Part shown: positions 1 to 64,000 of the stretch, piece after piece
Layout: every line of letters begins with the position of its first letter
How positions within the stretch are numbered: position 1 is the stretch's first letter
Source of the DNA: Bacteroidota bacterium
GTDB lineage: Bacteria > Bacteroidota > Bacteroidia > Bacteroidales > JACABE01
DNA: 64,000 bases
Assembly: GCA_013377005.1 (NCBI GenBank)
Contig: JACABE010000006.1
Coordinates: 1 to 64,000, forward strand
Direction: 5' to 3'
Translations under genes and position numbers: made by a program
Notes under the pieces: generated by a model
What the model was told of the DNA's origin: nothing
Databases searched by the model: none
What the model saw: only the letters and a program-made list of their open reading frames with translations

Positions 1-70
1 CGGTGATTTGAAAGCGACCCTGAGATTTTGAACTCGCAGAGAAAATTAATTTAATCTCTTTGGGTAAATT

Positions 71-597
71 CCCCGCCGCTTGCGGCGAAAATTTATAACT
101 TTGTGCATGGCAGAAAGCAAATATATTCATAAGTCTCATAATGTGTCTTTGTTGTTGTATCAGATTGTATGTCCAGCAAAGTATAGACGAGTAGTTTTTA
201 GTGATTCCGTTGATATTACACTTAAAGAAGTTTGCATAGAAATATCAAAAAGATATCAAATCTACTTTTTAGAAATAGGAACAGATGATGATCATGTTCA
301 TTTTTTAGTGCAATCTGTTCCAATGTATAGTCCAACAAAAATAGTGACAATAATAAAGAGTATTACAGCAAGGGAGGTATTTGTCAAGAACCCAGAGGTA
401 AAAAAGCAATTATGGGGAGGTGAATTTTGGACGGATGGTTATTTTATCAATACAGTTAGCAAGTATGGGAATGAGGATGTAATTTCGAAATACGTGAGGG
501 AACAAGGTGTTGAAAAACAGTATAAAGTATTGCACAAGGTTTCCCAATTCTCACTCTTTTAGAAAGACTAATGATACCCCGTCCGCTTGCGGCGGGG
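71..597 (+). mobile_element. IS200/IS605-type insertion sequence with hairpin ends
   Basis: The element holds one gene, a Y1 HUH transposase, flanked by two GC-rich hairpins that share the core CCGCTTGCGG. The left hairpin (about 74-87) has a 6-bp perfect stem and TT loop. The right hairpin (577-597) pairs CCCCG with CGGGG and CCGC with GCGG around a TT loop, leaving one unpaired T (582). A bulged T in the stem is a hallmark of the subterminal palindromes recognised by IS200/IS605 TnpA proteins. There is no tnpB and no terminal inverted repeat, as expected for the IS200 group. The exact cleavage sites cannot be placed from one copy, so the limits given are those of the hairpins; the true ends probably lie some tens of bases outside. 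Confidence 0.8.
107..562 (+). CDS. tnpA: IS200-family Y1 transposase TnpA
   Basis: This 151-residue single-domain transposase cuts and rejoins single-stranded DNA at the ends of the element. The HUH motif is His63-Val-His65 within DDHVHFLV. Tyr129 followed by Gln133 (YVREQ) fits the catalytic Tyr and the metal-binding Gln four residues later in the family. The start at 107 (MAESKY) matches the usual N-terminus of this group; an upstream in-frame TTG at 80 lies inside the left hairpin and was rejected. The reading frame is intact with full family length and no missing key residue, so the gene looks functional. The hairpin just upstream could limit translation, as known for IS200. A TAACTTTG promoter-like box at 96-103 would give an almost leaderless transcript; this is inference. 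Confidence 0.93.
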   Translation: MAESKYIHKSHNVSLLLYQIVCPAKYRRVVFSDSVDITLKEVCIEISKRYQIYFLEIGTDDDHVHFLVQSVPMYSPTKIVTIIKSITAREVFVKNPEVKKQLWGGEFWTDGYFINTVSKYGNEDVISKYVREQGVEKQYKVLHKVSQFSLF

Positions 598-797
598 AGA
601 TTCATTAACTAAACAGATAGACAATATATTCCATAGAATGTCATTGGATAATTATGTGCCTATCAGCAAAAAAACTCAAAAAATACTCAATTGAAGCCTT
701 TTGATGCAAACTATTTATAGAGGAAATATCTGTATTTTTTTATGTTTTATCATTTAATATTTCCACAGCAATAGCCTCATTCTTAATATATAAATAA

Positions 798-836
798 AAC
801 AGTGATGCATTATAATTTTACCAATGCATCACTGTT
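798..836 (-). terminator. Rho-independent terminator of the sigma-factor operon
   Basis: A perfect 14-bp inverted repeat (798-811 with 823-836) has an 11-base loop. On the minus strand it is followed by a T-rich run (complement of 791-797). It lies 25 bases past the stop of the membrane protein gene at 862, so it most likely ends the two-gene ECF operon. Confidence 0.8.
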
Positions 837-861
837 AATAAATTAGTTTATACGTCTGAAA

Positions 862-1215
862 TTATTCAGGTTTATTGAGAGGTTCGCATCGACCTCTCCA
901 CTCTGCTTTCATTTTTTCTTTTTCTTCGGGGCTAAGATTCCCCCATTTTCCATTCCAGCCGTGTACATTATCATGAAATTTATGATGACAATGCTTACTT
1001 TTGAATCCGCCGAATAAAATCTTCGACAATACCAGTATTCCTAAAGCCTGACAGAAAGTAATCGTACTTACACCTAGTACTTCCGGCAGTATGCTGTTCC
1101 AGAGGAGCATAACTGCGCCTCCGAAAACAAATATCCCAGCAGCGATTGCTATCGGGACAAAAATGATTCTTTTAATCCAAAAATTTTTTCCTCTTTCTTT
1201 TCCACAACACATCAT
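862..1215 (-). CDS. small His-rich membrane protein, partner of ECF sigma factor
   Basis: The 117-residue product has two predicted membrane helices: roughly residues 14-38 and 46-68, with a short linker. A soluble tail follows with the His/Cys cluster KHCHHKFH and an acidic-basic stretch (SPEEKEKMKAEWRGRC). Two more Cys sit at the N-terminus (MMCCGK). I recognise the arrangement of an ECF sigma factor followed by a small two-helix protein with a His-rich tail as recurrent in Bacteroidota, but not as a characterised family. The gene starts 21 bases after the sigma-factor stop, so the two are almost certainly co-transcribed. By position it could be an anti-sigma factor or sensor, possibly metal-responsive through its His/Cys residues. 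That is inference: no known anti-sigma domain is visible. Confidence 0.75.
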   Translation of the reverse strand: MMCCGKERGKNFWIKRIIFVPIAIAAGIFVFGGAVMLLWNSILPEVLGVSTITFCQALGILVLSKILFGGFKSKHCHHKFHDNVHGWNGKWGNLSPEEKEKMKAEWRGRCEPLNKPE

Positions 1216-1236
1216 GATTTCTAAGTTTTAATGTTA

Positions 1237-1797
1237 TTAATTATTATATATTTCATGAAGTCTTTTGCGCAGGTGCACAACTGCGTAATGCTTCCGTGAT
1301 ATGATTGTTTTAATGCTCTCGTTGGTTTTGTCAGCTATTTCCTGTAGCGTCAAATCTTCCAGTTCATTCCATACAAACACCTCCCTTTGCTTTTCGGGCA
1401 ATTCTTTCAAAGCAGCAAAAAAGACTTCCCTAAAATATGCTCTTTCCATTTCTGTTTCTGGATTCATATTGTTTGTAAGCAGGGCTTCATAAAACACCAT
1501 TTCTCCGTCTTCATCTTCATAAGCAAGATCTTCCAAAAATTCAGGTGTTTGTTTTCGCTTTTTATCTACTATCCTGTTTCTACTCACCCGATAAAGCCAT
1601 GAACTCAATTGTTCAATAGGTTCTGTATCTATGATGGAACTTAGTTTGTACCATACATCCTGTAAAATATCTTCGGCATCTTCATCACTTTTAACGCGAC
1701 TGCGTATAAAACTGAATAAACGCTTCCCATAATTCTTTACAGCATCTTGAATACTTTGCTGTCGTTGTGCCATCGGTAATGCAATTAATTCGTCCAT
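1237..1797 (-). CDS. ECF-type RNA polymerase sigma factor
   Basis: This 186-residue sigma-70 family protein directs RNA polymerase to a dedicated promoter set. Region 2 spans about residues 18-85 with the helix SDEDAEDILQDVWYKL (core binding) and a basic stretch RNRIVDKKRKQ. Region 4 spans about 125-182, with the LPEKQREVF segment and the helix-turn-helix LTLQEIADKTNESIKTIISRKHYAV. Regions 1.1 and 3 are absent, typical of the extracytoplasmic-function class. It heads a two-gene unit with the His-rich membrane protein at 862-1215. The regulon cannot be told from the sequence. Length and motifs are complete. Confidence 0.93.
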   Translation of the reverse strand: MDELIALPMAQRQQSIQDAVKNYGKRLFSFIRSRVKSDEDAEDILQDVWYKLSSIIDTEPIEQLSSWLYRVSRNRIVDKKRKQTPEFLEDLAYEDEDGEMVFYEALLTNNMNPETEMERAYFREVFFAALKELPEKQREVFVWNELEDLTLQEIADKTNESIKTIISRKHYAVVHLRKRLHEIYNN

Positions 1798-1906
1798 ATA
1801 TTTATGAAGACGAATGAATGAAAAAATTACTTTAAATAACTTTTGGATATAGACAATACTATAATCTATTTGTTTAATACAGTTACTATTAGCACTGTGT
1901 TTTATC

Positions 1907-3004
1907 TTAATTGATAGTTTTCCACCATTGCTGAAAATGTAGCTGTTCGTCTTTCAGATTTACTGCTTCACCAATCATAGGCGTAAGCAATTGAATATTT
2001 TTTTCTTTACTGAGTTCGGTTATCCTTTTCAGAGGCTCATCCCAATCGTGTAATGCCAAGGCAAATTTACAAGAGTGAACCGGCAGTAAGCGTTTGGCCT
2101 GTAAATCAATGGCTGCAAGCCATACTTCTTCTGGTGATGAATGTATATACTTCCATGTTTTATTGTATTGTCCATTTTCCAGTATTACTAGATCAAAAGC
2201 TCCAAATTTTGAAGCTATTTCTTTAAAATGGGTATCGTAGCCACCATCACCACCCATAAAAATTTGCATTGAGGGACATTGTAAAACAAAAGCAGTCCAT
2301 AGCGATTTATTTCTTACAAAGGTTCTTCCCGAAAAATGTCTGGTGGGGACTGTGTGTGCAATAAAATCTTTATCCAATACAATTTTTTCGTACCAGTCTT
2401 TTTCAATTATCTGCTTTTTATCAAAACCCCAATGCTCAAAATGTGCTCCAACACCCAACGGGCAAATTATTTTTTTTATCTTTAATTTTAAATTTATTAT
2501 GGTTTTATAATCCAAATGATCCCAGTGATCGTGAGTAATAAAAAGATAATCTATTTCTGGAATATCAGAGGCAGAGTAAGCATCGCTTCCCTTAAATGCT
2601 CTGATTGAAAACGGAAAGGGTGAAGCGTGTCCACTAAATACAGGATCCACTAATATCGTTTTACCATCTATCTGAATGAAATAGGAAGAATGACCGAACC
2701 AAATTAAAATATTTTTTTCAAGATCAAGATTTAACAAGTCGGTTCTAACTGTGGGAATTGCATCTGTTGGTTTATTACGTTTACCCTTTCCAACTAAAAA
2801 ATCGGAAATAACCTTAAAAAGATTAGTTCCTTTTATCATAATAGGTGTGTAGCTTAGGTTATGAAAAGCTCCATTTTTATAATGGGGAGAGTTTTTAATT
2901 ATTTCAAATCGTTCGTCACTTGGTATTTTGCCAAAGCTAGGTTGCTGTATAAAAGTATATATGGCAATTATTAATATTCCGGTAATTAAAAATAGTAGAA
3001 TCAT
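1907..3004 (-). CDS. membrane-anchored MBL-fold hydrolase (UlaG / NAPE-PLD-like)
   Basis: This 365-residue metal-dependent hydrolase of the metallo-beta-lactamase superfamily has an N-terminal helix (residues 1-19) that should act as an uncleaved anchor or signal. The zinc-binding signature H158-D-H160-W-D162-H163 is intact. It is preceded by WFGHSSYFIQ and LVDPVFSG, features of the L-ascorbate-6-phosphate lactonase (UlaG) and N-acyl-phosphatidylethanolamine phospholipase D branches. Later elements GGDGGYD and LPVHSCKFAL supply the remaining metal-binding Asp and His regions. The length is close to NAPE-PLD-like bacterial proteins. The substrate is unknown; a phospholipid or other ester is possible given the anchor. 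It stands alone, 109 bases from the sigma-factor gene. Confidence 0.85.
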   Translation of the reverse strand: MILLFLITGILIIAIYTFIQQPSFGKIPSDERFEIIKNSPHYKNGAFHNLSYTPIMIKGTNLFKVISDFLVGKGKRNKPTDAIPTVRTDLLNLDLEKNILIWFGHSSYFIQIDGKTILVDPVFSGHASPFPFSIRAFKGSDAYSASDIPEIDYLFITHDHWDHLDYKTIINLKLKIKKIICPLGVGAHFEHWGFDKKQIIEKDWYEKIVLDKDFIAHTVPTRHFSGRTFVRNKSLWTAFVLQCPSMQIFMGGDGGYDTHFKEIASKFGAFDLVILENGQYNKTWKYIHSSPEEVWLAAIDLQAKRLLPVHSCKFALALHDWDEPLKRITELSKEKNIQLLTPMIGEAVNLKDEQLHFQQWWKTIN

Positions 3005-3211
3005 AAATGTATAAAATTCAGATAGTTTATTATTAGTTTCATTACAGTATAAACAGATAAATGAAAATTTAGTTAGAAAAAATTGATTCTATTTTTACAC
3101 AGTTGGTTTTTTAAATAAAAGATAATCAATACTCTGTAGTTTGGTAATTTTTTTAAATCAAAGATTCCCAAAGATGCTTAATTAGTTTTAAATGAAAAAT
3201 TTATGCTACTT

Positions 3212-3835
3212 TTAATTTTCTGTGTAATATTTACAGACTTTATTCATAGGGCAAATATTACATTTTGGATTCGTAGGTCTACATATTTCGCGCCCCAGAA
3301 ATGAAATAGCCATACCTGCTTCGTTCCATCTTTCTTGTGGAATAATTGTCATAATTTGCTGTTCTATTTTTTTAGGGTCAGTGCCGGAAGCAAGACCGAT
3401 TCTTGGTGCAACACGTACTACATGCAAGTCAACGATAATTCCTTCTGCATTTCCTCCTGATTCACGAATAATAACATTTGCCGATTTCCTTCCTATGCCT
3501 GGTAATTTTGTTAAATCATCAAGCTTTAAAGGTATTTTATTATCATCACCTATAATATTTGCTAACTTTATAAGCCATAAAGACTTATTGGCAAAATTTC
3601 TCACTGAGCCTATATATTGGTGAATTTCTTCAGGTGTTGCTTTTGAAAGCCTACTCAAAGAAGGATAAGCTTCAAAAAAAATTGTGGAGAGTTCATTGAT
3701 ATGCTTATCAGAGTCTTGTGCCGAAAGTATTACCATTACCATTAATTGATAACGATTTGTATAGGCAAGCGGGTGCTTGCGTTTTCCATATTGTTTAAAT
3801 AATGGTTCAAGAAATTCCATCCAATTTTGTTCCAT
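3212..3835 (-). CDS. nth: endonuclease III-like DNA glycosylase/AP lyase
   Basis: This 207-residue base-excision repair enzyme removes oxidised pyrimidines and nicks the abasic site. The helix-hairpin-helix is LPGIGRKSANV with the catalytic Lys117, followed by the catalytic Asp136 in VDLHVVRVAPRIG. The C-terminal iron-sulfur loop is complete: Cys185, Cys192, Cys195 and Cys201 fit CX6CX2CX5C exactly. The length agrees with the family (about 210). The start at 3835 gives MEQNWMEFLEPL, the normal beginning. The SHH-like DLHV/RVAPR variant departs from E. coli Nth (VDTHIFRV), so the protein may belong to a related HhH-GPD subgroup, but all catalytic parts are present. It is followed on the same strand only after 207 bases. 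Confidence 0.92.
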   Translation of the reverse strand: MEQNWMEFLEPLFKQYGKRKHPLAYTNRYQLMVMVILSAQDSDKHINELSTIFFEAYPSLSRLSKATPEEIHQYIGSVRNFANKSLWLIKLANIIGDDNKIPLKLDDLTKLPGIGRKSANVIIRESGGNAEGIIVDLHVVRVAPRIGLASGTDPKKIEQQIMTIIPQERWNEAGMAISFLGREICRPTNPKCNICPMNKVCKYYTEN

Positions 3836-3889
3836 AAATATTTTGATTAAAAAGTTTGTTTTATATTAAAAACCTTATAATAAAGAATT

Positions 3890-5122
3890 TTATTCTTCCA
3901 TATAATCCAAATCCTTATTGAAAGTTTCTTCAATCAGTAAAACTGAAATAACAGCAAGTCCAATACAAACTGTGCCAACAACAGCTCCTGCTGTCCAAAG
4001 ATTGAATTTGTCTTTCAGGAACAATATTGACATTGAGATAGGAATTGTAGCACCTCTCACAAAATTAGGAACTGTGGTTGTTACTGTTGCTCTAAGATTA
4101 GTGCCGAACTGCTCGGAAGCTGAAGTAATAAAAACAGCCCAATAGCCTTGCGCAACCCCCAGTAAACAAATAATAAGGTAAAAGATAAAAACAGATGAAC
4201 CGAATGCACTAAAATACCAGATTGTAAAAATAATAAGAAAGATAAGTGCTATGAAAAGAGATTTTTTTCTGGAGTGAAGCCACTGACTTAAAAATCCTGT
4301 CAAGAAACTGCCGACCGAAAGACCTATATATTGCCACATTACAGCTTTCCCTCCAATAATTTCGCCTTGAATTCCCAAAACTTTTCCAAATTCAGGAGCC
4401 TGAATAACCAATATTCCTACCACAAACCAGGAAGGTACGCCTATCAATATGCAATAGAGATATTTAAGAAATCGTTTTTTATTTGTAAAAATGCTAAAAA
4501 AATCCCCCCGACTTATATTTGAATGTATGGTTTTTGTTTTTTCAAACATTCCTGATTCGTATACAGAAACTCTTAAAAACAAAAGTAATAAACCTAATCC
4601 TCCTCCAATCCAGTAAGCCACTCTCCAATTAAAAAAATCAGCAATAAAAAATCCAAAAACAGCACCAATAATTCCAATTCCAGAAACAATGGTGGTTCCG
4701 TATCCACGCATTTCTTTACTCATTACTTCTGAAACCAATGTGATTCCTATTCCCAGTTCTCCTGCAAGCCCCAGTCCTGCCAAAAACCTTAAAAAAGCAT
4801 ATTGTTCTATATTCTGAACAAATCCATTGGCTAAGTTTGCAAGAGAATAGAGTGCAATTGTAAAGAATAAAACTGGCAGCCGACCTCGTTTATCACCCAT
4901 TATTCCCCAAATAATACCTCCTATCAGCATCCCAACCATTTGCATATTTAAAAGAAAAATACCTTTTACCAACAATTGATCCTGAGCTATTCCAATGCCT
5001 CTCAAGCTTGGAACTCTTACAATCCCAAAAAGAATCAAATCGTAAATATCAACAAAATAGCCTAAAGAAGCGACGATAACGATGATGTTAAGAGGATTTT
5101 TGGTTAAATTTTTTGTTTCCAT
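3890..5122 (-). CDS. MFS transporter, sugar/metabolite symporter type
   Basis: This 410-residue major facilitator superfamily protein has about twelve hydrophobic segments in two halves. The loop 2-3 motif is visible as GDKRGRLPVLFF, and the loop 4-5 region RFLAGLGLAGELGIGITLVSE resembles the metabolite:H+ symporter and sugar-porter branch. The central loop with KTKTIHSNISRGDF separates the halves. The substrate cannot be assigned from sequence. It begins with METKNLTKNPLNI at 5122 and lies 54 bases upstream of nth on the same strand, so the two may share a transcript, though no functional link is evident. Confidence 0.88.
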   Translation of the reverse strand: METKNLTKNPLNIIVIVASLGYFVDIYDLILFGIVRVPSLRGIGIAQDQLLVKGIFLLNMQMVGMLIGGIIWGIMGDKRGRLPVLFFTIALYSLANLANGFVQNIEQYAFLRFLAGLGLAGELGIGITLVSEVMSKEMRGYGTTIVSGIGIIGAVFGFFIADFFNWRVAYWIGGGLGLLLLFLRVSVYESGMFEKTKTIHSNISRGDFFSIFTNKKRFLKYLYCILIGVPSWFVVGILVIQAPEFGKVLGIQGEIIGGKAVMWQYIGLSVGSFLTGFLSQWLHSRKKSLFIALIFLIIFTIWYFSAFGSSVFIFYLIICLLGVAQGYWAVFITSASEQFGTNLRATVTTTVPNFVRGATIPISMSILFLKDKFNLWTAGAVVGTVCIGLAVISVLLIEETFNKDLDYMEE

Positions 5123-5606
5123 TGCTTTGTTTAATGTCTGTTTTTTTGTTCTGAAAATTTTCTTCGAAAGTCATTCAAGTTACAAAAGCAACTTTTTATT
5201 TGACAAATTTATTGTAAAAATTTCATTTAGTGTTTATAAATTCTAAGTTTTTTCATATTCAAATATATCTTTTTTAGATTTCAATTCAATTATATTTTAA
5301 TACATTTTTATTATACTTATCGCAATTACAAATTATTTCATGAGATATGAAAGAACTGTTTTTCTATTGTCAATTCTATTTCTCGTGTTAATATCTTGCT
5401 TTTTCATTGCACAAATTGTTGTATCTTTGTTTATTATTATATGTTTAATATTGCAACTTTTTTTTAGGAAAGAAGAATATAGTTAAACTTTTATTTATCA
5501 ATATAAAGCGGGAAATTTCATTTAAGTTTGTATTGTAAATAATTATTTACTTTTATCTCTAGTAAAAAGTTGTATTAATTACTTAAATTTAAGAAAAAAG
5601 GCAATC
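5123..5606. other. divergent intergenic region with one small ORF
   Basis: This is a very AT-rich stretch between the MFS gene (minus) and folE (plus). It contains one possible small membrane-peptide gene (5340-5486, listed separately). Before folE there is a weak promoter match, TTTG at 5527-5530 and TACTTTTA at 5548-5555 (17-base spacing). I see no other structure. Confidence 0.5.
5340..5486 (+). CDS. possible small single-helix membrane peptide
   Basis: An ATG-started frame of 48 codons encodes MRYERT, then a strongly hydrophobic helix of about 35 residues (FLLSILFLVL... LQLFF), ending in the charged tail RKEEYS. The pattern of a charged N-terminus, long hydrophobic core and positively charged exit fits a single-pass small membrane protein. 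In a region this T-rich, hydrophobic codons are expected by chance, no ribosome binding site is visible, and I know no homologous family. It sits alone upstream of folE on the same strand. I list it as a candidate only. Confidence 0.3.
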   Translation: MRYERTVFLLSILFLVLISCFFIAQIVVSLFIIICLILQLFFRKEEYS

Positions 5607-6248
5607 ATGGATAATAAGATAAAAAAAGACTGTTTTGAAGAACATCATTTAGATGGATATGAAAAATTAGATATTTACAACCCATCAACTATTAAAAAAT
5701 TAGCTCATCATTACTATGAGATTTTAAAATTAATTGGCGAAAATCCAGAAAGAGAAGGTTTATTGGATACTCCCACTCGTGTTGCAAAAGCCATGCAGTT
5801 TATGACTCACGGTTATGATGCTAATCCTGAAAATATATTAAAATCTGCGATGTTTAAGGAAGATTACCGACAGATGGTAATTGTAAAGGATATAGAAATT
5901 TATTCGATGTGTGAACATCACATGATTCCATTTATTGGGAAAGCCCATGTAGCATATATTCCAAACGGATATATTGTTGGCTTAAGCAAAATACCAAGAG
6001 TTGTAGATGCCTTTGCACGTCGTTTGCAAGTACAGGAAAGACTTACAACACAAATTAAAGATTGTATTCAGGAAACGTTGAAGCCTCTTGGGGTAGCTGT
6101 TGTAATTGAAGCGAAGCATCTATGCATGTCAATGCGTGGAATTCAGAAACAAAATTCTGTAACCACTACTTCTGATTTTACAGGAGCATTTTTAATGGAT
6201 AAAACTCGTCAAGAGTTTCTGCATTTGATTAGTGCTCATTTGAGTTAA
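5607..6248 (+). CDS. folE: GTP cyclohydrolase I
   Basis: This 213-residue enzyme converts GTP to 7,8-dihydroneopterin triphosphate, the first step toward tetrahydrofolate. Zinc ligands are Cys102 and His105 in MCEHHMIPF and Cys173 in KHLCMSMRG, the exact pattern of the FolE type IA family. The active-site segments [41 protein letters not shown] and [14 protein letters not shown] are intact. The N-terminal 25 residues are variable, as usual. It is apparently monocistronic and ends at a strong palindromic terminator. The downstream folate genes folA and thyA lie elsewhere in the window (37.7-40.6 kb). Confidence 0.97.
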
Positions 6249-6279
6249 TTAGGATAAGAACAAGGAAGAAATGTTTTTG

Positions 6280-6318
6280 CAGTTTAATTTATTGATTATT
6301 AATCAATAAATTAAACTG
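6280..6318. terminator. bidirectional terminator between folE and the PAP2 gene
   Basis: A 39-base, almost perfect palindrome (arms 6280-6298 and 6300-6318) lies between two convergent genes, with T-runs on both sides (TTTTTG before, GTTTTAAA after). It should end transcription from both directions. Confidence 0.8.
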
Positions 6319-6335
6319 TTTTAAAGAATGTTTTT

Positions 6336-6914
6336 TTAATTATTGTCAACAAATACTTTTGTTCCCCAATGATCATAAGCTTTTAATATGATAAAGGCTA
6401 CTATGCCTCCGAACAAGCCACCACAGATTACATCTCCTGGATAATGTACACCCAGATAAATACGGCTGTAGCAAACCAAAGTTGCCCAAACATAAATAAA
6501 TATTGGAAAATATCTGAATCTTAATTTTAAAAAGTGAGCAAGTGTTACCGCTAATGCAAAGGTATTGGCGGCATGCGAAGAAATAAAACCATAGCTTCCA
6601 CCTCTATAATTTTTCACCAAATGTATTATGCCTTCCAATGCAAGATTGTGTGAAGGACGTAATCGCAAAAACACATTCTTAAACAATGCTACCGATAAAC
6701 TATCGGCTAAGGAAACGCTTATGATTATTGCTAATATGATAATCCAAGAATGTTTTTTATATTGCTTAATAAGTAAATAAAGGAAATAAGCATACATTGG
6801 AATCCAGATAGTTTTGCTACTAAAAACCCACATCACTGCATCAAAAAATGTTGAATGCATACCATTGAGTAGTAAAAATAATTGTGTATCTAGATTATTT
6901 AGTATTTCTAACAA
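6336..6914 (-). CDS. PAP2-family membrane phosphatase
   Basis: This 192-residue integral membrane phosphatase contains the three-part acid phosphatase signature: K79-x6-R86-P87 (KNVFLRLRP), the SSHAAN segment with His114 in place of the usual PSGH, and S150-R-x5-H157-x3-D161 (SRIYLGVHYPGD). It has about five membrane helices. Family members dephosphorylate undecaprenyl pyrophosphate, phosphatidylglycerophosphate or lipid A phosphate at the periplasmic face; which lipid applies here cannot be told. The altered motif 2 (ISSHAAN) keeps the catalytic His and is common in Bacteroidota members. The gene stands alone, convergent with folE. Confidence 0.9.
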   Translation of the reverse strand: MLEILNNLDTQLFLLLNGMHSTFFDAVMWVFSSKTIWIPMYAYFLYLLIKQYKKHSWIIILAIIISVSLADSLSVALFKNVFLRLRPSHNLALEGIIHLVKNYRGGSYGFISSHAANTFALAVTLAHFLKLRFRYFPIFIYVWATLVCYSRIYLGVHYPGDVICGGLFGGIVAFIILKAYDHWGTKVFVDNN

Positions 6915-6947
6915 AGTATTTAAGGTATTATAGATTAATTGATTTTA

Positions 6948-6972
6948 TCATCCTGAACGAAGTTAAGTATCT
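6948..6972. repeat. degenerate intergenic repeat copy 1
   Basis: A 25-base stretch reading TCATCCTGAACGAAG followed by TTAAGTATCT closely matches, in reverse complement, the stretch at 15521-15545. It belongs to the dispersed intergenic sequence of the form TCATGCTGAACGAAGTGAAG that I know from many Bacteroidota genomes. It lies upstream of the PAP2 gene. Confidence 0.55.
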
Positions 6973-7063
6973 GCTAAACATTAGTTTTTAATTAGATTCT
7001 TTGTAACAGTTTTGAAAATAAATAGAGCAGAATGTTCTCTTATTTATTAACTCCAACTACCTC

Positions 7064-9799
7064 TCAAAACGTGTATTTCAAAAGCTTATTGCCACTTCCT
7101 GTAATCAAATTCAGATGCTTTTTGTCAAATAAAGATGCAATATCTGGCATAGTTTCTCCTTTAAATGTAATGGACTCATCCAGCAAACCCGTTTTATTGA
7201 AAATATAGAGTTGCTTATTATCTCTTCCCATGATAGCTATCAAATTGCCCCTTTGTGTATTGGCATAGAACTGAAGGATAGGTACAACGGCTTGATTAAA
7301 CTTATAATTAAAAATTACTTTACCATCTTTTTTAAAAATATTTAATTCTGTTGGAGTTAAGAAAATGAAATCCTTCGTTCCGTCATTGTTAAAATCTTCA
7401 TACGCAAATGTAGGATTGCCCGATATAGTTTTGAAAATTTTGGTATCTATTGTACCGTTTGTAGAAATAAATTGAAGTTTTCCATATTTGTCAGTCGTAA
7501 TCAAATATTTTCCATCATAATAGCATTTAGAAATTGTATTTTTAGCGAAATTTGTTTTCAATTTAAAGCGTTCATTACCTTTGCGGTCGAGGATAAGTAC
7601 ATTTCCTGACCTATCAGTAATTATAATATTATCTTTGCCTCCGAATATTATATGCTGAGGAGTAGTTTCAACAATATCTTTGGTAGTTGGCGATTTAAAA
7701 TCTGTCACTGTTACTCCCTTAATGTTGAAATAATGAATTTTTCTATCAATTCCCGCGATGGCTATTCGATAATCAAGTTTTTTCTCATAATCTATCAAAC
7801 ACAATCCTGAAGTTGCCTTGTAAGAAAGTTTTACAGGATAACCCTCTATTTTTTTACCATTGGCATCTATTAAGTAAATACTGTTTTCTGTATTAAAAAG
7901 ATATTGTATTTTATTGTTTTTTAAAAAATCAACTTCATAAACATCGCTTTTGGGTTTGCCATCCAGCATGACACTCCATTTTATCACTCCTTCTTTGTTC
8001 ATAAAATACATTTTATTAGAAGCATCAAAAACAATGATACTCTTATCATTAGAGGATGTGTTTTTTACAATGTAAGGACGGTTTACCATTGGAGCATCCA
8101 ATGTAGTTTCGCTGCCGGAGCTAATAGGTTGTGTAACTACGGCAGCTTCGATAGGTTTTATATTGTTATTCCCCTTGAAATTGAAATTAATTGTTGTATA
8201 AAAACGTTTGTCTTCTGCGCTCAATTGAAATGAAAGTTTTTGAAACCCCTGTAAAACCGGAAAGATATTACCAAAAGCAGGAGTATGTGTTGCTTTCATT
8301 GTATTCATCAGATAATTGGCAGCCAGATTGAGGTTTATATAAGCGTAAATGTTCGATTTTGAAGGAATATTGGCAGAATATTCTGCATAATCTTTCGACT
8401 TAGCCAGGATTTCGCCAGAACTAAATGCATTTCTGTAATTACAGATGGCTTGTTTGCTGGCTGCAAAGATTACAAAATCATTTGCAGTTTCAAACCAGCA
8501 TTCTTTAAATGATGGACAAGCACCACCCAACAAGGTTTTCAACAAATCGGGTAACAGTATTTTGTTTGCATCAACAACTGAAGTCTCGATTTCATTATTT
8601 TTTTGTTGTGATGCTTTAGCAATGGATTTCAAACAGGAGTCTGCAACTTTTAAATCATTTGCTTGACAAATTACAAAAGTATTATCAGAAAAATTGGTTT
8701 CGCTTTGCAAAACTACTACTGCAAATTCTTTTCCCATCCATTCAATAAAATTATCACTGAGATTAAGTTTAACCTGAAGATTCATATTTGAAAGCTTCTT
8801 TTCATACTCCTGCAATTTTTCATTCTCTTTCAGAAAGTTCTTGTATTTATTATGATAAGAGGCGTAATTGCTAAAGATTACATCTGAAAACAATAATGTA
8901 TTTTGAGGTAATATATTGGTAATTTGGATTTCCTGTGCAGCTTCATCAGCAAATATACTGATGTAAGAAGGATTGTTTTTGCCTGCCGTTGTATACCCAT
9001 TTAACAAGAGCTGATTAGTTTTTACAAAAAGATCCATTTCTGTCCATTTGCCAAAATCTGCCAACATCGTCATATCAATGGTTGTTTCTTTATTGATAAA
9101 TAAAGCCAGCCATTTACTCAAATTAGTATAATTAATATAAATATTAGCATCTACTTTTTTACCAGCTGTAGCTTGGAGGTTGATAAAATTTTCATCGCTT
9201 GCTATTGAAGTATTGTTGTTTAATTGCAGAATACCTTTCTCTACTAATGGCATACTGTAACTTCCCATAAATACACCTTTGTAAACACAATAATGGTAAG
9301 CAGATGCATTGGATTTTGCAGTATAAATAAGTACACCTTCAAATTTTTGTTGTTTGATATCTTTAATGCCGGACTCTTTAAGCATGTTTTTGATATCTGT
9401 ATCCTCAAAAGTAGCAGGAACATTGATAAGGTAAAGCAAAGCAAGACTATCATTTCCTAAACAGTGAAGAGATAAATAGGATTTGTTGGTATTTGTAATG
9501 TTTTTAATATTTGGATTAGAATTGATAAGGGTATTAATAAAAACTATATCGGAGTTGGCTGTGGCAAAAAAAGGTAGTTTTTGCAAATTTTGCCAAATTA
9601 TGTTGGAAGCATTGTTTGTATTCCACAAATCAATTACATTGCTGAACTCCGCAAACATTAATGCATCGGCAGGAATAGCATTTATTACCGGTGCAATTGG
9701 CTGTTTTAATCTACGGTAATAATTATAGGCAGATAGCAGAATAATTACAGCCAATAAAACAAATACGGCAATATAAATAGTTTTTCTTTGAATTTTCAT
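7064..9799 (-). CDS. large envelope protein with propeller-like C-terminus, function unknown
   Basis: The product has 911 residues. An N-terminal hydrophobic helix (residues 7-26, preceded by MKIQRK) is an uncleaved anchor or signal, placing the rest in the periplasm. Residues 35-560 contain no motif I can name with certainty; the opening PVINAIPADALMFAEF and the FAASKQAICNYR region recall DUF3352-type proteins of Bacteroidota. From about 585 to the end, repeated strands with Gly-Asn/Asp turns (DASNKMYFMNKEG, DANGKKIEGYPVKL, DRSGNVLILDRKG, DFNNDGTKDFIFLTP, GSGNKLLKYTF) suggest a PQQ/FG-GAP-type beta-propeller. No catalytic residues are evident. It is transcribed alone. A scaffold or binding role in the envelope is inference. 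Confidence 0.8.
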   Translation of the reverse strand: MKIQRKTIYIAVFVLLAVIILLSAYNYYRRLKQPIAPVINAIPADALMFAEFSNVIDLWNTNNASNIIWQNLQKLPFFATANSDIVFINTLINSNPNIKNITNTNKSYLSLHCLGNDSLALLYLINVPATFEDTDIKNMLKESGIKDIKQQKFEGVLIYTAKSNASAYHYCVYKGVFMGSYSMPLVEKGILQLNNNTSIASDENFINLQATAGKKVDANIYINYTNLSKWLALFINKETTIDMTMLADFGKWTEMDLFVKTNQLLLNGYTTAGKNNPSYISIFADEAAQEIQITNILPQNTLLFSDVIFSNYASYHNKYKNFLKENEKLQEYEKKLSNMNLQVKLNLSDNFIEWMGKEFAVVVLQSETNFSDNTFVICQANDLKVADSCLKSIAKASQQKNNEIETSVVDANKILLPDLLKTLLGGACPSFKECWFETANDFVIFAASKQAICNYRNAFSSGEILAKSKDYAEYSANIPSKSNIYAYINLNLAANYLMNTMKATHTPAFGNIFPVLQGFQKLSFQLSAEDKRFYTTINFNFKGNNNIKPIEAAVVTQPISSGSETTLDAPMVNRPYIVKNTSSNDKSIIVFDASNKMYFMNKEGVIKWSVMLDGKPKSDVYEVDFLKNNKIQYLFNTENSIYLIDANGKKIEGYPVKLSYKATSGLCLIDYEKKLDYRIAIAGIDRKIHYFNIKGVTVTDFKSPTTKDIVETTPQHIIFGGKDNIIITDRSGNVLILDRKGNERFKLKTNFAKNTISKCYYDGKYLITTDKYGKLQFISTNGTIDTKIFKTISGNPTFAYEDFNNDGTKDFIFLTPTELNIFKKDGKVIFNYKFNQAVVPILQFYANTQRGNLIAIMGRDNKQLYIFNKTGLLDESITFKGETMPDIASLFDKKHLNLITGSGNKLLKYTF

Positions 9800-10147
9800 T
9801 TATAAGGATTAATCGAACATCCAAAAATAAGCTAAACTTGGGTACAATGCAGACTGAAATAAGAAATTAAATGAACAATCAGTTGTTAATTGTTATTCAT
9901 CAATCATGTATTAGTTTTTAATCCATTGTATTATTTCTGTGAATCCTATTATAACTTTATTCAAAAAAGGTATTTTACAACTTTAGGTATTTTTTTGTAA
10001 TCTATTTTTTTAGAACATCATAAATCACATAAAGTCTTATATCACTCTTATGTTTTTCATCTTGATTAAATAGAGACTTAATATTAAAACTGAAAATTCC
10101 TTATCTTTGCAGTCAAATATAGATAACCAAGTCAAATAGTTTTTAAT
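9800..10147. other. divergent intergenic region upstream of metG
   Basis: These 348 AT-rich bases lie between the propeller-like gene (minus) and metG (plus). The only signal I see is the metG promoter box at 10102-10109. There is no hairpin or small ORF of note. Confidence 0.5.
10102..10109 (+). promoter_or_regulatory. metG promoter, -7 box TATCTTTG
   Basis: TATCTTTG matches the Bacteroidota -7 consensus TAnnTTTG perfectly. It lies 39 bases before the metG start, giving an untranslated leader of about 30 bases. No clear TTTG -33 box is seen at the expected distance. Confidence 0.6.
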
Positions 10148-12187
10148 ATGCAATATAAAAGATATACAGTTACTTCTGCTTTGCCTTACGCCAATGGTCC
10201 TATTCATATTGGGCATTTAGCCGGAGTGTACGTTCCTGCCGATATTTATGTGAGATATTTGCGCTTAATTGGCGAAGATGTTGTTTTTATCGGAGGGTCT
10301 GATGAACATGGGGTACCCATAACAATAAAAGCACGACAATTGGGTGTTACACCTCAGGAAATTGTTGATAAATACCATAACATCATCAAACAATCTTTTG
10401 CAGAATTTGGTGTGTCTTTCGATATTTACTCGAGAACTTCTAACAAAGTCCATCACGAAACTGCGGATGAATTTTTTAGGAAATTATACTACAAAGGCGA
10501 TTTCATCGAAAAATTATCGATGCAATATTATGATGAAGAAAACAAGCAATATTTAGCTGACCGATATATTACCGGAACTTGTCCTCATTGCAGCAACGAA
10601 AAAGCTTATGGTGACCAATGTGAGAAATGTGGAACTACATTAAACGCTACAGATTTAATAAATCCACGTTCGGCAATTAGCGGAAATGCTCCCGTATTGA
10701 AAGAAACCAAACATTGGTTTTTGCCGTTGGAAAACTATGAAGAATTTTTGAAGGAATGGATTTTAGTTGGACACAAAGATGATTGGAAAACCAATGTTTA
10801 CGGACAATGCAAGTCGTGGTTAGATCAGGGATTACAACCACGTGCCGTTACCCGCGACTTGGATTGGGGTGTAAAGCTTCCATCGGAAATTGAAGGTAGT
10901 GAAGGGAAAGTGTTATATGTTTGGTTTGATGCGCCGATAGGCTATATTTCTGCTACCAAAGAATTAACTTCGGACTGGGAAAAATACTGGAAAGACAAAG
11001 AAACCAAATTGGTTCATTTTATAGGTAAAGATAATATTGTTTTTCATTGCATTATATTTCCTGCCATGTTAAAAGCCGAAGGCAGTTTTATTTTGCCTGA
11101 CAATGTGCCTGCCAATGAGTTTATGAATTTGGAAGGCGACAAAATATCCACTTCACGCAATTGGGCTGTATGGTTACATGAATACCTCCTGGATTTTCCC
11201 AACAAGCAAGACGAACTGCGTTATGTACTTTGTGCCAATGCTCCCGAAACCAAAGACAACGATTTTACATGGAAAGATTATCAGGCAAAAAACAACAATG
11301 AATTGCTGGCAATTTTTGGCAATTTTGTAAATCGTAGCATGGTGCTGACACATAAATATTTTGAAGGAATTGTTCCTGCATTGGGCGAATTAAATGATGC
11401 CGACAAAGTTACGATTGAAGAAATTAATTTATTTCCGTCGAGAATAGCTAAAAGCGTTGAAGCTTACCGTTTTCGTGAAGCTATTAACGAAATGATGAAT
11501 CTTGCCCGATTAGGCAATAAATATCTTACTGAAAACGAACCCTGGAAAGTTTTTAAAACTGACGAAAATCGGGTGAAAACAGTTTTGAATATTTCTGTAC
11601 AAATATGTGCCAATCTTGCTGTGGTTTGCGAACCATTTTTGCCATTTACGGCAACCAAACTCGCAAATATGCTTAATTTCAGTCTTCCCAAATGGAATGA
11701 AGCCGGAACAATTAAACTGTTGGCTGAAAACCATCTGTTGGGACAAGCTGCATTTTTGTTTCAACGCATTGAAGACATTGAAATAGAACAACAGGTTCAA
11801 AAGCTACTGGATACCAAAAAGGCAAATGATGCTGCCAACGTTATAATAAATCCAGCAAAGCAGAACATTGAATACGATGATTTTGCAAAAATGGATATCC
11901 GCACAGCAACCATTATTGCTGCCGAAAAAGTAGCCAAAACCAAGAAACTTCTTAAATTAACCGTTGACACAGGAATAGATAAACGCACGATAGTTTCGGG
12001 TATAGCAGAGCATTACGATGCCGAAAACATTATCGGACAAAGAGTAAGTATTTTAATAAATCTTTCGCCTAAAAATTTAAAAGGTATTGATTCGCAAGGC
12101 ATGATACTGATGGCTGAAAACCACGATGGAAAACTTTGCTTTGTTGCACCAACAGAAGAAGTAAAAAACGGAAGCGAAGTAAAATAG
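10148..12187 (+). CDS. metG: methionyl-tRNA synthetase
   Basis: This 679-residue class I synthetase charges tRNA-Met. The HIGH motif is His20-Ile-Gly-His23 in [14 protein letters not shown]. The KMSKS loop appears as DKISTSRN near residue 331. A zinc knuckle, CPHC...CEKC, lies near residues 144-160. The final ~110 residues (from [14 protein letters not shown]) form the EMAP/Arc1p-like tRNA-binding domain that dimerises long bacterial MetRS forms. The length fits that two-part form. Codon use is somewhat richer in C and G than in neighbouring genes, for example in the stretch 11100-11300, but no sign of transfer is decisive. tRNA-Arg follows after 55 bases with its own promoter. Confidence 0.97.
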
Positions 12188-12202
12188 GCGGAAGTATTGG
12201 TG

Positions 12203-12232
12203 TTGTGAGTTTTTGAAAAATTTATATCTTTG
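12203..12232 (+). promoter_or_regulatory. promoter of tRNA-Arg
   Basis: TATCTTTG at 12225-12232 matches the Bacteroidota -7 box. A TTG at 12203-12205 sits 19 bases upstream as a partial -33 element. The tRNA begins ten bases downstream of the box. Confidence 0.6.
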
Positions 12233-12242
12233 CAAAAAATAA

Positions 12243-12314
12243 GGTCCCGTAGTTCAACGGATAGAACGGAAGTTTCCTAAACTTTAAATACAGGTTCGAT
12301 TCCTGTCGGGATCA
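12243..12314 (+). tRNA. tRNA-Arg (anticodon CCU)
   Basis: A 72-base cloverleaf folds fully. The acceptor stem pairs GGTCCCG with CGGGATC (one G-U). The anticodon stem pairs GAAGT with ACTTT around the loop TTCCTAA, giving anticodon CCT. The T-arm pairs ACAGG with CCTGT around TTCGATT. The discriminator base is A at 12314. The 3' CCA is not encoded, as usual in this phylum. It reads AGG codons. Confidence 0.96.
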
Positions 12315-12317
12315 CTT

Positions 12318-12354
12318 AAAAAGGTCAGGAGAATAAATATCTCACTGACCTTTT
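12318..12354 (+). terminator. terminator of tRNA-Arg
   Basis: The repeat AAAAGGTCAG / CTGACCTTTT (left arm ends 12328, right arm 12345-12354) lies three bases after the tRNA and is followed by T-rich sequence. It fits a Rho-independent terminator. Confidence 0.75.
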
Positions 12355-12387
12355 CTATTTTAGAAATAAAAATTCCTCTATTCAAAT

Positions 12388-12409
12388 AAGCCGGAAATAT
12401 TTCCGGCTT
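12388..12409. terminator. second GC-rich palindrome after tRNA-Arg
   Basis: A perfect 22-base palindrome (arms 12388-12398 and 12399-12409, GCCGG core) lies 34 bases past the first terminator and ends in TTT. It may be a backup terminator, or the end signal of a gene now lost from the following stretch. Confidence 0.5.
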
Positions 12410-12834
12410 TGTCAATATCGATTAATACCTTGATTTATATTTTCCATATAATTGCAAATCATCCTATTAAATACCAAGTATTTTTGCAATTTCTTTAATT
12501 TCTTTAATTTTGATATCACTTTTTATTTTGTATCTAATATTATTATTAATAAATACTTTAGTTGTTTACTAAGCATCTTTTCAAATTTATTGTTCAATGT
12601 TGAATTTCCTGTTTTATTATCAATATAGATATCTATTTTTTATACTTTTGTATTGTGAAATAACACCAATTTATTTTTATTTCATTAAAAATAAAAGCTT
12701 AAAAGAAATAGCTATGAGTAATATTAATACCACCCAAAATGAGATTTTTGGAGAATAAAAGTTTCTGAACAGATATGATAAATAAAAAGCGAAGCGAATA
12801 AATTTATATAATAAATACGTTTAATTAATACTAC
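12410..12834. other. AT-rich intergenic stretch, possible gene remnant on minus strand
   Basis: No intact gene is visible. On the minus strand a frame ending at 12467 reads ...YKIKSDIKIKEIKEIAKILGI and has no start codon, which could be the C-terminal relic of a decayed gene or chance. A promoter-like box TACTTTTG lies at 12643-12650, far (185 bases) upstream of the protease gene start at 12835. Confidence 0.35.
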
Positions 12835-14748
12835 ATGAAAATAACGAATAAAATATATATACTACTCTTTTTCAGTTATCTATTCTGTATAATCCCTTTT
12901 GGGCTTAAAAGTCAAATTAGTATTGGGGGCATTCCGCCGAGTTTTGAATACAATTTAAGCAAATCACTTGTTCAAACGTTAAATATCAATCAACCGGATA
13001 TTACTCAATTATTGTTGGAAGATGAAATGTCAGACGAAAAAGGAGAAACTTACCGAATGGGAATTCTGCTCCCTGTTAATAGAGGAATTCAAAACTCAGG
13101 AACTTGGACTAAATTGAATAATGGTGATAAAATCTGGCAATTGAGAATTATTGCAAAAGGAGCATTAGCAACAAGTTTATATTACGACAAATTTTATTTG
13201 CCTAAAGGAAGTAGATTATATGTATATAATGATGATAAGACAAGTTTAATAGGAGCTTTTACAAATAAGAATAATTATATTACAGGGTTTTTTGCAACGG
13301 AATTGGTTGCTGGCGATGCTACAACACTTGAGTATTATGAACCTTTTAGTGTAACTGATACGGTTATAATTAATATTTCCGATATTAATTATGCCTATCG
13401 AAGTGTTAATATAGCAAACAATAAATATGGTTTTGGTGCATCCGATCCTTGCGAAGTAAATATTAATTGTCCTGAAGGAAACAATTGGAAACTTCAAAAA
13501 TCAGGGGTTGCTCGAATTAACACACGTGAAGGTTCATCAACGGGTTGGTGTACAGGTTCTTTGGTTAACAATACATTACAGGATTATAAACCATACTTCC
13601 TTACTGCTAATCATTGTGGAGATAATGCTTCTTCTTCGGATTTATCACAATGGATATTTTATTTCAATTACGAGTCTTCTTCTTGCAACAATCCTTCATC
13701 TGAAGGGAATCTGGCAACACAAAGCATGGCAGGTGCCACAAAATTGGCTAATGCAGGGACTGCAGGATCTGATTTCTTATTGTTAAAACTAAATAATGAT
13801 GTTCCGGAAACATATAACCCATATTTTAATGGATGGGATAGAACGGAAGATCCAAGTATTTCTGGAGTTTCTATTCATCATCCAGCAGGAGATATTAAAA
13901 AAATAAGTACATATACAACTCCTCTAATTTCCTGCACTAATGGAAATTCAGTTTTATCCTATTGGAACGCAAAATGGGATTCCACAGTTACAGGTTATGG
14001 CGTTACAGAAGGTGGATCATCGGGTTCTCCTCTTTTTAGTTCTTCAGGAAAGCTTATAGGAACGCTTACAAGTGGTCCTTCAAGCTGTTCGGAAACGGTT
14101 GATAATAAATATGATTTCTATGGAAAGTTTAATTGGCATTGGGATAAAAATGGAGTTACTACAGCAGAAAAATTAAAAGAATGGCTTGACCCTAATAATA
14201 GCAATATAATGCAGTTAGATGGCTTAACTTATTACAAAGCAGATTTTATTGCAGATTTTAATTTTATAAAAGTAGGTGAATCGGTTAATTTTATTAATAA
14301 ATCTTTGGGAACGCCTACCCACTACTTATGGAACTTTGAAAAAGGACATCCTAGTATTTCAACCGATAAAAATCCAACTGATAGAGTATTATATTCAGAA
14401 GCAGGAATTTTTGATGTTTCTCTTCAGGCCTTTTATACAACTCCGGATTCAATTTTTATAAATAAAACAACAATAAAAACAGATTTTATAAGAGTTTGGG
14501 GTGATATTAAAATTTATACAGCTCCATTGGAAGGACGATTATGGTTAGATTTCAACAATAATATTATTAGGAATTTTAGCCTCTCTATTTATGATGTTTT
14601 GGGAAGAAATGTTTTAAGTTTTGAAAATAAGAATAATTCCCAAAACAAGTACGATTTTAATATTAGTAACTTACGAACAGGTGTTTATTTTGTAAATATT
14701 AAAACAGAGGCTACAAATCAGGATAAAAAAATTGTAATTATTAATTAG
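12835..14748 (+). CDS. secreted trypsin-fold serine protease with PKD and T9SS sorting domains
   Basis: The product has 637 residues. A signal peptide occupies about residues 1-26 (ending LKSQ). The chymotrypsin-fold domain spans about 220-450. The catalytic His is in FLTANHCG (near 260), the Asp is probably in SDFLLLKL (near 313), and the Ser is in GGSSGSPLF (near 396). The layout with GWCTGSLV and SIHHPAGDIKKIS resembles lysyl endopeptidase-like S1 proteases of Bacteroidota. A PKD-like domain follows near 470-550 (KVGESVNFINKS... YLWNFEKG). The last ~70 residues (SIYDVLGRNV...LRTGVYFVNIKT...KKIVIIN) form a type A T9SS sorting domain. The protein should be exported by T9SS and cell-surface attached or released. 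It stands alone. Confidence 0.9.
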   Translation: MKITNKIYILLFFSYLFCIIPFGLKSQISIGGIPPSFEYNLSKSLVQTLNINQPDITQLLLEDEMSDEKGETYRMGILLPVNRGIQNSGTWTKLNNGDKIWQLRIIAKGALATSLYYDKFYLPKGSRLYVYNDDKTSLIGAFTNKNNYITGFFATELVAGDATTLEYYEPFSVTDTVIINISDINYAYRSVNIANNKYGFGASDPCEVNINCPEGNNWKLQKSGVARINTREGSSTGWCTGSLVNNTLQDYKPYFLTANHCGDNASSSDLSQWIFYFNYESSSCNNPSSEGNLATQSMAGATKLANAGTAGSDFLLLKLNNDVPETYNPYFNGWDRTEDPSISGVSIHHPAGDIKKISTYTTPLISCTNGNSVLSYWNAKWDSTVTGYGVTEGGSSGSPLFSSSGKLIGTLTSGPSSCSETVDNKYDFYGKFNWHWDKNGVTTAEKLKEWLDPNNSNIMQLDGLTYYKADFIADFNFIKVGESVNFINKSLGTPTHYLWNFEKGHPSISTDKNPTDRVLYSEAGIFDVSLQAFYTTPDSIFINKTTIKTDFIRVWGDIKIYTAPLEGRLWLDFNNNIIRNFSLSIYDVLGRNVLSFENKNNSQNKYDFNISNLRTGVYFVNIKTEATNQDKKIVIIN

Positions 14749-15072
14749 AGCTCATTTTATAAAATAGATTTTTTTGGTTTTTGTGCTCGTAACCAGCAAA
14801 ATAGATATACTGTGTTATTTGAACCGAATATCCCTGATTTGAATCACACAAAACTTGCCATAAAAGAATTGATAAGCGCAAACTTCAACAGCAAACTAGA
14901 TATTTGCTCAAAATGCTGACAAACATGATTTTTCAATAATCTTACTATTATAAATGCATACAATAAAACATACTTTTGATTTTTAGTAAATCATATTTAG
15001 TTTAAACCATAAAAAATCACAAACAAAGTTTCTGTTTATTATATTTCATTAATTTTGCTGAAAATTTTTACT
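14749..15072. other. intergenic region between protease gene and dut
   Basis: A small palindrome ATTTTATAAAAT followed by a T-run (about 14755-14776) may end the protease transcript. The dut -7 box TAATTTTG is at 15050-15057, placing the start of transcription only about nine bases before the dut ATG. Nothing else is recognised. Confidence 0.45.
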
Positions 15073-15507
15073 ATGAATATTAAGATTGTCAATACATCAA
15101 AACATTCTTTGCCTGCATACGAAACAGTAGCTTCTGCTGGTATGGATTTACGAGCCGAGCTTATGCAGCCTATTACATTAAAGCCATTAGAAAGATGTTT
15201 AATTCCCACGGGATTGTATATTGAATTAGCTGTTGGATACGAAGCTCAAATTCGTCCACGCAGTGGAATGGCATTCAAACATGGAATTACAGTTTTGAAT
15301 TCCCCGGGCACAATTGATGCCGATTATCGTGGTGAAATAAAAATAATTATAGTAAACCTTTCCAACGATGAATATATTATTAATGACGGGGAACGTATTG
15401 CGCAAATGATTATTGCCCAACATGCCAAAGCGGAATGGATACAAGTAAACGAACTTGAAGAAACTACCAGAGGCGAAGGTGGATTTGGTCATACAGGAAA
15501 ACAGTAA
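15073..15507 (+). CDS. dut: dUTP diphosphatase
   Basis: This 144-residue trimeric dUTPase hydrolyses dUTP to dUMP and pyrophosphate, keeping uracil out of DNA and feeding thymidylate synthase. All five motifs are present in order: [34 protein letters not shown] and [10 protein letters not shown]. The start at 15073 (MNIKIVNTS) gives the standard N-terminus. A longer frame from a TTG at 15055 was rejected because that codon lies inside the promoter box TAATTTTG. dut leads the conserved Bacteroidota row that continues with the nucleotidyltransferase, TPR and DUF4292-like genes. Confidence 0.97.
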
Positions 15508-15520
15508 AGAAACAATAAAA

Positions 15521-15545
15521 AGAGATACTTCTTTCGTCAGCATGA
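15521..15545. repeat. degenerate intergenic repeat copy 2
   Basis: AGAGATACTTCTTTCGTCAG followed by CATGA is the reverse complement of a close relative of the repeat at 6948-6972. It sits between dut and the nucleotidyltransferase gene. Shadow translation on the minus strand gives the string FVMLTKEVSL, which I know as a frequent false-ORF by-product of this repeat. Confidence 0.55.
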
Positions 15546-15581
15546 CAAAAATGAACTTCAATTAAACAAAAAACAAAAAAA

Positions 15582-16592
15582 ATGAAAATAATTATTCCAA
15601 TGGCGGGTATGGGCAAAAGAATGCGCCCTCACACACTTACAATACCAAAGCCATTAATTCCTGTTGCAGGAAAACCTATAGTTCAACGCTTAGTTGAAGA
15701 TATTGTAAAAATAAGTCAGGGAAAAATTGACGAAATTGCTTTTATTATTGGCGATTTTGGTGTTGAAGTAGAATCAAGACTCATTGCAATTGCAGAGAAA
15801 TTAGGGGCCAAAGGGACTATTTATTATCAACATGAACCATTGGGAACTGCACATGCTATACTTTGTGCCAAAGAATCGCTTGATGGCAAAGTTATTGTAG
15901 CATTTGCCGATACTTTGTTTAAAGCTGATTTTGTATTGGACGAAAATCAGGATGGCATTATTTGGGTTCACGAAGTAGATGACCCAAGTGCCTTTGGAGT
16001 TGTGAAAACCAATGAAAACGAATTTATTACTGATTTCATCGAAAAGCCTAAAGAATTTATTTCAAACAAAGCCATTATTGGCATTTACTATTTTAAAGAT
16101 GGTGCTTATTTAAAAGATGAATTGCAATATTTGATTGATAAGAATATCATTAAAGGCAACGAGTACCAACTTACTGATGCCTTACAAAATATGATGAAGA
16201 AAGGCACACATTTTTCAGTTGGAAAGGTAAACGAATGGTTAGATTGTGGCAATAAAGATGCTACAGTTATAACTAATCGCCGTTTATTAGAAAATAGCAA
16301 TGGTGATAAATTGGTTTCTGATACAGCTAAGATTACCAATTCTATTATCAATCATCCTTGTTATATAGGTGAAAATGTTGAAATTACAAGTTCAATAATT
16401 GGTCCTTATGTTTCAATTGGAGAAAACTGTATCGTTAGTCATTCAATTATCACCGATACTATTGTTCAAACTAATTCTAAAATTAAGAATGCTAATATTG
16501 ATAATTCAATGATTGGAAGTTTTGTTGAATACAAAGGCGACATCAACGAATTAAGTATCGGCGATTTTACAACCATTAATTATAACGTTTAG
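15582..16592 (+). CDS. sugar-1-phosphate nucleotidyltransferase with left-handed helix tail
   Basis: This 336-residue protein activates a sugar phosphate with a nucleoside triphosphate. The N-terminal nucleotidyltransferase fold (about 1-235) has the signature PMAGMGKRMRPHT with PKPLIPVAGKPI, the AFADT metal site and the IEKP and NEWLDCG segments of the RmlA/GalU-like family. The C-terminal ~90 residues (HPCYIGENVEITSSIIGPYVSIGENCIVS) carry hexapeptide repeats of a left-handed beta-helix. The exact sugar and nucleotide are uncertain; dTDP-glucose or GDP-mannose type products are both plausible. It follows dut and precedes the TPR lipoprotein by 83 bases, an order conserved in Bacteroidota. 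Confidence 0.9.
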   Translation: MKIIIPMAGMGKRMRPHTLTIPKPLIPVAGKPIVQRLVEDIVKISQGKIDEIAFIIGDFGVEVESRLIAIAEKLGAKGTIYYQHEPLGTAHAILCAKESLDGKVIVAFADTLFKADFVLDENQDGIIWVHEVDDPSAFGVVKTNENEFITDFIEKPKEFISNKAIIGIYYFKDGAYLKDELQYLIDKNIIKGNEYQLTDALQNMMKKGTHFSVGKVNEWLDCGNKDATVITNRRLLENSNGDKLVSDTAKITNSIINHPCYIGENVEITSSIIGPYVSIGENCIVSHSIITDTIVQTNSKIKNANIDNSMIGSFVEYKGDINELSIGDFTTINYNV

Positions 16593-16675
16593 CAATACAA
16601 CAAATAAGCTTTAGTGTCGTTAAATACGTTATTTTACATTTTATTAAATTATTCTGAATATCTCATAGAGAACAA

Positions 16676-18418
16676 ATGAAAATACGCAACATACTCTTTA
16701 TTAGTCTAATGTTGACTATTATTTTATCAACGGCTTGTAAATCTGTAGATAAAAGTAAAAAGCTTCGCAAAGGAGAAACTATTGAAAAATCTAATGGCGA
16801 CCGTTTAGCTATTGACGGTATTTTTATTGATGCCAATAAAGAGCGCTTACAAGGCAATTATCAGAATGCATTGGATTTATTTACATTAGTGCTAAATAAA
16901 GATCCCGAAAACTCCGCTTCTCTGTACGAAATCGCTCGTATTTATCAAGTTCAGAAAAAAACTACCGAAGCGCTTCAATATGCAAAAAAAGCAGCAGAAA
17001 TTGACAAAGAAAATATTTGGTTTCAATTACTGTTGGCTGATTTATACAATAATAATCAGCAGTTTAAAGAAGCAACGGCTATTTGGACAAATATTGTAAA
17101 GAAAAACCCCGATAAAATTGAATCTTATTATGATTGGGCAAATGCATATATTTACGAAAAGAAATTGGAAGAGGCAATAAAAATATATGACCTGATAGAG
17201 AAAAAAATAGGCATCACGGAAGAAATTTCCATGCAGAAGCAAAAATTATACTTAACAATGGATAAATTTGGCAAAGCTGTGGTGGAAATTGAAAAACTTT
17301 CGGCACAATTTCCTGATGATACTCGTTTTTATGCTATGCTTGCTGAGATGCACAACAAAAAAAAGATGTACGATAAAGCATTGATTTACTATAACAAGAT
17401 ATTAGAAAAAGACCCTAATGATAAATTTATACATATTTCACTGGCTGGTTATTATCGCGAAATCGGTCAAAAAGATAAATCTTATAAGGAACTAAAAGTA
17501 GGAATAGCCAATCCTAATCTGGATATTGATACAAAAATCCAAATTTTACTTTCTTACTACACCGTTACTGAAATTTATACCGAACTAAAACCTCAAGCTT
17601 TTGAATTATCGCAGATACTTGTTAAAACACATCCTAATGACGCAAAGGCATATTCAATTTATGCAGATTTTTTGTATCGCGACAAAAAATATTTAGAAGC
17701 AAGAGATGCTTTTCGTAAAGTAAATACGATTGATAGTAGTAAATATGCAATTTGGGAAACCCTCTTGGTTGTGGAGTCAGAATTAAACGATACTGTGGCT
17801 CTTGTGAATGAAAGCAAGAGAGCCATTGAATTATTCCCGGAACAACCATTGCTATATCTCTTTTCAGGAATTGCCAATTTTCAGATTAATAAAATAGAAA
17901 TAGCTATTAAAGCATTAAAAATAGGTGTGGATTTGGTTGTCGATAATGATAAACTTAGTGTCCAGTTTTATACTTATTTAGGCGATATTTATTATAAAAA
18001 CAAAGACTATACAAATGCTTTTGATGCATTTAATAAACTACTAAAGATTGATACCGACAATGTTTACGTATTGAATAATTACGCTTACTATTTATCACTT
18101 CAGGCTGAAGATCTTGACAGAGCTGAACAAATGGGACGTAAACTGAACGATTTGGCGCCCAATAATTCTTCTTATCAAGATACCTATGCTTGGGTATTCT
18201 ATAAATTGGGCAAATACGAAGAAGCCAAAAAATGGGTATCAAAAGCTATTGACAATGGAGGTTCAAAAAACGATATTATCTTAGAGCATTATGGAGATAT
18301 TCTTTACAAACTTGGTGATAGAGAAAATGCTTTCCAGTATTGGTCAAAAGCAAAATTATTGGGTAGTGGATCCGAATTTTTACAAAAAAAGATAGTTGAT
18401 AAAAAATTGTATGAATAA
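16676..18418 (+). CDS. TPR-repeat lipoprotein
   Basis: This 580-residue protein begins with a lipoprotein signal (MKIRNILFISLMLTIILSTAC, lipobox LSTAC with Cys21), so it should be anchored in an outer-envelope membrane. From about residue 50 it is built of tetratricopeptide repeats with the usual A/G-x-x-x-Y and P spacing (for example NALDLFTLVLNKDPENSASLYEIARIY and KALIYYNKILEKDPNDKFIHISLAGYY), roughly a dozen copies. TPR arrays bind proteins rather than catalyse reactions. It overlaps the DUF4292-like gene by eight bases (ATGAATAA), which signals translational coupling. The position between the nucleotidyltransferase and the EnvC-like gene suggests a role in envelope assembly; that is inference. 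Confidence 0.9.
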   Translation: MKIRNILFISLMLTIILSTACKSVDKSKKLRKGETIEKSNGDRLAIDGIFIDANKERLQGNYQNALDLFTLVLNKDPENSASLYEIARIYQVQKKTTEALQYAKKAAEIDKENIWFQLLLADLYNNNQQFKEATAIWTNIVKKNPDKIESYYDWANAYIYEKKLEEAIKIYDLIEKKIGITEEISMQKQKLYLTMDKFGKAVVEIEKLSAQFPDDTRFYAMLAEMHNKKKMYDKALIYYNKILEKDPNDKFIHISLAGYYREIGQKDKSYKELKVGIANPNLDIDTKIQILLSYYTVTEIYTELKPQAFELSQILVKTHPNDAKAYSIYADFLYRDKKYLEARDAFRKVNTIDSSKYAIWETLLVVESELNDTVALVNESKRAIELFPEQPLLYLFSGIANFQINKIEIAIKALKIGVDLVVDNDKLSVQFYTYLGDIYYKNKDYTNAFDAFNKLLKIDTDNVYVLNNYAYYLSLQAEDLDRAEQMGRKLNDLAPNNSSYQDTYAWVFYKLGKYEEAKKWVSKAIDNGGSKNDIILEHYGDILYKLGDRENAFQYWSKAKLLGSGSEFLQKKIVDKKLYE

Positions 18419-19256
18419 ACTGAATCTTCAAAAGAATTTCTTATTGATTTTAATAATAACATTAATTGTTAGTTGCAAGCCTGAAAAACAACTTAGTGTT
18501 CAAAAAGAAATAATTCCACAAACTATAGTTAATAAAGAAATTACTACCGATACCATTTTCGATAAAATGAGCAAAAGTCAATTTCGTTTTGATTGGCTTT
18601 CGGCAAAATTTTCAGCCGAATACGAAGTTGACAACAACAATACATCTTTTAGCGGACAAATTAGAATTAGAAAAGATAGTTTGATTTGGATTTCAATATC
18701 AAAATATTCGATTGAAATTGCAAGATTATTAATTACGGAAGACAGTGTACATTTTGTTAATTGGATGGATAACAATTACTTTATAAGCGATTTTAATTAT
18801 ATTAATCGTTTTATTAATAATGCCGTTGACTTTGATATGTTGCAAGCCTTTTTTGTGGGTAATGATTTTAAATACTATGAAACAGATAAGTTTAAAACTA
18901 ATTTTGACGGAACTCAATATCATTTGAGTACGGTTAATCGGCATAAATTAAAAAAATATATTAAAACGGAAAATGACAAACTTAAAATATTGGTTCAAAG
19001 TATTTTTGTTGATCCTTTTACCTTTAAAATCAGTGAACTTTCGGTCAAAGAAGTAAAAGCAAATAATAAACTAAAAGCCAGTTACAGCAACCATGAAGCT
19101 ATTAACGGGCAACTCTTTCCTCGAAAGTTGAGTGTGTTGATATCAGCTGAAAAAGAAATAAAAATTAATATTGAATTTTCAAAAATCAATATCGACGAAC
19201 CCTTAAATTTCCCATTCAGAATTCCAGGAAGTTATGAAAGAATTATTCCAAAATAA
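18411..19256 (+). CDS. DUF4292-like lipoprotein
   Basis: The 281-residue lipoprotein has its lipobox LIVSC at Cys22. The start at 18411 overlaps the stop of the TPR gene; a TTG at 18396 was rejected because it adds residues before a standard signal. The body resembles the LolA/LolB-like beta-fold families that include DUF4292: FDWLSAKFSAEYEVDNNNTSFSGQIRIRKDSLIWISIS is characteristic of lipid or lipoprotein carrier folds, and later segments (INIEFSKINIDEPLNFPFRIP) fit the same fold. It may help move lipoproteins or lipid between membranes. This is inference from family resemblance; the gene row TPR - DUF4292 - M23/EnvC is conserved in Bacteroidota. Confidence 0.85.
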   Translation: MNKLNLQKNFLLILIITLIVSCKPEKQLSVQKEIIPQTIVNKEITTDTIFDKMSKSQFRFDWLSAKFSAEYEVDNNNTSFSGQIRIRKDSLIWISISKYSIEIARLLITEDSVHFVNWMDNNYFISDFNYINRFINNAVDFDMLQAFFVGNDFKYYETDKFKTNFDGTQYHLSTVNRHKLKKYIKTENDKLKILVQSIFVDPFTFKISELSVKEVKANNKLKASYSNHEAINGQLFPRKLSVLISAEKEIKINIEFSKINIDEPLNFPFRIPGSYERIIPK

Positions 19257-19266
19257 AAAAAAACTG

Positions 19267-19274
19267 TATCTTTG
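19267..19274 (+). promoter_or_regulatory. promoter -7 box before the EnvC-like gene
   Basis: TATCTTTG matches TAnnTTTG and lies 22 bases before the ATG at 19296. It indicates that the EnvC-like gene has its own promoter in addition to read-through from the upstream lipoprotein genes. Confidence 0.55.
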
Positions 19275-19295
19275 GACGCTCTGAAAACAATAACA

Positions 19296-20639
19296 ATGAA
19301 CAAGCAGCTCAAAAACATATATTTTTCTTCCGCCAAATTACTTATAATTGGAACAATTATAGTATGTTTTTCTTCGCAATTTTCTTATGCGCAAACTGAT
19401 AAAAACAAGCTTCAGGAAAACAAGAAAAAAATTGAACAAGAAATACAATTCACCAATAATCTTTTAAACGAAACTAAGAAAAACAAACAAACTTCGCTCA
19501 ATCAATTGGTAATTCTTAAAAATCAGATCGGAAAAAGAGAAGAACTGATCACGAATATCAATGACGAAATCAATGTAATTGTTGGCGAAATTTCTACCAC
19601 AGAAAAAAGCGTTGACCAATTAAATCAAGAACTTGCTTCATTAAAAGCTGAATATACCAAAATGATTATTGCTGCCAATCGCAATCGTAGCTCCTATAGT
19701 GTACTGATGTTTATTTTTGCTTCCGAAGATTTTAATCAGGCATATCAACGTCTAAAATACTATCAGCAATATTCCGTTTATCGAAAAAAACAAATAAAAT
19801 TAATTCAACAAACGCAAGATAAACTTACCCATAAAAAGCAGGAACTCGAAGTTCAGAAACTTACCCAAAAGCAACTACTTTCGAGTAACGAAAGCGAAAA
19901 GAAAAAACTAACTAAAGAACAGGAAATAAAAAATCTGGCTGTACAAAATCTTCAAAAAACGGAAAAAGCCTTGTTAAAAACACTTCGTAAAAAAGAAGCC
20001 GAAGCTAAAAAACTACAAAAAGATATTGAGCATATTATTGCAGAAGAAGTTAGAAAAGCAAGAGAAGCCGCTATACTTAGAGCTGAAGCGGCAAAAAGAA
20101 AATCTGCTAAAACAGATGTAAAAGAAGAAGTGAAGGTAAAAGAAATAGCAAAAACAAAAGTAGTAGAAGAAAAATTCAAGAAATCAGCAGATATTATGTC
20201 CGCAACGCCCGAAGAATTAGAACTATCTACCAGTTTTACCAACAATAAAGGACGTTTGCCATGGCCATCAGAAAAAGGCATTATTTCCAGTACCTTTGGA
20301 CCTCATTCTCATCCAGAATTGCCTGGCATTGTTATCAATAACGACGGTATTGATATCACAACCAACCGTGGTGCCAATGCCAGAGCTGTCTTCAACGGAG
20401 AAGTTGCTGCCGTTATTTCCGGACCTAATGGCAAGCAGGTCGTCATTATTAGACATGGAAACTATCTCACAGTATATTCTAATCTTGAAACTGTTTTTGT
20501 AAAAAGAGGAGAAAAAGTGTCTACAAAACAACGCATTGGCTCTGTTTACACCGATAATGAGGATAATAAAACAATATTGCAATTTCAAATTTGGAAAGGA
20601 AATGCAAAAATGAATCCTTCGGAGTGGATTGCCAGATAA
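19296..20639 (+). CDS. EnvC-like murein hydrolase activator (degenerate M23)
   Basis: The 447-residue periplasmic protein has a signal peptide (ending SYAQ), then about 250 residues of coiled coil (KKKIEQEIQFTNNLLNETKKN ... KKEAEAKKLQKD), then a C-terminal LytM/M23 fold from about 325 (GIISSTFGPHSHPELPG). The zinc ligands are missing: the usual H-x-G-x-D appears as NNDGID and the usual HxHFE-type strand as LQFQIW. That is the state of EnvC, which cuts no peptidoglycan itself but activates amidases at the division site, with the coiled coil contacting FtsEX. The start at 19296 was chosen over a TTG at 19272 that falls inside the promoter box. Confidence 0.9.
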   Translation: MNKQLKNIYFSSAKLLIIGTIIVCFSSQFSYAQTDKNKLQENKKKIEQEIQFTNNLLNETKKNKQTSLNQLVILKNQIGKREELITNINDEINVIVGEISTTEKSVDQLNQELASLKAEYTKMIIAANRNRSSYSVLMFIFASEDFNQAYQRLKYYQQYSVYRKKQIKLIQQTQDKLTHKKQELEVQKLTQKQLLSSNESEKKKLTKEQEIKNLAVQNLQKTEKALLKTLRKKEAEAKKLQKDIEHIIAEEVRKAREAAILRAEAAKRKSAKTDVKEEVKVKEIAKTKVVEEKFKKSADIMSATPEELELSTSFTNNKGRLPWPSEKGIISSTFGPHSHPELPGIVINNDGIDITTNRGANARAVFNGEVAAVISGPNGKQVVIIRHGNYLTVYSNLETVFVKRGEKVSTKQRIGSVYTDNEDNKTILQFQIWKGNAKMNPSEWIAR

Positions 20640-20773
20640 AATGCATCATAATGAATTTTGTAAATAATTTATTTAATGACTGCGAATTCCACATTAAGAG
20701 GATGCTTTAGTTAGCTAAAAATTAATTGCTCAGCCATGTATAATTAAGAAATATTCGGTTTAAATTGACCTAA

Positions 20774-20806
20774 AACAAAGCAACATTTTGTTGATGTTGT
20801 TTTGTT
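20774..20806 (+). terminator. hairpin, probable terminator after EnvC-like gene
   Basis: A 13-bp stem (20774-20786 with 20794-20806, one G-U pair) has a 7-base loop and a T-rich 3' arm. It lies about 135 bases after the EnvC-like stop. The lack of a clean T-run after the stem lowers confidence. Confidence 0.5.
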
Positions 20807-21043
20807 CGCAAATGATTAAAAGAAAAAGGTTAAACCAGTAATGATTTCAAAAAAATTCATTTTACGCTAGAACAGAAATTTAGATTGAACAAAAAGAGAA
20901 ACAGTATGAGAATATTGTGATTGAATATAAATTATGATTTTCCACACTAATAAAAAGGATGAGATAAAGCTTTTTCTATAAGCGAATCCGACAATAATAT
21001 TATATTTTTTATCAATAAAGTCGCATTTATCAAAAAAAAATTG

Positions 21044-21051
21044 TAGGTTTG
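21044..21051 (+). promoter_or_regulatory. promoter -7 box of the radical SAM gene
   Basis: TAGGTTTG matches TAnnTTTG and lies 21 bases before the ATG at 21073, so the leader would be about 15 bases. Confidence 0.5.
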
Positions 21052-21072
21052 TATCGTTTATGATTTTTCAAA

Positions 21073-22401
21073 ATGATTAAAGCTATACAATTAACAAATC
21101 TTTGTTGCAACCTGATTAAAAGAGATTTACTTAAAAATAGGTTGTCAATGGCAAATTTGCCTTATGAGAAATTGAATAAGCTTTTATTTCAATTGTATTA
21201 TAGCGGCTTCCTTAATTACAATGAATTATCCAATGATAAAAACATTAAAAAGTTAGAAGACCTAGGTTTTCTGAAAACTATTGAAATTGATGATTCTCAA
21301 TTAGAAGCTAAAGCTGAAGAATTAAAAAAGCAATACCAGCATTACCCAATTGCCCATGTTGAAGCTATCAATCTCGAACTCACTTACGAGTGTAATTCAA
21401 ATTGCCCTCACTGCTTATTAAAATCCGTTAGAAAATCGTATCATGGCAAAGAACTCACGTATGAAAAAATTAAGCAAACAATAGCAGATGCTTATTTTGC
21501 TGGGTTACTACAGAATGGCGTAAATTTTACTGGTGGCGAAGCCTTATTAGCTAAAATAGATATTTTCGATTTAATCCGTTATGCATCCAGTTATGGAATT
21601 CCAACGAGGTTGTTTACCAACTCTTTTTGGGGAAGTAAAGTGTTGTTTAAGGCAGGAAACCAAAGGTTTACTTCTGCCTTGGCTTTAATTAAAGTGTTGA
21701 AAAAAAGCGGTTTAAGTCATCTTGCATTAAGTTTTGATTCTCGTATTGATAAAGATAAATCTGGCATTAAACAACTTACATCTGTTATTCATGCTTGTGA
21801 AACCATTGGACTAAATTATGAATTAATGTCGAGCGAGGAAGTTAAAACTCAATTAGACTCATTTATTAAATACTTGAAAACTACATTAGAGCTTAAAGAA
21901 TTAACATTTATGACACCCATCACTATGGATTTGGTAGATATGGGTGGAGCCAATGATAATACGTCCAAACCACTCAATCATCTTTTTATTAAAGACTTAA
22001 TTTCTCATAGCTTGTGTAAAAGTAAAGGTTTTTATCAGCCAAGCATGCTAACCATTGCCCCTGATGGTAGTCTTCGATCTTGTATGTATGGGTTGGGAAT
22101 GTGTAATCTCGGGAATATTCATGTACAAAGTTTGTATAAAATTGTCAATGATTTTAGTGATGAAGTAACCCAAGCTTTTGCCGATAAATCAGCATTCGAA
22201 TTAGCAGATTTACTATTTGAACCTTATAAAAACATTTATAAACCATTCTCACATCCTTGTTCTGCTTGTGTTTTACTTGCCCGACTCATGCAGGAATATT
22301 ATCAACTTGTAAAAACACAAACTGTTTCTGAAAAAGATATTTTGGCAATAAATTTACATGTTGCTAAAGATCTTAATCTCTTAAAAGTTGATATAAGCTG
22401 A
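21073..22401 (+). CDS. orphan radical SAM protein with extra C-terminal Cys clusters
   Basis: The product has 442 residues. An N-terminal region of ~95 residues without a clear match (it looks helical, possibly winged-helix-like) precedes the radical SAM core. The core shows the iron-sulfur motif CX3CX2C as ECNSNCPHC (near residue 109), the TGGEALL strand that contacts SAM, and ALSFDSR further on. Near the C-terminus SCMYGLGMC (CX6C) and HPCSAC (CX2C) could hold an auxiliary cluster, as in SPASM or twitch domains of peptide-modifying enzymes. It is a single-gene unit between the EnvC-like gene and ispG, with no recognisable precursor peptide, transporter or partner. The substrate is unknown; peptide or protein modification is inference. 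Confidence 0.88.
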   Translation: MIKAIQLTNLCCNLIKRDLLKNRLSMANLPYEKLNKLLFQLYYSGFLNYNELSNDKNIKKLEDLGFLKTIEIDDSQLEAKAEELKKQYQHYPIAHVEAINLELTYECNSNCPHCLLKSVRKSYHGKELTYEKIKQTIADAYFAGLLQNGVNFTGGEALLAKIDIFDLIRYASSYGIPTRLFTNSFWGSKVLFKAGNQRFTSALALIKVLKKSGLSHLALSFDSRIDKDKSGIKQLTSVIHACETIGLNYELMSSEEVKTQLDSFIKYLKTTLELKELTFMTPITMDLVDMGGANDNTSKPLNHLFIKDLISHSLCKSKGFYQPSMLTIAPDGSLRSCMYGLGMCNLGNIHVQSLYKIVNDFSDEVTQAFADKSAFELADLLFEPYKNIYKPFSHPCSACVLLARLMQEYYQLVKTQTVSEKDILAINLHVAKDLNLLKVDIS

Positions 22402-22477
22402 TTGAAAGACATTGGTCTGTTTGTGCTGATAGATTGGCGTCTCTTTAAAAATAATCCAAACCCCATTAACTAAAACG

Positions 22478-24280
22478 ATGCTTCAATTCATTAATCATCC
22501 ATACACTTACCACCGTTTCAGAACCAGAGAAGTGAAAATCGGGAACACCGCAATGGGTGGCAACAATCCTGTCCGCATACAATCTATGACAAACACTGAT
22601 ACAATGGATACTATGACTACATTTTATCAATGTGTTAGGATGATTGAAGCAGGTTGTGAATATGTTCGCATCACCGCTCCCGGTGTAAAAGAAGCTGAGA
22701 ATCTGGCTACAATTAAAAATGAATTGCATAAAAGAGGATATACCACACCTCTGATAGCCGATATTCATTTTAATCCTAAAGCAGCAGAAGTTGCTGCCAG
22801 TATTGTCGAAAAAGTTAGGATTAACCCAGGTAATTATGTTGATAGGAATGTCGGAAACTATAGTTTTACAGCACAAGAATACAAAGAAGAATTGCAGCGT
22901 ATTGCAGAACGACTTTTCCCATTGATTGAAATTTGCAAGAAAAACCAAACGACTATTCGGATAGGCACCAATCATGGATCACTTTCTGATAGAATTCTAA
23001 ATCGTTATGGCGATACACCCAATGGAATGGTGGAATCGGCAATGGAATTTATTCGTATTTTTGAAAGTTTCGATTTTAACAACTTGGTTTTATCAATGAA
23101 ATCGAGCAATATTAAAGTAATGGTTGCCTCCACACGCCTTTTGGTTGCCAATATGAAAGCTGAAGGTATGAGTTATCCAATTCATTTGGGTGTTACTGAA
23201 GCTGGAGACGGAGAAGATGGTCGTATAAAGTCGGCTGGAGGTATTGGTGCTTTGTTGGAAGATGGGATAGGTGATACCATTCGGGTTTCGCTTACCGAAG
23301 ATCCTGAATTTGAAATGCCCGTAGCACGAAAAATAGTTCATTTCTACAACTACTCGTCTCGTTGTGAGAATACAGAACCTGAAAGTATTGAATTCCCTGT
23401 AAATCCTTATCAATATACAAGAAGAATGACTGTTGCTGTTGATAAAATTGGGAGTTCGTATCCGGTTGTAATAATAGGAAATGATAAGGAAGGAAAAGCA
23501 GATTATTCATTTTCTGAAAATCAAATTGTTAATAATCAATCTCGACAAAACTTTCATTTGTTTACTGATTTTAGCCAATTTACTGTACATGAAAAGATTG
23601 AAATCCAAACTCAATTTATTCAAATTTCTACAATAGATGCTATTGATTTCCGCAATCAAAATCTAATAAATAGCATTCGAAATTATAAAAATTTAGTGTT
23701 TATAACTGCGTTTAAAGATGATGTAGGTATTAAAAACGAAAGATTTTTCTTTGCCCAATTGATGAATGCAGGTATTCAAACTCCAGTAATAGTTCAAAAA
23801 ACTTATCAGATTGCTGATAAGGAGGCTTTACAAATGAAAGCTTCTGCCGATTTTGGCGCTTTGTTGGTGGATGGCTTTTGCGATGGTATTTGGCTTAAAA
23901 ATGCTGATAGCAGCGATGATTTTTTGACAGTTAGCATGTTTAATATATTACAGGCAAGCGGTGTTCGTATAACTAAAACAGAATTTATTGCTTGTCCATC
24001 CTGTGGAAGAACGCAATTCAGGATACAGGATGCATTGAAGGCCATTAAAGAAAAGACTTCTCATTTGAAAGGGCTTAAAATCGCAGTTATGGGGTGTATT
24101 GTGAATGGACCCGGCGAAATGGCCGATGCCCACTATGGTTATGTAGGTGCCGGAAATGGAAGAATTACTCTCTACAAAGGCAAAGTTGTAGTAGAAAAAA
24201 ATATTCCAGAAAACGAAGCCCTTGACAAACTTATAAATTTGATTAAAATAAACGGGGATTGGAAAGAAATATCTCAGTAA
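22478..24280 (+). CDS. ispG: 4-hydroxy-3-methylbut-2-enyl-diphosphate synthase, long form
   Basis: This 600-residue enzyme of the MEP isoprenoid pathway converts methylerythritol cyclodiphosphate to HMBPP using a [4Fe-4S] cluster. The N-terminal TIM-barrel has PVRIQSMTNTDT and KVRINPGN. The C-terminal domain carries the cluster ligands in CPSCGRTQF (near 506-509) and CIVNGPGE (near 541). E. coli IspG has about 370 residues; this one has an additional central domain (about residues 290-490), the arrangement known from plants, Chlamydia and Bacteroidota. dxr at 58.4 kb serves the same pathway. It is separated from the radical SAM gene by 76 bases. Confidence 0.96.
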   Translation: MLQFINHPYTYHRFRTREVKIGNTAMGGNNPVRIQSMTNTDTMDTMTTFYQCVRMIEAGCEYVRITAPGVKEAENLATIKNELHKRGYTTPLIADIHFNPKAAEVAASIVEKVRINPGNYVDRNVGNYSFTAQEYKEELQRIAERLFPLIEICKKNQTTIRIGTNHGSLSDRILNRYGDTPNGMVESAMEFIRIFESFDFNNLVLSMKSSNIKVMVASTRLLVANMKAEGMSYPIHLGVTEAGDGEDGRIKSAGGIGALLEDGIGDTIRVSLTEDPEFEMPVARKIVHFYNYSSRCENTEPESIEFPVNPYQYTRRMTVAVDKIGSSYPVVIIGNDKEGKADYSFSENQIVNNQSRQNFHLFTDFSQFTVHEKIEIQTQFIQISTIDAIDFRNQNLINSIRNYKNLVFITAFKDDVGIKNERFFFAQLMNAGIQTPVIVQKTYQIADKEALQMKASADFGALLVDGFCDGIWLKNADSSDDFLTVSMFNILQASGVRITKTEFIACPSCGRTQFRIQDALKAIKEKTSHLKGLKIAVMGCIVNGPGEMADAHYGYVGAGNGRITLYKGKVVVEKNIPENEALDKLINLIKINGDWKEISQ

Positions 24281-24596
24281 CTTAAAGATAAGTGCTTATT
24301 ATAGACCAGACAACTGTTTGACTAAGTCTGGTGAATAAATAAGCTTTGGGTTTTGCTATGTATACTTTAATATTAAGTGGTTTACATCGTAGTATTTCTT
24401 TATATTATCTTTTCTGTTTTGCTGGGTTAAATGTTGCGTTTTGGATAAAGAAGAGGTTTTTACTGAAAACCGTTTATCAAGTTAAGAATGGCTTTGTATT
24501 GTGAAAGATGATTTTTTGATGGGATAAATTTGCTTAGCTAATTACTTGCAGGGTGATTCAGGTATAGTTGTTATTTCGGGTCTAATAAATTTATAT
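24281..24596. other. convergent intergenic region with long hairpin
   Basis: Between ispG and cysN a hairpin at 24294-24344 pairs GCTTATT with AATAAGC and, inside it, ACCAGAC with GTCTGGT. It probably ends the ispG transcript (a T-run TTTGGGTTTT follows). The remaining ~250 bases show no gene or other structure. Confidence 0.5.
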
Positions 24597-25868
24597 TTAA
24601 ACAATCATTCCTACACCAACGGTTTCATTGGTGACTTCATCAATTAAAATAAGACTTCCTGTTACTCTATTGCTCTTATAAGAATCAAAAATAAGAGGTT
24701 TGGTGGTTTTTATCATTACCCTGGCAATTGAGTTTAATCCTACTTCTTTTTCATCAATTATTTTTTCTAAAGTATTGACGTTAATTTTGTAAAGTATTTC
24801 TTTGATAATACACTTAACTTCTTTGGTGGTATGCATCAGATTATATTTTCTGCCAATTACCAATGGTTTCTGATTCATCCAGCATATAGTTATTTCAATA
24901 TCCTGACTTATTGTTGGCAAAGAATCGTTTTTCACTATCATATCGCCACGACTGATATCAATGTCATCTTCTAAAGAAATAGAAACAGACATGGGCGGAA
25001 AAGCTACTTCCAGTTCATTTTCCATTAAATCTATTGATTTGATTTTACTAGGCAACCCTGAAGGTAAAATCTTAACATTATCGCCCTTTCTAAAAATTCC
25101 ACCGGCTACTCTACCAGCATATCCTCTGTAATCATGATGGTCTTCTGTTAATGGTCTGATTACATATTGAACCGGAAACCTTGTTTGAACAAAATTATAG
25201 TCATTTTCTATGGGAATAGTTTCAAGTATGCTCATTAAAGTACCTTCATTGTACCAATGCATATTTTTTGATTCATCCACCACATTGTCACCTTTCAATG
25301 CACTGATAGGTACGTAACGAATATCTTTAATATCAATTATTTCGGCAAAATCAGCAAAAGTTTTTTTGATAACGTCATAAACACTTTGTTTGAAATCAAC
25401 CAAATCCATTTTGTTGATGCAAACAATAATATGTGGAATCTGGAGCAAAGAAGCTATAAAAGCATGACGATGGGTTTGTTCGATGACGCCATTGCGGGCA
25501 TCGATAAGAATAATAGCAGCATTGGCTGTGGATGCTCCGGTAACCATATTACGAGTGTATTGCACATGACCGGGAGTGTCTGCTATAATAAATTTACGTT
25601 TTGGAGTGGCAAAATAGCGATAAGCCACGTCAATGGTAATTCCCTGTTCTCTTTCAGAGCGTAAACCATCTGTAAGTAATGCAAGATTGATATAATCATT
25701 GCCTTTTTGAATACTTGCTCTTTTTACAGCTTCCAATTGATCTTCAAATATAGACTTACTGTCGTACAACAATCTTCCAATGAGAGTACTCTTTCCATCG
25801 TCAACACTTCCTGCGGTAGTAAAACGCAGTAATTCCATATCTAAATATCCATTTTTTGAAAAGCTCAT
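24597..25868 (-). CDS. cysN: sulfate adenylyltransferase subunit 1 (GTPase)
   Basis: The 423-residue GTPase subunit of ATP sulfurylase drives formation of adenosine 5'-phosphosulfate from ATP and sulfate. Translation-factor-like G motifs are present: GSVDDGKST (P-loop, near residue 16), DTPGHVQYTRNM (G3) and NKMDLV (G4). Two beta-barrel domains follow. The length is that of a stand-alone CysN; no APS kinase (CysC) domain is fused at the C-terminus. It starts 12 bases after cysD, forming a two-gene unit. No APS kinase, PAPS reductase or sulfite reductase gene is in the window. Confidence 0.95.
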   Translation of the reverse strand: MSFSKNGYLDMELLRFTTAGSVDDGKSTLIGRLLYDSKSIFEDQLEAVKRASIQKGNDYINLALLTDGLRSEREQGITIDVAYRYFATPKRKFIIADTPGHVQYTRNMVTGASTANAAIILIDARNGVIEQTHRHAFIASLLQIPHIIVCINKMDLVDFKQSVYDVIKKTFADFAEIIDIKDIRYVPISALKGDNVVDESKNMHWYNEGTLMSILETIPIENDYNFVQTRFPVQYVIRPLTEDHHDYRGYAGRVAGGIFRKGDNVKILPSGLPSKIKSIDLMENELEVAFPPMSVSISLEDDIDISRGDMIVKNDSLPTISQDIEITICWMNQKPLVIGRKYNLMHTTKEVKCIIKEILYKINVNTLEKIIDEKEVGLNSIARVMIKTTKPLIFDSYKSNRVTGSLILIDEVTNETVGVGMIV

Positions 25869-25880
25869 TGTAGCAATTTA

Positions 25881-26786
25881 TTAAAAATATCCTTCACGTT
25901 TTCTGTCTTCCATTGCAGCTTCAGAACGTTTATCATCAGCTCTTCCACCCCTTTCTGTAACACGGGTTGCAGCAATTTCTTCAATTATTTCTTCCAAAGA
26001 GTTAGCTTCTGATAAAGTAACCCCTGTACATGTAATATCACCAATGGTTCGACATCTTACCGTTTTTACTTCTGCTTTCTCATTTTCTTTTAATTTCATA
26101 AAAGGGGCTGTTGCTAACCAATTGCCATCACGGCAAAAAACTTCGCGTTGATGTGTAAAATACAAGCTTGGCATTTCGATGTTTTCCAGTAAAATATATT
26201 GCCATACATCCATTTCAGTCCAGTTACTTATTGGAAAAACCCTAAAATGTTCACCCATATTTTTTTTACCGTTAAAAATATTCCAGAGTTCCGGGCGTTG
26301 GTTTTTCGGATCCCATTGTCCAAATTCATCTCTATGCGAGAAAAAACGTTCTTTGGCACGAGCTTTTTCTTCATCACGACGAGCACCGCCCATAGCTGCA
26401 TCGAATTTGTATTTCTCAATGGTGTCGAGCAAAGTAATAGTTTGCAATACATTCCGGCTTGCATTATAACCGTTTTCTTCCACAGCTTTTCCCTGATTAA
26501 TCGATTCCTGAACAGATCCAACAATTAATTGTGCTCCAATATTATTAACAAGATTGTCTCTATAATCCAGTGTTTCCTGAAAATTATGACCGGTATCAAT
26601 ATGTAATAAAGGAAATGGTAATTTTGCGGGGAAAAAGGCTTTACGTGCCAGGTGTGTAATTACAATCGAATCTTTTCCTCCGGAAAAAAGCAATACAGGA
26701 TGTTCAAACTGAGCAGCAACCTCTCTTATTACATAGATAGATTCAGATTCAAGTTCTCGTAAATGATTTAGATGGAGGTTGTTCAT
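25881..26786 (-). CDS. cysD: sulfate adenylyltransferase subunit 2
   Basis: The 301-residue catalytic subunit of ATP sulfurylase is a PP-loop ATP pyrophosphatase family member. The PP-loop is LLFSGGKDSIV. The segments HIDTGHNFQETLDYRD, GGARRDEEKARAKERFFS and FPISNWTEMDVWQYI are highly typical, and the C-terminus ends RKREGYF as in E. coli. The start at 26786 (MNNLHLNHLRELE) aligns with the family N-terminus; a start 14 codons upstream is open but adds the unlikely extension MHLYTKKEKSETIQ. It is co-transcribed with cysN. Confidence 0.95.
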   Translation of the reverse strand: MNNLHLNHLRELESESIYVIREVAAQFEHPVLLFSGGKDSIVITHLARKAFFPAKLPFPLLHIDTGHNFQETLDYRDNLVNNIGAQLIVGSVQESINQGKAVEENGYNASRNVLQTITLLDTIEKYKFDAAMGGARRDEEKARAKERFFSHRDEFGQWDPKNQRPELWNIFNGKKNMGEHFRVFPISNWTEMDVWQYILLENIEMPSLYFTHQREVFCRDGNWLATAPFMKLKENEKAEVKTVRCRTIGDITCTGVTLSEANSLEEIIEEIAATRVTERGGRADDKRSEAAMEDRKREGYF

Positions 26787-27063
26787 TTGTATTGTTTCAC
26801 TTTTTTCTTTTTTCGTATAAAGATGCAAAATTATAAATTTATTTGTATAAAACGAAACTGAAATTGAAAGCCTGATTTAAGCAGGCTTCTTATGTCTGTT
26901 ATTAACCTATCTTAAAACGAGACAGATTAATATATTCATTAAAAAGCTAAAAGATATATTTTCATGACAATTTATATAAATTGTATTTTAGATCATATAA
27001 ATTTGAGAAATATCACAAAAAATAACGATTTTTGTAAAATATAAATTTAAGAAAACAGATCAC

Positions 27064-28239
27064 GTGAGTATAGAAAACAGTAAAAAATTTATAGATTTAT
27101 TGAATGAAAGCCTGAAAGTTAATACATTTGTACGCTTAGCCATGATGAATAAGCGAAACAAAACAAGTGAACTCAATACTATTACAGCCAAACTGATACA
27201 GATTAAAGACGGCGTAAAGCTATCTGTAGTCTATAGATATCCTACTAAAGACATTACAAAAAATTATAGCATTGATGATAGCTTAACGATTGTTGAACAA
27301 CTCTTAAATACAGATTTTCTTCAAGCTGATTTATTTACGCTCCAAGCCGATTATTTTCTGGCAATTAATAAAAAGAACATCGTATCAATCCGCGAAAAAG
27401 CATCAAGTATCAGCAATCCACCAGAGCTTGCACATGACAAAGAGAAAAATCGAATGATTCCTCTTGTAAATAATATTTACTTAAGAGAACTGGGTATTAC
27501 TACTGCAGACTGGCAAATAAGACATAATATGCAGGACAAATACCGCCAAATAAATAAATACATTGAAATTATAGACGGTATATTAAAAAGCAGTAAGCTT
27601 GAAAACTCATTCAATGTAGTGGATATGGGAGCTGGCAAAGGTTATCTTACCTTTGCTTTATACGATTATCTATACAATGTATTACACAAAACACCCAATA
27701 TTATTGGTGTTGAGCTCAGACAAGAATTGGTTGTCTATTGTAATCAGATTGCTCAGCTTTCATCGTTTACTAATCTATGTTTTAAGACAGGAACAATCAA
27801 AGATGTAGAACTGCCAAAAACTGATATGCTCATTGCTTTACATGCTTGTGATACAGCTACGGATGATGCAGTTTTCAGAGGTATTGCATCCGATGCTAAA
27901 ATTATTATCTGTGCACCTTGTTGCCACAAGCAATTGCGTAAACAAATGAATCCTACGGATGATCTGAGTTTAATCAGTCAATTTGGAATATTAAAAGAAC
28001 GTCAGGCAGAACTTTTAACGGATGGAATCAGAGCTTTACTTTTAGAAGCTTATGGCTACAAAACTAAAGTATTTGAGTTTATTGCCACAGAACACACTCC
28101 GAAAAATGTTTTGATAGTTGGCTTAAAGCAAAAACAAATAAAGATTCCCTGTGCTAATATTTTACAAAAGATTGAAAACATAAAAAGGATTCACGGCATA
28201 GAATATCATTATTTGGAAACTTTATTATCGAAACTATAA
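27064..28239 (+). CDS. class I SAM-dependent methyltransferase
   Basis: The product has 391 residues and uses a GTG start (MSIENSKKF). An N-terminal domain of ~150 residues precedes a Rossmann-fold methyltransferase: motif I is VVDMGAGKGYLTFALYD (near 188), followed by the acidic GVELRQE and the motif LIALHACDTATDDAV. The CAPCCHKQLR segment with paired Cys is characteristic of the Methyltransf_32/GSTCD-like subgroup, whose members include proteins suspected of RNA modification. The substrate is unassigned. It is followed after 89 bases by the small conserved gene at 28329 on the same strand. Confidence 0.85.
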   Translation: MSIENSKKFIDLLNESLKVNTFVRLAMMNKRNKTSELNTITAKLIQIKDGVKLSVVYRYPTKDITKNYSIDDSLTIVEQLLNTDFLQADLFTLQADYFLAINKKNIVSIREKASSISNPPELAHDKEKNRMIPLVNNIYLRELGITTADWQIRHNMQDKYRQINKYIEIIDGILKSSKLENSFNVVDMGAGKGYLTFALYDYLYNVLHKTPNIIGVELRQELVVYCNQIAQLSSFTNLCFKTGTIKDVELPKTDMLIALHACDTATDDAVFRGIASDAKIIICAPCCHKQLRKQMNPTDDLSLISQFGILKERQAELLTDGIRALLLEAYGYKTKVFEFIATEHTPKNVLIVGLKQKQIKIPCANILQKIENIKRIHGIEYHYLETLLSKL

Positions 28240-28328
28240 AGACTAAATATCTAGATAATACGTTCAATTTTATACTCTTAAAAAAGTAATAATATGGAAA
28301 TTAGATTTCCTACTAAAACTTAAACAAT

Positions 28329-28862
28329 ATGACAGAAATAGAATTAGGAATAGGTTCACGTGTACGACATCCTCAATTTGGCAAAGGAGTTGTAGTTCAA
28401 CTACGTTCAGATGCCTATGAAATAAGCTTTATTGAAACAGGAATGCGACAAATCATGCGTAATTTTGAGGGGCTGGAAATAATAGAAGCCATTGAAACTC
28501 CATTGGAAATAGTGACTTATGAAAAAATGGAAAAAAGTTTGATTCGTGTGCTTCGTCGTTTTAGTGATTTACAAGAAACAGTTCCAATGGGTGTAAAATG
28601 GACCAACGGAAAACTAATAATGGTTCCCGGAGACAATAGTTTAAAAGAAAAAGAAATTCCCATCGACACATTCTTTCATAAAATTGTAATGATTCGTGAC
28701 AGAGTGAGAGTGTTGGAACAGAAACTAAATTCCAGTAAACTCAGTGACGAAGAAAAGGTAGAAATGCAACAATATATTACACGCATATACGGGAGTCTTA
28801 CCACTTTTAATGTCTTATTCAAAAATAAAGAAGATTACTTTATTGGTGAAAAAGGTGCATAA
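28329..28862 (+). CDS. conserved protein with N-terminal SH3/Tudor-like barrel
   Basis: The 177-residue cytoplasmic protein of unknown function begins IGSRVRHPQFGKGVVVQLRSDAYEISFIETGMRQIM, the small beta-barrel seen as a nucleic-acid or protein binding module at the C-terminus of UvrD/PcrA-type helicases and in CarD-like proteins. The rest (about 60-177) is mostly helical with the coiled segment MIRDRVRVLEQKLNSSKLSDEEKVEMQQYI. I believe similar proteins occur widely in Bacteroidota without a characterised member. It may act near the upstream methyltransferase, but only proximity supports that. Confidence 0.75.
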   Translation: MTEIELGIGSRVRHPQFGKGVVVQLRSDAYEISFIETGMRQIMRNFEGLEIIEAIETPLEIVTYEKMEKSLIRVLRRFSDLQETVPMGVKWTNGKLIMVPGDNSLKEKEIPIDTFFHKIVMIRDRVRVLEQKLNSSKLSDEEKVEMQQYITRIYGSLTTFNVLFKNKEDYFIGEKGA

Positions 28863-28966
28863 GAAACATTTCTTGTCGTATGCGTAGAAGGATTCTATTT
28901 AAAGCCGTTGTCAACAACAAGAAAATAAAAAATAATTATACTTGTGTTTGTTTCATAATGTTCTAA

Positions 28967-29716
28967 TTAGCAGAAAAATTTTAAATCCAGTTTTTCACCA
29001 TCGAAAACAATATAAGAGAAGCTTTTCACCCAATCTCCTATATTCAGATAACGTGAATTTTCGGCTATTTTTATGTCTAAGGGTAAGTGACGATGACCAA
29101 AAATAAAGAAATCAAAATGTTCTTTTTGAAGAATTTCTTTGGCATAAACAATTAATCTTTCTTTGTCTTCACCTAGAAATATTTCATCTGTATTTCCATT
29201 GGCAATGCGACTTTTTCTTGAAAAATATAAGGCAAGTCCAATTCCAAAATTTGGATGTAATCGTGCAAACAACCATTGATTAAATCTATTGGAAAATATT
29301 TTTTTGATAAATTTATAGCCATGGTCATCAGGACCTAAACCATCTCCATGTCCGATATAAAATTTAAAATTGCCGTAGGTTTGTTGAATAGGTTCTTTGT
29401 AAATATTGGCGTTTAGCTCTTTATGAAAATAATCATAAATCCACATATCATGATTGCCAGTAAAATAATTGAGTTTAATCCCTGCATCTGATATTTCTGC
29501 TAACTTACCTAATAATCTTACATATCCTTTGGGTACAACGGTCTTGTATTCAAACCAGAAGTCAAAAATATCACCTAATAAATAAATCTCTGTTGCATCT
29601 TTTTTAACCTCATCCAGCCATTTTACCATTAGTTTTTCACGTTTCAGGCTACTTTCATAGTCGGGAACGCCTAAATGACTGTCAGAAATAAAATATATTT
29701 TCTGTTTATTTTCCAA
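28967..29716 (-). CDS. lpxH: UDP-2,3-diacylglucosamine diphosphatase (LpxH-like)
   Basis: This 249-residue calcineurin-like phosphoesterase of lipid A synthesis cleaves UDP-2,3-diacylglucosamine to lipid X. All metal-site motifs are present: FISDSHLG, GDIFDFW, GNHDMW, GHGDG and GHRHLP. The FDFW element is typical of LpxH and its relatives. The length agrees. It is the last gene of the tilS - lipoprotein - lpxH row on the minus strand, 13 bases after the lipoprotein gene, so translational or transcriptional coupling is likely. LpxH and its paralog LpxG-like enzymes cannot be fully separated by eye. Confidence 0.9.
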   Translation of the reverse strand: MENKQKIYFISDSHLGVPDYESSLKREKLMVKWLDEVKKDATEIYLLGDIFDFWFEYKTVVPKGYVRLLGKLAEISDAGIKLNYFTGNHDMWIYDYFHKELNANIYKEPIQQTYGNFKFYIGHGDGLGPDDHGYKFIKKIFSNRFNQWLFARLHPNFGIGLALYFSRKSRIANGNTDEIFLGEDKERLIVYAKEILQKEHFDFFIFGHRHLPLDIKIAENSRYLNIGDWVKSFSYIVFDGEKLDLKFFC

Positions 29717-29729
29717 TATAGTGTTAATA

Positions 29730-30503
29730 TTAATGTTTGTTCGGATTGGTTTCCTTTTCAGTTAATTTCTTTTCAAGTTCAAGCATTTTCCTTTGTTTTA
29801 TCCTTTTTGCAAAATTAATTGCATGAGAATTATTTGGTAAAGCTTTCATTAAATTGGTACTTACTTTTTCAAAAACGGCAAAATCTTTTTCCTCATATAT
29901 TACAGGTTCTCTATTTAATGGTTGGTATAAGGCTATTAATGCAGCCAAAGAACTGCTGTTTTTGATGATAAAATTAAGCTGAAAAGCTCTTTGATCAGCA
30001 AGAATCTGTATATAACAGGAGTCAATATTTTTTTTAACGGCTACTCTATTGGCATTATTAATAGACGATTTCCATATTTTCCCAATTGAATCAAGCTTAC
30101 GAAGATTGGGTTGTAAATGATTATTAAGTTCTAATAGTAATTTACTTTCGGGAGAACCTTTCAACGTATATGTTTTTTCAAAACTTTCGTAATCCGTTTC
30201 AAATAAAATTTCCTCGCCTTTTTCTGCAATAATTGAAATATAATGATTAGCATCTTTACGAAGCAAATAAATCTCTTTCTCTTGTGGTTTTACAGTAAAC
30301 ATAAAATCTCCTTCCTTATTAAGGATTGAAGAATCTACAGAAATAATTTCCTGATAAGTAAGCTTTTGTAAAATAATTTTTTTTTGGTCAGCATTGCTGA
30401 TTTTCCCATGAATTATAAAACTGTCTTTAGCATGTTTTCTTTTGCCGCCATCACAAGAAAACAGTATAATAGCTAAAAGCAAAAAGACGATAAGATTTCT
30501 CAT
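29730..30503 (-). CDS. DUF4369-like lipoprotein lacking a thioredoxin domain
   Basis: The 257-residue lipoprotein has the signal MRNLIVFLLLAIILFSC (Cys17). The first half (FIIHGKISNADQKKIILQKLTYQEIISVDSSILNKEGDFMF) matches the beta-rich DUF4369 domain usually found in front of a TlpA-like thioredoxin domain in Bacteroidota; here the protein stops before any CxxC motif. The second half is helical. It either is a thioredoxin-less member or lost that domain. It lies between tilS and lpxH on the same strand, suggesting an envelope task unrelated to redox. The function is unknown. Confidence 0.8.
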   Translation of the reverse strand: MRNLIVFLLLAIILFSCDGGKRKHAKDSFIIHGKISNADQKKIILQKLTYQEIISVDSSILNKEGDFMFTVKPQEKEIYLLRKDANHYISIIAEKGEEILFETDYESFEKTYTLKGSPESKLLLELNNHLQPNLRKLDSIGKIWKSSINNANRVAVKKNIDSCYIQILADQRAFQLNFIIKNSSSLAALIALYQPLNREPVIYEEKDFAVFEKVSTNLMKALPNNSHAINFAKRIKQRKMLELEKKLTEKETNPNKH

Positions 30504-30590
30504 TTATTTTTTTTACAAAGATATATAATTTCGATAAATAGTTAACTTTAAACACATAAAATGATTTATAAGTATTTAACATTCAGGAGA

Positions 30591-31928
30591 TTAAAATGAT
30601 TTCTTTAGTTCAATAATATAGCCCCTATGCGTTTTAGTTGTCAACCTGTAATGCTCATCTATTCTCCAACCGACAACCCATACAATATTATCCCCAGAGC
30701 AAAGTAGCCAAGTGTTTTCTTTATCGATAATTGAAAACTTCTGATCAGTAAAAAAGTCGCTAACTTTCTTTTTCCCATTCATACCGAATGGGAAAAAGAA
30801 ATCGCCATATTGCCATTTTCTTAAGTATAATGGGAATTTCAGTTTATCAAAGTCAAGATAAGCAAGATTTTTATCAGGATTTATCTTAATCATTTCCGAT
30901 TCGGTTGTAATACGAAATTCGAGTATAATTGGATTAAAAATCTGAATATCATCTTCTTTAATATAATAAACCTCATCTTCTCTAAAATCATTATCTATTT
31001 CTGTAATTATCAAATTCTCACGGTCTTTAAGCAAACGATGTGTGGGGGAGAAGAATTGTTTTCCTGAAATCTCATTCAAAGAGAGGATTAAACTTTCAAT
31101 TGTTTCGTTGTTAAAGCCGAAAGGTGATAAAAAATGATAGAGATATATTTTTACAGGATACAAAGCCAATAATTTCTCAATATTAAGTAAAACCTTTGAA
31201 TTTTCAATATTGACAATTTCTTTCCTTTTGATTTCAAGCATTTCATTGAAAATAATTTCTGTCTCTCTTATCTTTTCAATGTTTTCAATCATTATTCTTT
31301 CAAAATCGTTTGTCAGATATTTAAACTGAGGTATAATATTATGTCTGATGGCATTGCGTAAATATTTTTCGGAAGAATTTGAACTATCTTCTCTATGTTT
31401 TAATTGAAGTTCGTTAGCAAATTTTTCTATTTTTTCCCTGCAGGTGAAAAGCAAGGGTCGAATTAAGTGATTTTGTTTAGGTAAAATACCATGTAAACCT
31501 GCAATACCGGTTCCTCTGAGTAAGTTGATAAAAAAAGTTTCTATCTCATCATTTTGATGATGGGCTGTTGCATAATATTGGTACTTTTCTGCTTCAACCA
31601 ATTCTTCAAACCAATCATATCTTAATTGCCTGGCAGCCATTTGAATGCTTACATTTTTTTCTGAAGCAAAGTCAATAGTTTGGAAATGATTAACATGAAA
31701 AGGAACGTTATATTTTGATGCTAAATCTTTTACAAAAATCTCATCTAAATCAGATTCCTGTCCTCTTAACAGAAAGTTACAATGTGCTATGCCAAATTGC
31801 AATCCAGACTGGTAAAATAGTTCGCACATTACAACAGAATCCAAACCACCGCTTACGGTAAGTAAAATTTTATCTTTTCTGGTAAAAAGCTTTTGAGCCG
31901 AAATATATCTTTTGAATTGTTTAAACAT
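30591..31928 (-). CDS. tilS: tRNA(Ile)-lysidine synthetase
   Basis: This 445-residue enzyme attaches lysine to C34 of the CAU-anticodon tRNA-Ile so that it reads AUA. The PP-loop SGGLDSVVM (near residue 25) and the family segments AHCNFLLRG, ATAHHQNDEIETFFINLLRGTGIAGLHGI and RPLLF are intact. The C-terminal TilS domain (KWQYGDFFFPFGMNGKKKVSDFF) is present. The length fits the long form. The start codon at 31928 lies in the T-run of the hppA terminator; a separate promoter box at 31963-31970 would start the transcript inside that hairpin. Confidence 0.95.
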   Translation of the reverse strand: MFKQFKRYISAQKLFTRKDKILLTVSGGLDSVVMCELFYQSGLQFGIAHCNFLLRGQESDLDEIFVKDLASKYNVPFHVNHFQTIDFASEKNVSIQMAARQLRYDWFEELVEAEKYQYYATAHHQNDEIETFFINLLRGTGIAGLHGILPKQNHLIRPLLFTCREKIEKFANELQLKHREDSSNSSEKYLRNAIRHNIIPQFKYLTNDFERIMIENIEKIRETEIIFNEMLEIKRKEIVNIENSKVLLNIEKLLALYPVKIYLYHFLSPFGFNNETIESLILSLNEISGKQFFSPTHRLLKDRENLIITEIDNDFREDEVYYIKEDDIQIFNPIILEFRITTESEMIKINPDKNLAYLDFDKLKFPLYLRKWQYGDFFFPFGMNGKKKVSDFFTDQKFSIIDKENTWLLCSGDNIVWVVGWRIDEHYRLTTKTHRGYIIELKKSF

Positions 31929-31932
31929 AAAA

Positions 31933-31963
31933 GAGGCTGCTTTTATATTTTAAAAGCAGCCTC
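31933..31963 (-). terminator. hppA terminator abutting the tilS start
   Basis: A perfect 13-bp stem (31933-31945 with 31951-31963) with loop TATTT is followed on the minus strand by TTTTATG, where the ATG is the tilS start codon. It ends hppA transcription 57 bases after the hppA stop. Confidence 0.85.
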
Positions 31964-31970
31964 AAAGGTA
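31963..31970 (-). promoter_or_regulatory. tilS promoter -7 box overlapping the terminator
   Basis: Read on the minus strand this is TACCTTTG, a perfect TAnnTTTG box. Its last base is the first base of the hppA terminator stem, so transcription should begin about six bases into the hairpin, leaving a tilS leader of about 28 bases. No clear -33 TTTG is seen. Confidence 0.5.
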
Positions 31971-32019
31971 TAAAAAATCTTATATTTGAATAAAAAGAAA
32001 TTTAAATTTCCTTGTAATA

Positions 32020-34548
32020 TTATTGTTTGATTCTCATTTTATAGAATGAGCGATATACAAAATACAAAGCAACAGCTAAGAAAGCAATACCCACATAAGG
32101 AGCAACTGGTCTGAATGCTTCAGAAATTGCAATTTCCATTGCTAATAAACCAAACAATGTAGTAAATTTAATAATAGGATTCAATGCAACTGAAGATGTA
32201 TCTTTAAATGGATCACCTACTGTATCACCCACAACTGAAGCTGCATGTAATTCGGTTCCTTTTTCTTTCATATCCACTTCAATAACCTTCTTAGCATTAT
32301 CCCAAGCACCGCCGGCATTTGCCATGAATATAGCTTGATACAATCCGAAGAATGCAATTGAAATCAAATAACTAACAAATAATGAAACTGGAGCTGCAGC
32401 TTTAAGTTTATCAGCTTCGTTCATACCAGCAACTAAGTTGATTGGAGATGATAAAAATGCAAAAGCTAATGCAAAAGAGAATATAGCAATAAAAATATTC
32501 AACATTCCTTTTTGTGCATATTGTGTACAAATTTTTACAACAGCTCTCGATTTTTCCACATCTGCTTTTTTTGGTGCATTCGGATCAAGATTAATATGTT
32601 CCTTGATATAAGCAACAGCACGACTGGCTCCGGTAGAAACGGCCTGAATAGAAGCTCCAGAGAACCAATAAACTACTGCACCTCCCAATAAGAATCCGAA
32701 AATTGAATAAGGGTTTAATAAGTTCAATACCATTTCAGGTTCAATACCCAAAGATCCTTTAATTACTAATATGAGTGAGAAAATCATTGTTGTTGCTCCC
32801 ACCACAGCAGTACCAATCAAAACTGGTTTTGCAGTTGCTTTAAATGTATTTCCAGCACCATCGTTAGCTTCCAGATAATGTTTTGATTTTTCAAAATCAG
32901 GTTTGAAACCAAAATCTTTTTCAATTTCTTCGCTGATACCAGGAATTTCTTCAATTAAAGATAATTCGTAAATTGATTGAGCATTATCAGTTACAGGTCC
33001 GTAGCTATCTACAGCAATGGTAACAGGTCCCATGCCCAACATACCAAAAGCAACCAAACCAAAAGCAAAAATAGAAGGATACATCATAAAATCCGCCAAG
33101 CCTTTTGTGCTTGCAAAATATGCAATAAACATTAATAAGAAGAATACCATTCCCTGCCAGAAAGCACTAAAATTACCAGCTACTAAACCTGATAAAATAT
33201 TCAGAGATGCACCTCCTTCTTTGGAAGCTTCCACAACTTCTTTTACATGTGTAGATTTTGGACTAGTAAATAGTTTGGTAAATTCAGGAATTAAAGCAGC
33301 GCCTAATGTTCCTGCGCTAATAATTACAGATAAGGTAATCCATAAATCATTTGGTAAATCTCGGATAGTTAAATAACTTACAATAAAAGTAACAATGATT
33401 GACATTATAGAAGTAATCCATACTAAAGATGTTAAAGGTTTCTCAAAATCAAGATCGTCAACATTATTGTATTTTGCTTTGCTGATTACATTGTTAAATC
33501 CAAAAGAAACAATAGAAGTAACAATCATTAAGATACGCATTACAAATATCCAAACAAGTAATTTAACCTGAAGAATGCCTGTTAAAACTTTTAATGAAGC
33601 ATCACTTGTAATATCAAAATTTGATACACCAAATGTTGTAGCAAGGTTTTTTACAAATTCAGGATTAAAACCAGCAATTGTTTTTAAGCTATAACCTACA
33701 GCTAGAATAATAAATGAAATCAAAGCTACACCTGTTACACCATAGGTTTCAAAACCATCGGCAGTTGGACCAACAGAATCACCTGCATTATCACCCACAC
33801 AGTCTGCGATTGTACCGGGATTTCTTGGGTCGTCTTCACCAATTTTGAAGATAACTTTCATTAAATCAGAACCAATATCTGCTATTTTGGTAAAAATACC
33901 ACCAGCAATACGTAACGCTGAAGCACCTAAAGATTCACCAATTGCAAAACCAATAAAACTTGCACCTGCATATTCCCCTGGAACAAACATCAAAATAATA
34001 AGCATCATGATTAATTCCAAAGAAATCAACATTACACCAATACTCATTCCTGCATTTAAAGGAATATTTAGTAATTTGATAGGTTTGCGTTCCAATGAAG
34101 CAAACGCCATACGTGAATTAGCTAAAGTGTTCATTCTGATACCAAACCATGCAACGCTGTAAGACCCTAAAATTCCTAAAACCGTCCATCCTAAAATCAT
34201 TGCAACACCGCCAATACCAAAATCACCCGATAAAACACCAAAGTAAAATGCTACAGCTGAACCAATAAAAATAAACAGGATAAGTAAAAATTTTCCTTGT
34301 TGAAAAAGATATGTTTTAGATGTTTCGAAAATAACTTGAGCAACATCAAGCATTGATTGATGTGCTTTTATTTTTTTTACTTTCAGAAATTGGTATAGTC
34401 CAAATAACATACCTAAAATAGTAATAAGGAATCCCCAATATAAGATGCTTTCCTTTCTAATACTCTCAGGAATAACAAGATTTGCCTCGCTGGCAAAGTT
34501 TAAAGCAGGCAATAATAATGCTGCTAATGTGCCGTAAATTTTTTTCAT
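32020..34548 (-). CDS. hppA: membrane-bound proton/sodium-pumping pyrophosphatase
   Basis: The 842-residue integral membrane ion pump is driven by pyrophosphate hydrolysis, with about sixteen helices. Substrate-site motifs are intact: IADIGSDLMKVIFKIGEDDPRNP, DNAGDSVGPTADGFETYG (near 250), VDSYGPVTDNAQSI and KKADVEKSRAV. At the position that separates K+-dependent from K+-independent enzymes the sequence is GNTFKATAK (near 562): Lys as in K+-independent forms, but Ala rather than Thr three residues later. The ion (H+, Na+ or both) is not decided. It is longer than the typical 660-770 residues because of inserts, as in other Bacteroidota. It recycles pyrophosphate, including that made by ATP sulfurylase. 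Confidence 0.95.
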   Translation of the reverse strand: MKKIYGTLAALLLPALNFASEANLVIPESIRKESILYWGFLITILGMLFGLYQFLKVKKIKAHQSMLDVAQVIFETSKTYLFQQGKFLLILFIFIGSAVAFYFGVLSGDFGIGGVAMILGWTVLGILGSYSVAWFGIRMNTLANSRMAFASLERKPIKLLNIPLNAGMSIGVMLISLELIMMLIILMFVPGEYAGASFIGFAIGESLGASALRIAGGIFTKIADIGSDLMKVIFKIGEDDPRNPGTIADCVGDNAGDSVGPTADGFETYGVTGVALISFIILAVGYSLKTIAGFNPEFVKNLATTFGVSNFDITSDASLKVLTGILQVKLLVWIFVMRILMIVTSIVSFGFNNVISKAKYNNVDDLDFEKPLTSLVWITSIMSIIVTFIVSYLTIRDLPNDLWITLSVIISAGTLGAALIPEFTKLFTSPKSTHVKEVVEASKEGGASLNILSGLVAGNFSAFWQGMVFFLLMFIAYFASTKGLADFMMYPSIFAFGLVAFGMLGMGPVTIAVDSYGPVTDNAQSIYELSLIEEIPGISEEIEKDFGFKPDFEKSKHYLEANDGAGNTFKATAKPVLIGTAVVGATTMIFSLILVIKGSLGIEPEMVLNLLNPYSIFGFLLGGAVVYWFSGASIQAVSTGASRAVAYIKEHINLDPNAPKKADVEKSRAVVKICTQYAQKGMLNIFIAIFSFALAFAFLSSPINLVAGMNEADKLKAAAPVSLFVSYLISIAFFGLYQAIFMANAGGAWDNAKKVIEVDMKEKGTELHAASVVGDTVGDPFKDTSSVALNPIIKFTTLFGLLAMEIAISEAFRPVAPYVGIAFLAVALYFVYRSFYKMRIKQ

Positions 34549-34859
34549 ACTCTTAAAATTTTGTTCTAAACTCTTTGTTTTTTTAGCAAATATAAGAAAG
34601 AATTTTAAACCTTCGTTATTTTTGTTAAATAAATTTATTCATTTTCCTTAACAACTTATTGTTATAAATGTTTTTAATTAAAATGATTTTTTGTAAAAAA
34701 AAGACATACAAATTACTAAATATTTAGTTATCAGAAAAAAAGATTGAATTTCTTTGTTGAAATTCAGAATTAGTTTAGATTAATTGAATAAAACTTTATA
34801 AAAAATCATAGTTCAAAGAAAAAAAATTATTTTTGCATAAATAATTCATAATTCCATAA
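34549..34859. other. divergent regulatory region, hppA / bifunctional nuclease
   Basis: Each side has a -7 box close to its gene: TATATTTG on the minus strand at 34587-34594 for hppA and TATTTTTG on the plus strand at 34828-34835 for the nuclease gene. The middle is featureless AT-rich DNA. Confidence 0.55.
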
Positions 34860-35441
34860 ATGGAAAAGATTAAATTAGATATCATCGGTTTATCTTATAG
34901 TCAGACACAAACAGGAGCTTACGCACTTATCCTTAGCGAATCTGATGGAGAAAGACGATTGCCGATTATTATCGGAGGTTTTGAAGCTCAGGCAATAGCT
35001 ATTGAATTAGAAAAAATGAAACCTAGCCGACCTTTAACACATGATTTGTTTAAAAGCTTTGCTGTTTCTTTTAATATTCAAATTCTGGAAGTTATTATTC
35101 ATAAATTTGCAGAAGGTGTTTTTTATGCCAAATTAATTATTTCTGATGGAAATATTGAAAAAGAGATTGATGCTCGCACTTCTGATGCAGTAGCTTTGTC
35201 ATTACGATTTCATTGTCCTATATATACTTATGAAAGTGTTTTATCATCAGCAGGTATCTTAATGACAGAAAGTGAGAACGAAACAAAATCTAAAACTGAG
35301 CTTCCTGACGATGACCCTAATGAATTAAAAGACTATACATTAGAAGAATTAGAGGAATTACTCAAAATTACGATTGAAAATGAAGATTATGAGAGAGCTT
35401 CTCAGGTTAGAGATGAAATTAAAAAAAGAGAAGGAAAATAA
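34860..35441 (+). CDS. bifunctional nuclease family protein with UVR motif
   Basis: The 193-residue protein has the DUF151/bifunctional nuclease domain in residues 1-130 (LPIIIGGFEAQAIAIELEKMKPSRPLTHDLF and the DARTSDAVALSLRFHCPIY signature), followed by an acidic linker and a C-terminal UvrB/UvrC-type helical hairpin (YTLEELEELLKITIENEDYERASQVRDEIKKRE). Family members in plants and Mycobacterium are reported to have DNase/RNase activity; the role in Bacteroidota is not settled. It is the first gene of a seven-gene plus-strand row running to folA. The promoter box at 34828-34835 is 25 bases before the ATG. Confidence 0.9.
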   Translation: MEKIKLDIIGLSYSQTQTGAYALILSESDGERRLPIIIGGFEAQAIAIELEKMKPSRPLTHDLFKSFAVSFNIQILEVIIHKFAEGVFYAKLIISDGNIEKEIDARTSDAVALSLRFHCPIYTYESVLSSAGILMTESENETKSKTELPDDDPNELKDYTLEELEELLKITIENEDYERASQVRDEIKKREGK

Positions 35442-35510
35442 TGAATCAACTACGAATTAAAAAAGAAGAATTAATATTAATTTAGATATAAACCAAAAGG
35501 AGAAAATATC

Positions 35511-36773
35511 ATGGGTATCAAGAATCGACTTATTATAATGAATTTCTTACAGTTTTTTATTTGGGGAGCTTGGCTAATCACAATTGGAACCTATTGTTTC
35601 AATGCCAAAGGATGGACAGGCGCACAATTTGGGGCTATTTTTTCAACATTGGCACTATCTTCATTATTTATGCCTGCACTAACAGGTATTATTGCCGACA
35701 AATGGATGAATGCAGAAAAACTTTATGGATTATTACAAATCTGTTATGGTATTGTATTATTTTTTGTTCCTCAAGTGAATGATCCAAATACACTTTATTA
35801 TGTTATTTTTCTTGCAATGATTTTTTATATGCCAACGATATCTTTGGCAAATTCTATTTCTTACAATATTTTAAAGAATAATAATTACGATATTGTTAAG
35901 GTTTTTCCTCCCATCAGGGTTTGGGGGACTATTGGATTTATTGCTGCAATGTGGGCAACAAATCTTACTGGCAGCAAAGCGAATGGAAATCAGTTTATAA
36001 TAGCAGCTTTTGCAGCAATAGCTCTTGGCTTTTATGCATTTACGTTGCCTAAATGTCCTCCGCAAAAATCAATATCAAAAGAAGCTTCAATGATTGAAAT
36101 GCTTGGTTTAAAAGCATTCAAACTTTTCGGAAATGTAAAAATGGCTTTGTTTTTTATCTTTGCAATGTTCTTAGGTGGAGCATTGCAACTTACCAATATG
36201 TATGGAGATTCGTTTCTTGACGATTTTAAAAATTTGCCTGATTATGCAAATTCATTTGTGGTAAAATATTCAACGATAATAATGTCAATATCACAGATAT
36301 CTGAAACTGTTTTTATTCTTACCATTCCTTTCTTTTTGAAACGCTTTGGAATTAAAAAAGTAATGCTGATAAGCATGGTTGCCTGGTTTTTACGGTTCGG
36401 TTTGTTTGCTTATGGTAATCCATCACCAGAATTATTGTGGATGATTATCTTATCTTGTATCGTTTACGGAATGGCATTCGATTTCTTTAATATTTCAGGT
36501 TCACTATTTGTAGAAACAACAACTGATTCTCCTATCAGATCCAGTGCACAGGGCTTGTTTATGATGATGACAAACGGATTTGGAGCTTATCTTGGAAGTA
36601 AAATAAGTGGTGCGGTAATTGATAATTATTTCACTACAGCTAAAGGCAAAGACTGGCATGGAATCTGGTTAAGTTTTGCAATTTATTCATTAATTGTTGC
36701 CATTTTATTTGCCATTTTTTTCAAACACAAACATGATCCTGAGGCATTAAAAAATAATGATTTGAAACATTAA
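35511..36773 (+). CDS. nucleoside:H+ symporter of the NupG/XapB type
   Basis: The 420-residue MFS protein has about twelve helices and the typical NupG-family beginning (KNRLIIMNFLQFFIWGAWLITIGTYCF), the loop GIIADKWMNAEKLYG and the segment FPPIRVWGTIGFI. These proteins import nucleosides with protons across the inner membrane. The gene lies 69 bases after the nuclease gene, with a good ribosome site AAAGGAG just before the ATG, and 39 bases before the RlpA gene. With thyA and folA in the same row, nucleoside salvage and thymidylate synthesis appear grouped. Confidence 0.9.
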   Translation: MGIKNRLIIMNFLQFFIWGAWLITIGTYCFNAKGWTGAQFGAIFSTLALSSLFMPALTGIIADKWMNAEKLYGLLQICYGIVLFFVPQVNDPNTLYYVIFLAMIFYMPTISLANSISYNILKNNNYDIVKVFPPIRVWGTIGFIAAMWATNLTGSKANGNQFIIAAFAAIALGFYAFTLPKCPPQKSISKEASMIEMLGLKAFKLFGNVKMALFFIFAMFLGGALQLTNMYGDSFLDDFKNLPDYANSFVVKYSTIIMSISQISETVFILTIPFFLKRFGIKKVMLISMVAWFLRFGLFAYGNPSPELLWMIILSCIVYGMAFDFFNISGSLFVETTTDSPIRSSAQGLFMMMTNGFGAYLGSKISGAVIDNYFTTAKGKDWHGIWLSFAIYSLIVAILFAIFFKHKHDPEALKNNDLKH

Positions 36774-36812
36774 TCATTATTTTACGTATTTAAAAACCAG
36801 ATTTGAATAAAT

Positions 36813-37682
36813 ATGCGTTTTTATTACCGGTTAATTATATACATCTTTTTTATTTCATCGTTTCATAGCATAATGTTTGCTCAGAAAAGTGCTCATACAA
36901 CCATGGGAATAGCATCTTATTATCATGGTTGGTTGGATGGGAAAAAAACAGCAAATGGTGAAATATATAATAAATCGCTAATGACAGCGGCTCATCCTAG
37001 TTTGCCTTTTAATTCCAAGGTTAAAGTTACCAATCTGTACAATCAGAAATCTATTGTTGTAAGAATAAACGACAGGGGTCCTTTTGTAAATAAAAGAATC
37101 ATTGATTTGTCAAGAGCTGCTGCAGATTCTTTGGATTTTATTTACAGTGGACTTGCAAAAGTACAGCTTACAGTATTGAGTTACGGTAAAATTAATGATG
37201 CTATCCATCCGCAATTACTTGCTTCTCTAAAAACAGAAAAAAAACCGAAAACAGAGACAATAAGAGAAACTTCACTTACAAAAGATACTACTAAAATAGA
37301 AACTTCACTTACAAAAAAAGACGTAATAGTATTTAAAAATAATAAAAGTCAGGAGATTACAGCACCTGATTTAAAAATTTATAAAGCTATAGTCAAGGGA
37401 AATATTATTACAACATCAAAGATAACAGATAGCAGCACTTTAGCTGATATAACCTATTACGGTCTGCAAATAGCAAGTTTTAAAATTAAAAATAATGCAG
37501 AAAAGCTCTTAGAAAAAATGAAGCTTAGTATCAAAGAAGAAATAAATATTCAGGAAGTTAAAAAAGGAAATACTGGTTTTTTTCGTTTAATTATTGGTAA
37601 ATTTGCAAACGAAAAAGAGGTTTTCCAATTAAAAGAAAAACTCAAAAAAGAATATCCTGAAAGTTTTATGATTCGTTATTAA
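36813..37682 (+). CDS. RlpA-like septal protein with SPOR domain
   Basis: The 289-residue exported protein has a signal peptide (about 1-24, ending MFAQ), then the double-psi beta-barrel RlpA domain (GIASYYHGWLDGKKTANGEIY ... RINDRGPFVNKRIIDLSRAAADSL). That holds the Asp and His-type residues of lytic transglycosylases that cut glycan strands without stem peptides. After a Lys/Thr-rich linker with two copies of ETSLTK, the C-terminal ~70 residues (YGLQIASFKIKNNAEKLLEKMK ... RLIIGKFANEKEVFQLKEKLKKE) form a SPOR peptidoglycan-binding domain targeting division sites. It lies six bases before thyA. Confidence 0.92.
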   Translation: MRFYYRLIIYIFFISSFHSIMFAQKSAHTTMGIASYYHGWLDGKKTANGEIYNKSLMTAAHPSLPFNSKVKVTNLYNQKSIVVRINDRGPFVNKRIIDLSRAAADSLDFIYSGLAKVQLTVLSYGKINDAIHPQLLASLKTEKKPKTETIRETSLTKDTTKIETSLTKKDVIVFKNNKSQEITAPDLKIYKAIVKGNIITTSKITDSSTLADITYYGLQIASFKIKNNAEKLLEKMKLSIKEEINIQEVKKGNTGFFRLIIGKFANEKEVFQLKEKLKKEYPESFMIRY

Positions 37683-37688
37683 AATACT

Positions 37689-38483
37689 ATGCAACAATAT
37701 CTTCAATTACTTAATCATGTGATGCAAAGCGGTGTTCACAAGGAAGACCGTACTGGCACAGGCACCCTAAGTACATTTGGCTATCAAATGAGATTTAACC
37801 TCGAAAAAGGGTTTCCGCTTTTAACTACTAAAAAATTACACCTTCGGTCAATTATTTATGAGCTACTATGGTTTTTGAATGGAGATACCAATATTAAATA
37901 CCTCAACGAAAATAAAGTCTCTATTTGGAATGAGTGGGCTGACAAAAATGGTGATTTGGGTCCAATTTATGGTTATCAATGGCGTAATTGGAAATCGAAC
38001 GATGGAAAAGTAATTGATCAGATTTCGCAAGTAATAGATTCGTTAAAAAATAATCCCAATTCACGTCGTCATATTGTCTCTGCCTGGAATGTAGGTGAAA
38101 TTGATAAAATGGCATTACCTCCTTGCCATGTAATGTTTCAGTTTTACGTTTCTAATGGTAAGTTATCTTGTCATTTATACCAGCGAAGTGCTGATATTTT
38201 TTTAGGAGTTCCTTTTAATATTGCATCTTACGCAATTTTATTACAGATGATTGCACAATCAACAGGTTATCAGGCGTATGAGTTTGTTCATACATTAGGT
38301 GATGCACATATTTATATGAATCACATTGAGCAGGTTAAAACGCAACTTTCCCGCGAACCCAAAGAGCTTCCGCAGTTGAATATAAATAAGGATGTTAAAA
38401 GTATTTTTGATTTTAAATTTGAAGATTTTGAATTGATGAACTACAATCCACTTCCTCATATCAAAGGAGAAATTGCTATTTAG
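37689..38483 (+). CDS. thyA: thymidylate synthase
   Basis: This 264-residue enzyme methylates dUMP to dTMP with methylenetetrahydrofolate, giving dihydrofolate. The catalytic nucleophile is Cys146 in [12 protein letters not shown], the same number as in E. coli ThyA. Other conserved elements are [23 protein letters not shown], the phosphate-binding [18 protein letters not shown] and [10 protein letters not shown]. The length is the same as E. coli. The product dihydrofolate is recycled by FolA, encoded three genes downstream, and dUMP comes from Dut. Confidence 0.98.
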
Positions 38484-38519
38484 AGGATGTAATAGTTTAA
38501 CTGTCAAAAAAATTAGAGA

Positions 38520-39368
38520 ATGGAATTTAAAAGGAAGCCTGAGTGGCTCAAAATAAGGTTATCAAAAGGCGATGATTATTTGAAAGTAAAAGAGATTGTG
38601 AAACAACATCATGTTCATACTATTTGCGAAAGTGGTGATTGCCCCAATTTAGGCGAATGTTGGAGTAGAGGAACAGCTACCTTTATGATTCTTGGAAATA
38701 TATGTACAAGAAATTGCAGATTTTGCAATGTAACAACAGGAAAACCATTGTTGCCTGATGTAAATGAACCATTAAATATTGCAAGTTCAATTAAATTAAT
38801 GAATATAAAACATTGCGTAATTACATCTGTTGATAGAGATGATTTGCCTGATTTTGGTGCTCAGCATTGGGCTGATACCATTCTAAAAATTAAGGAACTG
38901 AACCCTTCTACTACTATTGAAGTTTTAATTCCTGACTTTCAAGGCAACACAAACTCTTTGCAAAAAGTAATGGATGCTAAACCTGATATTATTTCGCATA
39001 ATCTGGAAACAGTTGAACGTTTGACACCAGAGATAAGAAGCAAAGCTAAATATCGCCTGAGTTTAGATGTATTGAAATACATCGCAGAAGGCAACATAAC
39101 TCCAAAATCTGGAATAATGTTAGGTTTAGGTGAAAAGGAAAATGAAATTCTTCAGACAATGGATGATTTATTGGCTATTGGGTGCAAAATAATTACAATT
39201 GGTCAGTATTTACAGCCAACTCGTCAGAATATTTCTGTTGAAGAATATATTACACCAGAAAAGTTTGAATTTTATCGCCAAAAAGCAATAGAAAATGGAT
39301 TTGAGTTTGCCGAAAGTGCTCCTTTGGTCAGATCTTCTTATCATGCCGAAAGACAAATTCAACGCTAA
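38520..39368 (+). CDS. lipA: lipoyl synthase
   Basis: This 282-residue radical SAM enzyme inserts two sulfur atoms into octanoyl groups on lipoyl-dependent enzymes. The auxiliary cluster ligands are Cys36, Cys41 and Cys47 (CX4CX5C, CESGDCPNLGECW) and the radical SAM cluster ligands Cys62, Cys66 and Cys69 (CX3CX2C, CTRNCRFC). The C-terminal RSSYHAE supplies the serine ligand of the auxiliary cluster. All motifs are complete. It lies 36 bases after thyA and 19 bases before lipB. Confidence 0.98.
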   Translation: MEFKRKPEWLKIRLSKGDDYLKVKEIVKQHHVHTICESGDCPNLGECWSRGTATFMILGNICTRNCRFCNVTTGKPLLPDVNEPLNIASSIKLMNIKHCVITSVDRDDLPDFGAQHWADTILKIKELNPSTTIEVLIPDFQGNTNSLQKVMDAKPDIISHNLETVERLTPEIRSKAKYRLSLDVLKYIAEGNITPKSGIMLGLGEKENEILQTMDDLLAIGCKIITIGQYLQPTRQNISVEEYITPEKFEFYRQKAIENGFEFAESAPLVRSSYHAERQIQR

Positions 39369-39387
39369 AAGACTAAAAAAAAGAGAG

Positions 39388-40080
39388 ATGTCGAAAAAAA
39401 CAATATTTCATTCTTTCGATGAAATTGATTATAAAGAATGCTGGGATTATCAGGAAACTTTGTTCAATAAAATTCTGACTGAAAAAAGGCAAGATAAAAC
39501 TGACATTATAAATCATTTAATATTTTGTCAGCATCCTCATGTATATACATTAGGCAAAAGTGGATCTGAAGATAATATGCTGATTAATTACATTCAGTTA
39601 CAGGCAAAAAATGCTACTTTTCACAAGATAAATAGAGGCGGAGATATTACTTATCATGGACCTGGGCAATTGGTTGGATATCCTATTTTAAACTTAACTG
39701 CATTTAATTTAGGCATAAAAGATTATATATATTGTCTGGAAGAAGCTATTATTTTAACATTAAAACAATACAACCTGAATGCTGAAAGATTAGAGGGGGC
39801 TATTGGAGTCTGGCTGGATGTAAACGATCCGAAAAAAGTAAGGAAAATCTGTGCGATAGGTGTTAGAACCAGTCATTGGGTGAGTATGCATGGTTTTGCT
39901 TTTAATATCAATACTGATTTAGATTATTTTAAACATATCAATCCATGTGGTTTTACTGATAAAGCAGTAACTTCACTCGAAAAAGAATTAGATATTAAGC
40001 TGAATTTCAATGAGGTTGCTGAAATCGTAAAACTAAATTTACAAAAAGTATTTAACTTTGAATTTATAAAACATGAATAA
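39388..40080 (+). CDS. lipB: lipoyl(octanoyl) transferase
   Basis: This 230-residue enzyme moves octanoate from acyl carrier protein to the lipoyl domains that LipA then sulfurates. The signature is NRGGDITYHGPGQLVGYP (near 82-99), the catalytic Lys is in VRKICAIGVR (Lys153) and the acyl-carrying Cys is in HINPCGFT (Cys187). The start at 39388 (MSKKTIFHSF) follows an AAGAGAG purine run and avoids overlap with lipA; an earlier in-frame ATG at 39343 lies inside lipA. The stop overlaps folA by eight bases (ATGAATAA). Confidence 0.97.
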   Translation: MSKKTIFHSFDEIDYKECWDYQETLFNKILTEKRQDKTDIINHLIFCQHPHVYTLGKSGSEDNMLINYIQLQAKNATFHKINRGGDITYHGPGQLVGYPILNLTAFNLGIKDYIYCLEEAIILTLKQYNLNAERLEGAIGVWLDVNDPKKVRKICAIGVRTSHWVSMHGFAFNINTDLDYFKHINPCGFTDKAVTSLEKELDIKLNFNEVAEIVKLNLQKVFNFEFIKHE

Positions 40081-40582
40081 ACAACTATCTATCATAGTGG
40101 CAATTGCCGACAATAATGCAATTGGGAAAGATAATCAATTGTTGTGGCATCTTTCAGAAGACCTGAAAAGGTTCAAACAGCTTACAACTAACCATACTAT
40201 TGTGATGGGCAAAAAAACTTTCGATAGCCTACCCATCAAGCCATTGCCTAACAGAAGAAGCATTGTAATTACCGATGATTTGAATGAGAAAATAGAAGGT
40301 TGTTTAATGGCGTATAGCATAGAGGATGCAGTAAACAAGTGTGATGAAACTCAAGAAAATTTTATTATCGGTGGTGGTAGCATTTACAAGCAATTTATGC
40401 CAATTGCCAACAAGCTATATTTAACGAAAGTACACAAAGATTTTGATGCGGATACTTTTTATACGGATATTGATTATTCAAAGTGGGAAATTATAGAAAA
40501 ACAAGAAAACTTATATGATGAAAAAAATAAAATAAGTTATTCTTACTTGATATATAAAAGAATTTTAAACCTTGAAATATAA
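40073..40582 (+). CDS. folA: dihydrofolate reductase
   Basis: This 169-residue enzyme reduces dihydrofolate to tetrahydrofolate with NADPH. Family landmarks are IVAIADNNAIGKDNQLLWHLSEDLKRFK (with the active-site acidic residue in LSEDL), the NADPH-binding VMGKKTFDSLP and NRRSIVIT, and FIIGGGSIYKQF. The overlap of its start with the lipB stop implies translational coupling. It closes the row that contains thyA, whose product it recycles. Confidence 0.97.
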   Translation: MNKQLSIIVAIADNNAIGKDNQLLWHLSEDLKRFKQLTTNHTIVMGKKTFDSLPIKPLPNRRSIVITDDLNEKIEGCLMAYSIEDAVNKCDETQENFIIGGGSIYKQFMPIANKLYLTKVHKDFDADTFYTDIDYSKWEIIEKQENLYDEKNKISYSYLIYKRILNLEI

Positions 40583-40674
40583 CATAAAGTAAAGAAATAC
40601 AAACATATATATGTTGTACTATTTAGAATCAATAAAAATTTCAAATTTCTGTTACTTAGTAAGAAATTATTGGA

Positions 40675-40682
40675 TATATTTG
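40675..40682 (+). promoter_or_regulatory. ferredoxin promoter -7 box
   Basis: TATATTTG matches TAnnTTTG, 32 bases before the ferredoxin ATG. It gives the ferredoxin a transcript separate from the folA row. Confidence 0.6.
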
Positions 40683-40714
40683 CACTCACAAAATAAATTT
40701 TAAAAAACAAAATT

Positions 40715-40882
40715 ATGGCTTATAAAATTTCTGACGATTGTACTGCTTGTGGTACATGTATTGATGAATGTCCAGTTGAAGCTATTGCTGAAGGCGACAT
40801 CTATAAAATTGATGCAGACGTTTGTACTGACTGCGGTTCTTGTGCTGATGTTTGTCCGGTTGAAGCAATTCACCCAGAATAA
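40715..40882 (+). CDS. 2[4Fe-4S] ferredoxin
   Basis: This 55-residue clostridial-type ferredoxin is a small soluble electron carrier. Both clusters are complete: Cys9, Cys12, Cys15, Cys19-Pro and Cys37, Cys40, Cys43, Cys47-Pro (CX2CX2CX3CP twice). The two halves show the expected internal duplication (CPVEAI in both). The high acidity (many Asp/Glu) is typical. It has its own promoter box and a strong terminator, so it is probably well expressed. The partner is unknown, but low-potential ferredoxins can feed IspG, LipA and other iron-sulfur enzymes encoded in this window. Its presence suggests anaerobic or facultative metabolism. Confidence 0.97.
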   Translation: MAYKISDDCTACGTCIDECPVEAIAEGDIYKIDADVCTDCGSCADVCPVEAIHPE

Positions 40883-40898
40883 TTTTAATACATTTTAT

Positions 40899-40932
40899 AA
40901 AAGCTCACATTTGAACAATGTGAGCTTTTTTT
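40899..40932. terminator. terminator of the ferredoxin gene, probably bidirectional
   Basis: AAAAGCTCACATT pairs with AATGTGAGCTTTT around a 4-5 base loop, followed by a run of T. It lies 17 bases after the ferredoxin stop and just past the rsmA stop on the other strand, so it can end both transcripts. Confidence 0.9.
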
Positions 40933-40938
40933 GCCTTA

Positions 40939-41712
40939 TTAATTTAGAATCAAAGCGTTTGTAAGATTAACAAAATCTTCTACAGATAACTGTTCTGCTC
41001 TTTTTGCCAGTATATCTGCCGGCAATTTATCTGCATCAAATGTAAATACACCCAATGCATTCCTTAAGGTTTTTCTTCTTTGATTAAATGCAGTTTTCAC
41101 TACCCTGAAAAATAATTTATCGTCACAATTTATCTGGGCTACATCGTTACGTCTAACACGAATAACGGCAGATTTTACTTTAGGAGGAGGAACAAAAACA
41201 TTAGATTCTACCGTAAATAAATATTCAATATCATAATAAGCTTGTAATAAAACGCTTAAAATTCCATATGTTTTTTTGCCAGGTTTGGATGCAATGCGTT
41301 CTGCAACTTCTTTCTGAAACATACCTACAACTTCTGGTATCTGAGTACGGTTTTCCAATACCTTGAATAATATCTGGCTGGAAATATTATAGGGGAAATT
41401 TCCTATAACTGTATATGATTCATGATTAAACAAAGTTTCAATGGGAAAATGTAAAAAATCTTCACATATAATTCTGTCTTCAAGTTGAGGAAAGTTTGTT
41501 TTAAGATAAGCAACAGATTCTGTATCAATCTCAATGACATTAAGATTTAATAATTCATTTTTTAATAGATACTTCGTCAAAACACCGGTACCGGGTCCTA
41601 TCTCCAATAAATTCTTTGTGGTTTCGGCAATACTTAGTGTAATTTCTTTTGCAATATTTTCATCTTTTAAAAAATGTTGCCCAAGATGTTTTTTAGGTCT
41701 GACGTAATTCAT
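40939..41712 (-). CDS. rsmA: 16S rRNA (adenine1518/1519-N6) dimethyltransferase
   Basis: This 257-residue enzyme (KsgA) dimethylates two adenines near the 3' end of 16S rRNA during small-subunit assembly. The N-terminus YVRPKKHLGQHFLKDENIA, SAM motif EIGPGTGVLTKYLL and catalytic NFPYNISS are intact. The start at 41712 (MNYVRPKKHLGQ) gives the family N-terminus; a start 13 codons earlier was rejected. It is the last gene of the serS - membrane protein - TPR - rsmA row on the minus strand, 105 bases after the TPR gene. Confidence 0.96.
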   Translation of the reverse strand: MNYVRPKKHLGQHFLKDENIAKEITLSIAETTKNLLEIGPGTGVLTKYLLKNELLNLNVIEIDTESVAYLKTNFPQLEDRIICEDFLHFPIETLFNHESYTVIGNFPYNISSQILFKVLENRTQIPEVVGMFQKEVAERIASKPGKKTYGILSVLLQAYYDIEYLFTVESNVFVPPPKVKSAVIRVRRNDVAQINCDDKLFFRVVKTAFNQRRKTLRNALGVFTFDADKLPADILAKRAEQLSVEDFVNLTNALILN

Positions 41713-41817
41713 TTTTTGCTTTATTATTATTTTGAATCTATCATTTATCAAGCTAAAAAGAAAATCTATCTTATTAAGTACTTTTCTTCAATCTTCCTGC
41801 TTTAATCTTATAGTAAC

Positions 41818-43641
41818 TTAATTTATCTGGTCGCCTCTTAATTTTCTGAATTTTTTACGGGCCTCAACCGTATATAAGCTTGCTGGATATTTAAACATCA
41901 GGTTTTCATAGCACGTCATTGCTTTAATCTTATTATTCAATTGATTTTCATTCAGGTCAGCCTGTAGAAACAAAGCATCATCAGCCAATAAACCGTCAGG
42001 ATAAAAATCAATTAATTTTTGCAATAGACTGTCAGCATCTTTGTATAAACCTTGCTTAATTTTAATTTCTGCTTTTTTATATAAAACATCATCAAAAATC
42101 GGATGAGATAACCCAACTAACCTGATTGAATCCAGCGTTTCTAATGCCAGATTATATTGATTGCGGTAAGTAAGTAAATCTGCATGGGCATAATATTCAA
42201 GTGCAACTGTTGAACTATCTTCATCAATATTATCACTTATAAGCAATGATAATTCCATGGCATCGTTGGCTATCATTTTTGCAGTTGCAGCTTTTAGGAC
42301 ATCTAACTGTGCTTTTGCCCAGTTAAATTCACCAATGTAAAAGGACAATTTCGCATTTCTGAATTTTGCATCAAACCCAATAGGATCATTTTTAAAAGCC
42401 TTTTCCACTTGTGAATACAATAGTGTAGCCTCCCAAATATCGCCTGCAAAAAGTTGAATATCTGCCAATTCTATTTTACAACTGGCAACAATATTTTTAT
42501 TTGCATTGGGTAAAACGATGGCTTCGTTCAATAAACTAATAGCTTCTTCTGTTTTTAGAGAATAGAAAGCATAAATATGTGCTAAATTCTTAATTAGCAA
42601 TATTGTAGAAGCATCTTTCCCTAATTCTGTAAGTGTTTTTGTATATTCTTTTTCTAATTCAGCCAAATCTTTTTTATTGATTACAAAAGCAGTAGTAATT
42701 TTTAAATATTTTGCATTTAATAATCCAATCTTGCTGTTAAGATAATAAGTGCTTAATTCTCCTTTGCTGATATGATATTGAAAAGCTTCAATGGCGATAT
42801 CATATTCTTTGTTGGTAATACAAAGCTCTGCCAATTCAAAAACCTTTGCACCGTTGTCTTTAAATCTTTTATCAATTGATTTTGCCTGATTAAAGGCTAG
42901 TTCAAAATCTTTTAACTGAATAGAATACCACATCAGCAGATTAGCATCAGTGCCGTTTTCAGGGCTTTTCTGAGATTTACGTAATAAAGTGTTTTTAATG
43001 ACTTCACTCTTTTTACTTTCTTTATCAGTATTAAGCACTGCTTGTAAACGAGCTTGAATATAACTTAAATAATTGGTATCAGTATTCAGAAGGTTAAGGT
43101 ATTCATCCATCATTTCCTGATAGTTGCCTCTGGTCTCGTAAAGCATAGCTAATTCTACAGCAAAAGAGCTGGTAGTATTCATTAATTTTCTGCCTTTCAA
43201 ATATGTATTGATAGCAAAATCATATTGCAAGCGGAGGATGAAAGCATTTGCCAGATCATAAATTTGTTGCAGATTCGATGTAAGATTTTCAACTGCATCA
43301 AGGTATTGTTTTTCTGCTTTTTTATCATCGCCCGAAGAAGCATAAATATAACCTAAGTCCACGAATAAACGCAAATCATTTTGGTTTTGTTTTATTCTTT
43401 TCTTTATTATCTTTTCTGCTTTTTTAAAATCTTTACCGCTTATAAGTGACTGTATGAGGTTTGTATAGAAGAATGCTGATGGGTTTTCATCATACAACTC
43501 TTCGTACAATTGGGATGCTTTTTCAAATTCTCCATTTTGAAAATATTGAGCAGCCAATTGTTCATTCACAGTCTTTTGCGAATGAGCAATAAAGGTGAAT
43601 CCTAATATCAGAATGAAAGCCGTAAATATTTTCTTAAGCAT
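41818..43641 (-). CDS. exported TPR-repeat protein
   Basis: The 607-residue protein has a signal peptide (about 1-21, ending IAHSQ) and no lipobox Cys, so it is probably periplasmic or surface-exposed. Helical tetratricopeptide repeats fill most of the length, e.g. QYFQNGEFEKASQLYEELYDENPSAFFYTNLIQ and KAEIKIKQGLYKDADSLLQKLIDFYPDGLLADDALF; the latter resembles the C-terminal YbgF/BamD-type repeats. It likely binds envelope proteins. It lies between the small membrane protein gene and rsmA. An identical function to any characterised protein cannot be claimed. Confidence 0.85.
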   Translation of the reverse strand: MLKKIFTAFILILGFTFIAHSQKTVNEQLAAQYFQNGEFEKASQLYEELYDENPSAFFYTNLIQSLISGKDFKKAEKIIKKRIKQNQNDLRLFVDLGYIYASSGDDKKAEKQYLDAVENLTSNLQQIYDLANAFILRLQYDFAINTYLKGRKLMNTTSSFAVELAMLYETRGNYQEMMDEYLNLLNTDTNYLSYIQARLQAVLNTDKESKKSEVIKNTLLRKSQKSPENGTDANLLMWYSIQLKDFELAFNQAKSIDKRFKDNGAKVFELAELCITNKEYDIAIEAFQYHISKGELSTYYLNSKIGLLNAKYLKITTAFVINKKDLAELEKEYTKTLTELGKDASTILLIKNLAHIYAFYSLKTEEAISLLNEAIVLPNANKNIVASCKIELADIQLFAGDIWEATLLYSQVEKAFKNDPIGFDAKFRNAKLSFYIGEFNWAKAQLDVLKAATAKMIANDAMELSLLISDNIDEDSSTVALEYYAHADLLTYRNQYNLALETLDSIRLVGLSHPIFDDVLYKKAEIKIKQGLYKDADSLLQKLIDFYPDGLLADDALFLQADLNENQLNNKIKAMTCYENLMFKYPASLYTVEARKKFRKLRGDQIN

Positions 43642-43700
43642 TATATAATTTTTATATTATAGTTTAAAACTTATGATTTCTTTTGTTTGCGATAAGTATT

Positions 43701-44180
43701 TCATTTTTTAGTTAAAAGTAAAACAAATCCAGAAATAATTAGTCCGCAAATGAAAGATATTATTGTAAAAAGTCCATCACGTTTATTCTCTATTCTATTT
43801 TGAATCTTATTGAAGTTTAATCCACATCCTGGTCCTACAAAAACTGGGATTGGGTCTTCTTTATTAATTGATTTAAACAATAATCTAAGTAAATTATAAA
43901 ATAAAAAACTTACAATCATTGAAACCCAAATAGGAACTATGTCATTATATAGCAATCCATTTAAACCAATCATTAAAATCCATAAAGCTGAGAAATATTT
44001 GTTTCGAAACCGAAGTCCAATTGATGTAGAATGTGTCGTATATATTGGTAAAAATCCTGCAAAAAATGCTAACATAAAGTAATTTTTAATTCCCCAGTCA
44101 AAATGTCCAGCTATAAAAGGAGCAAGTGTCAGGATATAAAATGTAACTAAAATCAGCCAATCTTTTGCCTTCAATTTCAT
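43701..44180 (-). CDS. uncharacterised membrane protein
   Basis: The 159-residue protein has about five hydrophobic segments: residues 9-25, 33-48, 63-78, 82-100 and 138-156. A polar loop with the motif PVFVGPGCGLNFNKIQNRIENKRDG lies between the last two. I recognise no family. It sits 40 bases after serS and 59 bases before the exported TPR gene. Since serS - TPR - rsmA is the arrangement I would expect in related genomes, this may be an inserted gene, but that needs comparison. Confidence 0.65.
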   Translation of the reverse strand: MKLKAKDWLILVTFYILTLAPFIAGHFDWGIKNYFMLAFFAGFLPIYTTHSTSIGLRFRNKYFSALWILMIGLNGLLYNDIVPIWVSMIVSFLFYNLLRLLFKSINKEDPIPVFVGPGCGLNFNKIQNRIENKRDGLFTIISFICGLIISGFVLLLTKK

Positions 44181-44220
44181 CGTTTCAAAATATCCGTGAT
44201 TTTTTTATACTTATTGTCAA

Positions 44221-45492
44221 CTAATCTATAATATCAAACTTAGTGTAGGTTTGCAATGCTTTGGGAATACGAATTCCTTCTGCAGTTTGATTGTTTTCTA
44301 ACAAAGCTGCCACTATTCTTGGTAACGCCAACGCACTGCCATTTAGTGTGTGAGCCAAGTGGATTTTTCCGTTGGTATCTTTAAACCTCAATTTCATTCG
44401 GTTGGCTTGGAAACTTTCAAAATTAGAAACAGAACTTACTTCTAACCATTTTTGTTGTGCTGCAGAATATACTTCAAAATCGTAGGTTAAAGCAGATGTA
44501 AAACTCATATCTCCACCGCAAAGTCTTAATATTCTGAATGGCAATTCAAGCTTACGAAGCAAAGTAGCCACATACTCTTTCATTTGCTCTAAAGTTTCAT
44601 AAGATTTATCCGGATGTTGAATTTGAACAATTTCCACTTTGTCAAACTGATGCAAACGGTTCAAACCTCTTACATCTTTACCGTAAGAGCCGGCTTCTCT
44701 GCGAAAACAGGCTGAATAGGCGGTATTTTTGATAGGAAATTGTTTTTCTTCAACAATTACATTTCGATAAATATTCGTAATCGGCACTTCGGCTGTTGGA
44801 ATTAAATACAGATTATCAATAGTAGCATGGTACATTTGGCCTTCTTTATCGGGTAACTGACCAGTTCCATAGCCAGAAGCTTCATTTACCATCAATGGTG
44901 GTTGGATTTCTAAATAGCCATTTTCAGAAGCATTGTCTAAAAAGAAATTAATCAAGGCACGTTGCAATTTTGACCCCTTTCCCTTGTAAACAGGAAATCC
45001 TGCTCCGGTAATTTTATTTCCCAGTTCAAAATTAATAATATCATATTTTGTGCATAAATCCCAATGAGGTACTGCTCCTTCATACAATTGAGGGATTTCG
45101 CCTTCCTGATGAATATTCTCATTCTGCTCAGCAGATTTACCTCTTGGCACAGAATGATGAGGTAGATTTGGTATTTGAACCAACGTCTGATTGAGTGTAT
45201 TTTCAATATCTTCCAGCTTTTCACTTAATTCTTTGGAAATAACTTTTAAATCAGCAGTTTTAGTTTTTAAGTCGTTGGCTTCGGCTTGTTTGCCCGATTT
45301 AAATAAAATACCAATTTCCTTTGCCAAATTATTAGCTTCAGCCAAGCTATCGTCTAATTTTTTTTGTGTTTCGCGACGGTTGTTATCCAATGTTATTACT
45401 TCTTGGATAATTTCAATTGCGTTAAAATTTTTAACAGCAAGCCTGTCAATAACTTCCTGTGTGTTTTCGCGAATAAAATTTAATTGTAACAT
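44221..45492 (-). CDS. serS: seryl-tRNA synthetase
   Basis: This 423-residue class II synthetase charges tRNA-Ser. The N-terminal antiparallel coiled-coil arm that grips the long variable arm of tRNA-Ser occupies about residues 30-105 (LDNNRRETQKKLDDSLAEANNLAKEI). Class II motif 2 is FRREAGSYGKDVRGLNRLHQFDKVE, and motif 3 is in LNGSALALPRIVAALLENNQ. Length and motifs are complete. A minus-strand -7 box TAACTTTG (45515-45522) gives a short leader. It heads the row leading to rsmA. Confidence 0.97.
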   Translation of the reverse strand: MLQLNFIRENTQEVIDRLAVKNFNAIEIIQEVITLDNNRRETQKKLDDSLAEANNLAKEIGILFKSGKQAEANDLKTKTADLKVISKELSEKLEDIENTLNQTLVQIPNLPHHSVPRGKSAEQNENIHQEGEIPQLYEGAVPHWDLCTKYDIINFELGNKITGAGFPVYKGKGSKLQRALINFFLDNASENGYLEIQPPLMVNEASGYGTGQLPDKEGQMYHATIDNLYLIPTAEVPITNIYRNVIVEEKQFPIKNTAYSACFRREAGSYGKDVRGLNRLHQFDKVEIVQIQHPDKSYETLEQMKEYVATLLRKLELPFRILRLCGGDMSFTSALTYDFEVYSAAQQKWLEVSSVSNFESFQANRMKLRFKDTNGKIHLAHTLNGSALALPRIVAALLENNQTAEGIRIPKALQTYTKFDIID

Positions 45493-45514
45493 AATTTAGA
45501 TTATTTTTAAAAGG

Positions 45515-45522
45515 CAAAGTTA
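45515..45522 (-). promoter_or_regulatory. serS promoter -7 box
   Basis: On the minus strand this reads TAACTTTG (TAnnTTTG), 22 bases before the serS ATG, beyond the terminator of the upstream ribosomal-protein genes. Confidence 0.5.
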
Positions 45523-45575
45523 ATAAAAAAGTCGGAAGCTGAGCCGTCCTCTTTATATGCAGCATAAAACAAAAA

Positions 45576-45602
45576 AATCTCCCAATGGTTAATTAGGAGA
45601 TT
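45576..45602 (-). terminator. terminator of rplU-rpmA
   Basis: AATCTCC (45576-45582) pairs with GGAGATT (45596-45602); on the minus strand the stem is followed by TTTTTT. It lies 30 bases after the rpmA stop and separates the ribosomal-protein unit from serS. Confidence 0.75.
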
Positions 45603-45631
45603 AAAATATTTTAAAGTAAAATAGTGAATGC

Positions 45632-45895
45632 TTAGTTAACGTCTATAGGGCTAACAGATACGAAAGATTTATTATCTCTTCTTCGTTTGAATTCAACTAC
45701 ACCATCTACCAATGCAAAAATTGTATGATCTTTTCCTAAACCTACATTGAGACCTGGGTTATGAACAGTACCTCTTTGTCTTACGATAATATTTCCGGCT
45801 GTAGCTAATTGACCGCCATATATCTTGATACCCAAGCGTTTACTGTGGGATTCTCTACCGTTGCTTGAACTACCAGCACCTTTTTTATGAGCCAT
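45632..45895 (-). CDS. rpmA: 50S ribosomal protein L27
   Basis: This 87-residue ribosomal protein reaches toward the peptidyl-transferase centre. The N-terminus [24 protein letters not shown] and the segment [17 protein letters not shown] are diagnostic. The start with MAHKKG directly, without a cleaved N-terminal extension, is the usual non-Firmicutes form. It follows rplU by 46 bases. Confidence 0.98.
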
Positions 45896-45941
45896 AATAT
45901 AAATATTTTAATCCTGAAAGTCAGGAATGTTTTACAATAAA

Positions 45942-46253
45942 TTATAAACTAATTTGTTCAATTTGAATTTGAGTCAAATATTGACGATGACCATTACATT
46001 TTTGATAACCTTTTCTTCTTTTTTTCTTAAAAACAAGAACTTTATCGCCACGTAAATGAGAAAGAACTTTAGCCGTAACTTTAGCACCAGCAACTACCGG
46101 AGTTCCTACGTTTATTTTACCTTCTTCTTCAGTTAGGAATATTTCGTTAAATTCAACATTAGCACCTTCTTCTGCTTCCAAACGGTGAACAAATACCTTT
46201 TGGTCTTTCTTCACTTTAAATTGTTGACCGGCTATATCTACTATTGCGTACAT
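45942..46253 (-). CDS. rplU: 50S ribosomal protein L21
   Basis: This 103-residue large-subunit protein binds 23S rRNA. MYAIVDIAGQQFKVKKDQKVFVHRL and the C-terminal KKKRRKGYQKCNGHRQYLTQIQI are characteristic. It is the first gene of the rplU-rpmA unit, with a minus-strand -7 box TAATTTTG at 46293-46300. Confidence 0.98.
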   Translation of the reverse strand: MYAIVDIAGQQFKVKKDQKVFVHRLEAEEGANVEFNEIFLTEEEGKINVGTPVVAGAKVTAKVLSHLRGDKVLVFKKKRRKGYQKCNGHRQYLTQIQIEQISL

Positions 46254-46418
46254 TATTATAGTATTTTGATTTTTCTTTTTTTATTGGGAGTGCAAAATTA
46301 AACAAATTATTTTAATTACCAATATTTTTATCTAAAAAATTATATTTTCAAGCTGATAATTAAATAATTATTTTATTTACAGCTTATTATAAAACAAAGT
46401 CATGTTAATAAGTTTGAT

Positions 46419-47786
46419 TTATTTGTTGATAACTTTTTTGAAAAATGTATTTTCTTTTGTTTTTATCTGCATAAAATAAATTCCTTTTGCCAAACCTGTC
46501 AGACGGATGGTGTGATTAATTTCTTGCTGATCTTTAAAAAACATTTTACGAACAATTTTCCCAGTAATATCAGAAATATTAACACTAACATCCTGAGGCT
46601 GATTCAACGAAATATTCAATTGATAGGCATTTTCATTGCCAGAAGGGATTAACTCAAAAGTGTTACCTTTGTTTTCTGTTACACCTTGTGTATTACCAAT
46701 CTGAATTGTTTGAATAAAGGTGTTAACCTGATAATAATTGTGTGCCTCTAATTTCACTTCATAAGTTCCATCTCCATTATATATATGGGTTACAGAAGTA
46801 TTATTGGTAAAAATGCTATCAGTTGTTCCATCCCCAAAATCCCATACAAAGTATCTTGCCCAATTAGTAGTATTATTAAAAGTTACCATATTTCCATTTA
46901 CAATTGAGGAAAAATTAGCAATAGGCATACTTGCATAACCGTAAAAACTTTTAATTTTCAAAAATACACCGGAATCGTATGCCCGATCTCCTGCATCAGC
47001 TACACCCACTTTGAAGTGATAGGATTGTCCTGGAGTAACCACTTGCTGTAATAAAAAAGGTGTAGTATAACCATCATATTGCAGGTTTTGTCCTCCTAAA
47101 TTGTTAATATAATAAGATGAATTTACGGAGTCATTCACATTATCAATCGTTATTGGCATATTTGTACCTGGTATTAACGCAAGATTTTGGTTTACAAAAA
47201 GTCCTCCTAATGGATTTGGGCCATTTATGAAAAATCCAAATACATCATTAAACTGTGTATTTACAAATTCAGGATATTCTTCTGAACCAAAAACAAATCT
47301 ACAGGCAATTAATGTATCGGTTAATGGTGTAAAATCGAATTCCAAAACAGCGGCTTCTGTGAGTGTGTGGTTGGGTATTAATGATTGCAAAGTCGAATCA
47401 AAATATACGCTTGTATTAGTTGGTGCTGTCATTGATCCTGTATTATTTGGACCTATTGCACCTGTGACACCTCCTGTAGAAATAATGATGCCCGTATCTA
47501 TCCCAAATGAAGGAGTAAGACCTGAAAATTCATAGTAACCTATCATTTCACCGATTATAGCTGTATCATTACCATTAAATTTTACATTGGAAATTGTAAC
47601 ACCGGGACCAGAAAGATAATTTGCAATTAAACTTAAATTATTGATTGGCGTTATTACCAAAGCATTGGTTGCTTTTGCATTATTTACATTGCAATCAGGT
47701 TGGCGTAAGGATTTCTGAGAAAACAAGCTAAAGGATATAAATACCAATGCTGTTAAAAGTGTAAATTTTATGCTCATATTTTTCAA
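46419..47786 (-). CDS. secreted choice-of-anchor-L protein with PKD and T9SS domains
   Basis: This is a 455-residue secreted protein. A signal peptide occupies about residues 1-23 (FSLFSQ). The choice-of-anchor-L domain (about 45-285) is marked by IDTGIIISTGGVTGAIGPNN, AAVLEFDFTPLTDTLIACRFVFGSEEYPEFV and YHFKVGVADAGDRAYDSGVFL. A PKD domain follows (WARYFVWDFGDGTTDS, near 315). The final ~75 residues with PSGNENAYQLNISL, DITGKIVRKMFF and LAKGIYFMQIKT form a type A T9SS sorting domain. Such proteins are surface-attached and adhesin-like; the ligand is unknown. The gene stands alone. Confidence 0.9.
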   Translation of the reverse strand: MKNMSIKFTLLTALVFISFSLFSQKSLRQPDCNVNNAKATNALVITPINNLSLIANYLSGPGVTISNVKFNGNDTAIIGEMIGYYEFSGLTPSFGIDTGIIISTGGVTGAIGPNNTGSMTAPTNTSVYFDSTLQSLIPNHTLTEAAVLEFDFTPLTDTLIACRFVFGSEEYPEFVNTQFNDVFGFFINGPNPLGGLFVNQNLALIPGTNMPITIDNVNDSVNSSYYINNLGGQNLQYDGYTTPFLLQQVVTPGQSYHFKVGVADAGDRAYDSGVFLKIKSFYGYASMPIANFSSIVNGNMVTFNNTTNWARYFVWDFGDGTTDSIFTNNTSVTHIYNGDGTYEVKLEAHNYYQVNTFIQTIQIGNTQGVTENKGNTFELIPSGNENAYQLNISLNQPQDVSVNISDITGKIVRKMFFKDQQEINHTIRLTGLAKGIYFMQIKTKENTFFKKVINK

Positions 47787-47930
47787 TTTTATTTGTGAAT
47801 ATTAGACAAATGTATTGTAAAAAGTAATATCCTTTTCCAAAATTTTGGTAAAGTTAGTTCTTTTACGTTCAAATCATTAAATATTTAGAAAATTTTTCAA
47901 TTTTTTTTTAATTTTGTAAAAAAGAAAACT

Positions 47931-49349
47931 ATGGAAATTTACCCAATATACGCTGGTGGCGAATTTGTAACAACTAATCATAAACTAAACGTTATCAATT
48001 CTTTTGATGGCGAAATATTTGCTCAAACCTATCTGGCAGATGCATTCGTTCTCGAAAAAGCAATCTTAGCTGCTGAAAATGCTTTGCCAATTATGAAAGC
48101 TTTACCTTCTTGCGAGAAATATACTATTTTGATGGAAATTGCATCAGAAATGAAATGCAATGAAAACCATTTAGCAGAATTATTGGCAATGGAGGCATGC
48201 AAGCCAATAAAATATGCTTTAGCAGAAATAGGAAGGGCAGTACAAACGATTATTGTCGCTGCTGAAGAGTCTAAACGATTGCAAGGTGAATATATGTCGA
48301 TAGATTGGACAGCAGCAGGGAAGGGAAAAGAAGGCTGGGTAAAATATTTTCCGGTGGGCTTAGTTGCAGGTATTGCACCCTTTAATTTTCCAATAAATTT
48401 GGCTGTTCATAAAATAGCTCCTGCTATAGCCTCCAGATGTTCTATTATTTTAAAACCTGCAAGCTCAACTCCCCTTTCCACGCTTGAATTTGCTAAAATT
48501 GTTGATAAAACTTCATTGCCAAAAGGAGCATTATCTATTTTACCCATGGACAGAAATGCAGGCAATCAATTGGTAACGGACGAAAGATTTAAATTGCTAA
48601 CATTCACAGGGTCTCCTGAAGTGGGTTGGAAAATGAAGAATGATGCCGGAAAGAAAAAGGTAGTGTTGGAATTAGGTGGAAATGCAGGTGTTATTATAAC
48701 TAAAACTGCGAATATTGATGTGGCTGTGGCAAAATGCGTTGTAGGTGGTTTTGCTTATTCCGGACAAGTTTGTATTCACGCACAACGAATGTATGTACAT
48801 ATTGATATATTTGAGGAATTTACACAAAAATTTACTGAAGCTGTAAAATTATTAAAACAAGGCAATCCATTGGATATGCAAACAGATATTTCGGCAATGA
48901 TAGACGAAAACAATGCAATTCGTGTGGAAGAGTGGGTAAGTGAAGCAGTAAATAGCGGTGCAAAAATTATTTGCGGCGGCAATAGAAACGGAGCTTTTTA
49001 TCCACCAACTGTTTTAACTGATACACATAAAGACATGAAAGTATGTGCGCTGGAAGTTTTTGGTCCTGTAGTTACACTTGAACCGTATCATAACTTTAAT
49101 GATGCTGTAGAATTTGTAAACGATAGTCGGTTTGGTTTGCAGGCAGGCGTTTTTACAAACGAAATTAGTGAGATGAATCAAGCATTTAGTCTGTTGGAAG
49201 TAGGTGGTGTAATTATTAACGATGTTCCTACCTTTCGAGTAGACCATGCACCGTATGGAGGAATTAAAGATTCTGGATTGGGTAGAGAAGGGGTTAAATA
49301 TGCTATTCAGGATATGATGGAGGCTAAAATATTAATAAAACCTATGTAG
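47931..49349 (+). CDS. NAD(P)-dependent aldehyde dehydrogenase
   Basis: The 472-residue enzyme oxidises an aldehyde to a carboxylate. NAD-binding elements are GLVAGIAPFNFPINLAVHKIAPAIASRCSIILKPAS and FTGSPEVGWKMK. The catalytic Glu lies in LELGGNAG, and the catalytic Cys in YSGQVCIHAQR (near residue 283). The C-terminal EVFGPVVTLE and GGIKDSGLGREG are typical. It is close to the non-phosphorylating glyceraldehyde-3-phosphate and lactaldehyde dehydrogenase groups; the substrate is not determined. It is monocistronic, with a -7 box TAATTTTG at 47909-47916 and a leader of about ten bases. Confidence 0.93.
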   Translation: MEIYPIYAGGEFVTTNHKLNVINSFDGEIFAQTYLADAFVLEKAILAAENALPIMKALPSCEKYTILMEIASEMKCNENHLAELLAMEACKPIKYALAEIGRAVQTIIVAAEESKRLQGEYMSIDWTAAGKGKEGWVKYFPVGLVAGIAPFNFPINLAVHKIAPAIASRCSIILKPASSTPLSTLEFAKIVDKTSLPKGALSILPMDRNAGNQLVTDERFKLLTFTGSPEVGWKMKNDAGKKKVVLELGGNAGVIITKTANIDVAVAKCVVGGFAYSGQVCIHAQRMYVHIDIFEEFTQKFTEAVKLLKQGNPLDMQTDISAMIDENNAIRVEEWVSEAVNSGAKIICGGNRNGAFYPPTVLTDTHKDMKVCALEVFGPVVTLEPYHNFNDAVEFVNDSRFGLQAGVFTNEISEMNQAFSLLEVGGVIINDVPTFRVDHAPYGGIKDSGLGREGVKYAIQDMMEAKILIKPM

Positions 49350-49365
49350 ATTTTTAAAGTATTTC

Positions 49366-49396
49366 TTTGTTAGATAAAAAAAAAGTATTAATTTTG
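49366..49396 (+). promoter_or_regulatory. tRNA-Gln promoter, full Bacteroidota consensus
   Basis: TTTG (49366-49369), 19 bases, then TAATTTTG (49389-49396) is a complete -33/-7 promoter for the phylum. The tRNA begins 19 bases after the box. Confidence 0.8.
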
Positions 49397-49414
49397 CACC
49401 CTCAATTTGAAGAT

Positions 49415-49485
49415 TGACCTATTGTGTAATGGTAGCACAACAGTTTTTGGTACTGTCTGTCTAGGTTCGAATCCTGGTAGGTCAA
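49415..49485 (+). tRNA. tRNA-Gln (anticodon UUG)
   Basis: The 71-base cloverleaf has acceptor stem TGACCTA with TAGGTCA (perfect), anticodon stem ACAGT with ACTGT around TTTTGGT (anticodon TTG), T-arm CTAGG with CCTGG around TTCGAAT (one G-U), and discriminator A at 49485. CCA is not encoded. It reads CAA and, by wobble, CAG. Confidence 0.96.
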
Positions 49486-49497
49486 CAAACATCATAA

Positions 49498-49533
49498 AAA
49501 AGGCTTGTAAATCCATGGATTTGCAAGCCTTTT
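49498..49533. terminator. bidirectional terminator, tRNA-Gln / lspA
   Basis: A 17-bp stem with one G-U pair (49498-49514 with 49517-49533) has a two-base centre, and A-runs before it and T-runs after it. It ends the tRNA transcript and, on the minus strand, the ileS - dksA-like - lspA transcript, whose last stop is at 49564. Confidence 0.88.
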
Positions 49534-49563
49534 GCTTTATACTCTTTTATGAGATTGAGACAA

Positions 49564-50202
49564 CTAAACAGTCAAGCTTTCTTTGCCGTTTTCTAAATCT
49601 TTTGTACTCTTAAAAAATCTTTTTTGGAAAATAATTAACATCACTACGCCCACAGAGATGGAAGAATCTGCTATATTAAAAACCGGACGAAAAAAGATAA
49701 ATTCATCTCCGCCCCAAAATGGAATCCAATTTGGATAATGACCTTGTAAAATTGGAAAGTACAACATGTCAACCACTTTCCCATGCAGAAAAGTTCCATA
49801 ACCACCATCAGCTGGGAATAATTGAGCTATATTAAAATAACTTTCATTAAAAATTAATCCATAAAAAGCACTATCGATGATATTTCCGATAGCGCCGGCA
49901 AAAATCAATGACATACAAACAATGTAGAGTTTGTCAGTGTTTTCTTTGATTAATTTAAGTAAATACCAACCAATACCAGCTACAGCTAAAATTCTGAAAA
50001 GGCTTAATATTAATTTACCATAACCACCTCCAAACTTCATCCCGAAAGCCATGCCTTCGTTTTCAGTAAAATGAATGATAAACCAGTTACTACCAAATAC
50101 ATGGATTTCATCTCCAAGTTGCATAGTCGTTTTTACCCAAATCTTTACAACTTGATCTATTAAAAGAACAAGAAAAATGATAAGGATGGACTTTTTTAAC
50201 AT
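49564..50202 (-). CDS. lspA: lipoprotein signal peptidase
   Basis: This 212-residue inner-membrane aspartic protease cleaves the signal peptide from diacylglyceryl-modified prolipoproteins. The two catalytic Asp residues lie in GNIIDSAFYG and FNIADSSISVGV, preceded by FTENEGMAFGM. It has four membrane helices plus a periplasmic insert (NESYFNIAQLFPADGGYGTF), the longer form usual in Bacteroidota (E. coli: 164 residues). It acts after Lgt, encoded at 56.5 kb. It is the last gene of the ileS row, 13 bases after the DksA-like gene. Confidence 0.96.
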   Translation of the reverse strand: MLKKSILIIFLVLLIDQVVKIWVKTTMQLGDEIHVFGSNWFIIHFTENEGMAFGMKFGGGYGKLILSLFRILAVAGIGWYLLKLIKENTDKLYIVCMSLIFAGAIGNIIDSAFYGLIFNESYFNIAQLFPADGGYGTFLHGKVVDMLYFPILQGHYPNWIPFWGGDEFIFFRPVFNIADSSISVGVVMLIIFQKRFFKSTKDLENGKESLTV

Positions 50203-50215
50203 CTACTGAAGTTTT

Positions 50216-50626
50216 TTATTTTTTTGAATTTTGCGAAAGTTTTGCATCAATGCTCAGGGTTGCATGTGGTACAATTCTCAACCTTTCTTTAGAAATCAGT
50301 TTGCCTGTTTCTCTGCAAATTCCATAGGTTTTGTTTTCAATTCTAATTAACGCATTTTCTAAAGATTGAATAAACTTATCCTGACGTGCTGCTAATTTTG
50401 AGTTTTCTTCTTTGGACATTACCTGATAACCTTCTTCTAATACTTTGAAAGTAGGAGAAGTATCCATTATATCATTTCCTCCAGTAGTAGTAAAAGCTTC
50501 GGTAAGAATTTCTAAATCCTGACGTGCTTTTTCAAGTTTTTTCAAAATTATTTCTTTGAATTCTTGTAATTCTTCATCAGAATATCTGGTCTTTGCAGAT
50601 TCCTGTTCATTTTCTTTATTTATCAT
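50216..50626 (-). CDS. TraR/DksA-family protein with degenerate zinc finger
   Basis: The 136-residue protein has an N-terminal coiled coil (DEELQEFKEIILKKLEKARQDLEIL), the acidic tip region and the C-terminal globular segment YGICRETGKLISKERLRIVPHATLSIDAK. DksA modulates RNA polymerase at ribosomal and other promoters through the secondary channel. Here only one of the four zinc-binding Cys remains (YGIC); the rest read T, H and L, the form I regard as usual for Bacteroidota, so zinc binding is doubtful while the fold is probably kept. It lies between ileS and lspA, an arrangement widely conserved in the phylum. Confidence 0.9.
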   Translation of the reverse strand: MINKENEQESAKTRYSDEELQEFKEIILKKLEKARQDLEILTEAFTTTGGNDIMDTSPTFKVLEEGYQVMSKEENSKLAARQDKFIQSLENALIRIENKTYGICRETGKLISKERLRIVPHATLSIDAKLSQNSKK

Positions 50627-50644
50627 AACTCTCTGTTTTTTTAA

Positions 50645-53600
50645 TCATATTTTACAAATACCAATGAAAATTTTAATTTCATCCGATAATTCAACCTCAA
50701 CTTTATTTTCATTGCTGATTGTCTCAACCAACTTTATTGATTCAGATAAAGTTTCTGAACAAATATACGAATAATTATTGGTCAAAGGTAAACTAATTGT
50801 ATCGTTTTTTTCAATTTCTACAGAAATTTTATCAGTAACTTCAAAATTAAGCTCTTTACGAAGATTTTGAATACGATTTACCAATTCTCTGGCAATTCCT
50901 TCTTCTTTTAATTGTTCTGTTAAAGTTATATCTAAAGCTACAGTTAATACGCCCATGTTTGAGACTACCCAACCAGGAATATCTTCGGTAATAATTTCAA
51001 CATCAGATAATAATAAATCAACTGTTTCGCCTTCTACATAAAATTGGTATAAGCCTTCTGTTTCCATTTTTGTAATATCTTCCTGTTTGAAACTCTCAAC
51101 TACAGCAGCTATTTGTTTCATCAATTTACCATATTTTGGCCCTAATGTTTTAAAATTAGGTTTGATTTTTTTCACTAAAATACCTGCTGTTTCTGATAAA
51201 TATTCAATTTCTTTGATATTTACTTCCGAAAGTATTAAATTTTCAACTGCCTGAACTTGTTTTTTGAACTTATCACTGCTTACCGGCAGCATAATTTTAT
51301 TCAATGGTTGGCGTACACGAAGATTGGTCTTTTTTCTCAAAGACAACACCATTGATGTGATTTGCTGAGCCAATTGCATTCTCTCTTCTAAGTCTTTATC
51401 AATAAAAGCTTCGTTGGCAACAGGAAAATCAGTTAAATGAATTGATTCAGCTTTTATTTTTCCTGTTATCGAATTCAAATCAGTAAACAACCTATCCGTA
51501 AAAAAAGGCGCGATAGGGGCGGATAATTGAGCAACCGTATTTAAACATTGATACAATGTTTGATAAGCTGATATTTTGTCAGAAGTATATTCACCTTTCC
51601 AAAAACGGCGACGGCATAAACGAACATACCAGTTACTTAAGTATTCATCTACAAAATTTTGTATAAACCTTCCTGCTTTTGTAGGTTCATAGTCAGCATA
51701 ACTTTCATCTACATTTTTAATCAACGTATTTAGCTCCGATAATATCCATCGATCAATTTCAGGACGTTCGTTGATTGAAATTTCAGCTTCTTTATAAGTA
51801 AATCCATCGATATTGGCATACAATGCAAAGAAACTATAAGTATTATATAAAGTGCCAAAGAATTTACGTTGAACCTCTCCAATTCCTTCCAAATCGAATT
51901 TTAAATTATCCCAAGGTTGTGCATTGGTAATCATATACCAACGAGTAGCATCTGGGCCATATTTTTCGATAGTTTCAAATGGGTCAACGCCATTCCCCAA
52001 ACGTTTCGACATTTTATTACCGTTTTTATCCAATACCAACCCATTAGAAACAACAGTTTTATATGCTACTGAATCGAATAACATTACAGCAATAGCATGG
52101 AGTGTAAAGAACCAACCACGTGTTTGATCAACACCTTCTGCTATAAAATCTGCAGGAAAATTAGGTACCTTCTCTCCTTCAATATTTTTAGGGTAATTCT
52201 GCTGAGCATAAGGCATGGCTCCTGAATCGAACCAAACATCAATTAAATCAGATTCGCGTTGCATTTTTTCGCCTTTGCTTGATACCAAAAAGATATTATC
52301 AACAAACGGACGGTGCAAATCGAAACTATTATAATCCATAGAAGCATAAGGATTTGTTTTCATAAATCCTGCTACAATAGATTTCTCAATTTCCTGATTT
52401 AGTTCTTCGATAGAACCAATACATATTTCTTCGCTGCGATCTTCGGTAACCCAAATTGGTAGTGGTGTGCCCCAATAGCGTGAACGGGAAAGATTCCAAT
52501 CCACTAAGTTTTCCAACCAATTTCCAAATCTTCCTGTTCCGGTGGCTTCTGGTTTCCAGTTGATTGTTTTATTGAGTTCTATCATTCTTTCTTTTACCGC
52601 AGTGGTTTTTATAAACCAGGAATCCAAGGGATAATAAAGTATAGGTTTATCTGTTCTCCAGCAATGTGGATATGAATGTTCGTATTTTTCGGTTTTGAAA
52701 GCTTTGTTTTCTTTTTTAAGCTTAACTATTATTTCAACATCTACGCTTTCGTCGGTTTTGGGATCGAAATCAAGTTTGTATTCCGATTTCACAAATTTTC
52801 CGGCAAACTCTCCCATTTCTGCAATAAACTTTCCTTGTTTATCAACCATGGTTAATGAACCAATGCCATTTTGTTTGGCAACTCGAAAGTCGTCAGCACC
52901 AAAGCTTGGGGCAATATGTACAATTCCTGTACCATCTTCAGTAGTAACGAAATCGCCAATGACTACTCGAAAAGCGTCTCCATTTTCAGGTTGTGTATAA
53001 GGCATTAATTGTTCGTAGTTAATGCCATTCAGTTGACTTCCTTTGAATTCTGCAACTATTTCAAATGGTATATTCTTATCACCCTGACTGTATGCATCCA
53101 ATGGTATTTCAGCATTTTTTTCAGGGAAATATTTATTTACTAAATCTTTTCCCAGAATAACCGTTATCGGCAAACCTGTATAAGGATTATATGTTCTTAT
53201 TTTTACATAAGTAATGCTCTTTCCAACCGCTAAGGCTGTATTAGAAGGTAAAGTCCATGGAGTAGTTGTCCATGCTAAAAAGGATAATTCACCTAGATTA
53301 TTGTCGAACAAAAAGGAAGATTTTTGGTTGTTTACAATTTTAAATTGAGCAACTACCGTATTATCTTTTACATTTTTGTAGCAACCCGGTTGATTCAATT
53401 CATGCGTACTTAAACCAGTACCGGCAGCAGGTGAGTAAGGTTGTATAGAATAACCTTTATACAACAGACCTTTTTCATACAATTTGCGCAGCAAATACCA
53501 GCAGGACTCAATATATTTATTGTCGAAAGTAATATAAGGATCTTCTAAATCAACCCAATAGCCGATTTTACGGGTTAAATCGTCCCACAAATCTTTATAT

Positions 53601-53977
53601 TTCATTACTTCGATGCGGCATTGTTTGTTATATTCCTCTACCGATATGGTTTTGCCAATATCTTCTTTGGTTATACCCAACGTTTTTTCAACAGCCAACT
53701 CAATAGGTAAACCATGAGTATCCCAGCCAGCTTTGCGTTTTACATAAAAGCCTTTTAAGGTTTTGTAACGACAAAAAATATCTTTTATAGCACGTGCCAT
53801 TACATGGTGTATGCCTGGCAACCCATTGGCACTAGGAGGTCCTTCGTAAAAAACAAAAACGTTGTCATTGCGACGATTGTTCAAACTTTTTTCAAATATT
53901 TGATTTTCTTCCCAGTTCTTTAGTATATCTTTACCAATCTGCGAAAGGTTTAAGTGTTTGTATTCGTTGTATTTCAT
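50645..53977 (-). CDS. ileS: isoleucyl-tRNA synthetase, type 2, GXHH signature
   Basis: This 1110-residue class I synthetase charges tRNA-Ile. It belongs to the eukaryote-like type 2 group: it is longer than E. coli IleRS (938), has KMSKR rather than KMSKS ([12 protein letters not shown], near 654), has no C-terminal zinc finger, and carries a long C-terminal domain. The HIGH motif in [21 protein letters not shown] reads Gly55-Ile-His57-His58, i.e. GXHH instead of HXGH. This swapped form is known from a subset of IleRS2 and is associated with very strong mupirocin resistance. The editing domain includes [24 protein letters not shown]. It is the first gene of the row with the DksA-like gene and lspA. 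Confidence 0.96.
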   Translation of the reverse strand: [1110 protein letters not shown]

Positions 53978-54220
53978 AGTTGAAGCTTCTATTTCAATTA
54001 AAAGCCTGCAAAAGTAAAAAAAATCTCTGAATTATCTATTTATTAAATTAATAGATATTGTCAGATTAAGGATTAGATTGCAGTTGTTTTCTGTTTTTAA
54101 GGGATAATCACATCTATATTTGCGATTTCATGACATTTATTAATTATTTTGGATGAATGAAATACTACTAAATTTGCATGTCGGCAAGTAAAATAATTTG
54201 TAAGTTGGAATTAACAGCAA

Positions 54221-54822
54221 TTGTATTTACCAAAATGTAACGGTCAGACTAAGAAAAATTCAAACAATAGATTTATAAAAATTTTATTGATAATTATTTT
54301 AGTTTTATGTTTGACAGGACTTTGGTATTTTGCGGACTATAAAGATTATTTTCTGGCGGACTATAAAGATTTGACAACAGAACAAGAAAAAATATTTAAA
54401 TGGCAAGACGGAGATGATGAAGAATTCTTGAAGGAAAGATATAGACAACATTTTACTGACCCAACTTATTTCTTTCCTCGTCAGAAAGTAAGTGAAGTAA
54501 AAATGATAAAAATTTTCCTTTGATAGGAGTTTTCACAAGCAGGACTCTTAAAAAAGATCAAATAAATAAATTTGTAAAATTCTGCAATGACTCTGCAAAT
54601 TTTGATTGGAATGAAACAACTTGGGGAATAAATGAAAGTGAATATTATTTTAAACTTTACAATTCAGACAGGAAAGTTATAGGAAAAATTTATTTTATGC
54701 TTATTGAACAACCAATGACAAAATCAATACCTTTTTGCCCTTCAATGAAATTTGGTGGACTTTCAGATACAGGTTTTGATTGGATAATTAAACTGATTAA
54801 TAACAAAAATAATTGGGAATAA
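54221..54822 (+). pseudogene. frameshifted membrane-anchored protein gene, family unknown
   Basis: Two adjacent frames join into one protein. The first (54221-54523, TTG start) has a polar N-terminus, one membrane helix (FIKILLIIILVLCLTGLWYFA), then an acidic region with a tandem DYKDYFLADYKD and ends SEVKMIKIFL. The second frame (54520-54822) continues GVFTSRTLKKDQINKFVKFC ... GLSDTGFDWIIKLIN. Adding one T in the TTTT tract at 54513-54516 gives KIFPLIGVFTS without a stop, for ~201 residues. Only a TTG is available as start, since a stop precedes at 54212. So the gene looks broken by a one-base loss, or there is a sequence error. I do not recognise the family. A promoter-like TAAATTTG sits at 54169-54176. 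Confidence 0.6.
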
Positions 54823-55052
54823 AAAGCTCGACTACTATTAAAAGATCTAAACTGTTGACTAATACCCTCCTTTTCATATTTCTATTTTCGTCAAAAGTGG
54901 ATTTTTTATAAATCCTGATATTAAATTGTTGCAGTATGTCAAACCTTTTTATCTGTGTTTGTTAAAACTTCTTAAAAGCCTGCTGCCACACAATAATATG
55001 TTATATTCTTTGTTTGAAATTTTTGATTAAACTTTAAATTGGAGGATAAAAA

Positions 55053-55610
55053 ATGAATTTAAAAAACAAATTTAAAATTTTAAAAATTGGAAATAAGAAT
55101 TGGTTAAGTTTTCCATTCTTTTTAATGATTTCTTTTTTTCTATACAGTTTTATTGTAATAAAAGGCAATAACCAAAACAGCAAACATTTTTTACCTGATA
55201 AAAATGATAGCATTTCAGTTAGCCAACCAAAAGTAGATATTAAAGTAAATAAAAAATATGATGAGAAAGGAAATCTGATACAATATGATTCTTCGTATAG
55301 TATAATCTATTCTTCACCAAACACTGATGTTCAGTTTTTTAATTTTGAAAATGATAGTCTTTTTACGAGGTTTAAAAATAAAATGGGAGAAAACGATTTC
55401 TTTAATAATGATTTTTTCAACAATTTCCCTGAATTCGGGCTCAATCAGGATTTTTTTCAAATGAATCCAATGTTAAACTTAAAACAAATACATGAAGAAA
55501 TGATAAAGAAGATGAAACAATTTCAACAGCCTGATAGTAATATTATTCAAAATCAAAACAATATTCAGTCGCAGCCAAATACAGCAGCACCCAATATGAT
55601 TACATTGTAA
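55053..55610 (+). CDS. membrane-anchored protein of unknown function
   Basis: The 185-residue protein has one helix (about 19-37, WLSFPFFLMISFFLYSFIVI) and a polar exported region. Middle: VDIKVNKKYDEKGNLIQYDSSYSIIYSSPNTDVQFF; this is followed by Asn/Phe-rich segments (NDFFNNDFFNNFPEFG) and a Gln/Asn-rich end. The DEKGNLIQYDSSYS segment resembles short secreted Bacteroidota proteins with tandem strands. It has an unusually strong ribosome site, GGAGGATAAAAA before the ATG, rare in this phylum. It is followed by a clear terminator. The function is unknown. Confidence 0.7.
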   Translation: MNLKNKFKILKIGNKNWLSFPFFLMISFFLYSFIVIKGNNQNSKHFLPDKNDSISVSQPKVDIKVNKKYDEKGNLIQYDSSYSIIYSSPNTDVQFFNFENDSLFTRFKNKMGENDFFNNDFFNNFPEFGLNQDFFQMNPMLNLKQIHEEMIKKMKQFQQPDSNIIQNQNNIQSQPNTAAPNMITL

Positions 55611-55663
55611 TATAAATTAAGGATTAAAATGTTTAAAACGAAAGATGGTTTTGTATTTTCCAG

Positions 55664-55692
55664 AAAGAAGCTAATTTCCTGTTAGCTTCTTT
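55664..55692. terminator. terminator between the unknown gene and gpmA
   Basis: AAAGAAGCTAA (55664-55674) pairs with TTAGCTTCTTT (55682-55692) with T-rich continuation. The gpmA stop codon begins immediately at 55693 on the other strand, so the hairpin ends both convergent transcripts. Confidence 0.8.
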
Positions 55693-56439
55693 TTACTTGC
55701 TTTTCCCCTGATTAGCTACAGCTTCCATCAGCTTTTTAATTTCCTCTTCATCACCCAGGAAGTAATCTTTTTGTAAATTCAACGAATCATCAAATTCAAA
55801 AACATAAGGGATACCAGTAGGCAGGTTGAGGTTTACAATATCTTCATCGCTAATGTTTTTCAGTAATTTAATGATACCTCGCAGGCTATTGCCATGTGCT
55901 GCCACTAAAACTTCGCCACATTCCTGTAATTTTTTAGAAATATTTTGCTCCCAATAAGGAACTATTCTTTCCACCGTTTCTTTCAGCGATTCGGTTAATG
56001 GAATCAATTCCTTATCAATACCTTGATATTTTGCATCCAAACGAGGATTGCGGTTGTCAGTTTCTGAAATGGGTGCAGGCGGAATATTATAACTTCTCCG
56101 CCAGATATGTACTTGCTCATCGCCATATTTCTGAGCAGTTTCTGCTTTATTAAGTCCTTGCAGTTCTCCATAATGTTTTTCGTTCAATCGCCATGTTTTT
56201 TCAACAGGCAACCACAACAAATCCATTTCTTCTAATATAAAATTAAGGGTTTTAATGGCACGTTTCAGGTAAGAAGTATAGCAATACTTAAAATTAAAAT
56301 TATTTGCAAGAAGTACCTTGCCACCTTTTTTTGCTTCTTCCACGCCTTTTTCAGATAAATCTACATCTGTCCAGCCTGTAAAACGGTTTTCTTTGTTCCA
56401 GACACTTTCGCCATGTCTGACGAGCACTAATTTTTTCAT
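55693..56439 (-). CDS. gpmA: 2,3-bisphosphoglycerate-dependent phosphoglycerate mutase
   Basis: The 248-residue glycolytic enzyme interconverts 3- and 2-phosphoglycerate. The catalytic His9 is in [27 protein letters not shown], and the second His in [15 protein letters not shown]. Further family segments are [23 protein letters not shown] and [10 protein letters not shown]. The length matches E. coli GpmA (250). It ends at a shared terminator and is 75 bases downstream of lgt on the same strand. Confidence 0.97.
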
Positions 56440-56514
56440 GCCTCTTAATATATTAGATTGTTTATATGTTTGTTACACAGCCAAATTATTGAATAGTAAA
56501 TCAAGTAATTATAT

Positions 56515-57345
56515 TTAATTTTCTGCTGATACATTTTCTACTGAATTTTTTGGCTCAAGTTTCCTTTTCAAAGATAATATTAATATTATAATACCTGCTA
56601 AAATAAAAGGAAGACTTAAAAGTTGTCCCATATTTAGTGGCATTGATTTCTCAAAATCAACTTGAGTTTCTTTCAGAAATTCAAGTAAAAAGCGAACGCT
56701 AAACAAAGCAATAAGAAATATCCCAAATATCATTCCTTGTAATGGTTTTCCATCTTTTTTGTAATAAATCCAAAGTAATGAAAGTGATAGAATCAAATAG
56801 CATAATCCTTCATAAATCTGAGTTGGATGACGGGGAATTAGCATTTTATCATCTCTTACAAAAATAAAACCCCAGGGTAAATTAGTCGCGTGACCGTAAA
56901 TTTCAGAGTTCATCAAATTACCAGTTCGTATAAAAAGACCTGCCAATGCAGTAACAATTACAATCCTATCAAGAACCCACCAGTATGATTTTTTGGTTTT
57001 GCGTGAAAACATAAAAAGTGCAAACAAAATGCCAATAGCAGCTCCATGACTTGCCAGACCTCCATGCCAGATGTACAGTATTTCAATGGGATTACTCAGG
57101 TAATAATCTGATTCATAAAACAAACAATGACCTAAACGGGCACCAATTACAGTAGAAATAATCATATACATGGCTAGTTTATCAAGGATTGGCAAAGGAA
57201 CTCCTTCCTTTTTAAAAAACCTTTCCATTATTAAATAGCCAACATAAAATCCTAAGGCAAACAATAATCCATACCATCTTACTGACAATCCGCCAATATG
57301 AATTATTTCGGGGCTTACGTTCCACTGAATAAAATTTAATATCAT
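56515..57345 (-). CDS. lgt: prolipoprotein diacylglyceryl transferase
   Basis: This 276-residue inner-membrane enzyme transfers a diacylglyceryl group from phosphatidylglycerol to the lipobox Cys of prolipoproteins, the step before LspA. It has about seven helices. The family signature appears as FIRTGNLMNSEIYGHATNLPWGFIF (usual form GRIGNFINGE.YG), with RHPTQIYEGLCYL following and HGGLASHGAAIG earlier. The Asn-for-other substitution LMN in the signature is within family variation. It is divergent from the M23 peptidase gene. Several lipoproteins of this window (16.7, 18.4, 29.7 kb) are its clients. Confidence 0.95.
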   Translation of the reverse strand: MILNFIQWNVSPEIIHIGGLSVRWYGLLFALGFYVGYLIMERFFKKEGVPLPILDKLAMYMIISTVIGARLGHCLFYESDYYLSNPIEILYIWHGGLASHGAAIGILFALFMFSRKTKKSYWWVLDRIVIVTALAGLFIRTGNLMNSEIYGHATNLPWGFIFVRDDKMLIPRHPTQIYEGLCYLILSLSLLWIYYKKDGKPLQGMIFGIFLIALFSVRFLLEFLKETQVDFEKSMPLNMGQLLSLPFILAGIIILILSLKRKLEPKNSVENVSAEN

Positions 57346-57492
57346 TTTCTTGAAAATTTAAAAAGCAAATTTATGAAACATTCTGTAAACAAATTGAATG
57401 TCTTAACGTTTTTTATGATAAAGAAATACAGTAATTTTGTCGTTTTTTTACGATATTTGCAACTCAATTATTATTGATGAAGACCTACTTAA

Positions 57493-58389
57493 ATGCCTGA
57501 AGAAGCAAAACCACGGAAAAAGTGGCTGATTAAGCTCAAGAACAAATACCGTCTTGTTGTGATGAATGATGATACTTTTGAAGAAAAGCTATCTTTTCGT
57601 TTATCAAGGCTAAACGTATTTGTTGCTATAGGCTCTGTTGCAATATTACTTGTTTTTGCTACCACATATATTATTGCTTTTACGCCTCTTAGGGAGTATA
57701 TTCCTGGTTACACCAATTTAAAACTCAATAAAGAATCTTATGTGAATGCATTAAAAATTGACTCACTTCAAAATGAAGTGAAGAGCAGGGCTTTATACTT
57801 ATCTAATTTAAAAATGATAATGGAAGGTAAAGCCATTGTTGATCCTGAGAATAAACAAACAAAAGACACCTCTATAAAATATAACAATATTACCATTATA
57901 AAATCTAAAGAAGATTCAATATTGCGCAAGCAAATTGAAAGTGAAAACAAATATGATTTATCTTCACAGGATTTAACGTCGGATGCTACTGAAGCTCCAT
58001 CTGTAAATGCCTCTATCAGTAGTTTTTTCTATTTTACACCTTTAAAAGGGATTGTTATTAATGGATTTGATGTTGCAAAACAGCATTATGGTGTTGATAT
58101 TGCTGGTAAAAAAGATGAAGTAATTAAATCTGTATTGAAAGGCACTGTTATTTTCTCAAACTGGACACTCGAAACGGGTTATATCATAGGAATTCAGCAC
58201 CAACACAATTTAATTTCTGTGTATAAACATAATTCAGCTTTATTGAAAAAGCTTGGTGATTACGTAGAAGCTGGTGACCCCATTGCATTTATCGGTAATA
58301 CCGGAGAATTAAGTTCCGGTCCTCATTTGCATTTTGAATTATGGTACAACGGAAATCCTGTTAATCCCAGAGACTACATCCCATTCTAA
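57493..58389 (+). CDS. M23-family peptidoglycan endopeptidase
   Basis: The 298-residue protein has a cytoplasmic N-terminus, one membrane helix (about 38-58, VFVAIGSVAILLVFATTYIIA) and a periplasmic coiled segment. The C-terminal LytM domain (about 175-298) has intact zinc ligands: QHYGVDIAG (H-x3-D) and HLHFELW (HxH). It cuts cross-links or stem peptides during wall growth. Unlike the EnvC-like protein at 19.3 kb, this one is catalytically complete. It lies three bases before dxr, so the two share a transcript continuing to rseP. Confidence 0.93.
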   Translation: MPEEAKPRKKWLIKLKNKYRLVVMNDDTFEEKLSFRLSRLNVFVAIGSVAILLVFATTYIIAFTPLREYIPGYTNLKLNKESYVNALKIDSLQNEVKSRALYLSNLKMIMEGKAIVDPENKQTKDTSIKYNNITIIKSKEDSILRKQIESENKYDLSSQDLTSDATEAPSVNASISSFFYFTPLKGIVINGFDVAKQHYGVDIAGKKDEVIKSVLKGTVIFSNWTLETGYIIGIQHQHNLISVYKHNSALLKKLGDYVEAGDPIAFIGNTGELSSGPHLHFELWYNGNPVNPRDYIPF

Positions 58390-58392
58390 TCA

Positions 58393-59562
58393 ATGACTAT
58401 GAAAAAAAGAATTGCTATTTTAGGTTCAACAGGCTCTATTGGCACACAAGCTTTGGAAGTTGTGAAAGCACACCCCGACTCACTTGAAGTTGAGGTTTTA
58501 ACAGCTCATTGTAACGCAGATTTATTGATTCAGCAAGCACTTGAATATAAACCAAATTCAGTAGTAATTGGTGCCGAAAAATTATATCATAAAGTTTCAG
58601 AAGCTTTACAACCACACGATATAAAAGTTTATGCAGGCGAGGATTCCATCAGCCAGATTGTAGAATCTAATGAAATTGATATTGTATTAGCTGCTATTGT
58701 TGGGTTTGCAGGTTTAAAATCTACTTTAAAAGCCATTGAAGCAAAAAAGACTATTGCATTGGCAAATAAGGAAACAATGGTAGTAGCAGGACAATTGGTA
58801 ACTAAACTTGCTCAGGAAAATGCAGTTAACATCTTGCCTGTTGATTCGGAACACTCTGCTATTTTTCAGTGCTTAGTGGGCGAATTTCATAATCCTGTTG
58901 AAAAAATATATTTAACCGCTTCGGGAGGGCCATTCAGAGGAAAAGACCGAGAGTTTCTAGCAAAGGTTACAAAACAAGATGCTTTAAAACACCCTAATTG
59001 GGAAATGGGAAAAAAAATTACAATTGACTCTGCAACACTTATCAATAAAGGACTGGAAGTAATTGAAGCCAAATGGCTTTTTGCGTTAAAACCCGAACAA
59101 ATTGATATTATCATTCATCCTCAATCAATCATACATTCATTGGTTCAGTTTCAGGATGGCTCTATGAAAGCCCAAATGGGTCTGCCTGATATGAAACTAC
59201 CTATTCAATATGCCTTTACTTATCCTTATCGGTTTAAAACAGATTATCCAAGATTTAATTTCATGGATTATCCCCAGCTTAGCTTTGAAAAACCTGATAC
59301 AGCTACATTTGCTGGTTTGAATCTTGCTTTTGAAGCAATGCGTAAAAATGGCAATATGCCTTGCATTTTAAATGCTGCCAACGAAGTTGCGGTGCATGCT
59401 TTCTTACAAGATAAAATAGGCTTTTTGCAAATAACAGATGTAATTGAAGCATGTATGCAAAAAATAAGTTTTGTTGCCGAACCAAGTTTGGAAGATTATA
59501 TCCAAACTGACCACGAAACTAGAATTATATCCAACGAATTAATAAATAATATTAGCAATTAA
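58393..59562 (+). CDS. dxr: 1-deoxy-D-xylulose-5-phosphate reductoisomerase
   Basis: This 389-residue enzyme of the MEP isoprenoid pathway converts DXP to methylerythritol phosphate with NADPH. The NADPH site is ILGSTGSIGTQALEVV. Metal and substrate elements are LPVDSEHSAIFQCL, TASGGPFRG and MGKKITIDSATLINKGLEVIEA. The C-terminal NAANEVAVHAFL is present. The start could be ATG 58393 or 58399 (MKKRIAIL). It works upstream of IspG (22.5 kb). It is 22 bases before rseP. Confidence 0.97.
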   Translation: MTMKKRIAILGSTGSIGTQALEVVKAHPDSLEVEVLTAHCNADLLIQQALEYKPNSVVIGAEKLYHKVSEALQPHDIKVYAGEDSISQIVESNEIDIVLAAIVGFAGLKSTLKAIEAKKTIALANKETMVVAGQLVTKLAQENAVNILPVDSEHSAIFQCLVGEFHNPVEKIYLTASGGPFRGKDREFLAKVTKQDALKHPNWEMGKKITIDSATLINKGLEVIEAKWLFALKPEQIDIIIHPQSIIHSLVQFQDGSMKAQMGLPDMKLPIQYAFTYPYRFKTDYPRFNFMDYPQLSFEKPDTATFAGLNLAFEAMRKNGNMPCILNAANEVAVHAFLQDKIGFLQITDVIEACMQKISFVAEPSLEDYIQTDHETRIISNELINNISN

Positions 59563-59584
59563 TCATAAACCAAATATATAACAA

Positions 59585-60901
59585 ATGGGAATATTAACAC
59601 AGGCTTTGGGCTTGATTCTAAGTTTATCAATACTTGTATTGCTTCACGAAGCGGGACACTTTACTTTTGCAAAACTTTTCAAAACAAGGGTTGAAAAGTT
59701 TTATTTGTTTTTTGATCCCTGGTTTTCGCTTTTTAAGTTTAAAAAGGGAGAAACAGAATACGGCATAGGCTGGTTACCTTTGGGTGGATACGTAAAAATA
59801 TCAGGAATGATAGATGAATCTTTGGACAAAGAAGCATTGAAACAACCACCTCAACCTTGGGAATTTCGCTCAAAACCGGCATGGCAACGTTTATTAATTA
59901 TGACTGGAGGTGTTGTGGTTAATTTTTTATTGGCCATGTTTATCTATTCCATGATACTATTTGCATGGGGAAGCGAATATTTACCTGCTAAAAATGCGAA
60001 ATTTGGTTTGCAATTTAACGAAATAGCCTTAAAGGCAGGTTTTCAGAATGGCGATAAAATTTTAAAAGTTGACAATATAGAAGTTGAAGATGTAAATGAT
60101 ATTCCCAAACGCATTGTAATTGATGCAGCCAAATCGGTTACACTTGAACGCAATGGCGAAATGATGAACCTTGCTTTGCCTATAGATTTTACAAAGCAAT
60201 TATTGGCAGCTAAAATCAAATCATTTTCAGAACCTCGTTATCCTTTTGTAATAGAAAGTGTAACCAATGGAAGCCCTGCTTCAAAAGCAGCTTTAACCAA
60301 AGGTGACCAAATAATTGCCATAAATAATGATACAACACTCTTTTTTAATACTTTTGGAAAGACCGCAGAAAAATACAAGGGAAAAGAAGTTGAAATCAGT
60401 TATATACGCAACAATGTTGCACAAAAAGTTAAACTTACACTTACCTCCGAAGGCAAAATAGGTGCTGCACTTAAAAACCCTATTTCTTTTTTTGAAACTA
60501 GGAAAACCGAATATGGCTTCTTTGCATCTATTCCTGCCGGAATTAATTTAGGTGTTGAAACCTTAGGCAATTATGTTAAACAATTAAAATACGTTTTCAC
60601 AAAAGAAGGTGCAAAACAAGTAGGTGGTTTTGGATCCATTGGTGGTTTATTCCCTACAAGCTGGAGCTGGGAAATCTTTTGGAATATGACTGCTTTGTTA
60701 TCTGTTATTTTAGCTTTTATGAATATTTTGCCCATTCCTGCATTGGATGGCGGACATGTGATGTTTTTGTTGTATGAAATAATTACCGGCAGAAAACCAA
60801 ATGATAAGTTCATGGAATACGCACAAATAACAGGAATGGTTATTCTTTTTAGTTTATTGATTTTTGCGAATGGCAATGATATTTTAAAACTTTTTAAATA
60901 A
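59585..60901 (+). CDS. rseP: site-2 protease RseP
   Basis: This 438-residue membrane metalloprotease cuts transmembrane helices, including those of anti-sigma factors, and clears signal peptides. The zinc site is His21-Glu-Ala-Gly-His25 in the first helix plus LDGGH (near 388) in a later helix. Two PDZ-like segments lie between (LQFNEIALKAGFQNGDKILKVDNIEVED; VTNGSPASKAALTKGDQIIAIN). The order dxr - rseP is common in Bacteroidota and Proteobacteria. An ECF sigma factor (1.2 kb) is present, but linkage of the two is not shown. Confidence 0.97.
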   Translation: MGILTQALGLILSLSILVLLHEAGHFTFAKLFKTRVEKFYLFFDPWFSLFKFKKGETEYGIGWLPLGGYVKISGMIDESLDKEALKQPPQPWEFRSKPAWQRLLIMTGGVVVNFLLAMFIYSMILFAWGSEYLPAKNAKFGLQFNEIALKAGFQNGDKILKVDNIEVEDVNDIPKRIVIDAAKSVTLERNGEMMNLALPIDFTKQLLAAKIKSFSEPRYPFVIESVTNGSPASKAALTKGDQIIAINNDTTLFFNTFGKTAEKYKGKEVEISYIRNNVAQKVKLTLTSEGKIGAALKNPISFFETRKTEYGFFASIPAGINLGVETLGNYVKQLKYVFTKEGAKQVGGFGSIGGLFPTSWSWEIFWNMTALLSVILAFMNILPIPALDGGHVMFLLYEIITGRKPNDKFMEYAQITGMVILFSLLIFANGNDILKLFK

Positions 60902-60975
60902 AAAGATTCATAGCATTCAGAAACAACAATAGCCTATTTGTGTTTTAGAATAAATTATTATTAAAAATAAAATTT

Positions 60976-61503
60976 ATGTCACGTATAAAACTAGTAGAAC
61001 AAGAAGAAGCTACAGGAAAAGTAGCGGAAATTTATCAGAACATGATGAATACAATGGGATTTATTCCTAATGCATTTAAACTTTTCAGCCCCAGCGAACA
61101 TGTGTTGGGACAACAAGTGAGTAATTTAAACTATTTTTTCCGCCATCCCAAACTAAGCGGTAAATTATTATCGTTTATTCGCTTAATGGTTTCTGATCAG
61201 GAAAAATGTGAGTATTGTGTTGGGATGAACACTAACATTTTGTTCCAATATGGTATTTTTCCGGAAATGGTAAGCGAAATAATGAAAGATCACAGCAAAG
61301 TGCCTTTAGAAGAAAATGAAAAAGCTTTGTTGTTTTTTATACTAAAAGTTGTAAAAAATTCTAATTCAATTGTTCAGGAAGACGTTGATAAATTGCGCAA
61401 TTTAGGTTGGACCGATGCTGAAATATTAGAAGCTACTTATCATGGAGCCACACAAGTGGGTGTAGATATGATGTTCAATGCTTTTAAAATTGACCTCGAT
61501 TAA
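60976..61503 (+). CDS. carboxymuconolactone decarboxylase (CMD)-family protein
   Basis: The 175-residue cytoplasmic protein of the AhpD/CMD fold family has the redox pair in EKCEYCVGMNTN (CX2C, Cys near 77 and 80). The His that follows the second Cys in AhpD (CX2CX3H) is Asn here. VAEIYQNMMNTMGFIPNAF and NEKALLFFILKVVKNSNSIVQEDVDKLR are typical of the peroxidase-related subgroup. It may be a small peroxidase or disulfide reductase; enzyme activity is unproven. It follows rseP by 74 bases and ends at a terminator. Confidence 0.85.
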   Translation: MSRIKLVEQEEATGKVAEIYQNMMNTMGFIPNAFKLFSPSEHVLGQQVSNLNYFFRHPKLSGKLLSFIRLMVSDQEKCEYCVGMNTNILFQYGIFPEMVSEIMKDHSKVPLEENEKALLFFILKVVKNSNSIVQEDVDKLRNLGWTDAEILEATYHGATQVGVDMMFNAFKIDLD

Positions 61504-61972
61504 GAAAGCGGTTAACCATTCTTTAGCAAAAAGACCTTTTTTATAAGCTGTAACTTATCTCAGTGCATAGAAAAGGTCTTATTTTTACGCTGTAAAATAT
61601 TTCAAGTTAAAAAAGCTTGTTCAATGAGCTGAATGGTAGAAATAACAATTGTAATAATATTTACAATAAGTTATAAACATAACAGTAAACTGATAGGAAA
61701 ATAATTCTGCACTTTCTGTCCATCCTGCAATTATCTAAACAATTTATCTATCAAAAAAATTGCTTTACATTTTTCACTTATTTATAATAAACTACCTTGC
61801 AGCAGAACTGAGGTGGTATTAAATGAAAATATTTTCTCTTTCGCAGCAAAGTTTTGAGGAATTTAACATAAATGAGATTAAACTATTCTTATTATTAAAT
61901 GTCTAACTAATTTATTTTTTTACAATAATTATAATACAATGTAATAAGAGGTTAAACTATAAATAATATAAT
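61504..61972. other. intergenic region before the phosphoesterase pair, with terminator
   Basis: A terminator hairpin pairs AAGACCTTTT (61531-61540) with AAAAGGTCTT (61571-61580), with an inner ATAAG/CTTAT pairing and a T-run (ATTTTT) after it; it ends the dxr-rseP-CMD transcript. The remaining ~390 bases are AT-rich, with no gene or clear promoter. Confidence 0.6.
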
Positions 61973-63613
61973 ATGAAAAAAAGGAATAGTTTTTTAATTA
62001 CAATAATTTGTTTTTTTTTACTTGTATTTAATCATGGATTAGTTAGTGCTCAAACTTTTACTGAAATTTTGGGAAGACCCACTAATAATTCAATAACAGT
62101 TAGTATTTTATTCAATCAAAGTGTCAGTTTGTATGTAGAATACGGAATCCAGCCTGGAATTTATCCTAATTCCACTGCAGTAATCACAAGCACTGCAAAC
62201 ATACCTGACGAAATAGATATGACAAACTTAAATCCAAATACAAAATACTATTACCGTTGTCGTTATCATACTAGCAGTAGTTCAACATTTTTGGCTGGTA
62301 CAGAACATTCGTTCTACACACAGCGTGCAGCAGGTAGTACTTTTACTTTTACCATCGAAGCTGATGAACATCTATATGATAAAAAGGGAGTTAAAAGTAT
62401 TTATCAGATTTGTCTCAATAATCAAGCAGAAGATAAACCCGATTTTATGCTATCTTTAGGTGATATTTTTGGTGATGATCATTATGTTTCAACTATGACT
62501 TCTGGTAAATCAGATACACTTCACAGAAATTATTTACCTTTTATTGGAAGTATTTGTCATTCAATTCCTTTTTATATTTGTTTGGGAAACCATGAGGGTG
62601 AATTTGATTATTATCTGGCTCAAAATCCACCTAATAATATTGCTGTTTGGGGTACACTATTCCGCAAAATGTATTATCCTAATCCTTTCCCAAATAATTT
62701 TTATACAGGTAATACTGATGTTGAACCGTATAGCATGGGAAATCCTGAGAATTATTATGCTTGGAAATGGGGTAATGCCTTATTTGTCGTAATGGATGTT
62801 TACAGAGATCAATGCGATACTTCAGCTAAACCCACTAACTGGAATTGGTCATTGGGTTTACCTCAATATACATGGCTGAAAAATACTTTAGAAAATAGCA
62901 CTGCACAGTATAAATTTGTTTTTGCACATCATGTTTCAGGTCAAGGAAGAGGTGCAGCAGTTCAGTCAAAATTATTCGAATGGGGAGGTTATGAACAAAA
63001 TGGAAACTATACTTTTAATACTAAACGTCCGGGTTGGGCAAAGCCAATACATCAATTGTTTGTTGATAATGGAGTTAATATTTTCTTTCAAGGTCACGAT
63101 CATTTGTTTGCTCATGAAATATTGGATGGTGTAATTTATCAGGAAACACCAATGCCCAGTGACTCTACTTATGAAATCGGGATGCTGGCAAACGCTGATG
63201 CCTATACTTCAGATACAATTGGAGGAACAGGTCATCTCAGAGTAACTGTTTCTCCAACCTGTGTAAAAGTTGATTTTGTTAGAGCTTATCTTCCAGCCGA
63301 TACTTTAAGTGGATTACATCACAATGGAGAAGTTGCATTTAGTTATACTATAGGGAATTGCAGCTCTTCTATTAACGAAAAGTCAGTTATGGAGGTAAAT
63401 TTGTTTCCAAATCCGGCTAAAGATAACCTCTATGTTCAGATTCCTGAAAATATTGATAATTATTTGATTAAGCTATATAATGCTTTTGGTCAAATACTTT
63501 TGCAAACAAAATCTACCAATATTGATATTCATAATTTCCCAAATGGTATTTATATATTAAGCCTTGAAAGTAAAAACTTTAAAACAAATAAAAAATTAAT
63601 TATTAATAGATAA
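61973..63613 (+). CDS. secreted metallophosphoesterase with T9SS sorting domain (copy 1)
   Basis: The 546-residue protein has a signal peptide of about 27 residues (ending VSAQ). Residues ~28-125 form a fibronectin III-like purple acid phosphatase N-terminal domain (LNPNTKYYYRCRY). A calcineurin-like phosphoesterase domain follows, with its metal motifs in order: DEHLYDKKG, LSLGDIFGDD, LGNHEGEF, FAHHVSG and FQGHDHLFAH. The last ~80 residues (VNLFPNPAKDNLYVQIPENI, IKLYNAFGQILL, FPNGIYILSLESKN) are a type A T9SS sorting domain. The protein should be a surface or released phosphatase or phosphodiesterase. A paralog begins 33 bases downstream. Confidence 0.92.
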   Translation: MKKRNSFLITIICFFLLVFNHGLVSAQTFTEILGRPTNNSITVSILFNQSVSLYVEYGIQPGIYPNSTAVITSTANIPDEIDMTNLNPNTKYYYRCRYHTSSSSTFLAGTEHSFYTQRAAGSTFTFTIEADEHLYDKKGVKSIYQICLNNQAEDKPDFMLSLGDIFGDDHYVSTMTSGKSDTLHRNYLPFIGSICHSIPFYICLGNHEGEFDYYLAQNPPNNIAVWGTLFRKMYYPNPFPNNFYTGNTDVEPYSMGNPENYYAWKWGNALFVVMDVYRDQCDTSAKPTNWNWSLGLPQYTWLKNTLENSTAQYKFVFAHHVSGQGRGAAVQSKLFEWGGYEQNGNYTFNTKRPGWAKPIHQLFVDNGVNIFFQGHDHLFAHEILDGVIYQETPMPSDSTYEIGMLANADAYTSDTIGGTGHLRVTVSPTCVKVDFVRAYLPADTLSGLHHNGEVAFSYTIGNCSSSINEKSVMEVNLFPNPAKDNLYVQIPENIDNYLIKLYNAFGQILLQTKSTNIDIHNFPNGIYILSLESKNFKTNKKLIINR

Positions 63614-63646
63614 AGCAGTATATTTAAACAAATAAAAACATGCATT

Positions 63647-64000
63647 ATGAAGAAAGTACATATATTTTTATTTTTATTTTTATCGGTTAATTTAACTTTT
63701 AGTCAAAACTTCACAGAGATACTTGGCAGACCAACAAATACTTCAATTACAATGAACATTTTGTTTGACCAACAAGTAGATGTTTTTTGGGAATATGGTA
63801 CTACATCTGGTGTATATTCAAATTCTACTACTACTTTAGTTGCAAATGCAAATGTTCCTCTTGAAACAGATTTTATAAACTTACAAACAGATACAAAATA
63901 TTATTATCGTACAAGATACCGTACAAATGGTAGTTCATCAGCTTTTTTGGCTGGTACTGAACATAGTTTTCATACACCAAGACCAGCTGGAAGCGCATTT
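63647..64000 (+). CDS. secreted metallophosphoesterase (copy 2), cut by window end
   Basis: 118 codons of an open frame run to the end of the window. MKKVHIFLFLFLSVNLTFSQ is a signal peptide. NFTEILGRPTNTSITMNILFDQQ, the TKYYYRTRYRTN segment and FLAGTEHSFHTPRPAGSAF match copy 1 at the same positions (NFTEILGRPTNNSI, TKYYYRCRYHTS, FLAGTEHSFYTQRAAGSTF), so it is a tandem duplicate. The catalytic domain lies beyond the edge. The 33-base gap makes co-transcription likely. Confidence 0.9.
   Translation, partial: MKKVHIFLFLFLSVNLTFSQNFTEILGRPTNTSITMNILFDQQVDVFWEYGTTSGVYSNSTTTLVANANVPLETDFINLQTDTKYYYRTRYRTNGSSSAFLAGTEHSFHTPRPAGSAF

Follow-up and report, generated by a model that had tools for sequence, protein, structure and literature searches.

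Analysis of the window, a stretch of 64,000 nucleotides from a Bacteroidota bacterium of the order Bacteroidales (GCA_013377005.1, contig JACABE010000006.1, positions 1 to 64,000), showed that the gene at 21073..22401 on the forward strand encodes a genuine radical SAM enzyme of 442 amino acids, whose CX3CX2C motif lies in a (beta/alpha)6 barrel. The enzyme was best explained as a housekeeping twitch enzyme acting on a protein or peptide whose gene lies elsewhere; this reading was given a probability of about 0.42. Its predicted scaffold resembles that of the peptide-modifying enzyme EpeE and appears to lack the EpeE thiol donor, and its gene lies upstream of ispG.

The gene was called from its ATG start, the open reading frame, Pfam and the ortholog set, and the protein was divided into an N-terminal domain (residues 1-96, 21073..21360), a radical SAM barrel (residues 97-285, 21361..21927) and a twitch-like domain (residues 313-410, 22009..22302), all on the forward strand. 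The barrel was delimited by Pfam, VIA-align and an AlphaFold model, and PF04055 Radical_SAM scored 38.8 bits against a cut-off of 29.5. The core motif reported in the preliminary description was confirmed within this match as the CX3CX2C [4Fe-4S]/SAM motif of C107, C111 and C114 (21391..21414, forward strand), which is conserved in the orthologs. Positions invariant across the five orthologs number 84 of 189 in the barrel, 42 of 98 in the twitch-like domain and 23 of 96 in the N-terminal domain.

Orthologs were found in all five sampled genomes of the window organism's family, which cover two genera, with one copy each and 54-74% identity to the window protein; two of these genomes (G107 and G200) had short contigs, and one ortholog (L004) came from a public Bacteroidales MAG. 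No match was obtained in 196 non-family genomes of the order sample at E <= 1e-10 (198 including two family members), in 394 other genomes of the phylum sample at E <= 1e-12 (of 395) or in 394 other genomes of the class sample at E <= 1e-10 (of 395), and the misses are not additive, as thresholds differ and draws overlap. Another order gave no match at all in 22 genomes, so that this result carries little weight alone. A looser order search (E <= 1e-4) gave matches in 39 of 393 genomes, comprising four family members, one distant homolog (L017, genome G690) and 34 genomes with weaker matches, mostly limited to the barrel, one of which extends to residue 362. L017, a protein of 437 amino acids, was aligned to residues 82-432 (E 4.2e-23, 29% identity) and was otherwise the only match from sampled genomes outside the family to align beyond the barrel. 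Its gene was present in 1 of 16 genomes of G690's family (G690 only), and an order search with L017 itself returned 7 of 393 genomes: four family members, G690 and two with SPASM-type proteins that matched in the barrel. Among the genomes sampled, the gene appears to be specific to one family of uncultured Bacteroidales. A phage origin was rejected, with no match in the phage collection and only barrel-level matches in two viral contigs, as were plasmid homologs, with two records covering residues 84-222 at most and none for L017.

The pace of evolution was compared with that of ispG. The dN between genomes was 0.17-0.46 for the radical SAM gene and 0.23-0.30 for ispG, and dS exceeded 1.2 where it could be computed (6 of 10 radical SAM pairs and 8 of 10 ispG pairs, the remaining pairs giving no value). 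These values place the radical SAM gene under purifying selection, with a rate of evolution similar to, or somewhat above, that of ispG.

Cys12, Cys107, Cys111, Cys114, Cys242, Cys315, Cys337 and Cys396 were invariant in the five orthologs. The cysteines of the twitch-like domain are spaced as C315-x16-G332-x4-C337 ... C396-x2-C399, which exceeds by one residue the motif that we take to be typical of twitch and SPASM domains, C-x(9-15)-G-x4-C followed by more cysteines; Pfam SPASM reached 18.3 bits in the window protein, under its cut-off of 21.5. The preliminary description had overlooked C315, with its C-x16-G-x4-C spacing to C337, as well as the invariant C12 and C242. It had proposed a CX6C motif (C337-C344), which was rejected as a cluster motif because position 344 is not conserved (C, S, N, N and D across the five orthologs), while its CX2C (C396-C399) held for C396 and less fully for C399, which is present in four of the five. 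SPASM domains with two auxiliary clusters have seven or eight auxiliary cysteines, according to PMC10352776. A two-cluster SPASM domain was rejected for the window protein, where C315, C337, C344, C396 and C399 are the only cysteines after the barrel, with the variable C344 and the incompletely kept C399 among them. The pattern of C315, C337 and C396, with or without C399, points to a single-cluster twitch domain with three or four cysteine ligands. PMC6231123 describes auxiliary clusters that range from full ligation in BtrN to sites left open in MoaA and SkfB, and three or four ligands would fall within that range. The distant homolog L017 keeps the core cysteines, Cys337, Cys396 and His394, and has a cysteine near the Cys315 column (by eye); Cys12 and Cys399 were not kept.

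Two AlphaFold models were compared. The first (A1) had a mean pLDDT of 59 and was too weak for the barrel, and Foldseek gave no match at E below 0.001 with it. The second (A4) was built from an alignment of 15 sequences, of which six were family members or L017 and nine were other radical SAM proteins, and had a mean pLDDT of 65; its 10-residue blocks reached 62-95 in the barrel (one at 49), 31-74 in the twitch region and 30-64 in the N-terminal region. Compared with A1, the barrel was improved and confidence in the N-terminus was lowered, and with the low to moderate values in the twitch region the model does not fix how the auxiliary site is arranged.

In a Foldseek search with A4, EpeE chains filled the first eight places, with a best E of 2.9e-8 and TM-scores (by target length) of 0.61-0.66. 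VIA-align also ranked EpeE first (Z 18.2, rmsd 4.8, 296 residues, model range 88-417, 15-16% identity), followed by PqqE (Z 17.8), SkfB (16.9), SuiB (16.8), MoaA (16.5), viperin (16.1), BtrN (15.6) and BlsE (15.5). Since MoaA, viperin, BtrN and BlsE score near the peptide enzymes, the fold gives no verdict on the substrate. The best PDB match with a single sequence was YydG (E 2.4e-4), and with profile A4 the PDB sequences of SkfB (1.1e-24) and EpeE (7.8e-22) ranked first, although this profile includes nine radical SAM proteins that do not belong to the family, as well as L017, and is thereby biased towards radical SAM proteins in general. The nearest solved relatives by sequence (YydG), predicted fold (EpeE) and profile (SkfB and EpeE) are all peptide modifiers, which favours a substrate of that kind.

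EpeE/YydG (TIGR04078; PDB 8ai1-8ai6) and the window protein both have a barrel, one C-terminal auxiliary cluster (predicted for the window protein) and a terminal CxxC, and the EpeE profile match extends to the final CxxC. The window protein differs in an extra N-terminal domain of about 95 residues and in that no adjacent precursor gene was found. In the profile alignment to PDB sequences, a cysteine of EpeE is aligned on Cys337, and the next residue differs between the C223A and D210A entries; this residue is thus Cys223, which falls on Met338 (22084..22086, forward strand). Met338 was present in all five orthologs and is replaced by proline in L017, while EpeE Asp210 falls, by counting, on Met325, which is methionine in four of the five orthologs and threonine in the fifth. 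Cys223 has a catalytic role as hydrogen donor in EpeE, as given in PMC8326336, and a methionine in its place makes epimerisation of the EpeE type unlikely. The TIGR04078 score of 39.6 bits against a cut-off of 300 likewise speaks against an EpeE-type epimerase, and the window protein would best be described as an EpeE-like scaffold without the EpeE thiol donor, as judged from the predicted fold and the alignment.

The sactisynthase SkfB (PDB 6efn) shares the build of an N-terminal domain, a barrel and a one-cluster twitch domain, as described in PMC6231123. According to the same paper SkfB has a solved RRE domain, whereas the N-terminal domain of the window protein is only putative and no precursor was found, and the SkfB profile match ends ahead of the C-terminal cysteine pair. 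The small-molecule twitch enzymes MoaA and BtrN also have a single auxiliary cluster (PMC6231123), like the one predicted here, and their fold scores were those given above (Z 16.5 and 15.6).

Comparison with curated families did not place the protein in a radical SAM subfamily among the families listed, judging by its sequence. Among the best 25 of 50 NCBIfam matches at E <= 1, no cut-off was reached, so the proposed HMM check returned the general Radical_SAM family over its cut-off and left SPASM and the NCBIfam subfamilies under theirs. The top match by E-value among those listed was prokaryotic viperin (NF038283, E 1.4e-10, residues 98-190), which scored 40.8 bits where the cut-off is 180, followed by the YydG epimerase. 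PADLOC pVip was also the best PADLOC match by E-value (7.7e-12). Both viperin matches are, however, limited to the barrel, and viperin is not known to have an auxiliary-cluster domain such as the one predicted for the window protein. Viperin, MoaA, NirJ/AhbD, PqqE, mycofactocin and Tes families were rejected, with best stretches in the barrel and scores far under the cut-offs (25 of 50 families listed); the MoaA models matched in the barrel only. The hopanoid enzyme HpnH, which we take to be a radical SAM protein near isoprenoid genes with a C-terminal Pfam domain of its own, was also rejected, that domain being absent from the three Pfam families of the window protein.

The N-terminal region had been described as about 95 residues without an assignment, and the first 96 residues indeed gave no Pfam match up to E 10. 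PqqD/RRE was not matched by Pfam in any of six N-termini. Sub-threshold matches to UAE_UbL (E 0.0005) and the HA2_N winged helix (0.095), both in L006, Stk19 (0.03, L003) and Phage_tail_X (0.2, L017) were not shared between proteins and were taken as chance. In model A1 the N-terminus (blocks with pLDDT 53-82) was predicted as beta-alpha-alpha-alpha-alpha-beta, and residues 1-73 aligned with residues 113-179 of PriA (Z 6.7, rmsd 2.3, 63 residues), a Z score in the range that the tool assigns to a common arrangement; this part of PriA is, we assume, a winged helix. In model A4 the first strand became a helix with pLDDT of about 30. The suggested structural check for an RRE therefore yielded a weak winged-helix resemblance in A1 (mean pLDDT 59) whose first strand was not reproduced in A4, and the domain is possibly winged-helix-like. 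The similarity of the L017 N-terminal domain to that of the window protein was slight.

The claim that the gene has its own promoter was borne out by TAnnTTTG (21044..21051, forward strand), which we take to be the Bacteroidetes-type -7 promoter element; it was kept at -29/-30 in all four genomes with upstream DNA, in a region nearly letter-identical in three of the four. By mononucleotide shuffling, the chance that one such site falls between -40 and -12 in the window was 0.015. The extended promoter pattern with up to 3 mismatches occurred 7-10 times per genome in four genomes, with none in the reversed control, and it also precedes glutamine synthetase-like, HPRT-like, FolB-like and PurL-like genes, as identified from our own reading of their translations. 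A special regulon was rejected on these counts, and the presence of the pattern ahead of housekeeping-looking genes indicates a general promoter type.

The gene is followed on the same strand by a long form of ispG (GcpE; 22478..24280; PF04551, E 7.2e-123), at a gap of 76 nt in the window organism (G000), 84 nt in L004, 27 nt in G198 and 48 nt in G107. The preliminary description had regarded the gene as an orphan without a companion enzyme. The orphan claim holds insofar as no adjacent precursor or transporter was found, and it fails for the companion, since the check on neighbouring genes that it had suggested found ispG as the co-directional 3' neighbour in four of the five family genomes and in both genera. 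In the exception, G200, ispG lies on another contig and what looks by eye like a terminator hairpin follows the radical SAM gene. Six genes next to the pair (window 12835-20639) share its strand in G000, whereas in L004 their order is mirrored and they lie on the other strand; G198 has just the first of the six, adjoining the pair and divergent as in L004. The genes 3' of ispG differ between G000, L004 and G198. Together, the six-gene inversion and the differing downstream genes indicate that the radical SAM-ispG pair outlived rearrangement. Among the papers searched, none was found that joins radical SAM, ispG and gene neighborhood.

No TAnnTTTG was found within 200 nt before ispG in the four linked genomes. 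It was also absent before the unlinked ispG of G200. Of 23 ispG loci outside the family, 12 lacked it and 11 had it, at varied distances, so that its absence says little and the contrast is modest. None of 24 ispG loci (the 23 outside the family and G200) had an upstream radical SAM gene, on a scan for a match to profile A2 or for CX3CX2C in open reading frames of at least 90 aa within about 1.5 kb, the set of loci having no positive control. Two other neighbours were noted. In G200 the radical SAM gene is preceded, at a distance of 67 nt, by the gene of a five-fold beta-flower protein (PF21785; L009 1022-1435), which was not seen beside it in the other loci read. In G690 the L017 gene shares its 3' end with an overlapping dual-specificity phosphatase gene (L033 10382-10843, ATG by eye), which suggests translational coupling.

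The statement that no precursor peptide is encoded nearby agreed with the small-ORF search (ATG starts, 15-110 aa, within 3 kb), where 36 ORFs at six loci included no shared precursor-like ORF, the contigs of G107 and G200 being short. Two marginal pairs between loci (E 0.006 and 0.013) were not credited.

On the reading of a housekeeping protein- or peptide-modifying enzyme, the protein would consist of three modules: an N-terminal domain for substrate binding, a barrel that cleaves SAM and a twitch domain carrying a single auxiliary iron-sulfur cluster. Its gene would have housekeeping expression, usually in one transcript with ispG. The N-terminal domain would hold a cellular protein or peptide whose gene lies elsewhere, the cluster at C107/C111/C114 would cleave SAM, and the resulting 5'-deoxyadenosyl radical would abstract hydrogen from one residue of that substrate. 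Since Met338 replaces the donor cysteine, the substrate radical would not be quenched by a thiol as in EpeE, but would be oxidised via the auxiliary cluster, giving a cross-link, a thioether or a desaturation; it is the missing thiol donor that argues for an oxidative outcome. The suggestion of the preliminary description that the protein modifies a protein or peptide encoded elsewhere is thus backed by the peptide-modifying relatives and by the lack of any NCBIfam cut-off reached among the 25 families listed, and is weakened by the link to the metabolic gene ispG, a hint of small-molecule chemistry. A cellular task is likelier than a secreted RiPP, given the family-wide presence, general promoter, selection and lack of a local peptide. 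A RiPP maturase whose small peptide has its gene at another locus of the genome would suit the RiPP enzymes EpeE and SkfB as closest solved relatives and a modular build like that of SkfB (PMC6231123), yet it is rather unlikely: the six loci share no small ORF within 3 kb, the transcript leaves no room for one between a promoter 29-30 nt before the start and an ispG 27-84 nt downstream, and presence in five of five family genomes behind a general promoter is unlike an expected RiPP cluster.

The main rival is an enzyme acting on an isoprenoid small molecule or lipid (of the MEP pathway, or a quinone or polyprenol tail), which would account for the pairing with ispG and seems about half as probable as the protein or peptide reading. 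The same-strand adjacency in four of five genomes and both genera, its survival of rearrangement, the missing TAnnTTTG before the linked ispG genes and a match to the tetraether lipid synthase Tes speak for it. That match is confined to the barrel, however; TAnnTTTG is missing at unlinked ispG loci as well, the G200 gene stands apart from ispG with its hairpin, none of the 23 outside ispG loci has an upstream radical SAM gene, and L017 overlaps a phosphatase gene instead. An EpeE-like epimerase with another hydrogen donor, such as Cys242, is improbable. EpeE is the best structural match and Cys242 is invariant in the five orthologs, but the positions of EpeE Cys223 and Asp210 are taken by Met338 (five of five) and Met325 (four of five, threonine in the fifth), model A4 places Cys242 close to where a helix of the barrel ends, ahead of a strand, and L017 is gapped there. 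To return to the protein or peptide reading, its boldest form, a novel oxidative modification of a housekeeping protein, which could be IspG or another protein of isoprenoid metabolism, with both genes in one transcription unit, would be a long shot. To our knowledge, few radical SAM enzymes modify ordinary cellular proteins. If the protein or peptide reading is true, a family-wide enzyme with a general promoter and an EpeE-like auxiliary-cluster domain without the catalytic thiol would show a twitch scaffold changing its reaction, and the ispG link offers a concrete place to seek the role of the enzyme.

Other radical SAM genes were observed in the course of the searches. The sole full-length match in the window organism's own genome was the protein itself, and a second, weak match (residues 43-330) at G000:C3:65955-67001 has an internal TAA; a 371-residue open frame with a SPASM match lies there. 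A large viral contig from IMG/VR (300,878 bases) carries three consecutive radical SAM-like ORFs (L012 3172-5819; L013 at the same coordinates). In G594, an ORF of 117-128 aa with a six-glycine run and no Pfam or NCBIfam match lies directly before a SPASM maturase (L108 1004-1390 and 1480-2508) whose best model is the nif11-class TIGR04103 (234 bits against a cut-off of 725), a possible RiPP pair. A similar SPASM maturase follows an ORF of up to 191 aa without assignment in G080 (L107 892-1467 and 1534-2565).
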